Shown here piece by piece: positions 1-64,000 of a stretch of DNA of 64,000 bases. A model generated the notes under the pieces. It saw only the letters and a program-made list of their open reading frames with translations, did not search any database and had not been told where the DNA came from. Within the stretch, counting starts at the first letter, position 1, and each line of letters opens with the position of its first letter. The DNA is from Cerrena zonata (Eukaryota; Basidiomycota; Agaricomycetes; Polyporales; Cerrenaceae), in NCBI GenBank assembly GCA_038087015.1, contig JASBNA010000005.1:868001-932000 (forward strand). The letters are read 5' to 3'. Made by a program: the position numbers and the translations under genes.

Positions 1-1298
1 TCACCAAGTAATGATCCTATTCTCGGATCGTGGAACACCTGACGGTTACCACCATATGCATGGCTACTCCGGACACACTTTTAAATTCGTGAACAAGGAC
101 GGCAAATACACCTACGTTCAAGTACATCTCAGAAAGGATGGTGGTGCTAAGTCACTCACAAACGATGTGGCTACCAAGATTGCAGGAGAGAACCCCGAAT
201 ATGGTATCCAAACTCTGTTCGAAGATATCGAGAACGGTAATTTCCCAAGCTGGACAGTCTACGTCGTATGTATCATTCCATCTTTATGCGTTGAAGCGAC
301 CTAATAGTCCTTCACAGCAAACTATGACTCCCGAACAAGCCGAACAATACCGATACAACATTCTCGATTTGACCAAGATCTGGCCTCATTCACAATTCCC
401 ACTTAGGAAAGTTGGCAAGGTTGTCCTCAACAAGAACCCCGATAACTACTTCGCGGAGATCGAACAGGTGCGGCTTTTCATAACATCCACATTTCGTTGT
501 AGAACATAATACTCATTTTGATTTGTCATCTTGCAGGCTGCTTTCTCACCATCTCACCTTGTACCTGGTATCGAGCCCTCAACAGACCCTGTTCTCCAAT
601 CTCGTCTCTTCTCTTACCCCGATACCCACCGTCACCGTCTCGGTGTGAACTACGGGCAGCTCCCAGTCAATGCCCCTCTTGTTCCAGTTGCTAACTTCCA
701 GCGTGATGGTTTCATGGCCATCAACAACCAAGGTGCCAGACCGAACTACCAGAGTAGCTTAATTCCTTTGTCGTAAGCACCATCCTTTAAAACTCTACAT
801 CGTGATATCAAGGCTGAACTTTGATCATCAGATACAAGCCAAAGGTTTACGAGAATGTTAAGCACGAGCTTTGGTTGGGTCACGCTAATGTTGACTTGAG
901 CTTCATCACTGAGCGTACGTGTATTCCCTTCCTTTAATTGTATCAAGACTTGCACCTAACTGAGATACTGTATGTAGTCGACTTCGAGCAACCTCGCGCA
1001 CTCTGGGAGAAGGTCTTCGACGATACTCAAAAGGAGCACTTCGTCTACAACGTCTCCGGACACCTCGGGAGTGTCAAGAGCGACATTGTCAAGGCTCGTC
1101 AACGTGAGTACCCAATCTTCCTCACGCACTTCGAGACATTTTGACTAACTACCTTTCAACTTCTCAGTCTCTGTCTTCGCTGCTATCAGTCAAGATCTCT
1201 CCGATCGTGTCGCTAAGGCCATCGGTCACCCAACTGTCAAGCCTTTGGCGGTCAAGCCCGCTTCTGAGGCTTACCGCTTCAAGTTCAAGCCAGAGTAA
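1..1298 (+). CDS. Catalase, 3' part (gene starts before the window)
   Basis: Heme catalase that breaks hydrogen peroxide down to water and oxygen. The window opens inside the gene, in the conserved F-S-D-R-G-T-P-D-G region after the catalytic His, which is outside. I read six exons in one frame: 1-265, 318-467, 537-772, 832-914, 978-1103 and 1168-1298, with GT-AG introns of 52-69 nt. Exon 3 carries the proximal heme-ligand signature [12 protein letters not shown], in which Tyr is the heme ligand. The protein ends K-F-K-P-E without a C-terminal flavodoxin-like domain, so it is a small-subunit catalase. The tail is not an obvious SKL-type peroxisome signal. No break is seen. Confidence 0.96.
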
Positions 1299-1677
1299 AT
1301 TGAATCCTTAAGAATTTCTTGGAATGAAGTTGGCAACTCTGGGGATGTTGTACTTCGAGAATGTATTGTCGTATCTTGATTTGTTGTAGCATCATTTACA
1401 TTTCATTGTATAAGTAGAAAGTCAATATGGAATACGATCTCTTGAGACTGATGAAGATAATATGTGTTGGGATTCTTGATGTCCAGGCTCGTCGAGGGTT
1501 ACTGGTAAGACGATAGAACCCCCCAGACGATAAAATACAATTGTTCCGTCGAGGTACTTTATGTGTCGACACCGACACAAAGGGTATATAAATATTAATT
1601 CGCACTTCTATGAAACCTCATTCTCTTCTAGCTCTTTCAATGTCTAACCTGTATCCATACTACCCCTATCGACTATC

Positions 1678-2666
1678 CTAACACTTGGAACTGGCCGCAA
1701 CTGTCGTAGGATTGATGCCAGCTGGGAAGCAGGACGAGACCCCTTTCTTCGTCGACAGTGTATTGATCCTCAGACAGATATTGTTCCCGAACTTGGTCTC
1801 AACCGACCACGCGAAATTACCCTTAAGGGAGGCATTGTCATGAAGTGACAGAGCGATTGCCTTGGTACAGACAACTGTTATATCTGTCTTCGTCCAACCA
1901 TCTTCTACGACATCATTCCAAGCCGTCTTGGTAGGACTGGACTTCGGCTTTCGTCCTGGTACATTGGTAATCTATAGAATGGACTGTTATGATGTGATGT
2001 TGTGAGAACGATTTAACACTCACATCGTAGGTACATAGCTTGGTATCATTGTTGCATTGTTTTGGGACACCAGGGAACGTTGTATCTAGTTTACTGGCGA
2101 TATGTCCGCCGGAGAATTGGTTCTTAGCACCCCGAAAATATGGTCCTTGATTGTGGCCATGAGTTGAGTAGCCTCTGATAACTAAGCATCAGTAGGGCCC
2201 GTCTGCTGTGTAATATGTTACCTCAGTAATCAGGTCCACATAGAAGATAAATGTATCAATTTACCTGTGCAGTAGGAGTAGTAGGCGTCGGTACATCGGT
2301 GAGGCTAGGTTGAAGGCCCGGGAGGAGAGGCGATGGGGGAGTGGTAGGTGCGATGGGATGAGGTGATGTAGGAGTCACTCCGGGAGGGACGACAGCCTGT
2401 GGCTTAGGAACTGCAGGAGGGATAACCAGGGGAGGAATTTTGGCCAGGGGTTTGATAGGAGGTATGGAAGCACGCCGAAGGAGAGTGAGACCATCGGCAC
2501 TATCCCCTCTCGTGAAAAATGACGATATTGAGCTTATTATGTTTGAAACAACGGGATCGCATTGGGAGGATTTGCATAGAGGAGCATAAGAAATCTGCAC
2601 AGGGAGGGCCAGCGAGAAAGAGCAAATCGCTAAAACGACAAGAATAGAGTACATCTTTCTAAACAT
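1678..2666 (-). CDS. Small secreted Pro-rich protein, unknown function
   Basis: Exon 1 starts at the ATG at 2666 and encodes a signal peptide (about residues 1-20, ending S-L-A-L-P) followed by a Pro/Thr-rich stretch. Two downstream exons, near 2170-2024 and at 1971-1678, stay open in one frame. They encode a Gly/Asn-rich region, several Cys and a C-terminal S-S-K-C. The second intron (2023-1972) is clean. The first junction is not resolved. Exon 1 leaves phase 0 at its best donor (2264), while the best acceptor (TATCAG near 2175, after a CTGAT branch site) needs another phase. A missed microexon, other splice sites or an indel could explain this. I do not recognise the family. It is probably exported to the wall or medium. 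Confidence 0.6.
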
Positions 2667-2699
2667 TGTAAAGAAAGGTGTTAGAATGAATGAGTCGTA

Positions 2700-4600
2700 A
2701 AGATTGTCGTGAAGGAGTGGAGATCGACCTGCGATAGAGAGCTATTGAACATATTACGAACCATTTTATACCCAACCTCAGTGACTATACAATCACCTAC
2801 TTGCACCCCCATTAGGATGAGGATCAAAGTTCTTGATATCATCATACGAATAAGCTATTCATAGAGGTCCTAGTGACACTTTCAACATTCTCTGTATAGC
2901 ATCTCTGTCATCGTTAAGTCACCTCCTGCGATAGCACGTAAGAAATTCACAAACAAACAAAATGCCAGGAGAAATCACCATTAACGTTGGTACAGCATTT
3001 TGGAAAGATGTAAGGGTCAATAACCCTTATAGCTAACATTAGCTATGACCGTTTGTGGGTTGGTAGCGGGTCGGTGGTTGGTAATCTTCAGTTCATCGTT
3101 ACAGCGGGCAGCCTGGGTTGAGTCAAGAGATGACATCTAAGACACTGGAGCGAAATATGATATCGTAAATAGGTATTAGTATTAGTGTCACAGCTATGAT
3201 CAACAGGTAAAGATCGGATCGTGGTTCGCGTTAATATACCTTCGGTGTTAGTATGTAGCTTGTTTATCCTGTGACGTCATGTCAGAATAAAATGCGAGAC
3301 TGTCAATGCACGAAGGCGAAAGTATTGCCTGGGATATAGATCACTTGAACGCGTCACCAGTGCATCAAAGGAAAAGACCAGTACGCCGCAGTAAGAATTG
3401 ACTAAGATAATAACCGCCACCGCACTGGTGGTAGTATGTATTTGGCAAGAGCGAAGAAGCAATTGCACAACATAACCAAATAAACCATTGTTTTCACACG
3501 CCGCAGCCGCCATCAGTTGCCAGTCGTCGATCAACTCGCCCGAAAGTTGAGCGAACGTTGAGCTTGAGGCTCAGGTGTTATCCGGGCACACTAGTTGCAT
3601 AGCTAGCTCTATATTTCTTTCTTTGTCACATGCGTGTCATGTCTGCCTCTGGATTCATCGTGACACTCAGAACTTGAACGTTGTTGCGGACCATACAGTT
3701 TTCCTCCATGAATATCATTTCAGTCATTCACTGATAACTCCTCCAGTTACATTGGAAAGGTCGTCTCTGGATCGCTCAAGATACCAAGGTGGAGCAGTAT
3801 TCTTGGTGGGTGACACGCCATCTAGAACGCACCTATGGTATGACAAGTCTTCCCAAAATAAATTCTCGCCTACTAATTTCCTAAAATGCACAGATAACAC
3901 ACGTCATGCCTTGTGCTACCTATCACATTGTTGTATGCTTTGGATTCGAAATTGAGCGCGTAGTCGCTCTAGGCAAACTCACAATCGTGCGTACTACGAC
4001 AAAAATGTGGAAATGAAACAAACTCCCCCCTTATGGAACCCAAACCGTAACCGTGTCCTGGAGAATGGACCTATGATCCTTCTGTGGCAATAGATGTCAT
4101 CTTTTATACACGATCAAAATGCAAAACATGGGTTGATAAACCAATTACTAATGCCCAAGGTAAGGCTATACAACGGGCCTTCGTTCTTATCAAACCCTGA
4201 AGTTATTCACAGGTCTTCTTATATGGGCCACAATCATTCTGGTATCCGCCTTGATAAAACCCTGCACATAACAGTCCTTGCATAATATCGGTCGCTATTG
4301 ATGGTAACTTTCACCTTTACTGAGCCGGCATCCGTGGCCTGCTGGTATCCAAGGCATCGATGAACCAGATCGTCTTTCTCTATCAAACTTTTACATTTAT
4401 CGATATAAGGCGGAAATGGGTGCGTATTGTTATTGTCTTTATGCGAAACCCTTGCTCAAAGCCACAAAACGCAGGTCACTTCGGTAAGTTTTTTGTTTTT
4501 GTTTTTGAACAATTGTTCCCTTCATTATCCACGGCCTTGGAGAGATGGCCCTACTGAGGAATGCTGCCTCGACCATAAGTCCACTGGTTGAATCGTAACG
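2700..4600. other. Gene-poor interval
   Basis: Both strands hold only short ORFs (up to about 126 codons). None has a recognisable domain, credible introns or a good start context. I support no gene here. Confidence 0.5.
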
Positions 4601-4622
4601 CAAACGCTCAGCATACGATGGC

Positions 4623-4629
4623 TATATAA
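4623..4629 (+). promoter_or_regulatory. TATA box of the small gene at 4682
   Basis: TATATAA lies about 55 nt before the ATG at 4682, a normal fungal distance. It supports treating the short downstream ORF as a real gene. Confidence 0.45.
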
Positions 4630-4681
4630 CCTGAACTATACGTAGGTAAGCACCAAAAACAAAATTCCAGCCAGTACGACA

Positions 4682-5038
4682 ATGTCTGACTATGACGTTT
4701 CATCATCCAGCTTCGACCAACAGGTCAAGACGACACTGCGGGAGTATGTCTCCGAGAACAAACGTTGTCTGGTACTACACCAACAATTCTCGTGGACTAG
4801 CTTTGCGATCTGTGATGTGGGAGGATTATTATTTTCTGCCGATGAATATTTCTATTTGGTGAAGCCAGGGATATCCGTCGAGGATCTCGCAGTGCCACTG
4901 GAGAATGACACGACTGATGCACAATCAGTGTTTAGGGACAATTCACAGTGCGCCCGAGGAGGGTGGTTCCACTCTATGATGGGTGTAGAACGTAGAACGA
5001 AGAACCGAAATAGGTGTTGGGAATTACAGCAGCAATGA
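4682..5038 (+). CDS. Hypothetical protein, 118 residues
   Basis: Single-exon ORF with a good start context (ACAATG) and a TATA box about 55 nt upstream. The protein is soluble and mixed-charge, with no signal peptide or membrane segment and no motif that I recognise. The Ser-rich start (S-S-S-S) and a basic C-terminus ending in Gln repeats are its only notable traits. It could be a lineage-specific orphan or a chance ORF; the promoter element tips the balance to gene. Confidence 0.4.
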   Translation: MSDYDVSSSSFDQQVKTTLREYVSENKRCLVLHQQFSWTSFAICDVGGLLFSADEYFYLVKPGISVEDLAVPLENDTTDAQSVFRDNSQCARGGWFHSMMGVERRTKNRNRCWELQQQ

Positions 5039-5810
5039 GGTGGGAGAGTGAACAAGAGCTTTTTGTGATATCGTTTTCTTTTATTTGGATTTTTTTGGCA
5101 CTACATATCCTGTATTATAACCAGAGGCCGTCCTAAATAGCGATCCCTGTGTAGAGAGCAATTATTGTCAGTGTATAAACAAAAAGCGCAAAGTGGACTG
5201 ACGTAGAACCCGTCCCCATGGTCTGGTTCCCACAAGCTTTGTACGTATCACTTGCTTCAAATTCCTTAGTAAAACAATCGCGATTCAACGCTATACTGAC
5301 TAGTAACCGATATATAGTTTTTTGTTATCCCATTGCCAGATCTTGCGAGCACCAGGTTCGCCTAAACACGCAGTTGAGGTCTGGTTGACGGATGGGAGCG
5401 TATTAGTACCCAGTTTGGTTGCTGTACCTTGATATTACCCAGAGGTATGGTACTTGTTCCGAAACCGGCAGACTTGCGACCCACCATGCATTACACTCGC
5501 GCGAAGCATAGGGAATCCATAGATTACAACTGCACCGATGACAATGGGACTTCCTTTTTGAATTGGGGTTGCTTCATGACAGTTCCTTTTCCAAAATGCG
5601 CATCCCGTGTTGTAATTCATAGGACTTCCCTTCCCCATCCGTCTACTTACAGATACCAGATGAGTTCCGAGATAAGAGTCATGTGTGGTCAACCTATTCT
5701 CCGATGTATTATTGAATATCGGAGGAACATCAACATCAACACAACACGATGTTCCATTCATCCCAGCCACAGCCGAACATCAGACATTGCATGCGGAAAC
5801 CATGAGTAGT

Positions 5811-8060
5811 CTAGACAACTCTCTTCGAGATGGTCAGAGGGATCGACTTGACACCGAACGCAAGGCCAATAATCATGGCATGTTCCATAATCCTCTCCGC
5901 GTACTGAGCTCGGGTCTCTCCCGGCCGCAGTGTGTCATCGACAGTCTCTCAAAAACGGCGCTAAGAACGTCAAAGCTTCCACCTGTGTGAACTTGCGACC
6001 AATGCAGGAGCGAGGGCCAATACCGAACATTGTTAAGTTTTGTTCGGAGACACCAGACCAACGAGAGGGTTTGAAACTCTCGGGGTCTGGGAAGACGTGT
6101 GGGTCGTGATCTGTGAGCAAAATAAGAGTACAGGGTCAAGATTTGAGATACATAGCCTCAGATTAACTATACGTACGAACGCCAATCATGTCGACGACGA
6201 TCTGACTTCCTTTCGGGGTAGAGATCTTTTCTTGACAAGGATACTCGACTTCAAGGCTTATATCCTCCAGTATATCTCGACTTAGCATAGAGCCATCCGC
6301 TTGAAGGACCGCCGTCAGTCTTACGTCCAACTTTGAAAGGTGTATCTGCTCACGGTAGATATGCGCTGCTTCAACGAAGCACGGCAGGAGATGTGTGAGC
6401 TTGGAAAGCTCGTCCAATGTCTACGTGCACATCTTATTATAAGAAATGCGAGTGTAATGACTACTGTCTGAAAACTCCTACAGGATCTTTCCCTATGGGG
6501 ATGTGTTATTGGATCTCCTTGATTGCCTTCTCCTCTTCCTCTTGATAAATAGTTAAGAATCTGAGCGTAGTAGACAGTGTATGAGAAGTAGTCTCTGAAG
6601 GAGCGGGGTTAGAATTTCTCTATGGAGATTGAGATGTCGTTTACCGTGACCTGCGAACATAAAAGTGAAAGTATTGCCGATCTGTTCCACAAATCAACAC
6701 TGGGTGCATGAACGAATAAAACGTACTGACCACTTCTCCCATAGATAAGCCAGTTTTAGCTTCTTCGTCCAACGCATCAGCCAATCGGCTAAACAAGTCC
6801 TCTCGATGTTTTCCTTGATTTAGTGCATCTGCCCCAATTCCTCCTTACGACGCAGTACGAACTCATTCATTTGCACCCTCAGAGACTTCCACTGCTCATC
6901 AATACGATGCAAACTAGTAACAGCAATTGAGGTATGTGTTATCAGCGAGATTCGAATGTCTTTGGCGATTTAAAATTGATGCATACCTTTCAATGGGTAA
7001 CTTCCACGCCTATGCAGGTAACAGTAGACGTGGGATAATGCTTTCCAGTACACCTTTCAGAGCCTCGCCGAAAGACACATTAGAGTTGTTCGTTTCTGTT
7101 GTGTCCCCTACCCATGGGATACGAGCATCAAAGCCGCACCTCGCAATGACAAGAAATGCCGACTACGAATTTGATTATTGGCGACATGAAGGAGATGTTT
7201 ATATTGGAGGTAATCGACACAAACCTTTTGCGGGATCCGATTCAAGTGATCAACAATAAACTCCTCCCCATATTTCTGCTCCCAGCCCTTAACAGAAAGC
7301 ATCTCACGATATAATGTGGCGGTCTCTTCGATTACCATGAGAAACCTAGTATTGACGTTAACGATTTCTCTCATACATTGTCATACATCGTCGAGAATGT
7401 TTCGGTACTCACGTATCTCAATTGAGAGCAGGATTTGACAAACGCCTATGACACTTCCACATTTCTCCGTTGGCTGTAATCACATTATCACCCCATAGCC
7501 TACAGAACCATTTCCGTTCAACAATTAGCTCACTTCTAAAGGTAGGCGATGAAAACAACTTACAAGAGGGCTGAACCAAGCTTTTCTCCGTCTGGATTTT
7601 GGAGTCATTGAGAAAGATCTGCTTGGCGACATGCATAGACTCCGTGTAATAGGAACTTCCACCGGTTATGAATGGGACAGTAAAGATCATGTCGCGTTGT
7701 CGATTCATGTACGCTACACTGAGTTAGTAAAATATAGACGCAGAGGCCAACTGAGCTCAACTGACCTGTTTTGCGCCAGTTCCATGCCCAGTCCATGGTC
7801 GGATTCCACCATGTACATGGGAGTGCTGCACCAAATATACTAAGTGGTGAAAGGACATTCTCATACCGGGCGTGTAGTTCACACTCTAGAAGAAAACAAC
7901 ACCGAGCATCAACATGTACAACGTCGCCTCACGCACGAACCTTCAGACGAGAGTGATACCAATGAATGAAGGAGATCATTGATACACATATTAGTGTGAT
8001 GGTTAGACCAGACCAGGATGATCTAAGGAAAGCTATGGTCAGATCACGCCCTCGTAGTGT
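5811..8060 (-). pseudogene. Cytochrome P450 pseudogene
   Basis: All landmarks of a fungal membrane-bound P450 can be read in order on the minus strand. They are an N-terminal W-N-P region near 7800, the C-helix W-K-C-H-R-R near 7440, the I-helix F-A-G-H / E-T-T near 6650-6590, and the heme loop F-G-I-G-P-R-S-C-I-G near 6010. The C-terminal segment ends at the TAG at 5811-5813. Several lesions break it. There is an in-frame TAG at 7010-7012, where P-A-[W]-A-W is expected. There is an in-frame TAA at 6506-6508. A one-base frame loss falls at the C run 6832-6835, and another frame change sits near 5941. The K-helix ExxR reads E-A-A-H, so the Arg needed for folding is gone. The N-terminal exon is uncertain. 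Confidence 0.85.
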
Positions 8061-8099
8061 CAGTAATTGGTAGCAGGTAGTGAGTGGTTACAGCCTACT

Positions 8100-8780
8100 C
8101 TCAATTCATGTTGTCAAGCTTTTCAATATGAGACGAAGTGTTGTAAACGCCACATCATCTCTTTGTTGGGAAAAAGACACGGAGTACCATCACCGCCAGC
8201 GCTGAAGCGAAGAATCGTGCAACCCGAGTTTACCGTTTAGGTGATTGTGGCGTGAATTCAAACTGTAAGCTCGAAGGGGGTTTGTGAGGGTTTGTTAGAA
8301 GTATGTAAGTGTCTGGTCGAATTTCAAAAGTGACCGGTCTCCAATGGATCGATGTTGGGTTGCTGCCAGATAGTGAAGTGATTTTGTCAACATAGTGTAT
8401 GGTAAGCTTCCATGTATTTTTGAGAAATGACACCACTTACGGAGAGTGATTTATGAGAAACAACAGTTGTAACGATACCACTAAAATTTGACGAGCTTCC
8501 GTAACATAGCGTGTAGGATATGGCCTAGAGTAGTACATATAGAAATCACAAAGAATCTAGGTTTTCATGTGTGGTTCTGCAGAAACATTAATTATATAGC
8601 GCACAGAGACATACAGTAACTACCTATGGGAAAACAGACTTCCTAACAAAGGAGGCTATGTTTTCGGGTGTTGCCGAGGAACTGTATAGTGGACACCGGC
8701 AACTTGCGGCTAACGGCTTGTGTATTACCTTTTGGGCGACTAGCAAGCAGCACCCAAAACTCCTCAAGACCTCCAGCAAA
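8100..8780. other. Intergenic, P450 remnant to RPL23
   Basis: No supported gene. The stretch should contain the RPL23 promoter, but I see no clear TATA element. Confidence 0.4.
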
Positions 8781-8781
8781 A

Positions 8782-9499
8782 ATGTCCCGAGGTGTGTCAT
8801 GTTGCTAATTTGATTGAAGACCATGAGCTGAACAGATAAAATGGTCGTTTTCCGCAGGTTCGTAGCTTTCCAGCAAATCCAAGAACTCTATACTTCGATG
8901 TCAAATGTTCCTAACGAAACTTATGTTCTATAGTCGCCGCCGCCTCTGGCAACAAATACCGCATGACCATGGGTCTGCCCGTGGGTGCCGTTCTTAACTG
9001 CGCCGACAACAGTGGTGCCAAGTCCATCTTCCTTATCGAGCCCTACCACTCTGGTTCACGTTTGAACCGACTTCCCGATGCTGGTGTTGGCGACATGGTT
9101 GTCGCATCCGTCAAGAAGGGAAAGCCTGAATTGAGGAAAAAGAGTGCGTATCTCCTTCCAGAGGCTCGTTTGGTGTGGCGAGGATGGATAGAAGATTGCG
9201 GATCAAGTGGAATGGTTTTACTTATACTTCTGTCTTTTAGCTATGCCTGCCGTCGTTGTCCGTCAACGTAAGGCGTGGAGACGAAAGGATGGTGTTACCC
9301 TCTACTTCGAGGACAATGCCGGTGTTATTGTCAACCCCAAGGGTGAAATGAAGGGATCTGCTATCACCGGACCCGTCGCAAAAGAATGTGTACGTCTCAA
9401 ACTCAATTGTTGTGATATTAATTTTCGATTATAACACACCTTGTCCAACAGGCGGATCTCTGGCCGCGTATTGCGTCGAACGCAGGTACTGTTGTATGA
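8782..9499 (+). CDS. RPL23: 60S ribosomal protein L23 (uL14)
   Basis: Large-subunit protein uL14, which sits at the subunit interface. Four exons are 8782-8791, 8934-9143, 9241-9389 and 9452-9499, giving 138 residues, the usual family length. Conserved blocks include [36 protein letters not shown] and [13 protein letters not shown]. The C-terminus [15 protein letters not shown] matches yeast closely. The first exon holds only ten coding bases, typical of ribosomal protein genes, so an automatic ORF caller would miss the true start. The exon 2/3 junction gives K-K-T-M where yeast has K-K-V-M. No lesion is seen. Confidence 0.97.
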
Positions 9500-10830
9500 G
9501 CGCTTTCTCTATTCTGTTCTCCGTTCTCCATGTTTGTACTGCCTATATGACATTGAATGCATACTCCACGTCATGCTCTCAGGGTTCTCTGTCTCTCCAA
9601 ATGCGTCGAAACACTTAACTCTGATTAAACTCAAGACATCACACATCCCCGTCGATCTGGATTGAATGATTCAACACCCCGTATTAAGGCTACGGGTTTT
9701 CTGCAACTCCGGATACTATGCTTGTAGTCCAAACTTCTCACCGCCGAGGCTTTTTCAAATCATTTATTCGGCGCTCATCTTGCTCCTCTTAAGAAATGTC
9801 CCAGAAGCAAAGGGTCCAAAATGCTCGTCAGGGTTCAACTTCTTTCGCGAGCTAACATCTCTTGTCCCGTAATGGTACCTATCATTGTTCAGAAGGTAAT
9901 CTCCCTAGATGGGCGCAAATTACGTTGTCTACTTCACATACCGTTCACTAGGGTCAGTCAACTCTAACCTGGTACACACGGCTGCTATGGTCTCGACCTA
10001 TTCTTGCCAATCATCTCGCAGGAAGTGATATCGATTATAGAGATTTCGCTTGATGAATGATATAACTTTCTGGCAAATCGCCGTCGGTTTCTCATCGGCT
10101 GGATACTGGCGAGATACTAAGAACTCTACATACAATACACGCCTCGTGTATCATGAACAGACAACTATGTTAGGTTCGTGGTACCGGATCTTCGAACTTA
10201 TCCTTTGAGAACGCTCTGATTGTTCGTCGTGGAATCATCGATGGACGATAATGGAAAGTGAGGATTTGCATCGCCCGCTGTCTACAGATCTGTACTTGCG
10301 ATAGACACAGCTCCCCCGGCATATGGTACGTGTACATGCATATTTCTGACCGTTTTCAAACCTTGTAGAACGTGCACTGTCAAAGGTGCAGCGAGGTCAA
10401 TGCACGACGTCATAAGCTTATTAATATCCCCATTTTAACTAGAATGACTGCTCAACACGTACACGAACTGATGCATATTAAATCATACCAGCCTTCTATC
10501 GAGCATTATGAGAGTATGAGAGGGGGTATAATATTCAAATCTACAGGTCAACGGGGGTAGACAAAACATTGACAATAAAACGATACAACGGGTAGTATGT
10601 GACAAGAACAAACGAGTCCGGCTTGAGAAGGGAACAATGCGATATGATACAGATAGTAAATCACGAATAAGACACGAGCCGTGGAGAAAATAAGCACATC
10701 TGAGCGGGGGTATGAGAGACAAAGGAGGAGAGCGAGATGACTCATAGATGACGACACCAAGTAGTGGTTAGAACATCTGTGTAGATGAAGACAGGGAAGA
10801 AAAGTTCGAGTGGGGGGAAGAGTAAGAAAT
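9500..10830. other. Intergenic between RPL23 and the zinc-finger gene
   Basis: About 1.3 kb between the two convergent gene ends. Only short unrelated ORFs occur and I support no gene. Confidence 0.4.
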
Positions 10831-13112
10831 CTATCGGCTCCGAGAACGCTTCAAGCCCGTCGACTCTTTGGCTTGCTGATCTTTTGTGCCTTCGCCTTGC
10901 CCTGCTTCTCGGCTATCGCGAGGTTTTTCTGTTGCTTTTTTTTTTTGCCAAGCAGGGATGAGACCGAGCTCCTCCCAGGCAGCTATAATATCTTGGTAGA
11001 TAAGCTTTTTGGCTTCGCGGTCCATCTCGTTCACCGTAGCTTCTGAAGAAAAAATGGAGGTTAGAACAGCATAAGATTACAAAGAGTGAAGATACATACT
11101 AATTTGCTTCTTATTCGCCTCCCATAACTTTACATGAACTTTTTTTATATGTCGTTGTAACGCATCCTTTCGCACGAAGCCTTTATCTTGCGTTTTACAA
11201 TCGCATCCCGAGATGTAACAAGGCATTACTTTAGGGGGAGGGGCTAGTTTAGGACGAATGGGGCAAGAATTCATATGCCGGTGAGAATCCGTTCGACGGG
11301 TGAAGGTCCTCATTACCATACGGCCAGTTGCCTTTTTGTTACGGGGCCGAGAAGTCAAGCAACCAAAACCACAGGGGAATCTCTTTTCCCCCTCACAGTC
11401 AACACCCTTCATCCCATACAGGATCTGTATTTCTAGCTTGTCGCGCAAATGGAGCGGTTTCTTTGCTAATTCCTCGGCGATATTGACGGGTTCGTAACGT
11501 GGCCGTTTAACGGCGGTCGGAGGGGTTTCCATCGCAGTCCTTTTACAAGTAGTAGTAGATCTCTTTCCAGACGATTTCTTTCCAGATGATTTCGCAGGCT
11601 TCTCAGCATAGTCGCAGTCGCTACTATCCGCCCCCTCTTCGACGAGAGTTTCATCAGAGCACACACTGACAGGACTGAGTGTAGGTAGGGACAAGCGTGT
11701 GGATGAAGTGACGGCAGAGAAGACGGGAGACAGCGACGGGACGTCTGGTGTACGAGGTGGGCTGGAAAGACTTAGAGCTAAGAAATCTGGGGTCACTGCT
11801 GTGGGAGAGCGTGCACGAGCGGGGAGTGGAGATATCTTCCGGGGACTGCTCTTTGGCTTAGAAGCAGGCGATATAGTGGCCTTTTTCGTGGTCCTGGGCC
11901 GCAACTGTCGAGAAGTGACTGGCGAAGGGCGAAGAGCGGGCTCGGGACTAGCTCTAAGGCTCGGATTATCGCGAAGCTCGGGGAATGTGAGTAGACTCGG
12001 AGCACTAGATTCCAAGGTATCTTCAGGAATTATTCCTGGAGAGTCTAGTAGAGGCGAGGGGGCGGTTGACGAGGTGGGAGGACTGATGAGGTCAAGTGGC
12101 GGCGGGGAGATATCAGACAGGGAGATCGTGAGCTGGGGGGGTGCTAATGAGGATGCGTTGCTATTGTCCCAGCTCATCAAATTAGAAGTTGATGTATCCA
12201 GGAGAGAGAAAACTCCTAAAGGACTAGGTCGAGCAACAAGACTCTGCCCAGAAACATGAATAAGTAACTTCCAAGTAAAGATAGTGAAGAGATTACGTAC
12301 ATGACCATCCATCCATAGTTTCATAGCACCATGATTCAAAGTCTCAGATAGGCTGTGTTGTTGAGTATATTCCATAATCTCTGGTAGACAACGCAGCGGT
12401 TGAGCTCCTTGCCCCCAATCCAACGACGACTGACCACCGAGGTTGGAAAGGTGCAGCATCTCAGATTCGAGGAAGGGTAGGTTGTAGAACGTATCATAGG
12501 TTGTGGTGTAGTGCAAGGGGTGGTATATGAGGCGGTAGACGATCTCTAAGTAAAGCTGAATGACATGGGGGACATTGGACCCCCATACAACGATAGTTGA
12601 GTCATCCCTCTGATGAGATTGCAAAATGTGAGTATGAGTACATCACTGACGATATAACTGACATACGTTGATAGCAGCGCAGTGCTGCTGTGGTGAAACC
12701 TGGAGTACGTAGTTGTCTTTGTCGAGGAAAGGAACCTGAAGTTCCAAAGTTCCTAGAGGATCTGTCAGACCAATCCCGTTAACAATGGAGGAGGAAGCCG
12801 GATGCCTAATCATATAAGATCAATACAGTAATCAAGAGCGGTGGCAATGAATACTAACCATCGTTTAAGAAGTTTTCTGATAGGTACAGACTCGAAGACA
12901 CCAACGGTCGCGGCAGGCAACACGTTGACAAAGCTCACGAAAGCAGGACTGACGTGATGATGTTGGGGGCAGATTCCGATTTGGGAGTTGTGGTCCCTAG
13001 AGGTGAATAAGATGCAGCGATCGGTCAAGGACTGAGAGCGAGGATGTCTCGGTTCACTGTAATTGGTGTTAGAGACTCTCTGGAAGGCTGGAGGGAGTGT
13101 TTCGGGGAGCAT
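10831..13112 (-). CDS. C2H2-type zinc-finger protein, probable transcription regulator
   Basis: Four exons (13112-12859, 12805-12667, 12609-11100, 11042-10831) give a 704-residue protein with consistent phases. The middle (roughly residues 250-500) is Ser/Pro-rich and disordered. It is followed by basic K-K-S-S-G-K-R stretches that look like nuclear localisation signals. Near residue 600 a Cys/His block C-x3-C ... H-x3-H-x4-C is followed by a more standard finger, C-x4-C-x17-H-x4-H, in a K-D-A-L-Q-R-H context typical of fungal C2H2 factors. The C-terminal exon is charged and ends S-R-S-R. Target genes are unknown. The long plus-strand ORF at 11699-12259 is its antisense shadow. Confidence 0.8.
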
Positions 13113-13547
13113 GGTCGATTTGAAAAGGGGAGTAGGAAACGGGTGATGATTTCATGAGAAGACATGACGGGTCCGTTTAAATACCATAGAAGCGCATGCC
13201 AGTAGAGCAGCGCTTCTCAAGACGCCTTGAGGCTGGAATGAGGTCCTAGAACAACTACCAAATCAGTCCTCCAGTTGTATCGCCGAGGGCCGGTCCATCA
13301 ATACAATCTGCATGGTCGAATTCCATGGAATACAGATTAGACAAATCAGGACATCTGGGCCACAGTAACAAAAAACATGCTCGACAATGAAAGTGCCTGG
13401 ACGATCAAATAGCATGTTCTATGGAAGGAAGGGACCGCATAGCTCGGGGATATTTGTGTTGTTAATGAGTTCCCTCCAGCACGTTTGCACAGAAGGCGGG
13501 AGCATTACGCACTGACTTTTTGTGACAGCAAAGTGAGATAGTCTCTA

Positions 13548-13628
13548 TCAGATGTCCCACACCTTCACAGTGCCAGCAGATGGTCCCGTTGGCATGGGTC
13601 GCTCGAAGTACTTATTCACGACGATGTT
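13548..13628 (-). pseudogene. Possible terminal exon of a WD40-type protein (fragment)
   Basis: A splice acceptor (CCACAG) is followed by a short open stretch ending G-T-V-K-V-W-D-I and a stop. That looks like the last blade of a WD40 propeller. I could not find earlier WD repeats on the minus strand up to 15.7 kb, so this may be a gene relic or a chance resemblance. Confidence 0.2.
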
Positions 13629-13639
13629 CTGTGGACCAG

Positions 13640-15766
13640 TTTTAAGAAACAAAGACATATGGTAAGAAGGGACAACATAAGGATCAGATATTCTTCCGTA
13701 AGATGTGAGCTATGAGTGTCGCGACGAAGACAATAGTAGAACAAGGACAAGGGGATCAGGGAGAGCGTGTGTGATGGCAGTGATGGGAGATGAGGTGGAC
13801 CCACAAAGCCAAATATGTGTAGTTAGTGGCGATTGCCGGATCAGGAAGCATCCTCCACCACCTGCCCTCATCTGGCTGGAGTCCTTTTCTCCTTGTGACC
13901 ACTACGGTCATCCTTGTCTTTCTGATTTCCGATGAACTGGTGAGGGTGAGACCCATCGGCTGTGCATGAACACCTTCTCCACGCGTTATTTCGTGCATCT
14001 AACTGTCTAGTCCAGGTTTGTCATTCATTGCGGCTCGGGTGCCGATTCCTCTCACAGCTTGATGCGGGTGGTGTTGCGACGCACGATGATGGATAATCCG
14101 CGTTTATTGCTTACTTCCTATTATCTTCATCCTTATCCTGTGCTGAAGTCGTGGCAAACCGCGAACTGCTCAATTGAGCCTAACCTTCTCGGATTTCATC
14201 TAGATTCATGGTCGGCGGAAGTTCGTCTTTACGTTCCTTCGACGCTCCTAATCCGTAAAATACCCATGCCGGATACTCGTATGCCTACACTCACTTTCTC
14301 AGGATGATGTTAAAGCATCTTTTGTTCTATTCCGGTACATCTTACTTATCACATCTCTTCGCAGGGATGTAGTTCTATTCTGGATGTGCATGCAGGCAGT
14401 CAAATTCAGGCTCGGAATCTTGTTTCCCTTATCGAATTGGCATCCTCACAACGTACGTTATGCATTAGTGGTAGCACATCACTATCCGCGTCAGATAGTC
14501 AAACCTGACCACGATGGCTTCTCCATCACAACCGTCCAACCCGAGGTTGACATGTGCAACCGCCCAGATCTCATGCCAATTCAAAGAAGTGTTAGTTTAG
14601 CGCTATTTTGATTGATCTCTTCACATTAGGGCCTTCACTCTTGTGCATTCTCATCACTATGCTCAAAATTCGGATGTTCTTTTGTTTTGGTACAGATGAG
14701 AACGGCCCACCTAACGACGCATGGAAGCTATCGCTTATGGGGAAGCTACGGAGCTTGGTACGTCTTCCCTTGTACCCCGAAACGTTGTGATTCGTTCAGG
14801 AATGCGCTGATCATGCTAGTTCCTGCCCGTCCCGGTCGATCTGAACCTGGATCTTAACGCACTCTCACCCATGAGCGTTTCGAAATTCATTTAAACCTAG
14901 TCGTTAATAATATTCTTTTCGAGTAAACGGAGTCTTTCAAGCATCCTGATAAGTTGAAAGCTCCACTTTGACCATTGTGTCTACAACGATCACTAGCATG
15001 GCCGTGGAAGGGTCCACCAGCATAACTCTTATTGTCAGCAATGACGGGTCAGCATTTCAACCCGTGGGCCGATATGTTTCTCATCGCTTCAAAGGAAAAG
15101 CATGGTATGGCATGATCTTGTTCCTGTCCCAATTGACATCAAATAACAATGTCAGTTGCCCCCCATTTTGAATGTGAGACCTTCCGCATATCGAACAGAG
15201 TGTTAATGGACCCAAGGCTCGGGTTCTCTCGTCAAACATCTCACGCAAAGATGCTTGGTAGTTCTCACCCACTGTGCAAGAACCAAACCCCACCCGTTGA
15301 TAGAAGACAGGATCTTTAGAATATAGAATAGTCTCCGACGTCTACGGGGGAACAGATATGGGTCGTTTGGAAAGACTTTATTCAATTTACTTTACCGGCG
15401 GAGCGGATAACAATAGCTCTGAATAGGGAACAAGTACAAACATTAGCAGGCCCTTCCCGCGAAGTGCCAGTGTTACAGGGTACAACCCGAAATGGGTGCT
15501 ATTATCTTATTCAAGGCGCCAGTGGTATCCTGTTAAAATGCCTTAAGCATCACTTCATGGATAGCAATATTGCGTATCGGCGCTGCTGATGAGACAGAAT
15601 GACCAAATTCATCGTTCATGACCTTCATAGACGTAAAGCAGCAAATTCCACGTTCATCTAAGCGCTGCAAGGAAAGTTCACTGTCACTGGTGGCAGACTG
15701 CGGGCGACTACTTGGGCAGATGCACTGTGAACCTTATACACTATCAGAGCACTGACTATATCCACC
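13640..15766. other. Long interval without a supportable gene
   Basis: Several 60-80 codon ORFs occur on both strands with possible splice sites, but none joins into a recognisable protein. It may hold decayed coding sequence next to the WD40-like fragment. Confidence 0.35.
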
Positions 15767-17092
15767 ATGTCCCATCCGCCAGCGGACTTTGGTCTTCAAC
15801 CTATTACAGGTACACTTAATAGTATTTCTGATACAGCTCAAGCACACATCTGGGATCTCCTAATGACTTGTTCCGTTGAGGCGATCCTCTCTGGATGCAG
15901 AGACCTTCTTGAATTCGCCGGAGATCACTGTCTGTATGCTGCAGCAGTGAAATCACTAAAGGTTGGGTCTGAATCGGTTGAAGATGCTGAAGCAGAAGAG
16001 GATGTATCAGAGGAAAAGGGTGTGAGGCCGGGATGGGTTACAGAAAATGCCTGGCGGGATACTCGTGTTGATGGATTTTGGTCATCAGAGAAGCCAGCCT
16101 CCTCCAGACGGGAGGAAAGAACACCAAGAACGGTCGGGTTCACTTATCTTTCCCCATCGCCATACCCCAGCTCTATGAATCTAGGTGTTACCATTCTTCC
16201 ACAGTACCGTAAATGCGGCTTTGGCACTGAGGCAGTGCGCGAGGTTCTGAAAGTGGCTTTCACGCATTTCCAGTGCCATCGAATCCAGACACAGATCGGG
16301 GTATCAGATCGCGATGAGCGAACACGGCTCACGAGACTGTTTACTTCTCTTGGATTCAAGCACGAGGGGATCAGTCGTCGGTGCTTACTAGTTCCACAAC
16401 CCACCACGGGGGATGAATGGCGCGACGTAACCACTTTAGCTCTCCTCGACACTGACTTCATTTCGCTATCGGATTTGCCGATGCTCCCAGTTTCATACGT
16501 GAAGAGGCAATGGGATGACCTATTCAGCCGCCATGAACGGGAAAGGGACAGTATGTTGGAAGTTGAAGTACATGCCGACATACGCAGGCAAGCCTTACGA
16601 AGAACCTCCAGTACGGAAACTATAAAACGTGAGGATATGTATCCAGAAAAGGCCCAGACGAACACTGCATCGGAGCTTTTTGAAGGGGGCCCTTCGCTCA
16701 CATCACCGATATCCGCAGCGCCTCCACAGGTCGCATTTGGAAGCGACAAGCAGAGGAGTCATAACCAAGTACCCAATGCATCTTCATCCACCACTAACGT
16801 CGATGCTGGATCAATCCTCCGACAACGTCGTCTCTTTCGGACAGCCGAGGGTTCAAGTGTAGGGTCACGGCAGGGAGATGAGAGCCCGGAATCTTCTGAA
16901 GCAGAATATTCGGATAGTTATAGCTTGCCGCCTCCTGGGTCACCTTCGTCAATTGCGTCTTGGGATTCTGACGCCGAATCTGATTGGACCTCGGCCAGTA
17001 GAGGTTCCCAGAGTAGCGAGTCTGATTGGGAGATGTGGGAGATGGACGTATCTGACGCTCACCTGACGGCGGAGAACTCTATTAGGAACTGA
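15767..17092 (+). CDS. GNAT-family N-acetyltransferase with a long acidic/Ser-rich tail
   Basis: Intronless 441-residue ORF with a good start (ACCATG). Residues about 120-235 match the RimJ/RimL-like acetyltransferase fold. The acetyl-CoA loop (motif A) reads V-T-I-L-P-Q-Y-R-K-C-G-F-G-T-E near 141-155. It is followed by the Q-T-Q-I-G-V-S-D strand and the typical T-S-L-G-F-K-H-E-G ending. An acidic insert rich in Glu/Asp lies near residues 68-84. Residues about 280-441 form a disordered Ser/Glu/Asp-rich tail with repeated S-D-W and E-S-D-W motifs, beyond the usual domain length. The substrate is unknown; the family acetylates N-termini of proteins or small amines. Confidence 0.82.
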   Translation: MSHPPADFGLQPITGTLNSISDTAQAHIWDLLMTCSVEAILSGCRDLLEFAGDHCLYAAAVKSLKVGSESVEDAEAEEDVSEEKGVRPGWVTENAWRDTRVDGFWSSEKPASSRREERTPRTVGFTYLSPSPYPSSMNLGVTILPQYRKCGFGTEAVREVLKVAFTHFQCHRIQTQIGVSDRDERTRLTRLFTSLGFKHEGISRRCLLVPQPTTGDEWRDVTTLALLDTDFISLSDLPMLPVSYVKRQWDDLFSRHERERDSMLEVEVHADIRRQALRRTSSTETIKREDMYPEKAQTNTASELFEGGPSLTSPISAAPPQVAFGSDKQRSHNQVPNASSSTTNVDAGSILRQRRLFRTAEGSSVGSRQGDESPESSEAEYSDSYSLPPPGSPSSIASWDSDAESDWTSASRGSQSSESDWEMWEMDVSDAHLTAENSIRN

Positions 17093-17304
17093 TGATCGCG
17101 GGCAAGGAGCGTTGGACGAGCACAGGTGCATATGGGCATGCGGCTAGGTACCTTGATGAGTACCCGAAGAAATGGGAGCAGTTTTTCTGGTGTACAAGTA
17201 TCTCTAAGTTGGGATAGGATTAACGCACATACCATCATCTCATGATTGTAAAATACAACAATATACTTCCATTTACGTCCATGACAACGACCTTCTAACG
17301 TATT

Positions 17305-18353
17305 CTATGCGAAGCGGCGCACAAAATCAGGGATCATGTCCAATCCTCGCACAATCCGGCTAGGACCCAGCTCAGGTCCTTCAGGTGATAGCTGGCCCAC
17401 CCATCCAGAACTAGAACGATCGACCCATATGGCACGTAAACCCGCAGCGAGTTTCAGTAATGTCAAAGGGTTTCTTCAGCGCCAGCTTAGACCCGGATTA
17501 TTATAGTGTAGGTAACATAAAACTCACTCACTAATGAGCCAAACGTTTTGGGATGCAGCGGGTGGCACTTCCTCAATATTCATGTGAGAGATCAGCACTT
17601 CATAGATGGCTGGAGACGGCTTGTTACACCGAACATTGTCGGCGAGAAAGGCTTCAGGGTTCATTGGAGATATTTCCGACGCTTCCAACGCAGCTGAAAC
17701 CATCTGGAGAGAATTACGGCACTCAATTGATCCATCAAGTCAACAATAGGGTTTACAAACCGATGAGGTTCCTATAGAAAAGCACATGATAACGGTCAGC
17801 AGTTAGACAAAAAAAGAACAAAAGATTGCAATGAAACCTTACCATTGCTAAAAACAATCAGCTTGATATTGAGTAGTTGCGACGATGTTTGAATTGTGCG
17901 CAAGGCATTGTCGAAACTATGGAATGGATTAGACCGAACCCAAAACCGTAAAGTGAAGCTACGATTGGAGAATGTTGTAAACATTCTGCAAGCTACTAGC
18001 GTGTTCCACATCAATTAGGAAGCCTAGTTCTGCGGCGGCATGCAGAAGTAACTTCCGAGTAACGACAGCGGATGATTCATATAAGCCTTGGTGGTGGGTC
18101 AGCGTCGAGCCAGTTGAATCATAGAGTTCAATCGCCATGTGTACGTACAAAAATGTCAGTGAGGCGAAACTGGTTCGTTCACATTCTACGGGACCTACTC
18201 AAGCTGGTACCATCTCCACAAGGAGCTTATGGCCTTGGACCCTTCAGAGTCGGTATTAAGCATTGTCCGGATAGCTGATGCGACGAAATTTGTGTCTGGT
18301 AGTGTGCCATAAACATCGAAAGCGACATAGTGTATCTTGTTTTCCAACTCCAT
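17305..18353 (-). pseudogene. Haloacid-dehalogenase-type hydrolase (HAD), probably damaged
   Basis: Starts at the ATG at 18353 with motif I, V-A-F-D-V-Y-G-T-L, whose Asp is the nucleophile of type II haloacid dehalogenases. Motif II is I-V-F-S-N-G near 17850, the motif III Lys lies in N-K-P-S-P-A near 17620, and the C-terminal domain is G-L-R-A-I-W-V-D-R ending at the TAG at 17305. Introns near 17970-17924 and after 17520 are good. Between the first and second exons the order is broken. After Y-Q-L-E comes an in-frame TAG. The family block T-W-R-L-N-S-M is still readable near 18138, but it has no AG before it and no GT after it, and G-L-Y-E resumes in another frame. A cryptic splicing solution cannot be excluded. 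Confidence 0.6.
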
Positions 18354-21300
18354 CCTTTGCTTTTCGATACACCTACTGGTACACTTTTAGAGTGGGTTGT
18401 TAGACACAATGATCCTCCAGGAGATTTCTCAGCAGGTCATGAGAAAAGGGATTGGGAAGCCGCATCGGCTTCTAGCTCCACGTCACGCAGGAATATTCTG
18501 CAGGAAGAAGAATGCGCACTACTTTCGACGTGTTTATTCTCGAAACAGCGGTGCACAATGTTAATTAGGGATTCCCTCATCATGTGTCAAGCGAAACCTG
18601 AGATAAAGATTGGAGGATGCCGTATTTTAATAAGCATACCACCCAACTGAGACAATTGAAGACAAGAAACATACCACGTAGCATCAAATTCAAGAGAATC
18701 GCGACACGAGATAAGGTCCGATAAGTAAGGACAATGTGACGACGGTCCTGAGCCCACGCAGGATTCGCATGTCAACTTTTAATGGTGAAGGTAGTCTTTA
18801 GCCATAGTCAGGGAACTGTATTCCCAGACATAGACAAACGACCATTGTCTCGTCCCGGCTACCCGGACAATGTAAATGCCTGACAGCAGCTTCTGCTACA
18901 GAAGCTCATCAACTACCTCATGGATCAGATTTGAGAACGTTTGGCGGTGTAAATGCAAGGTATGCACGACACTGGTGTATTTGGTGTCTATAACACATTT
19001 CCGGATACCTGTATTGAGCACGCCGGTGAACGATGGCCACAGCCATGTATCCACCTCGAGGCTTTATAATAGTAACACCATACACAGAACTTTACAGATC
19101 ACAAATAGCCATCACAATATAGGCCGAGGCCATTTGTTGTCTTTCAGAGAAAAAGCCACCGAAAAGATTCACACCGACGTGTGATGCTGCCGCGCGAATG
19201 ACAAGAACAAAGGCGGGCGGCAGCTACTCACCGTGCCTATCGGAAGGAGGAGTCCTTCAGATGATTTTGACGATAATGATTTGTGCGACATGCGTTGAAC
19301 CGAGTTTTAGGGGGTCTTGCTTTGTTCGCCAGTGAAACGATAGAGCACTGCCCTTGGTTTGCGATCAAGCGGGCACGCTCCGCAGCGAAAAGTTTGGTGG
19401 TATCTCATGTACACTGTGATTTCCCCAGTTATGTAGTTGAGTGTCGGTCAGTTAAATGGGATATGACGGTAGCTGATGGTGACGGTTAGGAACAAAGGTG
19501 AGTCAGCGGTAAGCGCTGTCGGGACGACTGCAACTTAACATATACAACATTCCATTCTTCTGCGTCGAAGGGCGGGGATGCTCCATACAGTCTATATGCT
19601 ATTTTTTTGAAAGAAAAATGTCGAACATCCATTTTCAAACATCCATTTTCAAACATTTTCAGTTGGATGTTACAATCGTAGGTTGGTGTGGGGCGTGTGC
19701 TATTGTTGATGTTCCATCCAGATGTGATGGTCCGAGCTAGGTCCGAGCAGGGTGAGTGTCCCAGGGAACTGGCAAGAGATCCGCAACAACGTTCCGGGAC
19801 TGCTCAGGACTACTCTGTACGTACTCCTCCACCATTCTTTCTCACATCAACCGCTGGTGGAGGCCCTTCAGGGTACTACGGCGACCCAACTGAATAACTT
19901 TGACATCATTAGATCCAAATCCGCCGTTATTTTCCATTTGTCCAGTGTAGCCCATCCGGCGAATAACTGAGGTTTTCGAAGCTACGAAACTCAGACGGAC
20001 TCTACCATGCAACATACCCGATGCACGTCCGATGATGTTCATCAATATACATTGTACGTAAATTCGCGCCTATCCATTGGCCAGGTCGTACATTCTAACG
20101 ATGGTCCATAGAAATACACAGTGTGATCGCAGGAGCCATTGGAATCGGTGGAGTTGATGAATGCCGCTATGGGCGGGGTTTATTTGCAATTCCGAGCCAT
20201 GGTGACCACTCACTCGCTTACCGGCTACTTGACCCCTGCACAGTATGTTGTGTACAGTCGCACTCAGATTAATGTGAACTCGTCGGTGGGCTGTACTTTT
20301 AATGTGCATCGTACACTCTCATATCTCTAACATCACATGGTCGGGCCTACTCAGACGAGGACACATTACCAAATGTCCTTGAACCAAAGAATCCTGCGGC
20401 ATCTTCTTGTGTGAGTGCCCGCTGCCGTCTTAGTCTGAGCGCGACAGTGCACGGCGACAGAGAGGGGAGGAAATTTTACCCCTAAACTAGAAGCATTGGT
20501 TGTTCGATTGTCATCTTTTGTATGCTTATCATATCGACTCGTCCAGATATTGAATAACGTCAAGTCCCATATTTTAGAGGCTTACTAGACTGGGCCCAGC
20601 TCACATACAGCAACTTCCAGAAGGTTCAGGACGTTTTACAGACATGAGGAGATAACACGTACTAATCCTAGGATCCTAGGACATGTCCGGCATCTTGGGG
20701 TACAAATGAGTGTGTCCTTCTCAGGCTCCAACAAACCCTGGAGTGTATTAGGCTTGGATGTAATAGTTCCGCAATGTTCCATTGCTAGTTGGGGAGAGAC
20801 GATCTTGCTCACATGGTCACATCTCCTCCCGTCATTGTTCGACAAAGGTTTGATTATCCTGACAAATACAATACATGCCAATCCATCTCGAGGGGGCTAT
20901 CGGAGATTGACACTGGTGCAGCCTCATGTAAAGTGTTACTGGGGAGCTCACACTGGGTTCTTGCGTATGCTCACTGCCTCAGGTGATGGTGCGCGAGGCA
21001 ACAAGGTATTTTCATCCGCAAGTGATCCACTGGGTCTGAAAGCTTCCAGGTCGAAGCCTGAGACTGTCTCGCAAGTACCCCCCTGTGCCATGACGTGAGA
21101 CACTGTAGGCTAGACAATGTGCCGCCATTGGCATCTGTTCATTATCCATCACTCTCTGCACAATGAAATACCACTCGTTTGAACCGTGTTCCGCTTTCAA
21201 AATTGATTCGATCTTGAACGCCGCCAATGCTAATTATGGGTTGAGCACCGCCAGGCACCGCCAGTCATTCGCAAGCGCCCCGACGTTCTTTTGACAATTG

Positions 21301-21360
21301 CCTTCATCAAAGCTCGAGTTCCACTTGTCCGTCTGTCTTTGGCCTCAAAGTGAATCGACG
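18354..21360. other. Three-kilobase gene-poor interval
   Basis: Only scattered ORFs occur, the longest about 130 codons at 20706-21098 (+) without recognisable features. A small tandem repeat lies at 19624-19662. I find no gene that can be supported. Confidence 0.4.
19624..19662. repeat. Short tandem repeat
   Basis: A 14-nt unit of the form ACATCCATTTTCAA occurs twice back to back, followed by a shortened third copy (ACATTTTCA). It lies in non-coding DNA. Confidence 0.6.
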
Positions 21361-21361
21361 A

Positions 21362-21370
21362 TATATAAAA
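21362..21370 (+). promoter_or_regulatory. TATA box of the acidic protein gene
   Basis: TATATAAAA about 80 nt before the ATG at 21450, followed by a pyrimidine-rich leader. Confidence 0.5.
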
Positions 21371-21449
21371 GCTCGTTAGTATCGGCGATGCTTCACTCTC
21401 AACCTCGCTACACAACCCATCTCTACAGCTCTATTCTACATTTACCACC

Positions 21450-22458
21450 ATGACAGATCACAAATCAGAAGAAGTTCAGGTTGCATCCAACTGCACTTGC
21501 GGCGTTTGCGTCGATGGGTGGTTCTCTACACGGATGAGGGAACGTTTGGAAAGTAGGTCATAGCTACCATAGCCCTTATGACAACATTTCTAACGAGGTC
21601 TAACGATATATTCTATCTCCAGCTGAAGCCGACTTCCTACAACAAGCCTCTATGGAGCTCGCTAAAGACTCCATTGCTGATCCAGAAATACTAGAGAATG
21701 GCTTCTTAACCGACAGCTTCGTCCACGCAGACGACGCGCTTCACTACATCCCCATGAACCTTCACGAGAACATGACCCCCTTCTTCTACCACGGCTACGT
21801 CTCTGTCATACAGAGCATCCTCAAAATCTTCTTGCGCAACCCTACCGGCCCTTCTGAACTCAGCCCCGTCCCGTCCGTAGAGGTCGTACTCAAACACTTC
21901 GCCGAGATCGACGAAGAGGCCAAGAAAGGCGAGGACGAAGCACCCATGGCTGTCATCCAATCCGATTATATCCATTCTTATACGGACGTCGGCGGCAAGG
22001 TCCAGTACGCGTTGGAGGCTATCATCGAGTTGGCCCGCGAGACATCACCTAAAGGCCGTCGTTACATCGATAACCCAGAGGTTCAAGAGCAAAATGCAGA
22101 CTTCGAGAAGGCAGCTGATGAGGAAGGTTTGCCGAAATGCGAGAATGATCTGAACTTCGAGATCGTGAGGACCAAGCTTGGGCTTCCTGCTCAATCCGCG
22201 GGTCCTCAGTGGTTCTTCTTGACCGACTTCGACTCTGACTCCGATTCCTATGCAGAGACAGAGATAGTTGGTGACTCGGAGGATGATGAATCCGAGGAAG
22301 CTGTCTATGAAGGAACCAAGTACGAGGAGTCCAAGGAGGAGCCTGCTGAAGAATCCGACTCCAACCCGGAAGGTGAAAACACTGGAAGGCCTTCTGAGGA
22401 GGAGAAAGATGAGGACGAGACGAACATCGAGCATGACAAGAAGTCGGAATCCGAATAA
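21450..22458 (+). CDS. Acidic hypothetical protein with N-terminal CTCGxC motif
   Basis: Two exons (21450-21552, 21623-22458) give 312 residues; the intron phase fits (E-T-E-A-D). The N-terminal C-T-C-G-V-C-V-D-G-W-F-S-T-R-M-R resembles a motif I know from uncharacterised, often multicopy proteins of mushroom genomes. Residues about 40-200 look helical and globular. The last 90 residues are Glu/Asp/Ser-rich and disordered. No enzyme motif is visible. The two clustered Cys pairs could bind metal, but that is inference. The TATA element and in-phase intron make the gene call firm; the function is unknown. Confidence 0.75.
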
Positions 22459-23574
22459 AGGGATGGCGACTGTTGAGAAAACACCCAAAGCTCCGAGCCT
22501 ATAGAGACGACCCCTTCATGACGTATCACAATACTTGTATATACCTCCACATTTCTTTTCCAAATCTTACCCAAGTTCAAGGATAAAATGTCAGTCGAGT
22601 TACGCCTTCCTTCAGACGTTATATAAATTAAGTTGGACAAATTCATCATTTGGCACACATGTATTACGAACATAGGGCTATTGTATGTTTGAAATAAAAT
22701 CCGAGAAACTGAAATACACAATATTGGAGATCTTATACCGTTATTATATCAAATAGACCAGATCTTCCCTTCGTATACACAAATTCCAGCTCCTTGAAGT
22801 AGAGAGCAGGATGCGATGCTATAGCCTTCTGAATACTTGGCAGACTCAAACAACCGGTCAGGGGGAAATGCGGGGCATTATGCATTATGGCCCACCACTT
22901 CCCTTTCTCGCTTGGCAGTTGTTTCATTTCATTATGGGTGGAGCATATTACGAGTTAAGATACCTCACCGTATAGCTTCTGTTGTCAACTAGTGGAGAGA
23001 ACCTGTCATATCGTCTGACTCGGACTCGGAGGGGTAGAATTTTTAGAATACTTGGCAACGAAAGGGTCACTTGCTGGTATGCACACTCGGATCGGGTGCG
23101 TTGGTTGCATTATACCATGGTTCTCGCGCTATATACAGCGTGTTCTGATCACGAATTAGCTTCCCTCGAGACTCGACTTCGAGCGGCGAGCCCAAAGCCG
23201 TCTGGGATGTGGGTAGAAACCCACGGCTCAGCGTCTCCGTATTTTATAGTGTTTTTTTGAGGATAGGCGAGCGTAAGGTCGACACATAGCTGCGAGCACA
23301 AATTTACCGACATATGTTGTTAGCAAGGGATGTTTGCAGGTTAAATGAAGATAGGAGGAATCCAACACTTTTAAACATTGAACCTGAGTTGTCACCGGAA
23401 ACATCATTCTACATGTGACAGCGTGTGACACAAGTAGTGTGAGAGTGTGACACATTGGTAGACGTGACAAGGTTAGACGGTCGGCCAGTCAGTCGCCGTG
23501 TGCACGATCATTTCCTTGCTCACCACCGTCCCCTTCAACGACGACGACGAAGACGACCGCTCGGGGACTCTCTT
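22459..23574. other. Intergenic before the GH16 gene
   Basis: Holds one short minus ORF (22733-22927) of unknown worth and, near the right end, an in-frame upstream ATG (23455) that could extend the GH16 protein by 40 basic residues. I regard the latter as leader sequence. Confidence 0.4.
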
Positions 23575-26311
23575 ATGTCGACACCATGGCCAGCATCTGT
23601 GGACAGCGGAGAGAACCCTTTTGCTAGCGGTACAAGCACTCCAGAAGAGAGAGAGACACAATTCACCTCCCCGCAGACCCCCCAGACATCTACCTTCGAA
23701 TCACCTCTCTTGCCCCAAGATGCTCGGGAACCTCAGTCACCCATTAGGGCCTCTTCGCGGTCGTATTCGGCCAACAACTTTGTGAGCTCACCGCTCAACC
23801 CCAAGTCTACCATAACCAGTGCTATTCGGTCGCGTCCCGTTTCAAGAGGAAGCACCTATTTCAACCGCATTGCTTCGGAAGAGTCACAGGCTCTTGCGTC
23901 CCAATTCTCAACCATGACCGCGGGGAACAGAGGCTCTATGGTTCTCTATCGTCTGGCTGGCGAGGACGACGCTCTCCTACCGCCCAAACCGCTGCATAAT
24001 CGTGATTCTGTTGCTTCGTCGTCTGGTGACTCTATTTTCTCGCTTTCGTCAGATTCGAAATATCCCTCGGGGGTGGTTACCGGACAGCGTGGATTCATAC
24101 CATATGCCTACGACCCAGACCTCGATATGAAAGAAGGCGCAGATGACGACGATGATTATCTACATAGACCTGATTATGGCGAGGACAAGCGTGCGCTTTG
24201 GTCATGGCGTGGAATCTCTAATATCGGTGTTCTCGTTCTCCTTATTGGTGCTCTCCTCACACTCTTCATCTGCTACCCCGTTCTCGTCTTTGTAACCACC
24301 AATGCGCGAAACCTAGCCATTGACGGAAATATCCGGATTAATGGCACTGGTCAGGCACCTGTCCTGTATGTCCAACAAAGCTGTCTACTTTTTGTTGGTA
24401 TCCCATATTGATTGACTGTGCCGTTACCAGCTTCCAGCTACCACAGGTTATCGATCCTGATACGCCTGAAGACGCAAAGACACGAACCGGATTTGATGGA
24501 GAGCCATATGAGCTAGTTTTCTCAGACGAATTCAATGTTGATGGACGGACATTTTACCCCGGCGATGATCCTTTCTGGGAGGCACAAGATATCTGGTACG
24601 GAGCTACAGCTGATCTGGAGTGGTACGACCCATCACAAGTCACTACAAAGGATGGCAGTCTTCGTATTATCATGGAATCGGTCACCGATATCTCACAGAA
24701 TCACCAACTGCAGTACAAGAGTGGTATGCTTCAGAGTTGGAACAAATTTTGTTTCACAAGTGGGTATATCGAGGTCTCTATCACACTCCCTGGCCCAAAC
24801 TCCGACACTCAAGGATATGTCAGTGGTTTCAAATCTCCCTCGACAGTTCTGTGCCTGACTTCTGTTCTAGTGGCCTGGTGCGTGGACGATGGGAAACCTT
24901 GGGCGTCCTGGGTATGGAGCAACTACTGACGGCACCTGGCCCTACTCGTATGTTCATTATCGCACCTTCTTTTCACATCATGTTCCAACCGCAGTCGTCT
25001 TCGTTATCCGTTTTTAGATATGATGATTGCGATCTTGGGACATTCCCCAACCAGACTTTGAAGGATGGATCGGGACCAGCGGCGGCGTTACATTCCGATA
25101 AGTCTAGGGAGAAGTACAACTTCGAACTCTCCTGGCTTCCTGGGCAAAGACTATCGTACGTATTACCTCTTCCCTTCGTTCATTTAGCCACAATTCGCTA
25201 CAGAACGAAGCTTATGATAAGCTTTGACTTACGGGGTCGTATAATTTCTTTGTAGGGCTTGCACCTGTTCGGGAGAGGATCATCCCGGTCCGACCGTGGG
25301 CAAAGGACGTGGAGCACCCGAAATTGATATTTTAGAAGTTGAGAAGAACAAGACGACAAACAGCAACGGTCAAGTTGTGTCCCAATCGGCACAATTTGCC
25401 CCGTTCACGCATGATTATCTCTACGCGAACGACACTCAGGACGCTTGGTGGATCTACAACTCTGAGATCACACATGCTAACGATTATAAGGGTTCTGCGG
25501 TGTAGGTTTCACTACGCTCTAACCAGTGGCAACTCTTGAGCTAATGGGAATATTGGGTAGTCAACAAGCTGTCTCAGCTCTCACTAACCTACCAGATGAC
25601 ATGTTCCAAGGGGTTACAAACAAGCAGTTCCACACGCTAGGTTTGTTCGACTCCCTTGAAGAGTTGTGTTGTTTTCATTAATCGCGCATCGTAAATTAGG
25701 CTTCGAGTATTGGGCAAATCCATCTAAACCAGAGGAAGGTTTTATTACCTGGCAGACAGATGGCCAACCATCAGTGCGGATGGGTGCCTCGGCTGTAGGT
25801 GCTGACCAAGGTACCGATGGATCAGGTGTCTCGAAACGGCTTATTCCTGAAGAACCTATGGTGAGTCTAATATTCTTTCTCTATTATAAACTATAGTGGT
25901 GTTGACGCATCGACACCCAGTCGATTATCCTGAACTTGGGTATGTCAAGCAATTGGCAGAAGATTGACCTCTCAACAATGGTCTTCCCGGCGGAGTACCT
26001 GGTCGACTATGTTCGAGTGTACCAGCGTAAAGGTCAGACCAACATTGGATGCAGCCCGAAAGATTATCCTACCGCACAGTATATTAATGACCATATGACT
26101 GCCTACACCAGTAAGCTATCATCGTTTACCTTCTCGTTTCTTCTTCCTTATTCGTTCTCTCTCAGACCCTAACCTCACATCGTGGTCGAAAGCCGACCCT
26201 GTGGGTGCAGGTTACTCTTGGCCCAAAAACTCAATGGTATGTTCTCACTCTTCTAGCTCACGGCTTTGGTCTGACCAAAATTCCTTTCAATCATAGTGGG
26301 ATGGCTGTTAG
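23575..26311 (+). CDS. KRE6/SKN1-family glycoside hydrolase 16, beta-glucan synthesis protein
   Basis: Type II membrane protein of the secretory pathway needed for cell-wall beta-1,6-glucan in yeast. Ten exons (23575-24365, 24431-24818, 24871-24947, 25018-25155, 25256-25501, 25561-25640, 25700-25860, 25921-26110, 26166-26236, 26297-26311) keep one frame for 718 residues. A Ser-rich cytosolic N-terminus (about 1-210) precedes one hydrophobic segment (about 213-241). The lumenal GH16 domain starts [10 protein letters not shown]. It carries [14 protein letters not shown] and the catalytic E-I-D-I-L-E near residue 487. The C-terminus is Cys-bearing (I-G-C near the last exons, final D-G-C). I chose the start at M-S-T-P-W because upstream residues are low-complexity basic. 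Confidence 0.94.
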
Positions 26312-27100
26312 TCTAGATCCATCTAAGATGCAATTGTACTCTCATATCATATCTGTGGTTCATTCACGTCGTCGTTTCCTCATCTCCTCTATCATGGACG
26401 CTTTTCTTATACTTAACGTCTCCATATCGCCCTCATTTCCCCTCTCCCTTCCCTCCTGTCCCCTCTTTCCTCCTCACACAGCTACACTTGGAGAGTCGTT
26501 ACTCCCTCATTTTATGCTCATACCTGGACTTCACAGACACAATGTTGTCTGGTTCTCTAATCCCTCGCTCATCATCCCTCACCTTCATAAACGTATTAGG
26601 TAGTACTATACGGACATTGTTTGTCGTCTTTTTTTCTTTGCTCCCCCCTCGTACCCTTAACACCCCTCTGCTGCCTCCGCAGCAGATACCAAGAGCTAGT
26701 CTTGGGCTAAATCTTCCGTATTACTGGACCCCTCCGCGCGCATTTGTATTTTAACCTATTTTACTCTAGAGCCTCCTTGCTTCCATTGGGTCTTTACACG
26801 GCCCAACCTTCATCTCCCTCCACGTTCGTTCAAATCTATTGGGTACAGCGTTGTTGGTAATATTGACAGTCTCCCTCTCATCTATCTTGTCCTTGCTGCT
26901 TTTTTTGTTGATATCGATACCAAGTTGTAGTGGCTATATTCACTCTCCCATTTCGTTCTCGATGTTGTGCATAGGTGAAGCAGAAAGTCGCGGTCAACGC
27001 TCATGTCTACCGGTGTATCAATGGTTACAATCGCTAGGAGATTAGGAGGGGTAGCTTTTCTCCAAGGTACTTCTTTATCTTGCTATACTAAGTAACATCC
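26312..27100. other. Intergenic, GH16 to F-box copy A
   Basis: Pyrimidine-rich 3' flank of the GH16 gene with no supported gene. Confidence 0.4.
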
Positions 27101-28485
27101 TCATTCTCGCTTCCAGTGACACGTATCCGTGGTTGCATGATCAGTCGCTCTAATGAAGATCTCAACCGACTCCAAACTCGGCAATATACTCGGAAGAATT
27201 CGTAATAGGCCTTCGACTGCTTCTCGAGTTGCGTTATAGACCGTGGCTTCGAATTTTGCAAGTCGAGGAAGAGGAGCTTTAACGGGATGGGCATCGATGG
27301 TTTCTCCGCTAGTAGGCGGGGGTAAAAAGATCTCGGAAAGAACTTTGTCTCCTTCGAATTTGTCCTCAATCATGATACGAAAGTCGACAAGATTAGGTGT
27401 TGTGGCCAAAAGATCGCAAAATGCTTCGCCTCTCAACCCCACTGTGAGATCGAGAGCTAGAGTATGTATTTGCAACGCGCAGTTCGATCGTGCCAGGAGG
27501 TCCTTCACAAGATCGGTCGAATACACGTGTATCAAGTACAATTCCTCCAGAGCAGGAAGCTCGAGGGTAGGTATAATGTATCCAAAGGCTCTGTCCTCCC
27601 AACACATGAGATTGAGATGGGTTAGGTATTCGAGCCGAATATGGGGTATGGGTGGAAGCGGGTGATATTCGTTAAACACAACGGCATCCTTGCATTGCAC
27701 GATATTTGGCATGAGTCGCAATATTTTGAAGAAATTGGTAGTGTCATGAAGTCCACTACATTGGAGATAACGAATTTGGGACCAAGGAATATAATATCAA
27801 AATCTTTCAGCCATGGTGACCCGTTCATATCCAAACCGATCCAGTTAAGAAGTGGGGCTTGGGCAAATACATGGGCTATGGGCTGCCAGTTAACACCCGG
27901 TGTCTGTTCGTACAACGAAAGGGTGCGCAAAACCGGAAAACCCATCGAATTAGAAAGGAAATTGAGGAGTATAGATTCCGCTCCTAGATGTCGAGGAAGT
28001 GCGAAGGCTAATACGCGAGCCCGAGATAGGTGTGGTGAGAGGAGACCAAGCACGTCGTTCAATATCAATGTGTACATGCGATATCTCTCATCATCATCAA
28101 TTCGAGAGTATGCGCAATCGATAGCCACAACGAGGGGGATGTTTTTACTGCGCTCGATGAGTAGAGATAAAAGTGACTTGATCCCTTCTCCACTGTCTCC
28201 CCACTGCGACTCATGTATGACAATCGATGACCATAAATCGGGCAATGAGAGGGTGGTGTCTCTCCAATGCCGACAAACGTATGAAAGTGTCCAGGCGATG
28301 ATTACTTTTCCGAAATTAGAAACTGGACTGAACTCCGAGTGCGAGAGGTGCCAATACTTGTCAAATTGAGTGTGCGAAGTGTGACAGGCGGAAAAGATCT
28401 CTGCCAAAACATCGAATGGGGCTCTGGACCATGATGATGATATGGATCGTTCTTGAGTATGATGATCCTCTGTATTCTCGGACAT
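27101..28485 (-). pseudogene. F-box/LRR-type protein, copy A, frameshifted
   Basis: Single-exon F-box protein of the kind expanded in mushroom genomes. Such proteins usually act as substrate adaptors of SCF ubiquitin ligases. The F-box-like start A-P-F-D-V-L-A-E-I-F-S-A-C-H is followed by W-T-L-S-Y-V-C-R-H-W-R-D and L-P-D-L-W-S-S-I. The second half has leucine-rich blocks such as L-E-L-P-A-L-E-E-L-Y-L. The two halves lie in different frames. At 27788-27797 the five bases AATAT occur twice, and removing one copy restores the expected D-I-P-W-S-Q-I-R-Y-L. A recent five-base tandem duplication therefore probably inactivated it, unless a truncated N-terminal product is used. Confidence 0.75.
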
Positions 28486-29195
28486 TATAGCTGTACGTCT
28501 AGGATGAAGCAATGTCTTTAAATGTAAGCGGGTAAACTGACTAGGTGTATCAACAAGCACACACCACTTGAGTCGAGTTTCGAGTTTCGGTGAAAGTTGT
28601 CAGAATGTCAATCGATACTAGTGATACAGCGTCCGCCGTCGGTACTCGAAGTTCCTAAAAGGGATGTCGCGGTTATAAGGGAACGAGTCCGACTGTCTTC
28701 TCGAACTGGAGGCTGAGAACTGAGTTTGACGTCACAATTAAACTCTTGACCTCAATATTGATATTGTAGACCAGTGTGACGTGTTTTGCTCGACTGAGAT
28801 ACATAGTTTACATAGTCTAGATTTTGAAATTGTGAAGCATCTTTTTCCTAGCTCCTTCAAGACGACCCCTTTGAGAGGCACCGTTATGCATTCGATGCAT
28901 CGTACCACGGCAGTGATAGAGGCAACACAGAGGGTTGAGGTCGGACCTATAATGAATTGTGAAGACTGCAAACGGTCTACTCTTAGTGAAATGTTTTCGG
29001 CTCAAGCGACGGTAGTGAGCTAGAACTTCGGTAAAGATACAAGCCAGTCCTTCACATTACTTCCATAGCTAAAAGAGGAACGAATAGAACGGTGTTATCA
29101 TCAAGATACACATAGAGTAAAGAAGCTCACAATTACATGACTCGAGTCAATACGTTATCATCATTTAATTGATACAGAATTGTGGAACGACTCAT
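28486..29195. other. Spacer between F-box copies A and B, with a possible secreted-gene relic
   Basis: Near 28880-28930 the minus strand encodes M-H-R-M-H-N-G-A. It resembles I-H-R-M-H-S-G-I of the secreted protein at 31114-31804 and shows similar DNA. No intact ORF surrounds it. Confidence 0.3.
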
Positions 29196-30571
29196 TTAAA
29201 CCCGCGTCCAACAATACTTCTCCTTGCGGTCAGCACCCTCCCCCTCAATTACGGCCGACTCCAGACTTGGCAATATAGTCGGAATAACGCAAAAGAACGC
29301 TGCAATACCTTCCCTTGTTGTGTTATAAAGGGTGACCTCCAGCTGTTCTAGTCGAGGAAGAGAGATTGTCAAAGGTCCAGGATGAGCAACGAATTCTGGG
29401 TCATCTAAGTCAGATGAAGATAGAAAAACATGGGAGAGGACTGTATCCCCTTCGAATTCTTCGGTAGCCATAAAGCATAGTAAGTCTACGGGATTACGCG
29501 TCATGACCAGAATTTCACGAATTGCATCCCCTCCAAAGCTCCCCCGCCCGATAAGACACAATGTGTGGAGTTGTAGTGCACAATTTGATCGCGCTAAGAG
29601 CTCCTTCACGGGACCCGCTGAATACACATCCCTCAAAGACAACTTCCTCAATGCCGGAAGCTCGAGACTGGGTAGACAAATGTGAAAGCTGTCTTGTCCC
29701 AACATTGAAGATCCAAACTAGTCAGGTACTCGAGTCGAATACTAGGTGCAGGTGGACAGCCCTCTATTTCACTAGCTGTATCAGTGGTGAGCTGTAGGAT
29801 ATTTGGCACCCGAGACAAGAGCTCGAAAAGCTCAGCAGTGGGGGCGATACCAATAGTTTTGAGATAGCAAAGCTGGGACCACGGCACCTCGAAGTGTTTC
29901 GACCATGGTTCTCCGTTCGCATCTATCACCATTCGGTCGAGGAGTGGAGCTTGAGCAAATACTCGGCTTATAGGCTGCTAGTAAGCACTCTCCCTATGCC
30001 AGCTTGCACACATGACGGATGGTGAAAGAGAGCGGAGGAGCGGGAAGCTTGGTGAATTGCCAAGGAACGTGAATAGTGCGGATTCCGTTTCCATATCTTG
30101 AGCAAGTGCGAAGGTCAAGCTACGAGCACGAGAGAGGTGAAGGGAGAGAAGACCAAGTACGTCGTTCAATCTCTGTACGGGATATTCGTAATCGCTATAG
30201 ATGCAACAGCAATTAATGTGCATAATGAGGGGAAAGTCTCTGCCACGCTCGAAGAAAAGGACTAAGAGTGACTTTATCTCTTTTGAGCTGCTCATCTGCT
30301 GGTCACATATAATGATCGAATTCCACAAACCCGGTAGCGAGAGGGCGGTGTTCCTCCAATGTTGACAGACGTATGACAGTGTCCAGGCAATACTTGTTCT
30401 CGTAAGGCGACGAGGGACAGCATTCCAGTTTGGAATGCTCCCATGTTCGTCGAGGTGGTTGTACGAAGTGTGGAAGGCAAGGAAAACCGCCGCTAAGACA
30501 TCAAACGGAGCTGTGGAGAATGGTGACAAGGACGATTTTGGTTTAGACCTATTTTTATCCTTTGGCATCAT
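29196..30571 (-). pseudogene. F-box/LRR-type protein, copy B, interrupted
   Basis: Paralogue of copy A in tandem on the same strand. It shares A-P-F-D-V-L-A-A-V-F, W-T-L-S-Y-V-C-Q-H-W-R-N, L-L-A-R-S-N-C-A-L-Q and the C-terminal I-P-T-I-L-P-S-L-E-S. The frame stops at a TAG (29978-29980) just before Q-P-I-S-R-V-F-A-Q-A-P-L-L, where copy A has W-Q-P-I. It breaks again near 29680, where one base fewer than in copy A shifts P-S-L-E-L-P-A-L out of frame. The first stop might instead lie inside a small intron (see findings). The chosen start is M-M-P-K-D-K-N at 30571. Confidence 0.7.
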
Positions 30572-31113
30572 ATACGACTGAATCAAATAATAATAATTCA
30601 ATACGAGAAGATCATGCACTGGCATGTTGGATGTCAGACATACTGTACCTAGTTGTTGCAAGAGGGGTATCACTATTATTATCTTCTCCCAGGCTGATAT
30701 ATGTATGAGGAAAAGCGTGTCATGATCATGAGTCAGATATAGCCGGCGAAATGAGGAATTGATGACCACCAGATGAACAAGACATTGGAGGCTATCTCGG
30801 TAATAAGTGTCAACTGAAGCATTCTTACTTACAACACAGGACAAAGCAGCTACCAGTCTTCTCCGTGGTATCAAGTACCACTGATGTTCGACTCCCGACG
30901 AGTCCCGTTAACCGATTAGTGAGATGGAAGACAAAAGTAATTGCGGGTTACAGATCAATTGAGCGAGACATGGAAAAGAATACCCCATGTATACTAAGGC
31001 TCGAACGTCTGTGATCTTACAGCGATCTTCCTTTCGAGGACCTCTACTAATGGTTACAAACCTCATGCTCTCAAACACCGTCTTTGAACATCACCAAGGG
31101 GAAAATATGTGTG
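30572..31113. other. Intergenic, F-box copy B to secreted protein
   Basis: No gene seen. Confidence 0.4.
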
Positions 31114-31804
31114 TTATTCAAATCCAAGACAGCTTGGCCGATCGGCCGATCCAATGTACAATCGACGTATTTCCTCAGGTGTATAGTCCAAGATTGTGCG
31201 CCGTCTCCTCCCTGGATTTTCCTTAGCAGGAAGTAGAGTATATGTAACAGGAGGACGCGATACCATACTGATTGTTGTAGAGATACCGCTATGCATCCGA
31301 TGTATTGCATCTGGTGTCATATTCCAAATGGTTGTCAGCGTGCGAGGTGAGTTGGGATTGTTGTTCAGTGGCACAGTCACCACGCCGGAGGCAGAAATGG
31401 TTCGATGTAGAAATGGAGTCTCAGGCTGTCGGAGATTTTTTGGGTCTGCATCACTTGAATATGAGGTATAGGGACGATTTGTGTCTTCGGTGGAGATATT
31501 GGTAGAAGACTTTTGGGCAGTAGTGTCGTTGGAACTGATAATATTCCTGGTCATGTGTATGACATTCGACACGTCGACTGGGTCGAGTGAAAGATCCACA
31601 TCCCCAGTCGAGGGATCACCATCGTCATCAGGGGCACTGACAAGCCGAGCATTGAGCTTTTATGAGAGGTAGGAAGTCGAGATATAACTCAGGGACGTAC
31701 GGATGGTGTGAAAATAACATAGAAGTGGGGATGGGTATACTGAAGCTCGGAAGAGCCAATATAATGCAAAACATCACAGAAAGATTTGCGTTTGAGGGGT
31801 ACAT
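31114..31804 (-). CDS. Small secreted protein with repeated x-W-N-M-T-P-like motifs
   Basis: Two exons (31804-31701, 31636-31114) in matching phase give 208 residues. A hydrophobic signal segment lies near residues 8-24 (V-M-F-C-I-I-L-A-L-P-S-F-S). The middle is Asp/Ser/Thr-rich and disordered. The last third has two related motifs. One is I-W-N-M-T-P-D-A-I-H-R-M. The other is I-L-D-Y-T-P-E-E-I-R-R-L, which directly follows a run of four Arg, a possible Kex2 site. The protein at 39827-40273 has the same motif type. No Cys-rich or enzyme domain is seen. The start was chosen because it alone gives a signal peptide. The function is unknown; a processed peptide precursor or small effector is possible. 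Confidence 0.65.
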
Positions 31805-32671
31805 GTACGCTATATGATCTTCATTCCTAAACTTTCAGTATCTCATCAGAACGAAAGGATACGATATCGACACTCTCGTGACTAACCTCAAGATCGAGAG
31901 AGTTTGATTAGCGGTGTCTATGCAAGTATAGCGGGAGACGTTATAGCACGGACAGTATCAGTCAAGCCCCAGGCCCAAAAGTTTGATAAATTCAGTCGTA
32001 GAATGGGTAACAAGCACGGTAGTCCAAGCAACAGAGCTGACGTGACGTGAGTTAAAAGCCAGGCTTTAAAGCACACTTGATTAAAATATGACACCACACG
32101 CCATCACGATACTACACGTAGGGCAGTGTCAGGAAGCTGGACATAATCCGTAGCAGAGTATCGCAGTTGGCGTAGATAGAGCTATCACAGTAGACAAACA
32201 TCAGCGTATTAGACAAGTCTGATATAATATGAAATCACGCGCGTCGTTTCCCCTGTGAGCCGCAAGGGTTTTTAGTCGAGTGCCTTATAGTGATAACAGG
32301 CACAGGCTGGATATGTTATGCGTAAGTTTTAGGTACATGGTGATGAGACAACGTACTCACCTGTTCTTGCCCCTACACAACCAAGAAAATTTCACCAGTT
32401 CCGCATACCATGGCCATCGCTAAGTCACCAGTGTGTATGGAAACAATACAGTATCGCTAACATGACTGAGAATCTAATTGAACATACAAAAGACGTAGTA
32501 GTAGTACAACACGGTAACAATGTCGGCGACTTCAAATTGAACCGCCATCCAAGCGAAAACAATACAAATTCCAAATAAGGCATCTGAGGTGATCCAGTTT
32601 CCCTCCACCCAAATGACTTCCAGACTAAACCTATCCGACCAGAGGCTCTCTTCGAAAGAAGAGGAACGCAC
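31805..32671. other. Intergenic upstream of the secreted protein, downstream of the repeat precursor
   Basis: No gene supported. Minus-strand ORFs at 32425-32700 overlap the 3' end of the repeat precursor and look like noise. Confidence 0.4.
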
Positions 32672-33144
32672 TTAGACACCGCTCCACCTCTTGGCGGCAT
32701 CGTCCTCGACCAAGTTCCACTTCTTGACGACGTCCTTCTCCTCCAAGTTCCACCTCTTCTCGTTCTCGTTCAAGTTCCACCTTTCGACCACATCCTTCTC
32801 GGCCAGGTTCCACCTTTTGGCGGCCTCGGCTTCGTTCAAGTTCCAACGTTTGTCGTTGGCACTCCACCTCTCCAAATTCCAACGCTTGTCGTTGGCATTC
32901 CACCTCTCCAAGTTCCACCTCTTGGCGACGTCTTTCTCAGCGAGGTTCCACCTCTCAACGACATCGTTCTTCTCGAGGTTCCACCTAGCTCTACAAATAT
33001 TGACGGGGTTAGTATTTTTCAGATACGAGAAGCGGGAGTAACGTACGCATTTGCCTCTCCGGGGACAGGAACGGGGGAGCCTACGGCAGGTAAGACTAGA
33101 GTAAAGGCGACGGCAATAGCAGCGACGAAGGTAGGAAAATGCAT
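32672..33144 (-). CDS. Secreted Kex2-processed repeat peptide precursor (KEP-like), Trp-Asn-Leu family
   Basis: Two exons (33144-33047, 32990-32672) join in phase across a 56-nt GT-AG intron with a perfect TACTAAC branch site, giving 138 residues. Residues 1-22 are a signal peptide (V-A-A-I-A-V-A-F-T-L-V-L-P-A-V-G), followed by a short Pro-rich pro-segment. From residue 35 the protein is only repeats. Twelve units each begin with Trp (residues 36, 47, 58, 63, 70, 75, 82, 93, 104, 113, 124, 135), mostly W-N-L plus an acidic tail such as A-E-K-D-V-V. Every Trp follows a basic residue: six Lys-Arg, one Lys-Lys, four Glu-Arg, one Ala-Arg. Kex2 would release short W-N-L peptides. No Cys and no CAAX end occur, so it is not a classical basidiomycete pheromone. 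The plus-strand ORF over it is a shadow. Confidence 0.82.
32834..32905 (-). repeat. Two tandem 36-nt coding repeats inside the peptide precursor
   Basis: Residues 58-69 and 70-81 (W-N-L-E-R-W-[N/S]-A-N-D-K-R) are near-identical at DNA level, differing at a few positions. This shows recent unit duplication. Positions are approximate to a few bases. Confidence 0.7.
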
Positions 33145-33296
33145 TGTTGAGTTTGGGCTAAGATACAATAAAATACTATGATTAGTATCATATAACGGAG
33201 GTGATGCGAGGAGGCTTACTTTGAGTATATACAAGTGAGTTAGGGTTACGAGAGGTAGACTGAGATAAGTCGTGTAGACTTCATTCAAAGCGGCGT

Positions 33297-33306
33297 CCTA
33301 TTTATG
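33297..33306 (-). promoter_or_regulatory. Candidate TATA box of the repeat precursor
   Basis: Minus strand reads CATAAATAGG about 155 nt upstream of the ATG at 33144, the only TATA-like element in the 300 nt upstream. Confidence 0.4.
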
Positions 33307-33309
33307 CTC

Positions 33310-35020
33310 TTTCAAGCAGAGCAACACCAGATAGTCATATGTTCATCTCCACCGATCTTCCGCACTAACCCTCATCCAGAATAAAAGATAGAAATCCGCC
33401 ATTACGTCTAATGCCATGAAGAGATGCTCTAGTGCCAAGAAGAAAGGTGGCGAGGCTGAGAATGCAATGAGTAGCATCAAGGGACCGACTGGAATTGTTC
33501 TGATGCATACCTTGAAGCGAGATAATGGAATGTTATAGACGGGATCTAGCGGGAGATAAAACAGGATAAAACCCTGAGGTTTCTTGGAGATAAGGGCGTT
33601 GAGGGTCGGTAGGCGTAACATATGACCGGGACCTGTGATGATGCCATACCACGACTTACCTGGGACCCTGGATTATTAGTAGTAGCGTTACCACATATCT
33701 ATATTCATATTGCGTGAGTGAGTCATCGTAGAAGTTTGGTTCCCGAACATAAGCTGGAAATACATACAAAGAATCCTCTGGATTGGAAAATATCACTCCC
33801 AAGCCGGTACGTACATGACATGAAGCTGTGGAACGGAAATCCGCATGAGATCGAGAAGTGGGTATGGTGAAGCGCCGGATAAATGATGTCATGATCGATA
33901 TTGAAAACCAAACCTACCTCGTGTATATCTATACACACAATTCGTCGGTCGGCGATATCGAAGAAGGAGTACAGTATGACATATGACATATGTCAAGGAT
34001 GGCAGATGGGTATTCGAAACAGTGTATGGGCGAGTACACCAATACTTATCCTTCAAAAAGCTCAACATCAAACACTCGTTCATTCAAAAAATCATGACAG
34101 TAGACGTACCATTCGATCCGGATAGGATCATTTGACGGTTACCAAGAAGTGGATTTGCATTCGTAAGGGATCCGCAACTCTATAGTATCTGATCATCGGG
34201 ACAACCACCGGGATTGTGGTAGCCACTTCGAACACGAGGCTTGATATGCAGATACGCATACAGCCAACCTAGAAACGAACTGTCCATCAGCCAAATCCCC
34301 AACTTCAAACAATAGAAGTACAAACACATACCTATATGTCCATCGAATCTCCAGGGTGTTTTTGTTTTCAGACATCACGAAACACAAGGTTTACAACACA
34401 ACAATTTTTTTTGATGTTCCAAAAGTATCAGTACGAGAAGTGAGTATGTGAGTGCAATCTATTAAGGCTAATGTAACAAACAACCGGATTGGGGAGAGAT
34501 GTCAAAAATAGGAGGGAAAGCAGTAGTGTATGAGAGAGATTGAGAGTGGAAGCCGACACCAGAAGAGAAAAAATATGGACGTCCGTAGTAGGCGCTTGTT
34601 TCGAGTGATAGAGAGCATTGTCAGTCAACGGGAAAGAGGTAGGTAGTGAAGTGGGGAGGATGCGGGAGTTAAGGAAATGGGGAAGGAGAAGAGAAAATAT
34701 CATATAGTCAGCGAAGACGGAAGAGTAGAACCATAACAGAAGAAAGACCAAGAAAAGCGAGCGAACCCAAAGAATTGAATGTGTGGTTACATGGGTGCAA
34801 TTGGTTTGGGACGGAAACGGAGCCAAAGAGAAATAATAAGAGACCTATATATCGAAAATGAAGAGACAGAAGAAGGCCAGCATACATAATATTGATTCAT
34901 TACCGTGAGTCATAAATTTGAGTGTTTGTTATTCCTGAGTTCCTTGAAATTTCACCATTCGTGTTTGCATAGTCTTCTTTCACCGCATATACCACCCAAA
35001 TTCGAGAGTTCCAGTCATTA
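33310..35020. other. Interval with possible unrecognised minus-strand exons
   Basis: Several minus-strand ORFs (33343-33621, 33656-33892, 34193-34387) are flanked by plausible splice sites. One hydrophobic stretch near 33400-33500 looks like a membrane segment. I could not join them into one reading frame or recognise a family, so no CDS is called. Confidence 0.3.
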
Positions 35021-36360
35021 TCATGCCCTGCCGGCAACAGGCATCAGACTCTCCAACCTCTCTTCCAATCCTCGACCAAGGCCCTCGCGCTTCCCACTCG
35101 CCGCCAACATCGTTGGACAAATCGCTTGTCGGATCAGCAACGAGAGCACCAGCAGCATCCCTCAAGCTCGCTGCACTCGACCCCGTGGCCTGCAATGCTT
35201 GCGCCTGAGGGAGCCCGATCACGCTGGGTAAATGCGGTGGTGGCTCAATTGAAGAACCTAAAACCAGCGTGCTTAACGGAACAGGTAGACGCGGGTGTGC
35301 TGGACAGAAGATCGGTGTAGGAGATGAACGAGAGACGTTTGTTGGGGTTCTTGGGTGAAGGAGGATGTGAACCTGCGGTTGAAGGGAACGTGTTAAGCGT
35401 AGCTGAGGGCGAGGTACTGAGTGTAGCTAGGGTAGCAGAAGGAGCAGGCGATAGTGGCGACAAGGGTGAGAATGAGGTAGAGATAGGTGTGGGAAGAGTG
35501 TGCAAGGGATGTTCATGGTGCGTTGCAGTATTGGGTGAGCTTGCTTCGGAATCTGCTGCTGCAGAGAAGTACGCAGAGGTAGGGGTGGAAGTAGACGGCG
35601 TGGGAGGGACGGCATCTGTTCTTACAGTAGGCCTGACCTGGGGCGAGACACTTCCAGCATGTGGTTGTGGCTGCAATTGCGGCGAAGTCTGTTGGACAGG
35701 CAGGGGCATGGTAAAGCTAGGGACTCGGACTGGGTATATTCAACAAGATACTCCTGCGATTTCCCGTGGGGCTCGGACTCCGACTGCTTAGTCTTGAGAT
35801 CGGGCTTGTGAAACCACTCTGGCTGCCATCGAACGTAGGGGCCGGTGCAACAATAGAGATGGCATCCAAAGCATCTTCATCTGATGTAGAAGAAGCGAGG
35901 ATTTCAGCAGCGCTATCAAGCACAGAAGGGACAGATTGATCGAGTTGCTCGGTGTGCCTTGCACGGGGTATATGGTGCGGATCGGTGGTGAGAAGAGGGG
36001 GCGAAGCGTTGATTGGCTCGATATCTCGTTCAAAGATAGCGGAGGAGGAGGAGTGGCTAAAGCGCGAAAGAGTTTGTGAGCTTGAGAAGACAGATGCAAA
36101 GCGGGGTGATAAGACATACACAGAAGTGGGTGACGAGGGTATCGAGTTGGGCGAGCGCGAGCCCACACGGTGGGTGCGTAGGTGTTGAGACGTTCTCTTG
36201 GAGAGTCTGTGCTCTCGTACTGGACTTGCCAAGTGTCCGTTCGAAGTTACATGACGGAGGTCAGTGAATGGAGCATCTGCAGAGTGTAATTAAGCATTTT
36301 GAACACGAGTTTCTCGCTGTTGCACGTACTATTTGAGGATTCTGGCTGAGCGGACGACAT
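35021..36360 (-). pseudogene. Conserved Agaricomycete protein of unknown function, with three frame breaks
   Basis: Exon 1 (36360-36330) and the in-phase start of exon 2 (36276) encode A-P-F-T-D-L-R-H-V-T-S-N-G-H, then S-P-V-R-E-H-R-L-S-K-R-T-S-Q. A Ser/Pro-rich body contains S-S-A-I-F-E-R-D-I-E-P-I and V-P-S-V-L-D-S-A-A-E-I-L. The tail holds K-R-L-S-F-I-S-Y-T-D-L-L-S-S-T-P, I-E-P-P-P-H, G-G-E-W-E and R-E-G-L-G-R-G-L-E-E-R-L-E. I recall these blocks from a conserved uncharacterised mushroom protein. They lie in three frames. One extra base each near 35719, 35280 and 35090 accounts for every switch. Either the gene has decayed or the assembly has insertion errors. The low-complexity composition suggests a disordered regulator. 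Confidence 0.65.
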
Positions 36361-39300
36361 GGCGGTAGAGAGTCAAGGGAGTAGATGCAGAAAGATGGAG
36401 GAGATGGAGAGAAATATATCCAAACGAGCACTCCCCACTCCCGCCACCCAACCGTCTTGTCACATCAAGTCACAGTGTGACACTCCACTCGTCACATCTC
36501 GATTCGACATACAGCACTGGCCCTCTTCAATGCACTCTTCCATCTTTTCTCGACAGGTTACCCAAATGCGACCAAAGACACACATCTGACCAGCCGTCTT
36601 GCCTCGTAGCTGCTGTCTTACCCTGCAAGGACCGCCCTCTATTCACCGGAAGTCTAGTTCCGCCTGCGCACTGCCTACTCCTCTTTGGCCACACGGCCGC
36701 TCACATCTCGCCTCCGTATTTCTCTCTGCGCTCCCTCGGGCCTCGTCTTTTCAACTGCACAGTTCCGATAGTACTGTATATGCATAAGGTTTTTCATCAA
36801 GCTGACTAGCTCGGGAGGAACTTACGCCGGGCAAAGGGTCTCCGACTATAGGAGGAGGGAACCTTACTCTTAATTGTATATTCAAGCTCGCAGAGTTTCT
36901 GCATTCTTCGGTCTCGCAGTTGTAAATTTTTACAAATGAAGCTTCCTCTCCTTTCGTTCCTGTTCTTTTCGCGCATGCACACTGCATGGCGTAACAGGGC
37001 GTAACACACCCCTTACTTGCCCTCTTGCCCCGAGTCGTCACATCTTGTTCCTGGCAGATCATGTATGATACCATCTCATCTTTACCCTCGTCATATCATA
37101 CCTCAGCATTATGTACCTTCAATCTCTCAGATCAGCATTTCTGGTCTCCGTAACAAAGTATTCAAACGAAATATAAGCCACAGCCTTATTCATAGCGCTT
37201 CTCAGCCTTTGCCCTTCGAACTCGCCACAATCTTCAAAAAGACAAGTTCAATTGTTGGCAGCCGCTTGAAACGCTTGCTTGGTCTCAATTCTGAATGATC
37301 TCGAGGGCCCTCATCGCTTGTTTTTGTGTTTGAAATATCTTTTCAAACATTGACTGTTGATCATGTCAGACCGCAATTGTCATGATCTCCGTAGCCGGGT
37401 CCCATGTCTTGGTCACACCCTGCATAGCGTGACACACGTCATTCGGCCCAAACCGAATTCGTAATATGTTTCCTTGTTCTTTGAATTTTCGTCTTCCGTC
37501 TTCTGGTCTGTGTTCTATCTCACTGGTTTGCAATTCCGACACATTCGCCCTGACTCTGCATTAGCATCGCTATATGCGCATATAAATAGCGAAGATATCT
37601 GCGCTCTCGACGCCCTATTCCAAATCTTCAAGGTTTGCGCCTCAAACTCCGATGTATACGGCTACAGGCATAGTATCGGTATAACGTCGTCCAAGTGATC
37701 GGCAAGTCAATATAGGGCATATGTCACAGGATACCATCCCAGCCCACCCCAGAGGTACTCCGGTTCTAGCTTTCGGTCATCTGCGCAACTGTTGCAGATA
37801 CCGTCTCCACGCAACGCTGTTCGATGTTCGACGGAACTCTTTTTTCTGTCGCTTTCTGTTATTGTCTTCTGGTAGATCGGTATGGCGAGTTAATACAATT
37901 AACTGCCTGGCTACTACGATGTGAACTGGTATCAGAGGTTTTTCTCAGGGCTGTCCAACTACCTCCGGAGTCGAGCGATATATCTATCTAGATGATACAT
38001 CCGGAACGTCGATCATCTGTCGTATGAGGTTCTGTCAGCCTGACATTCAGCCTGCTGGAGATACAAGATAATCATACGCTTAGAGGTCTGTGTCGTCTTA
38101 TGGGGCAACGCCGAGCGGGTGGCCGAAGGAAGAGGCTCTGAACTGGTGTATTCTCGCCTATGGGCCAAAGGTGTATTCGCTATGTACACTCTAGCAGAAG
38201 TATGGTGGAAGTGTCATAACAATTGTATGCATTGTTGCGAGGATGATCCTCCAACAATTCATCGCAGCCACCTGCAGTATTGTTTCTACCCGGTCTTTAC
38301 CTTAGTTCATATTCCAATTCCTTGCGTTATCTCGAGCCTTTGGCTCTAGAGTTCTATTTGGGTCCGCCATAGTATCCTTCATCTTAGTCGTCCACCTTTG
38401 GACACTTTCCATCGAATATATGGATTCACACTCTCAATTCCTCACTCTCGCTAGCGCACACTGCAGATCCCATCACCTTCGTGCAACAACATCATACAAT
38501 GCATTATTATGTCCCTGCAGGGTTGACCTCATCGCATCTCTTGTTCTTTGTTCGGAGACCTTTTTGTGTTCAATTTTAACACAAGGTTTGCTTTCTTCGA
38601 AGGATTCGAGGATTGAGTTCAGAAGTCGTGGTTCAGGGTTCGTTGCTACGATGGTTATAGGCATATTGCATCCTGTATTGTGTTCCTCAAAAATGGGTTG
38701 ACAGGATGGATGCAGTGGGCAGTGGGCAGTACAGTTGTCGTTCTCAGAAGTGCATCCTTGTAGTAACGCACATAGCATTGCACCGCCTCGATTCTTCGAG
38801 GGTCCTCCTTTAGTCTCCGCTTTCTTCTTTTGCTTGCACGCCACATAGACCTAGAGTCTGTCTTCAGGAACCATCTTGTTATTACTTCCTCGGTAGCCGT
38901 TCATGACCTGTCATGATCAATCGGTGTTGTACGGTCATCTGTGTAAAGTGTAGGTCGCTTGAACTCCTTTGCTTATGACATGCTGCCTCATGGGTCGCCT
39001 AAACCCTCCGAGTCATAGGCAGATTCATTTCACTTCTCACGTCAGTAATTCGCAAATAGGTTGTTCAGTATGTCATCATCGTGCTCTTTCAATTCACAAA
39101 CAGGCTGCTTAACATGACATCATCGTACTCTCTAGAATCCTCGCCTGGATCGGACTCAACGGTTGTCGAGTCAGTTGATGCACTATCACACATTAGTTCC
39201 CGACTAGACAAAATAAATAGGTTTCTCACTCTCCCCTCAGCTTCCTCGTTCTCCGGAGCCTAGATCATCAAATTCCATTGACACTTGGGACGTTTCAATA

Positions 39301-39826
39301 ATCCACCAAGGTACGTGCATCAATAGTAGTAGCCTTCCATCATTTTTTCATGCTCACTTGCTCGCATTTCGACATCGTAGGGTCGATGAATCCCAGAGTT
39401 GGACACACGATCATATTCATGACATTGACATACTGGGACATCCCCTTGCGGAATGACATGCGACGGGTTCTCGTACCACACTTCATTGCCGGTGTCTCCG
39501 TTGATGCTGAGAGTGAGACATGATATCAATAGTAGTATATGACCTGAAGTCAGGGCGAGAAAAGGTGTTGGTATATATGCACTAGCTCGGGCATACGTGA
39601 TAGTCATTCTGCTTTCCTTCAAGCCGGGATCTTTGCTTTGGTTCTTTTCATTTTCTTCTCCTTTCTATCACTTGCGAGTTCAAGTTGGGCCAGGAGCCTG
39701 ATTTATTCCAAAGCGTTCTTATTTGAAACGACCATATTTTGATTCCATTAACATTTCAGGTGTGTATTCCAACGATAGTTTCTACTATGAAATAACACTT
39801 TACCTATAGCATAAAAAGTCCTAACG
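36361..39826. other. Long gene-poor interval
   Basis: About 3.4 kb with only ORFs up to about 120 codons, none recognisable. A 49-codon Ser-rich ORF (about 39114-39263, +) and a 95-codon minus ORF with a hydrophobic start (about 39320-39607) are the only stretches that might encode small proteins. Confidence 0.4.
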
Positions 39827-40273
39827 ATGCGTTCTTTCTCCGTTATTTCAATCGTCGCATTTGCCATGTTAGCACTTCCCTGCCTGGGAGCACCCATTCC
39901 TAGCTCTTCAACCTCAGATTCGTATGTCATTTCTTCCAGTCCACAAAGTTATTCCGTATATACTCAATCGTTACCCTACAGTGCAATCGAGCGTCGATAC
40001 AGTCTCTCCCCTAACGATATCGGTTCCTTACGCGGCATTCACTTCGGTATCCCAATAACTGGGGGAATCAGCGGTGGCCCCGTCAATCATCAATTGAATA
40101 CTCGCTCCGACGATGTCCATGTAACCCCAGGTTCAAATTCAGGTCTCGTCGATGACCTCGAACCCCGACGGGGAAATATCTGGGATATGGGTCCCGGTGG
40201 GGTCTCAACCCTTCGTTTTGGTAACATGGGCACCATTCCAAGTGGTTTATCTATCCCTGGCCGGAATTGGTGA
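39827..40273 (+). CDS. Small secreted protein with dibasic-preceded W-D-M-x-P-like motifs
   Basis: Intronless, 148 residues. The signal peptide is clear (M-R-S-F-S-V-I-S-I-V-A-F-A-M-L-A-L-P-C-L, then G-A-P-I-P). A Ser/Tyr-rich stretch follows. Two related motifs each stand right after Arg-Arg: R-R-Y-S-L-S-P-N-D-I-G-S-L and R-R-G-N-I-W-D-M-G-P-G-G-V-S-T-L. The second resembles I-W-N-M-T-P-D-A-I of the secreted protein at 31114-31804. The middle and end are Gly/Asn-rich. Kex2-type cleavage at the two Arg-Arg sites would yield two peptides of roughly 35-60 residues. There is only one Cys, in the signal peptide. The function is unknown. Confidence 0.7.
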   Translation: MRSFSVISIVAFAMLALPCLGAPIPSSSTSDSYVISSSPQSYSVYTQSLPYSAIERRYSLSPNDIGSLRGIHFGIPITGGISGGPVNHQLNTRSDDVHVTPGSNSGLVDDLEPRRGNIWDMGPGGVSTLRFGNMGTIPSGLSIPGRNW

Positions 40274-40755
40274 GACTTAGAGTGATATGTGTTATATGGA
40301 TGACCACTTATGCTTATGGTTATTTCAGAGTGGCGTATTGCAGTCCTTCGACTGACAGGAGCTGATTGGTGTCTGGCCGGGGAATGTTTGATAGAATTGA
40401 ATATCTTCTGTATGGACTACTGAGTTCTCAATAATGGAAGGAAATGAATCGGTACATAAAACTCCATGGAAACGATCTCGACCGTGAAGCAATAGCCATT
40501 ATCTTATTTGTTTCCCTTTACCACTAACTCCTCACTTGACATCTAGCAAACACGTTGTTCGTCTCTACAACAGTGTCCATCTAGACCTATAGGAACATTC
40601 GAACTATCCAAGTCTCATTCAGGAGACTGTAAACACTTTTCTGCGTGCATATGGGGAAAGGAAACAAGGTGCGCCACTATCACTAAAATTCTGCGTAGTA
40701 TACTACGTCCTAGCAGGTTTATAAATATATTTCCTCCTTCCCAGGTTCCTTTGAA

Positions 40756-41622
40756 ATGCGTTCAGGAAACCTAGAGCCGAATACAACCCCATCACCATTC
40801 TCCAAAGCTCCGTTTGATGTTTTAGCGGAGAATCTTTTCCGCCTGTGATACACCTTACGCTTATCTTGACGAGTATGGTCTCGTCTATAATTACTATAAC
40901 TCTGCCATTCTCAACCATTTCTGCAAGGTTTTCAACGCCCAGTGGACTCTCTCATATGTTTGTCAATATTGGAGAGATATCGCCCTCTCCTTACCATGCT
41001 TATGGTCTTCTATCATCGTACGTGATCAACAGATAAAGACTGCGAAAGGAATAAAACATCTCCTGGCTCTTGTCCTCGAGCGCAGCAAGGATGCGCCGCT
41101 CACCATACACATCACCTGCCGTCGCCGACCTGCTGGAGATTATGAATACCCCAAAGAGAGACTAGATGGCATCGTTGATATCCTCTCCTCTCACCTTTCC
41201 CGTGCTCAAACTCTTGCATTCGATCTTAGCCTGGATTCCCCACTATCGACCTTTCTTTCCCGTTCCTCCGAGTTCCCCTATCTCCGCTCCCTCTCGGCTC
41301 TCGTCCATCGCTGGCCCAAGGACAGCGCTACTTAACAGCCGATAGCTCGTAAATTTGCTCATGCACCACTCCTCGAATTGGTTTGCATGCCATATTGTGA
41401 CCCACCAACGGGACACTTCGAATTACCATGGTCCCAAATTCGCTCTTTCTTTGCTCTTGCTCTTGGCTTGAAAAGTTGGATATTACATGTTTCACCGGGA
41501 ATCCGGAAGGAATGAGACGTCTTTTCGAAGCTATTCCCAATATACTACCAGGCCTCAGGTGGACGAGAGTTGAATTGAAATGTGCATGGTTTGACCAGGA
41601 GCACATTTGGAGGCGAGAATGA
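40756..41622 (+). pseudogene. F-box/LRR-type protein, copy C, degraded
   Basis: Third member of the F-box family, inverted relative to copies A and B. It starts M-R-S-G-N and keeps S-P-F-S-K-A-P-F-D-V-L-A-E, then shifts frame within the F-box near 40845. It continues as W-T-L-S-Y-V-C-Q-Y-W-R-D, L-P-C-L-W-S-S-I-I and S-S-H-L-S-R-A-Q-T-L-A-F. A TAA precedes Q-P-I-A-R-K-F-A-H-A-P-L-L. After F-E-L-P-W-S-Q-I the central leucine-rich third is missing, and the sequence jumps to the C-terminal L-E-K-L-D-I-T-C-F and I-P-N-I-L-P-G-L in another frame. The combined lesions make it a pseudogene. Confidence 0.75.
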
Positions 41623-41885
41623 GTAGATCGTGGACCTGTATTTTAAGACCAGAGGGCAAAAATATTATTTCCTGCTTCGTTAGATCTCCAACCTTTTCTT
41701 CCCCTTGGTTTGCAAGATTAGCAGTGCTACAGCCTCACTCAAATACAACTTTAACCTTTGCGTTCTCCATATAATGTGTATGGGATTCAGGAGAACATCT
41801 ACAATGCTCGGAGAAAATATATCACGAAACTGTACACTACATTGTCCTCATAATGATAGATAGCAAAGGAACACGACAATAAGTA

Positions 41886-44800
41886 CTAGTAGCCGGTAGG
41901 TCTTGCGCCTGTCTTGGACGTATCATACGCTCGAATTATCCTCGCCTGATCCTGACGTGCGGCGTTCTCAGTTTGACTGAATGCGAAACCCCTGTTTCGC
42001 CTCATTCGCTGAACCGCCCGGACTTTCTTGATAGCCTTTTGGAATCTAGAAAAAAAAAGTTTTTTGGTATATGTATGATGATTAGTAAACTAAGAAAACG
42101 TACTGCTCTTGTCGGGGCCTATAATCAGGAATATTGTATTTCTGGATTTCTTGAGCTATATGATATGTCTCTGGCATGTAGGTGCGGCGGTAGCTGAGAA
42201 GGAATAATGATCAACCCAAACAAAGAATTAAGGATAATGAAAGAGCTCACTATTTCCAGGCAAAGTCTCGAGAAAGGCAGAATATTGGAACGAGCAGAAG
42301 AACGAAGTAGAAGACGCCATCGGTCCACAGCCGAGGGACAATCCCACGATACTCGGTGGAAAAACCGATCGCGGGTGCAACGACGGCGTATAGCGGTAAA
42401 AAGAGCATAGTAAAGAGGAAAGAACCAGGGATGGCTATATACACCGTCAGCTCAAGCGAAATGTGGTTAGAAGATCGAACATACCAGCAACAGTATATTT
42501 GGTCCATAAGCTTCATACGGTTGTGTCAACTTATGTTTTATACGATGAGCATGGTGCAATAGGACTTACTCTGAGATTAAAGCAGCTTTACCGAGGACAG
42601 TCAATAACACAGCCAAGTACAGGGTCGTGCCCCAGAACCAATGTCCCGAATCAAGCCCAGAGGCTTGCTTCAGATCACCCCAGAAGAGAATGACCGAGAA
42701 ACCGTATAAAATCTAAAAAGTAAACGTCAATGGTTGTCCTAAATATAGACAAATATAAAATAAGACTTACGACACTGTGATATAATGCATTACCAACCCA
42801 CAGCCAGAACGAGGTTCGAGAAAAGAATGCGTTCCTTTGTCCAAGCATGTAGAGTTGGGGATACCGATCTAGGATACGAGCAGAGACGAATTGATCGAAT
42901 ATACCGATGACTAAAGGTGGTAGAACAGTGAAAACCACGTTGTAGAGGGAAAGAGTCCACGACTCATAGGCAATTTGACCAGAGAAATTGTTAAAGAACG
43001 AAAACTGTAGAAAGGTTAAGAGGTGATTTAGCACTTGAGAAAGACACACGTACCCAGAACTGTGTCGTGTAGAGCACAATATTCTTGTAGAAAGAGTCTA
43101 TCGAATACGGAAAATGTCAGTAAAGAATCGACGGAGCGAACAAATGAGACGAACATAATATAAGTTTCGATAGGCGAGTATAACTCCAGGTTCCGTGAAC
43201 GAGCAATAGCTTCTTCAAGAATCGGAACTGCGAGATGGCCACATCAGCAGAACGAGCCGCTTGCAAACCCTAAAGAACACCATTAATCCTGTATCTAGTA
43301 ATTCATTCTATAACCGTACCTCAACACCCGAAATACCGACTCCAACGTGAGCAGCCTGGATCATACTAACGTCATTCGCACCATCGCCAATAGCTAGCAA
43401 AATTGCTTTCTGGTTCTTCTTTACAAGCTTGACTACCAGTGCTTTTTGCAAAGGCGAGACACGACAGCAGATCACGGCTTTACACATGATGGCGAGCTCA
43501 AGGAAGGTTTTGGAAATTTCCTTCTCCAATGCGAACGTCAGACTCTTGCCATCTAAAACATCACTGAGTAGGCGTTTACAACGTCAGCAGACTCTGACTT
43601 ACCGATGATCAACGCCAGGTCTTCGAGTTCACCGGAGCTTCGTTGACTTCGAATAGCAGCTAGCCGTTTTGACAGGAAGTCATTGGTTTCATGTGACGTC
43701 TCTTCATTGACGATAACCTAATAGACGATAAGGACGAAGTTCAGAAATGAATATCAGATAGTTACCAAGTTCATGGACTCAGAAATGAGTTTACACGACA
43801 TTCCAATATTGATAGCAGTCTCTTGACGATCACCGGTCAAGACCCAAACTTTGATGCCAGCCATTTGGAGTGTGTGAATCGTGTCTGGGACACCATCCTG
43901 CAGCTTGTCCTCGATAGCAGTAGCACCAAGCAAAAACATATCTTTCTCAATGAGCTCAGCAGCCTTGTCCAAGGCCTCTCCACGACCATTGATAGTCGCT
44001 GCAGCCTGGTCATAGACTGTAACCCATTGTCGGTATTCAGCTTCTGGAATATCACGGTAGGCAATACACAGAGTTCGGAGGCCCTCGGTTGCATAGTCCT
44101 TATCATCAATAAGTTAATGAATTTGAAAGACAAGGTTAGATTCAAAAGGCCACATACCTCAAGATGAACAAGAGTCTTCTCCGTGTACGGTTGCCTTTCG
44201 CTGAGACGTTCTAGAATGACTGTGTCAGCACCTTTGCAGTAGAGCTTGATTCGACCATCGGGTCCCCGAACGATAGTCGACATCCGCTTCCGTGTGGAGT
44301 TGAACTCGCAAACGTTGAGAATTTGATATTCCAACGATGCGCCCATAATGTTGACAAAGACAGATTTGGGTTTACGAGTCTGAAACAAATAGCCTATCAG
44401 TACCTAAATCTTAATTATTAAAAAATGAAGGACGTACATGGAACTGATATCCGAGAATCTCTGCACCAGCTACGAGAGCAGCTTCGTCCGGACTACTCGC
44501 CTGATAGTGCATCTTGCCATCTCTGTTCTCCGGAATGACCGTATGACAGACTGCAAGAAGGGTCAAGAATTCATTGATAGTTTCCCGTTCCTTATTCGCA
44601 TTCGAGGCAGAGCCTACGTCAACGAAGGGATTGGCTCCATCTTCCAATATGGCCTTCATCTCCGCGAACGTCCTCCAGCCATCACGACCATCTTCACCCT
44701 CGCCACGTTTGCTTTCGTCCACGACATCGGCATAGGCGAAACCAGCTATTGAGCAACAGCGGAATTCCATCTCGTTACACGTCAGAGTACCTGTTTTGTC

Positions 44801-46779
44801 ACTAAAGACATATTCGATTTGACCCAGCTCTTCTACCAGTGATGATGTTCGGCATGTCGCAGGTGTGTCGGTCTTTGCATAGTACATATCCAGATCAGAG
44901 TTAATAAGCTGTGCCTGTTGGAATTTCACGACTTCCATAGTGACGATGAGGGAGATGGGAATCAAATTGTTGTATAGGATGATGAATGTCAAGATATCTG
45001 TCAAGGTGTCAGAGAAAATTCCTCCCATGCGATATAATGCGACTGACCTTCGATAAATTCCTTCGCTGAAGAACAAGTATGTTAGCAATATTTAAAAATT
45101 GTAATGAGGAGTATTTACCCCTGCCGCTTATTGACGGAGTCTCGAAAAGATACCATTGTTGAGATGAGAAAAACCACTGAGAACCATTTCCAATATTTCA
45201 GTCGGACATCCTTCATCGAAAATAATAGATGAAAACTGACGGATCTGATGCTGCTTCCAACTGTTGACCCTATCGACAGTGCAAGGAGCAGAATAAACAG
45301 GAAGACAATCTGCACATTGACTTGTCGCTCAACCGCCGTCCTCTTGATCGGCGCAGCACTATGTTCCGAATCCCGAAGCGTTAGGCCAGAACCAAGCTAT
45401 AATTACTTGATTACTCACGTCGCATTTCGCATCAGCTTTGTCTCGTGCCCCGTAAAGACGACCATACCATACAGCCATGGTGTATTCCTAATCTGCGCAC
45501 CTCGCAACAGCATCTGATCAGGACCCAAAGGTATCGTTTTTGGCACACCCATATCACTAGTAAGCTCCAGTGTACCCTCGTAGGTATACAACGAGTTATT
45601 CGGATGTTCTGAACGCAGTGTACCATGGAGAGCAGTTACGAGATTCGGAGATGTCAAGGGAGCTGTCTGAGGGGACGCTTGCTTGATCTTCAGGTTGGTT
45701 TCACTGGTGAATGGGATGAGAAGTTATGGAAAGGCGGCGACAGAGACGACTGACCCGTCAAGATTCGAAGTTTCGATGTAGCAGAAACCCTCTGGTTCAC
45801 TCGAGGCGAGAAGAATGAGATCTGCGGGGATGGGGTCGTCACTCTCGAGCCGGACGACATCACCAACCCGAATGTCTTTCCATTTCCGCTCCTCGAAACC
45901 GCCGGTCTGCGTCAGTACTTTCGCTTTGCGTGCGTTGAGCTCCGAGTCAGATTGGTGCCGTTTCTGTATTCATTTAATGAGCAGAATCAATAGTTGTAGT
46001 TGGTGTATACATACCAAGTCCTCCTGAGTCTCCTTGAATGCTGAGGCAAGAAGCACCACCGACAGGGGTGCAATGGTGGTATACTTGTTTGTCGGCGACA
46101 CATCTGGGATCTGTTGTATGCACGCAGTGAACAAGAAGAACAAATTGGCATATTTCGAGAATTGCTCTATTAAAAGATGAATACATCAGCAGCAGTTGTA
46201 CCACAGACTAAACATAGAACGCGCACCGAAGAAGAACTTGGGCAAGAATGTCGCAACATTATACTTGCTCGTCGAGACGTAGTTCGAGCAATATGCCGAG
46301 TTCGCAGGAGGGTTGTTCAATGCAATAACCCGTTCTCCCTCCAGACGTTCCTCCTCCTTATTCCATGGCCACTTCCATTTCTTCGCTGGTTTCTTGAATT
46401 TCTCCTGCGGTTTCGACGGCGAAGGCCCCGGAAAAGAAGAAGACCCAGCAAAGGGTTGGGATGTATGAGAGTCTTGAGGGGTATAATCATCCCATTGTAG
46501 CATATCTTGCTCAGGCTGCAGAGTTGACTGAGACGTCCCAGCATGTGGTGCAGCATGTCTAGTTAACGGCAATCCACTCTCTTTGGATTGCATAGCATCC
46601 ACTCTCGAAGGGGCAAATGCAGAGTCAGGCATATCATCTTCGTCGTCAAAGAAAGGGTCTAGTTGTTGCCTGTTAGAATTTGTCGAAGGAGGATAACCAG
46701 AGCCGGGGTTGTTGGCAGGCTGGTATTGTCGAAGCGCGGGGTTTGCTTGTGAAACTAGGCGTACAAAGTCGTCACTCAT
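41886..46779 (-). CDS. P4-ATPase, Drs2-type phospholipid flippase
   Basis: Multi-exon P4-ATPase that moves aminophospholipids to the cytosolic leaflet in trans-Golgi and endosomal membranes. A Ser/Pro/Asp-rich N-terminus is followed by the family entry motif [15 protein letters not shown] near 46230. The TM4 signature N-N-L-I-P-I-S-L lies near 44960 and the phosphorylation site D-K-T-G-T-L-T near 44800. The nucleotide-binding S-S-P-D-E-A-A-L-V lies near 44490, and the hinge [10 protein letters not shown] near 43370. C-terminal transmembrane exons run to the TAG at 41886. Q-I-N-type residues and the N-terminal motif fit the Drs2 subgroup better than Dnf or Neo1. The first in-frame ATG (46779) was taken as start; upstream codons are open but lack ATG. 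All exons seem intact. It probably needs a Cdc50-type subunit. Confidence 0.93.
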
Positions 46780-47045
46780 CGTCACGGACGGCGAGTGAGA
46801 GCGTAGGGGAAATGATGTGAAGCCTGCTTCAAAGCCGTCGTCGTTGTCGTCGCCGTTTGCGGTAGGGTGATTCGTTCGGCTGTGGAAATCACTGCGCCCG
46901 CCCAAACGCGGCTTTTCGCACGCATTCAAGCTCAAGGTTTACATGACGTGAATACCTTTTACAATGCAGAAATATACGACAAATTATACATTATGTACCG
47001 TACACGTATCATAGAATAGGCTTATAGTCTACCTCTACCTGTTGT

Positions 47046-49148
47046 CTAACCAGTGAAAGCGTTATCAGCCATCTCTACACCAAAGTTATCCTTCGCAAAG
47101 TCGCGCATGCTCCTTTCTAACACATCCTCAAATCCTTCACCTTTCAAACCGAACAGTCTCACTCTAATCCAAGCCTTGAGCTTAGTAAACCAGAAGGCAA
47201 GGTCAAAGGCAAAATTGAACCCGAGGAAAGCGACATAACTTCTGTACTCGCGCAAACGGGCAGAAACGCCTAACGAGGGTTCTCGAGTTAGCGACCGCGA
47301 TGCCCAGTACCCTGTGATGCGTATGCGGTTAACTGGCGAACCAAACATCTGGTTATTTCCTATGCACAGATGCCACGTCAGTGATATGTGCGGCGCACGA
47401 TGCCCTCACAGCTTACCTTGGACAATCCTGTACATAAGAACACCAAGCGCTGTTAGCAACAAACGGAAATACGAGACATAGGGCAGTACCAGTCTCACCT
47501 CATATTCCGACCAATGAAAACAAGCTCCTTGGGCATCTTGTCTGTGTCGGTCAAGAAATTCTTCAGCTTTTGTTTCATCATCACACCGCGCTCGTATGAG
47601 TCCATTCTCTCCAAATCCGAAGCAAACTTGGCAACCTCGGGGTCATCTTTGCTACTGAACGAGACCGGACGAAGCAGTGTAGCACTGGCAAAGAGGTCGG
47701 GTGTACCGATGCCCCATTCAGAAGCAACCGATTTGATGACTCCGACATCAACCGTCATGAGCCCCTTCCACAAAGTCGCATACTGCCTTCGGAACTCGTC
47801 AGAAAGACGGACATATAGACCGTGATCAAGTAGAACAAGTTGAGGATATCGAGGTCGATCAGGATGGAGTCGAATGATAACATTTCCTGGATGTGGGTCG
47901 CAATGAACCCAGCCCCAGCTAAAGATCTGTGCGCTGAATAGTTCGACCATCGTGTTCATAACCTGTGAGACGCCTCCCTTTAATGGGTGGGAGAGAGGGG
48001 GAGCCGGCGGGGTTCGAGACGTCGTCGGACTGAGATCCATGTCAGTGTCTTCTTCCCCCATAAGACGCATGATGCCTCTGCGGTCACTGAGACGGACACC
48101 GTCAATCCACTCGGCCGTCATGACCTTTTTGGTGGTGAATTCGGAATACACTTTCGGAATGTAAACGCGATCAGCCAGTCGAGGCTCGCTTGCTACAAAT
48201 TTCGCGGTTTGCATCGCATTCTTGGCTTCCAATTCAAAATCTAGCTCTTTTCGTAGGTGATCAGAGATGAAGTCTGAAGAATGATAAGCACCAAAGCATA
48301 ATAGAGCTGGAGATTTACGAACCCACAACGAAGTACACCGGCATGTCAAAGAACCACTTCTCGTACAACCACATCACCATTCTATACGTCCCCAGATCCC
48401 AGTCGACCTGTTGCGTCACATCAGGCTTCTGGACCTTGACTGCCACCCAACTCCCGTTACCGTCAGGACTCTTCAGTTTCGCCTTGTGAACTTGTGCGAC
48501 ACTGGCACTCGCGACGGCCTTTTCTTCAAATATTTCAAATACACCGTCCGGACCTGACGGGTGTCTTCCGAATTCCGCTTCAAAGACCTTTCGGACGACC
48601 TCATACGAAACCTGGGGTGCGTCATCGAATAATTTGGCAAATTTCTCTTGAATTGGGCGGGGTAAGAGGGCTGCATTGTTTGCAATTGCTTGGCCTGCAC
48701 AGATGTAAGCATGAAGGAATATTTATTTCGGACGTATGGACTCGCCTATTTTAATGTATAGGCCACCATTAGTTGTGAGCAGATTATAAATTCTTTCCGC
48801 TACACGCTCATGTAGCTCCGGTATCTTGTCACTTTTATCTGGGGTAAAATTGAACTTATAATCTAGGGCAATTGCCAAGCACTACAGGAGTCTTTATCAT
48901 AGCCTCATGAAAGACAAGTAAGGACTCACTGTGGTCAATGTTCGAACATTGCGACCGAGTGCGGAGGCATTGAAATTCTTATCGAAGAACCAGATTGAAC
49001 CGATGCCGACAGTGGTATACACTACTCTTCTTGTCCATTTACTAAGTCTTGTTCGAGGTGGCGACACTTGGACTGTTGAATAAGGCTTCAGGGAGTGTGT
49101 CCTGAGAGCAAGATTCCGGCGCGAGGACAGAACATGACGAAGAGTCAT
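47046..49148 (-). CDS. Mitochondrial ABC1/ADCK (UbiB) atypical kinase, ADCK1/Mcp2-like
   Basis: UbiB-family protein. Members support coenzyme Q and lipid homeostasis in mitochondria. The basic N-terminus (L-R-H-V-L-S-S-R-R-N-L-A-L-R) looks like a targeting presequence and precedes one hydrophobic segment. Family marks follow in order: K-I-G-Q (KxGQ) near 48750-48700, the Ala-rich loop V-A-S-A-S-V-A-Q-V-H near 48500, V-A-V-K-V-Q-K-P near 48440, H-C-D-P-H-P-G-N near 47900 and L-L-D-H-G-L-Y near 47830. The protein ends after a hydrophobic C-terminal exon at 47046. The intron that splits the KxGQ Gly uses a GC donor (48745-48744). The sequence resembles the ADCK1/Mcp2 branch more than Coq8, by inference from overall order. 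Confidence 0.88.
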
Positions 49149-49464
49149 CTAATTCCGGAGCCAAATTGAAGGAATATAGTCTCGGACTGGGCACTAGAGA
49201 TTGTTGTAGAAGTAAAGATAAGTTTGGGGATTGTACAATTTGGATCCATCGAGGTATTGAACATACAAACTAGCTCGATGACGTTCGGTTTCGGCGGAAG
49301 CAATATTATAGATTGATCGAGAGGCGCGCTACACTACGTATCAACATGAGGCCAGAAACAACAGCTTCAAAAGGTACATCTTTGTTGTTTTCACTCATCT
49401 TCAGCAGGTCTTCACCATTCTATCACTCTGTGTACACCTCCATTAAATTTGTATTCATAGGACT

Positions 49465-50997
49465 ATGCCTCCAAGGAGAGTACCACTAACACAAGAGTAA
49501 GCCAGGTTATAAATCGTACGCCACACGTGGTTGTTGATATATTGCAGAATACTATGGGGTTTCCAACAAGCTTTCAGAGAACTCATTCCACCCCCTCAAC
49601 GACGGCAAGTACTGACATGGAAGACAATGCCCTACGCATTTGGGTACCTCGTACCCTTGGCATTCCTTGCCTACCTTGAGTAGACGTCAAGACACTCAGT
49701 TAATCCGATTCTACTATTGCCGTCGGCCATCGTCATGTGTTTGAGAGGTACCTATGCATACGATTGGTTCGAACCTGATTACTACTTCTATACATGGTGT
49801 CGAGGTCTGTCCATCAATATAATGTCGTCCTTACAACATCGTTGACCTCTCAGTGTAGGTTTGACTGGACTTGCTGCATTAGCCTTGTCCATTGACTTCG
49901 CCCTCTCGAAAACAGCGCGTATGAAAGTGGGAGAGACTAGGCTCCTAGCCATCAATGGACAGGCATCTCCTTATCTCGAAGATAAGGACTCAGATTCAGA
50001 GGGGGACTCGATTCCGACACAAATGACTCCCAGGTGTCACGCAAAGTACCTCCAAAGGGAAAGACCAATTTCCTCCCAAGTTGGCTCTCCTGACACCTTA
50101 GAAGCCGAACTTACTATGCGAGGCTATGGTTGGAATTTTGGCAAGAACGTACACGTTCCAAAAGAGCGACGACCTCTGGAACGCAGTGCCTTCCTCCGCG
50201 CAACTCTTCGCCTTTTCATCAAGAAATTTCTGCTAGCAGATTTATTCGAGTCCTGCATCAAACTGTTATCAGGAATTGGCTCAACAGCCGGAGGTTCCAT
50301 GTTCTTTACCAAGTACCCTCGTTTCAGACGTTATGCAACATCGACCGGGATTCAATTATTGTCTGGGGTCACTTTGGTCAACGGTCTGGAGGTTGTGAAC
50401 CTCGCGTGCACCCTTGTCGGTGTAGGAATATATGGTCAATCTCCCAAGGACTGGCCCTTCATCCTCGATGATCCATTCGATGCAGAGTCGCTTCACGATT
50501 TATGGTCTCGTAGATGGCACCAATGTCTCCGACGGGTGTTTATCGTTTTTGGTGGGATTCCCGGTGAATACTTCTTTGGACGCAACGGGATGGTATTTGG
50601 GACATTCCTCGCGTCGGGACTATTCCACGAAGCTGGAGCGTACCTGATGGGAAGAGGCATTGACTATCGTGTTCCTTTGTTCTTCGTTTTGCAAGCATGT
50701 GGTATATGGATCGAGGAATGGTGGAGGAATACAATGGGTTGGAGAATGGGAGGGACTTCGGGGACGCTATGGGCATATTTTTGGGTGGTTGGTCTTGGAC
50801 AAATGTGCAGTAAGTATTGCTTATTTTCAGACGTTGACTATGAGACTGAATGAACTTTAGTGGATTCTTGGTTCCAACGGGGTCTGGCGGGGGCTATCAT
50901 TATTCCATCCCAAGTCAGTTTTGCAAGACAGATCCTGTTCCCGTCCATATCATTTATTTGGAGGATGGTTTGGACTCTGCTTGGAAAATTGATGTAA
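49465..50997 (+). pseudogene. Wax-synthase-like membrane O-acyltransferase with a premature stop
   Basis: Four exons (49465-49496, 49548-49804, 49859-50809, 50861-50997) keep one phase for 459 codons. They encode hydrophobic segments, an acidic loop (E-D-K-D-S-D-S-E-G-D), L-W-S-R-R-W-H-Q-C-L-R and G-L-F-H-E-A-G. The last two are typical of fungal wax-synthase-domain acyltransferases, where His is the likely active residue. An in-frame TAG at 49681-49683 (after L-A-Y-L-E, before T-S-R-H-S-V) cuts the product to about 55 residues. Both flanks fit the expected membrane helices, and I find no intron of normal size that would remove the stop. Such proteins transfer acyl groups to alcohols or terpenoids. 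A downstream restart cannot be excluded. Confidence 0.75.
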
Positions 50998-51492
50998 GGG
51001 CACGCTTTGTTGTCTTCTCGCTATCCCGTCATCAGATCAATATCTACTCTGATACTATAATCAGTACATGGATGATGATTCTTGTAACTGGTGTTTCCGT
51101 ACCCTCAATAAGCAATGTTTCCCTCAACTAGGTATGTATCTCTAATTGCAAGCAATAATATTAGCTTCTCCTTATGTTCGTCGATTGTACCAACATAATA
51201 AGCAATTCTCCTTCGCTGCAGTATTACTAGTACTCATAATTGCCAATCGTAGTCTGTGACCAGCCTCTCAATCACATCGAATAACACGAGGGCGGGTAAG
51301 TTATAACACGGTGGTCCCTCTCGAATGGTGATAGGTAACTGTTGTGGGTATAACTATCAACTTGAGGCTACAAGTGTCAACAGTTACTGCATGCGAAGAT
51401 GAGTGTACAGTTCCACATCCAGATTAGAGCAAAGATATACCACTATACACATAACACCCCTTACACTCTATTATCCACACTACCACGCCTCC
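50998..51492. other. Intergenic between convergent genes
   Basis: Shared 3' flank of the acyltransferase and lipase genes, with no gene seen. Confidence 0.4.
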
Positions 51493-53024
51493 CTAATCAC
51501 TGTTGATCATTATCGCAGGGGTATTATACCCCGATGGGAAATCATCCAATCCATTCACACTCAGCCCATTTATCTTCGGTATCCTAACCTCCTCCGATAC
51601 CCTCTCCGGTGATACGCAATGCGCCTTCAAGGCTTCTACTACATGGGGTATTACATCTTCATGTACATTCGCACCCCAGAGAATGTCTAGATGCTCGTAT
51701 CCGTATAAACGCTTCGCCTGGGTATGAGAAGGTAGCTCGCGGAGCATTTGTTCGATATCGACGAGGGAGTCCGAATCGCCGTAGAGAAGGACGATGGGGG
51801 AAGTGATGTTCCTCGTTGGGAACCTCGCAGGAAGATATGCGCTGACCCCGCTTGGTCTTGCCTTTTGTACGAGCGAGATAGGTTGTACATCGTCATCATA
51901 CATTTGGAATTTCCCTGTTCGCATAATTTGGAACCAATGAACGACGGATTTGACGGATGCATAGGAGTAAAGATGGGAATAGGCGGCGAGTTTCTGGGGT
52001 TGAGTGATGTTGTGACAACGCCAGTTGAAAAGCCATTTGAGGGAAGCGGTGATACTGGAGGCAAAAATAGGGGGATACAGGATATTTTGCCAGGTCGAGG
52101 CAGAGGAGAGGATTGCACGTCGTCCGAATATTAAGAAAAGGAGAGTGGGCCTGCGGAAATGAATCATGACGTCAGTGAGATTGAGCAAGGAAATCACATG
52201 TAAACAGCATGAACGTACGATGCTTTCATGAGTCCGTCGATGATCGGTGCAGACAATCCTGCGGGACTCATGGCAGGTGCGAGGGCAATGAAGACGTTGA
52301 TGCGTTGGTTCAGTTGAGGATGGATACTGAGTGCAGCAAACGCCTGAGCGGTACCCTGACTGAAGCCAATATAGCTGACACTGGGCTCTTTGGTGACGTC
52401 CAAAATGTATTCTATCGAGTCGGGAATATCGTTCCAAGCAAAATTGTCGATACTATAATCCCAGAACTTGGCCGAGTGAGGGTCATGGTAGATTGACTTT
52501 TTGGAATACTTGTTCCCCCGGTTATTTCCCAACCAAACGTCATACCCTAGCTCCACAAGAACGAAGGGAATGCTGCGTTCAGCGGTAGTTAGGCAAACCC
52601 AGACTTCGGAGTTCATGAGGAGGCCATGGTGCAGATAAACGACAGGCTTGCCTGTAGATGCGCCTGGCATGCGAGGTGGCTCGTCCTTCTTCTGACATAG
52701 TCGATGAAGGGTGAGAAGATAGCCATCTTTAGTTAATACAACGTGGTCTTCGAATGCATATCCGTAGATACCGCAAAGTTCTTCGAAGTCTCGAGCACGA
52801 CGTATGCGCTCCACGAGACGAGACTCTTCTGATCTGGGTAATGGAGGTCCAACAACGATATGGAACAAGGAGCGGGATTGGTCATAGAACCATCTTATGA
52901 CGGACTTGGGAAGGAATGCGATGATTAGACTGATGAAGGTTTCGAATATGACGAGGAAAGAGCCCAGGAAGATGGTGGTGTATTCCCGACGCTTTAGTCG
53001 GCCAAGGAGTGGAATTCTCGCCAT
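51493..53024 (-). CDS. Membrane-anchored acid lipase / steryl ester hydrolase
   Basis: Two exons (53024-52219, 52150-51493) give 487 residues. The first true ATG encodes M-A-R-I-P-L-L-G. A hydrophobic anchor lies near residues 16-38, as in yeast Tgl1/Yeh sterol esterases. The alpha/beta-hydrolase core then shows the oxyanion region Y-L-H-H-G-L-L-M-N-S, the family block L-G-N-N-R-G-N-K-Y-S, and the nucleophile elbow G-F-S-Q-G with Ser222. A probable acid residue lies in L-L-Y-G-D-S-D-S-L-V-D and the His in Y-E-H-L-D. The tail is short and disordered. It probably releases sterols from esters at lipid droplets or the plasma membrane. It ends 0.5 kb from the convergent acyltransferase; a functional link is speculative. 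Confidence 0.9.
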
Positions 53025-54370
53025 ATTCAAGGTTAGAAAGATAAGATCACAGGAATAGTGTACCAGCAACGTGTAAGTAGATCAGCTTGGGAAGACGAGA
53101 GCCATTCGAGATCGTGGTTCAAGTTATAAATTTAGGAGACCCCTTTGCCATTACATCGGTTTTGGGTAACGGCGCTCCCTGTAGCGATTTCATATTCATT
53201 CGACCCACCAACGTTCAACATTTAACAGTATATAGTCAGCAACAAGGATTGGGCCTCTAGGGTCGAACGAAACATACAGCTGAATACATTCTGGGGGACA
53301 AAATTAACTCAATGTAGGAGGTATGTAACATAATACCACAATGTACTGCAATACGCACAAGTTGACCGAGCAAGATTGAAGAAGTTGCGGCTTCTTGCAT
53401 CTTGTTTTCTAATCTTCATCGGGATTTGCTTTATCTACAAACGGACTCAGAATGTAATCTCCGAGTCCTCGTTGTTTACCTCGCCGAGGAGTGCAGGCTG
53501 TCAGCTCTACGCCATGCACTGCGCGGCGCGTTGACTGCATTGTATTTAACTTTCGTATCTCCGTGTTTACAATTGTACGTTGAGAGCCACGCATATATCC
53601 AATTCATACAAGGCTGCCACTGACGGCATTATCATTCTACTAGTGCTACTGGAACTCCTCGAAGATTGCTCGTATCGAACTCTCTAGAAATAACAGTCTC
53701 TGTGAAATCCGTACTTTTTTGTAATAACGTTCTCTGTATATATGCAACAATCTTGGAGTTAGAGTAGGGAAATGTTGTAGATCTAGAGCTTGCATGATCT
53801 GATTTGAGAAGACAAGAATGTGAAAATACCATATATAGGAATAATATCATAGTCTTCCTTCTGCCAGGCCTGCCACTGGTACTGCCAAGCATGAAGTCCA
53901 TCTCAATGAATAAGTATCAGAATGACAGTTATCGACAGTCCGTAGTTAGTTGTAGCTTTGTGGTGAAGCTGTAACTGACAGCTTTCGGCTGAAATGACTG
54001 CGAGCCACGTGGAAGAATTCGAAATAGCCTAGATGGTTGTAATACCCTATTTTGTTGTTGCCACTTTCGATTCCACCTTCATCTTTCGGCCTTTCATCTC
54101 ATATCTTCTACTTATTGACTGTTTCAGTCCGTTATCAACGTCTGGATCGTTGGTCAAGAAAACGTGTCCATCGCGTTGTCCTGATCGTCTTGAGCGCCGC
54201 CTGCACTGGACTTGCCATCTTTCTGTCCTCATTCCATCATCTCTGCCGCACGTCTTTCACGTCAGGAAGCTTGGGAACCCTACGATATAACCAAGATATA
54301 ACCTACTCGTCATTGTCTTAATCCTTCTCGCTTCGTTGCTCCCGGACTCCATCTCTCGCTGAGCGCCAGA
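53025..54370. other. Divergent promoter interval, lipase and Spa2
   Basis: About 1.3 kb between divergently transcribed genes. Short ORFs only. Confidence 0.4.
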
Positions 54371-57300
54371 ATGAAACGAAATGGATCCGCCTCTCAGAGG
54401 AGCACCAGGGTGCCTTCGCCTACCAACACCACCTATTCAGGCTTTTCAAACTACAGGAATGACAGTTATCGGCCACTGAGAGAGACACCTGCCTCCGTAC
54501 CCTTGCCAGATCCACGTATAATTGCCCGCACACACTTCGATCAGTTACACCGATACCTCGCATCTTATCTTGCCAAAGGTATGCCACACTAGTATTGAGT
54601 TACCTTTGTTAATTGCATCCCGTCTTTATAGAACCTGCAAACTCGCGGTCGACTGCGAGACAGAAACTTACGCGACTTACTCGACAACAGTTCCAGGAAC
54701 TCTCTACAGACGTCTACGATGAGTTGGTCCGTCGACAGAACAATACCACAGAGAACGAAGGCACGTATCTATTTCTTGCCTTTTACAGCTAGTTACAAGT
54801 CGGTAGGCAAGGCCTTCAGCTCTCGGGGCCAGTGTCTAATGGGGTCTTGAAAGTCACGCATTGAAATTGGCTATGACTCCCTTCGACATCCCTTGACCTG
54901 GGATATGTCTATAAACTTGAACCTAGCTCATTATAATTGTTACATATAATTGGACGAAACTGATGGCTATGTAACGTCTAGTTCCATTCCTGCCCGTTCG
55001 AGACGACTTCCACCCGAAACGGAATCAAGCTCGACAGAAGCTAGCCACACTACCCACAAGTCGTTTCAAGGATCTATCAAGTGATGTTTACTACGAACTA
55101 TCTCGACGATACCCTGAATTCAAGGACGATGTTCGTAACCCGGTCTCTATAAATATTCTGATATCGTTAATCTAATCCTTGATAGGCTCCCGAAACACCT
55201 GAGTTGAAGTCCCCTGGATCTACCTATGATGATTATCCCTCCCCGGACTATCCTACGACTCCGCAGAATAAATCTGCACCTCCTTCGGCTCTTCGATCTA
55301 GTCGAGCGTCGGAGGACAGGCCTCCAGATCCGTATAGCGCAAGCCGTCGACCGAGTGAAGATTTCAATTCCTCGCGGCGCAGTGAAGACATCTATGGCGG
55401 AATGGACCCTCCGCCTCCCCCTCCTTCATCTCGCCGGAAACCATCACAAGATCTATACGGTAACGATCGACGGAAGCCATCTCAGGACTCTGCCATCTCT
55501 GGTCGGCGTTCGACCGAAAGAGAATATGGACGACGGCCGAGCGAAAGCGTGAGTACCACCAGTGACTCGACGTCAACGACCAATGCGCAGAGTGCCACGG
55601 CTGGCATGGGAATGATCATTCCGAACAAAAGTACGATTGCCGAGGAAGAGATTGAGGTGCCGTATGGGAGAGAAGTGAGAGACAGTACGGGCACGGCTGT
55701 GGATGAACGAGGAAGGGATAGGGACCGAACAAGTGGGAGAGTAAGAAGTCGAGATTTCAGTCGAGGGACCGATACTGATGCCGATGCCGACGAGCCCATT
55801 GGTGGACTTGCAGGACTCAGTGCAAGACTGCAACAAGTCGAAGGAGATGACGACGAAGAGGATGGCAGAATATCGGGCGCAGGCGCTCGAAGTAATGATG
55901 ATTATTATGACAAGGTGTCATACGGGAGGGCATCTGTTGCGTCGGATCGTTCTGCGGGTGGTGGTGCGAGTAGGGGATATGGAGGAAGAGCGAGTGTGGG
56001 AGCCGAAGATCAAGAGAGAATTCGGAGAGATTATGAATACAAGATCGCAACTATGCAGACGAAGATCGCTACATTGGAAAGGGATTTGGAGGATGCGAGG
56101 GTGAGGGAGCAGAAGGCTTCGGAGAGCGAGAACCGAGTCAGGACATTGGAGGACGAGTTGGATGAGTTGCGTCGGGTGAGTTCTTCGCTCTTGTTAATAC
56201 CTGGGCTTTAATGGTTTAAATGTGCGACTTGGATTTAGGCTGTTGAAGAGAAATCTGCCGAGACGCGTATGCTGCAACAGGAGCTCAGAGAATTACGTGA
56301 AGATCGTGCTCGAGAGAAAGACCTTGCTAATAGGCGCACACGACAGGATGATGAAGAGCTTCAAATCCTTCGCGAGAGATGTGAGCGACTGGAAGCACAG
56401 AATGGTACCCAGGTACGAAAGTTTAATACTCTTTTCTTAACGTTGATACTAAATGCTATTTTAATAGAGAGATCCCGATATTTTGGAACAGCTGCGCGGA
56501 GACATGGAGAACTTGATGACTGAGCTTGATGACCTCGCAAAGAGGAACGATGAGCTCATGACCGCGAAAGACTCTGATCTCGTTGTGATTCGTGACTTGG
56601 ACGCACAGCTTAAGGAGTACAAACGCAAGTATGAGCAAGCGAAGACAGAGCTGCGTAGTGTCAAAGGTAAACATATTTCACTTTTTTCATTCCTTGCGCG
56701 GATCGAGTAGCTGACTTAATCTACAGCAACCTCGCAGCTATTCTTGCAGCCTCCAAAGACGGACGACCAACTCCCTGTCGCCCAAGATGGTGGTGTACTC
56801 GACATTCACGTCACAGCCTTTGTATCAGCAATCGACAGTCTCCTCACCGCAGGTCGCTCTAATGCTCCCACACGAGTTCTCACGCCGATGAAAGCCGTGG
56901 TGAACGCAGTCACAGCTATCGTTGAAGATATCAGGATGTTTGAACGAAGATCCCGCAGGGATCGTAACGAAATCGATACAGACACACTCCATGCTTTGCA
57001 AGACCGCATGGAAGCTACGTTGAGCAACCTGGTGACAGCCTCCAAGACACACGCGACAAGCAATGGCATGTCTCCTGTCAGTTTGTTAGATGCCGCTGCG
57101 AGCCATGTATCTTCCACTGTCACGGAAATCGGCAAGACACTTTGTGTTCGCAAGGCAACCAAGGCGGAGCAAGACCAATTTGTACTGCCACCCCTGTCTA
57201 GTTCTTCGCCTGGAGGCAGTTTCTCGCCAGCCTTGCGATCAGTCAATGAGGAAAGGACGATGCACTTGCGTGGAGGAAGTAGTGCGAGTGTACGCAGTTT

Positions 57301-57914
57301 CGGTATGGGCGAAAGTCGATATTCCGACTTCCCTTCTCCACCACAGGGTAGACCCATGTATGGACGATCTTCAACTGACGAGAAGAGACGACCACCGTCG
57401 AATCCCTCTAGCTCCGATGCTAGTGCTAGCTCACCACCACCCATTTTCGATCACCCAACTTCGCTGAATGGCGTGATGAGCGATGACTCTGCTACTGCAG
57501 AAGGACCTGAGGATGCTTGGTCAGAGCTCAAGGTTCGTGGTATAACAGCGGGCTGAGTGAATTTGTTATTGACGTTTCTTCTATCAGCCGTATCTCGAAG
57601 CTCAGACTGAGGCTATCGTCTATGCAATTCAATCCGTTCTTTCAGGCGTCCGCAGTCCGACTCCCTCACTGCAACTCGCCGAACATATCACACAAATCAT
57701 CACTATCGTGTCCAGCATTGTTGCCGTTTGCAAGGACAACCTTCCTCCTCGATCAGTCAATGCCGGCAAGGACATCCTACGCGAGCTCAGTGACTACGCT
57801 AACACTCTCAGCGAGGTCCAAGCGTATCCCGAAATTACCAAGGAATCTCGACAACTCATGGCCAAGTCCAGTTTCGCTATCGCTAATGCTATGAAGGGTC
57901 TGATGAAACTATGA
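54371..57914 (+). CDS. SPA2: Spa2-family polarisome scaffold
   Basis: Scaffold that gathers formin, Rho-pathway kinases and Rab regulators at growing hyphal tips. Eight exons (54371-54578, 54632-54760, 54982-55130, 55186-56175, 56239-56412, 56468-56666, 56727-57532, 57588-57914) give 993 residues. Two Spa2-homology (GIT) repeats lie at about residues 78-104 and 129-155 (A-R-Q-K-L-x-x-L ... F-x-x-L-S-x-D-V-Y-x-E-L). The middle is a disordered Ser/Arg/Pro region. A coiled coil of about 170 residues follows (exons 4-6, heptads with R-I-R-R-D-Y-E-Y-K and L-E-D-E-L-D-E-L-R). The C-terminal helical domain ends M-K-G-L-M-K-L. Intron 2 seems to use a GC donor at 54761. No lesion is seen. Confidence 0.92.
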
Positions 57915-58057
57915 AAAATCTTTCTTTTTTTGATTGTTGGGTTCGGTTTGGTTTTTTATATAACTGAGTTCCGACGGATACCCACCCACAATAATCGGTT
58001 CAATATTGTACTATGCATGCTACTAAAGGTTGTATCGATACTTCTACATGGCTTTAA

Positions 58058-61000
58058 TCAACCGGCTTGGTTTGTTGTTTCGATGCTATCACTTCGAGTG
58101 ATACCTTGGTCAGCTGCAAGCGATGCAAATCGGCTGTCCCGTTGGGATAGAAGCTTGTCTGGAGAACCACTTTCCACAATTGCCCCATCTTCCATGACAA
58201 AGATTCGGTCGAAGTCCACGATAGTGGCTGTAAGAGGTCAACGAACTATCAGCATCTGTTTCGTTTTGGATATGGCTAAAATCGTACATAGTTGATGTGC
58301 AATTGCTAACACTGTACACCCCGATAGTTCCGTTCGGATGATCTCTCGCATTTTTTCCGCAGTTTCGTGATCCAAGCTGCAACACATATAGTTTGTTTAT
58401 TCATTAAAATTTCTTGTTCAGGGAAGAACTCACCTGCTGCCAGCCTCGTCCAGGATTACAATCTTACGTCTGCGTAAAAGCACCCGTGCTAGGCAAAGTA
58501 ATTGTCTCTGATACCCATCTTCGCATTAGTTTGCTCCCGAATCCAATCAGTATATACACACCTGTCCCTTGGATAGCGACCCACCGTCCTCTAAGACTGT
58601 ATCTAATTTATCGGGTTGTCCTGATACGCAATCGTGCATTCCTACTCGATCCAGAACTTCCCATAATTCCTTGTCAGACTTTACGCCTTCAGGATCGAGG
58701 TTTTCCCGTATAGTGGCATGCCAAAGGAAAGGATCTTGCGCTACGAAACTATCTTCAAGTGTTAGGTTCATTATTTAGCAACGAAGCAAGGAAATATCAC
58801 ACCTGAAGGCCTCTCGCAATACACTAAGCGGTAATGTTTGTGTATCAATCCCGTCTACGGATATGCGACCAGAAACTTGTGAGGAATCAAGTGCTCGAAG
58901 TAAAGCTAAGATAAGACTACTTTTCCCGGAGCTGCGGAGATCGCCCATGAGCGACTACAAGTATGAAGGGCGTACAGAAGCAAATTTACCCTGAACGACC
59001 ACAGATACCAACCTTTTGGCCTGCTGCGATGCTAAAGGAAACGCTGTGAACTGCTGGAGGCTGGTCCTCGCTGAAACGACATGTTAGGAGATCGTAGGCG
59101 GAAAATAAGTTGCTTTATGATGTGGCTCACTTGTACCGCAGTTCAACGTTCTCAAATGAAATCGCCCCGTCCCGAGGCCAGTCGTCCGGCAACTCTGCGG
59201 TCTCTACGACGTCAGGTTCGGCAGGTAATGTTGCTATCTCATAGATTCTTGAAACCGAGACTGTGCCGTTTTCGACCGATGCGAGGTACTATGAGGCAAT
59301 CAGTATCCCATTTGCTATAATGATGAAAACATCCCTTACTTTTACAAGATAACCCAACACCGGGGACAGACTTGTAAGACCCGACAGGGCAAGTCCGAGG
59401 CTTTTCTACCGTTAGTAACTACATGTTAAGGGGAGAATATATGCTTACAATGCTGGATCGACCGTGTCGCGTAACCCAACAGCCAGCGAAGAGAGACTAA
59501 TTGCTACTATGAAAGTGACAACAGATAGCGTGGTTTGTCTGACATTAACCCTTTAGATTAGAACCAAAGAGTAATCATGTCAATTTATACTCACAGGAAT
59601 CTGAGGCCCGCAAATCGAAAGAAGAAAGGTTTCTATAGGAGTAAGATTAGGTATGTTATGTTCTTTGAGTTTCGTGATTTGTTCCCAACCTGGCTTCTGT
59701 CAAGGTGTACATCACTTTGTTCCTGAAAGAACGATTGGACATGAAGGGAGCTGCGAATGTATCTCAGTAGAGCTTATTTATGTCTGAAATATACGAAAAG
59801 GACCCACCGTATCGACTCTATGCCTGACATAGTGGTAGAGAACATTGAATAAATCGGTGATTTACTGGCAGCCTCTAGATGCTGCAACTGCTTAGATGTT
59901 TTCTAAAGCAAAACAGTTGGGACAACTTCCGTTTTGAGTTTGAAAAGAACGTACAACATAGAAAGTAAGGACCACGCCGTAAAGGACACCAATAGGTACG
60001 AGTACGAGCAACAGGAACGGTGTCTAGAATTTAAGTATCATGAGGTTCTACCATCTCACAGGTCAAGCTGAATTGCTGACCGGTATGACGATGAGGATCA
60101 TGGTGCCAACTGGAGCCCAATTAGTCATGATGTCAATGAAATAATATGAGAGCTTACTAGTAACATCTATGTACCACACGCTATTCAACAAAGCGAATGG
60201 AAATTCAAGATCAGTGATGAGTATATCCTAGAAATAATGGTCAAGACAATTACTATAAACTAATGAGGTGCATACTTGAGAGAGTCTATTAATTATACGA
60301 CCAGCCGAAGTCTTCATAAAGTATGCAGGGGCGGTAGCTAGTAGACCGCTTAATTCTGCTCGGTGTATGTTGATCCCGCTGAACCTATGTTGCACAGTAA
60401 GTGGAAACTGAAAGCACAGAAAGAAAACGGACTGTGTACCTCGTGATTGTCCGAGCGGTAAGAAAGACCATAAAATTTCTAACAGAGGTTAGTCAAAAAA
60501 GAATCAAGTAGCCAAATTCATGAGACTGACATGCACACGAGGAATGCTACCGTAATACCAGCATAACCACCAATCCATGTACCAATGTCCTTTCCGTTAC
60601 TGGTAGACCAGGATCTTAAGAAGAACTATGGTAATCAATCTGCGTTAGTGATCTACTTGAGCTGTGCGGTCTCTTATCCCACCTGTAGCCCGATTTCGCC
60701 AATTGCAACAAGAAAAATAGATATCTGTGAAAGACGCCTTTTAGTAGTTTTTTTGAGGAGGGTCAGACACTTACCAAAACTAGGGATACTTGGGGCCAAG
60801 TAGACATTCTTGAGTAGAACGCATATGGAATTAGACCTTGAGAGGATTTTTGCAGGGGAGTCTCGTCCTCTTCCTCCTCGGTCATGTCTTCTTTTTCCTC
60901 TTTTGTGTCGGGTGAAGTTGACTCAACAGGAGTGACTGAATTGGAGGTAATTATATCGGATGAGAACTCGTAATTTGACGGAGGTCCCTGATATTTGATA

Positions 61001-64000
61001 TATCCGGCATCGAGTACAATGACATTCTGAGCTGACGAAAGATATTGCACTACCAACAATGAGGTCAGGATCGTAAGATTTAGCACTTTCATGAGCATAC
61101 CATTATGAGTTACTAGCAAAACGGACTTATCCGTCAAAATTCCTGATTTCCCAAAGAGACACGTAAAAACTGTATTGATGGTACCATCAACATCGTGCCG
61201 TCGTTGAGGTCATAAAACGTACTTTGCATTTCTGTTTTTGCATCCACGGCATTCAGTGGATCGTCCAGAATAGTCCAAGGTGCATCAGCATATAAAGCAC
61301 GAGCCAAAGCCTACAGACAACGGCGAGTGTAAGGGAGTATACTCAACCATAGGATATAGAATAACGTACGATCCTTTGTTTCTGCCCGCCGCTTAGCCTC
61401 ACGCCCTTTTCACCAAGAAGGGTTTGATCCCCAGCTCTCATTCTAGCGAGATCAGGGAATAACGCACAGCCGTCTAGAATTTTGTGATAACGTCCCTCTT
61501 CGAATGGCAGGCCGAATGTGATATTCTGCCGAATGGTACCAGGCATGATAAATGTGTCCTGCGGAAGATACGCAATACGATCACAGGGAGGTATATATTC
61601 ACCTCCCATCTTAGACGTTTCGCCGAGTATAGATAGAAGGAGGAGCGATTTACCCTACACATATTCAGATGTGTAATGCAGTTCAAGTTAATGATCATAC
61701 TCACCGATGCTACGGACCCAACACAGACATGCAACTGACCGATTTGGAGGTTCAGGGTGACATCATGTAGGAAAGGCTCTCCCTCGGCAGTCCAGCCAAA
61801 AGAAGCATTTTCCATCTTAATCGCAGTTAACGAGTTGCCCAAGGGCTTTTCGACCGCTCCATGATCTTCGCCTACGCTATCTGGATCTGTCTGATCCTCA
61901 AGAAGAAGAAATGACTGGATGCGTTTGATGGAGGCATAGGCAGCAAATATCACTGGCATTGCTTGGCCTAAATCATTCAATGGGGCAGAAAGTAGGTTGA
62001 CTGTCGTGACAATGGTGAACAACCGATCGGGGTCAAGAATAGATCCATGACCTGACGCTGCAAGAGCGGTATAGGGACCCAAGACTGAGAATATACAAAG
62101 GGCACCAGTTACGTTGGATAGTCCGCCCATTAACGCGATGAAATTGCTATGGCATTGATGATGTCAATATCTAGATGTTAAGAGTACATCGACGCGCTTA
62201 CTAAAAGTGACTGGCTTTATGTAGTTCCCTTGCTCGGTATTCAGCAGCCCGACTAGCTACAACTTTCTCGTAATGGGAGAGCTTGATTGGCAACATCTTA
62301 TGGATGATCGAAGAAAGGTATTTTACTCGCTCATCCGTAGCTGCAAGCCAGGCAGTCTGATGTTTTCCCGTTTGACGGCCAGCGATGCTAGCTATGAGCA
62401 TTAATCCGAGCGTCACTACGACTGGGAAAAAGGCTGGCCATGTTGCCTGAAGGATATTGATACAAGTACAATTTATAATTCTTATAAATGACATACCTGT
62501 GAATAAAGGATAGCGATGGCCAGACCGACTGACAGAGTGGATGCCCATATTTCGTTTAGGAACTCCATACCCTGACAGATTCGTTCCACGTCAACCGATC
62601 TAGTTTAGAGTACGTGTTGAGGTAAGTGTTGTTGGTGATTTTTGAGAGGGAACGTACATATGCGTGCTCGCAGCACTTCCCATAATCCGGCTTTTGTTGG
62701 AAGACAACGTCAGTGACTTCTTATATACATTATTTACCAGTGCTCCGCGGTATTGAATGGTGAAGTTGTACACCTATTTCTATCGTTAGATCACCTGATA
62801 GTACCGACGTGCATCTGTTAACCATACCTTTTCCCAATACAGCGACGTAGCGAACACAATGATGGCATAGACGCATACGAAGCCACCAACGAGAGCCCAA
62901 CCCTGCGATAAGGGACGATTGGGATCTGAGATAAACGAGATTGTTTGTTTTACTAGAAGAGGCTGAGCAAACGTCGCCAGGAGGAGAATGATCCGTGGAA
63001 GAACTGGGGCTAGAAAGGCTAGTCCGAATGCTCTGAATGAGGCCTTTAGAAGGTAGCTCGGAGTTTTACTGCTCAGATCCAATGTTAACGTAGTGCTCTT
63101 GAATATTGAAAAAATGATTTATGGTCGCATACGATGTTTTCCCTAAGGCATTGTAGAGCGCATCACCGGCCACCTTTGAGCTGAACTCTTCGGGTATTTC
63201 GCCGCAGTCGTCAATCGTTAGACTCTTTCTACCACCAGACAAAAGAAGCGGCAACAACCAAAAGCATAGTAATCGTGACAAGACATTAGTTGTAGAAACA
63301 GTAGGAAGGCTCTATACCTTGTCAGCTTGAAAAACCGCGACGTGAATAAAGTTGGACATACTTTATTCCTTAGTAGTCTTCGCTTCTCAAAAATCTCAAT
63401 GCAGATTAGAGTGAAATAGGATGCAATGGATACAGTCGTCAGTATGACGAGGACTCGTGCGTCGGATTCTGACCCAATCTTGACATAAGTCCGCAAGACA
63501 GCAGCCTGGAAAATACACTTGATCAATGCGTAGCAAACCGCAAGAGTACTAGGTGTCATAGAACGGAAATGTTCTATAATGACTAAGACTATCAGAAGCA
63601 ACTATCCCAAGTTAGAATGACACCAATAACGAGTGATGACACAGGACTAACTGATGAAAGTAATTGCAGAACCGAGCTAGTAACCCATACGAATACATTC
63701 CCGCGGCGACCAATATCTACCGCAAATGTTAGAATGGCAATGTTGGTGCCTAATACAAATGCTAAGGCAATGGATTTTGCGGCCAAGTGTATGGTACCGA
63801 TACGAGCAAGTTTGGTCGTTTGTGACCACAGATAAGCTAGACGCAAACAAGCAAAGACCGTGAACACCACATCTGGCGTAAAGGACAAGACCCTAAACCT
63901 GAAGTTCAGCTAGATCAGGTATTTGTTAAGAATTGCAGGAACCTACGTCTGTTCGAAATACATGGTAAAATCCAGACCCCTGCATGAAGAGCTCGGGCCG
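58058..64000 (-). CDS. ABCC-type (MRP) ABC transporter, 5' end outside the window
   Basis: Full-length ABCC exporter running off the right edge. The upstream fragment [11 protein letters not shown] joins in phase to F-R-V-L-S-F-T-P, the start of an extra N-terminal membrane domain (TMD0, to about 63200). TMD1 follows. NBD1 shows Walker A G-S-V-A-S-G-K-S-S (near 61720-61640), signature L-S-G-G-Q-K-Q-R and Walker B ending I-L-D-D. An acidic linker (E-E-E-E-D-E-T) lies near 60880. TMD2 precedes NBD2, with Walker A G-R-S-G-S-G-K-S-S split by an intron near 58950, signature L-S-K-G-Q and Walker B I-V-I-L-D-E-A. It ends at the TGA at 58058. About 20 small exons. It likely exports conjugates or drugs from plasma or vacuole membrane; the substrate is unknown. 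I see no break. Confidence 0.92.

Follow-up and report, generated by a model that had tools for sequence, protein, structure and literature searches.

Gene structure and surroundings

The window, by which we mean the whole 64-kb stretch of DNA analysed, carries on its minus strand at 33144-32672 a two-exon gene model with a predicted product of 138 amino acids. Exon 1 (33047-33144, minus strand, 98 nt) opens with the ATG at 33144, encodes a leader and the segment SPVPVPGEAN, and comprises 32 full codons, with codon 33 split by the predicted intron. That intron (32991-33046, minus strand, 56 nt) reads GTACGT...AATACTAACC...TTTGTAG, its middle signal between GTACGT and TTTGTAG being AATACTAAC. 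Exon 2 (32672-32990, minus strand, 319 nt including the stop) supplies the end of an A-A-R segment and twelve Trp-led units, and closes with the stop codon TAA at 32674-32672, the protein ending in RWSGV.

The leader is encoded in one frame and the repeat array in another, and the predicted splice brings them together; unspliced read-through of exon 1 stops after YVTPASRI. Other GT-AG pairs also leave open frames, and among the 15 longest products listed is one of 140 amino acids, in another frame, that uses a GTATCT donor. A candidate second acceptor, AGCTAG (32985-32990, minus strand), lies 6 nt downstream of the first and would give a product of 136 amino acids without the Ala-Arg before the first Trp. 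TTGTAG and AGCTAG together make a pair of tandem acceptors (window 32985-32996) through which this Ala-Arg may be kept or dropped. The first AG downstream of a branch site is the expected acceptor. We prefer the predicted 138-residue product over the 136- and 140-residue alternatives because it combines the GTACGT donor with the first AG after TACTAAC, and the splice model as a whole is a prediction from such signals. The spliced gene with a TACTAAC branch site proposed by the sequence-only reading stands up in its splice signals, GTACGT donor included, with leader and array joined in frame. A strict intron pattern matched three times on the minus strand of the window, one match being this intron, and four times on the plus strand. 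Upstream of the ATG, a possible 5'-UTR intron (33158-33219, minus strand; GTAAGC...TACTAAT...CTTAG) was picked out by eye and falls outside the GTRNGT pattern; a TATA-like CATAAATAGG at 33297-33306 (minus strand) was likewise seen by eye.

For the surroundings, 40 of 165 selected frames were scanned with Pfam. The matches comprise a weak F-box-like domain, a GNAT acetyltransferase (15.7-17.1 kb), a SKN1/KRE6 beta-glucan synthesis-associated gene (23443-25252, plus strand), a P-type phospholipid ATPase (P4-ATPase; 43840-46938, minus strand), an ABC1 kinase, MBOAT, lipase and coiled-coil matches, and a VBS-like domain (56720-57553, plus strand). None of the 40 scanned frames matched UstYa, a tyrosinase or a methyltransferase, and no receptor family appeared in the scanned flanking frames. 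None of the frames of at least 80 codons between 28.6 and 36.4 kb has more than two hydrophobic stretches, though a multi-span protein could be broken up there by introns.

Leader, array and junctions

The predicted protein runs from a hydrophobic leader through SPVPVPGEANAAR into the twelve Trp-led units. The leader, MHFPTFVAAIAVAFTLVLPAVG, is followed by SPVPVP, with an AVG/S-type site by inspection. Its best 19-residue hydropathy is 2.19, at residues 3-21, and the best window past residue 35 reaches -0.47. The protein is likely to be secreted, judging by these features, and the leader and Pro-rich segment described earlier are both in place.

The array, counted from its first Arg (32675-32986, minus strand), makes up 103 of the 138 residues. 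It reads (R)WNLEKNDVVER-WNLAEKDVAKR-WNLER-WNANDKR-WNLER-WSANDKR, followed directly by WNLNEAEAAKR-WNLAEKDVVER-WNLNENEKR-WNLEEKDVVKK-WNLVEDDAAKR-WSGV. The typical core starts with Trp, Asn and Leu and continues into a variable, mostly acidic tail, with unit lengths of 4, 5, 7, 9 and 11 residues and DNA repeat periods of 33, 36 and 60. The sequence-only reading had counted twelve Trp-initiated units, seven of them after Lys-Arg or Lys-Lys; both counts and the gene coordinates proved right. It had also claimed a lack of Cys, Tyr and CAAX, and we find neither Cys nor Tyr anywhere in the 138 residues and no CAAX at the C-terminus. With its RWSGV end, no Cys and no C-terminal CAAX, the protein was rejected as a basidiomycete B mating pheromone.

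In order, the P2-P1 pairs before the twelve Trp are AR, ER, KR, ER, KR, ER, KR, KR, ER, KR, KK and KR, which amounts to six KR, four ER, one AR and one KK; seven of the 12 junctions are dibasic and five are not. Every Trp of the array (12 of 12) follows Arg or Lys, and each of the 11 Arg in the repeat region stands directly before a Trp. On the other side of the junction, P1' is Trp throughout and P2' is Asn (10) or Ser (2), with Glu at position 4 after the junction in only four of 12. No composition-preserving shuffle among 200,000 placed all 12 Trp after Lys or Arg (the shuffle maximum was 10), and a dibasic-pair count of seven was reached in 26,743 of the 200,000; the placement is unusual, but the count of dibasic pairs is not.

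Before Trp, AGG is the codon at nine junctions and CGT at two, with a Lys codon (AAG) at the remaining one; Arg persisted at the junctions through a change of codon. Several codons are likewise in use for Asn, Leu and Val of the array. The ER junctions are encoded by GAG or GAA followed by AGG, one A-to-G step from KR.

Coding constraint among the copies

Copies in the array stem from tandem duplication and hence are not independent, which makes pN/pS a better argument than the shuffle test. Computed between the six 11-residue units with a column bootstrap, pS was 0.555 and pN 0.216 in the coding frame, a ratio of 0.39 (bootstrap 0.18-0.71); the remaining two sense frames gave 0.96 and 0.95. 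The antisense frames gave 1.05, 1.33 and 0.41 (bootstrap for the last, 0.25-0.70). Because the antisense frame at 0.41 has its third (wobble) positions in common with those of the sense frame, and because the long antisense open frames of 197 and 121 codons have no Met, we take the constraint to belong to the sense frame and to act at the protein level among copies. The 197-codon antisense frame (window 32588-33178, plus strand) is rich in VPP-type repeats and is a shadow of the repeat.

Relatives, copies and published text

The protein homologue search reaches proteins of similar length that share exact 5-residue words. Within that reach, the whole 138-residue query drew 356 word-sharing candidates and exon 2 drew 49, none with E <= 10 in either case. 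The same collection, queried with the neighbouring ABC1-kinase exon, returned 1292 relatives; among the 120 of these listed, the best named were Hermanssonia centrifuga (69%) and Taiwanofungus camphoratus (63%), both Polyporales, the third named was a record of Pleurotus ostreatoroseus (Agaricales, 65%), and another relative was 97% identical. Going by this one gene, the DNA is taken to come from an Agaricomycete, likely one of the Polyporales. The W-N-L peptide family spoken of in the sequence-only reading thus did not materialize, the protein being an orphan among the 356 and 49 candidates at E <= 10. Pfam returned four matches to the protein, all below cut-offs and none to a pheromone family, and a PDB search yielded no solved structure related to it, the best match having E 1.5.

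No paralogue was found in the 55.5-Mb, 171-contig assembly by protein search or by a 4-kb DNA search. The pattern KRW...RW...RW occurs at 13 places in the assembly (control 6), three of them within the repeat gene; the other ten were set aside as unrelated by eye, several being RGG-type repeats in another frame. A looser Trp-repeat pattern gave 180 matches versus 130 in the control, with at least 8 in the repeat gene among the matches listed. Within the reach of these searches, the gene is present in a single copy.

Full-text searches with repeat pieces of 5-6 letters returned no fungal-peptide paper by title, and Kex2-processed repeat proteins (KEPs) combined with Polyporales gave no full-text match. 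The W-N-L motif was not seen in the available text of two KEP surveys (PMC7329392, PMC6339444). As far as searched, a Trp-first core is absent from the literature text; an entry in the survey supplementary tables is possible.

Processing enzymes in the assembly

Kexin P-domain matches lie on two contigs, C24 and C3. The C3 kexin exons have a GC content of 0.49, match Pfam peptidase S8 and part of the P-domain, and find yeast Kexin (1ot5) as best PDB match at E 7.4e-73; this contig looks native. On C24, the stretch 547000-554000 has 34% GC and a kexin frame that runs for 885 codons without interruption and closely resembles yeast Kexin, beside a frame recognised by eye that we take to be glucose-6-phosphate dehydrogenase, and we read this stretch as budding-yeast contamination. 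Peptidase S10 (carboxypeptidase), the family to which we take Kex1 to belong, is matched by 42 frames in the assembly. Dipeptidyl peptidase (DPPIV_N) has six frame matches: those on C19 (45-46% GC) make up one gene in several exons, and C43 (31% GC) and C13 (40% GC) each carry a single long frame. STE2 matches occur only on C23, at 37% GC, a yeast-like contig that looks like contamination. The assembly probably contains budding-yeast contigs (C24 34%, C23 37% and C43 31% GC) mixed with basidiomycete ones.

Assignment to the Kex2-processed repeat proteins

We consider it likely, at a probability of roughly 0.8, that the gene encodes an orphan KEP that would be cut by Kex2 at Lys-Arg and Lys-Lys to release several short, linear, Trp-led secreted peptides. 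One survey counts as KEPs proteins with at least three repeats of at least eight residues between KR, KK, RK or RR sites (PMC7329392), and the repeat protein has six fragments bounded by KR or KK on both sides, 11-20 residues long with the basic pair. By our own script, used in place of the published pipelines, it has seven mutually similar dibasic fragments. Another survey sets a minimum repeat content of 15% (PMC6339444), and here the repeats account for 103 of 138 residues. The published counting rules, signal-peptide prediction aside, therefore place the protein among the KEPs, where the sequence-only reading had filed it. In the 166 kb examined, 296 open frames (at least 50 codons) have at least three dibasic fragments and five have at least three mutually similar ones; the repeat gene leads these five with seven similar fragments, the next has six and the other three have three each, the runner-up being a Lys-rich frame that overlaps the C24 kexin gene.

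KEPs occur in Agaricomycetes, and several yield linear peptides by mass spectrometry, according to the text available of PMC9769878. It is probable that the W-N-L array is new in sequence and ordinary in kind, its class being known already in Agaricomycetes. Orphan status is common in this class, because 2560 of 7878 surveyed KEPs are described as having no homologue, with most types confined to one genus (PMC7329392, in the part available). Agaricomycete KEPs from Coprinopsis cinerea (497993, 490115), Lentinula edodes (2599) and Pleurotus ostreatus (1091723), as presented in the available text, share with the repeat protein a leader-like N-terminus and cores between dibasic sites, and they yield linear peptides such as are predicted for it (PMC9769878). 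Their detected peptides, however, end in Trp (-AADW, -PSW) or start with pyro-Gln, whereas Trp comes first in the W-N-L protein; additionally, some of them follow Ste13 XA/XP motifs, whereas the W-N-L protein has no XA/XP after KR, and four of its 12 junctions are ER. Ustilago maydis Rep1 is another basidiomycete example of a repeat protein cut by Kex2 into linear peptides, and these are said to form amyloid-like fibrils and to be attached to hyphae (PMC9769878; PMC6339444, both in part); we liken the two by description, not by sequence.

Predicted processing and possible roles

Signal peptidase would remove the leader in the endoplasmic reticulum, Kex2 in the late Golgi would cut after the six KR and the one KK, and Kex1 would then trim C-terminal Lys and Arg. 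The expected products are WNLEKNDVVERWNLAEKDVA (given cleavage at the first AR as well), WNLERWNAND, WNLERWSAND, WNLNEAEAA, WNLAEKDVVERWNLNENE, WNLEEKDVV, WNLVEDDAA and WSGV. With KR, KK and the first AR cut and with Kex1 trimming, their predicted lengths are 20, 10, 10, 9, 18, 9, 9 and 4 residues, and their predicted net charge is -1 to -3, that of the last (WSGV) being 0. The ER junctions would stay uncut or poorly cut, leaving two Trp in four of the seven longer products, and Kex2 alone would release 9-mers with one Trp together with products of 10 to 20 residues that have two; cutting at every basic-Trp junction would give pieces of 4 to 10 residues. The sequence-only reading foresaw several short W-N-L peptides. 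A mix of such peptides is retained, but because four junctions are ER and one is AR, leaving five of the 12 without a dibasic pair, Kex2 would not be expected to yield twelve equal short peptides.

Two published results bear on cleavage at these junctions. In tests with yeast and Candida, cleaved Kex2 sites were enriched in acidic or small residues at P1' and P2', and more weakly at P4' (PMC2515848, from the part available); the Trp-Asn sites lack the favoured P1' and P2' residues, which counts against efficient Kex2 cutting. When Coprinopsis KEPs were made in Pichia, some products apparently arose from single-Arg cleavage (PMC9769878, in the text available), so that cutting at every basic-Trp junction is conceivable here too. 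The mixed KR and ER junctions may bear on how far single-basic sites count in genome mining.

The peptides may act, as secreted linear forms, on other cells or organisms, a role that is a guess. Six Coprinopsis kep knock-outs are reported without phenotype, and the authors, in the text available, favour a role towards other organisms (PMC9769878); we therefore take such a role as likeliest, with low certainty. A more elaborate proposal, which we regard as unlikely, is that the gene encodes a Trp-led secreted peptide signal of its own, with an alpha-factor-like layout and a non-Ste2 receptor, in which a K-to-E switch at P2 would decide which copies leave as 9-mers with one Trp and which as 10- to 20-mers with two, while the tandem acceptor would gate the cutting site of the first copy. 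Basidiomycete KEP functions are largely unknown, and this precursor adds a Trp-first core with mixed dibasic and Glu-Arg junctions.

Other readings of the gene

The five junctions that lack a dibasic site would suit an intact secreted repeat protein of the cell wall or surface, left uncut, whose basic-Trp pairs serve folding or binding. A strand-like hydrophobic periodicity at 160 degrees (z 3.4 versus shuffles), the sole one of five angles tried to exceed the shuffles, points the same way. Unit lengths of 4, 5, 7, 9 and 11 would nevertheless break any register, the array places Arg at junctions only, and the PDB search offered no related structure; an amphipathic helix was rejected at z -0.6 for 100 degrees. 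We hold an intact protein to be rather improbable. That the open frame is a chance or decaying one over a DNA tandem repeat, and not a working gene, would fit the failure to find a homologue and the open 197-codon antisense frame, but donor, branch and acceptor signals mark a predicted splice that puts the leader in frame with the array, the constraint falls on the sense frame, and neither long antisense frame has a Met, leaving this reading very unlikely. Even less probable is an alpha-pheromone-like peptide that serves mating or self-signalling by way of a Ste2-type receptor. The available literature text gives it some footing: a Hypocrea alpha-type pheromone starts with Trp (WCYRIGEPCW; PMC3068285), the KEP type of yeast alpha-factor is characterised by WXW (PMC7329392), and Basidiomycota have KEPs with alpha-type signatures (PMC6339444). 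Ascomycete alpha-pheromone precursors likewise carry repeated short peptides, Trp-led in some species and released by Kex2. Unlike them, the W-N-L protein has no WCxxGxxCW-type core and has variable tails, and its Trp directly follows a basic residue at 12 of 12 junctions, with Asn or Ser second and without a Ste13 spacer (XA/XP) after KR; moreover, Pfam gave no pheromone match, and the sole STE2 matches are the contamination-like ones on C23, so that no native-looking Ste2 was found.

Preferring a KEP with linear products, we also weighed a dikaritin-kind RiPP precursor, in which UstYa/DUF3328 oxidases would cyclise the cores that Kex2 sets free, perhaps using Trp. Dikaritin precursors (ustiloxin, phomopsin, asperipin) similarly have a leader and repeats between Kex2 sites. 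The assembly has 45 UstYa frame matches, none of them in the 64-kb window; the nearest are a divergent pair on the same contig (C5:938822-939451), ~38 kb from the repeat gene and ~6.8 kb past the window end. A random gene would lie that near UstYa in ~2% of cases (a hand estimate from about 16 loci), and the 20 kb around the pair hold no other KEP-like frame of at least 50 codons. On the other side, the protein has no Tyr, its core tails vary in length and sequence, no tyrosinase was matched in the 40 frames scanned, and unrelated P4-ATPase, ABC1 kinase, MBOAT, lipase and VBS-like genes intervene between gene and pair. Published DUF3328 genes average 3.09 genes from a KEP and lie within 15 genes for 103 of 1680 basidiomycete KEPs (PMC7329392, in the part available). 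We do not count the repeat gene and the UstYa pair as a cluster, and give the dikaritin reading a very small chance; of the role in signalling or as a modification substrate raised by the sequence-only reading, UstYa-type modification has little in its favour, given the missing Tyr and the distance of the pair. Elsewhere in the assembly, UstYa matches at C11:472205-474613 and C124:45150-47558 have identical scores in mirrored arrangement, which suggests an allelic or duplicated contig, and the 430-540 kb region of C11 is rich in UstYa frames.
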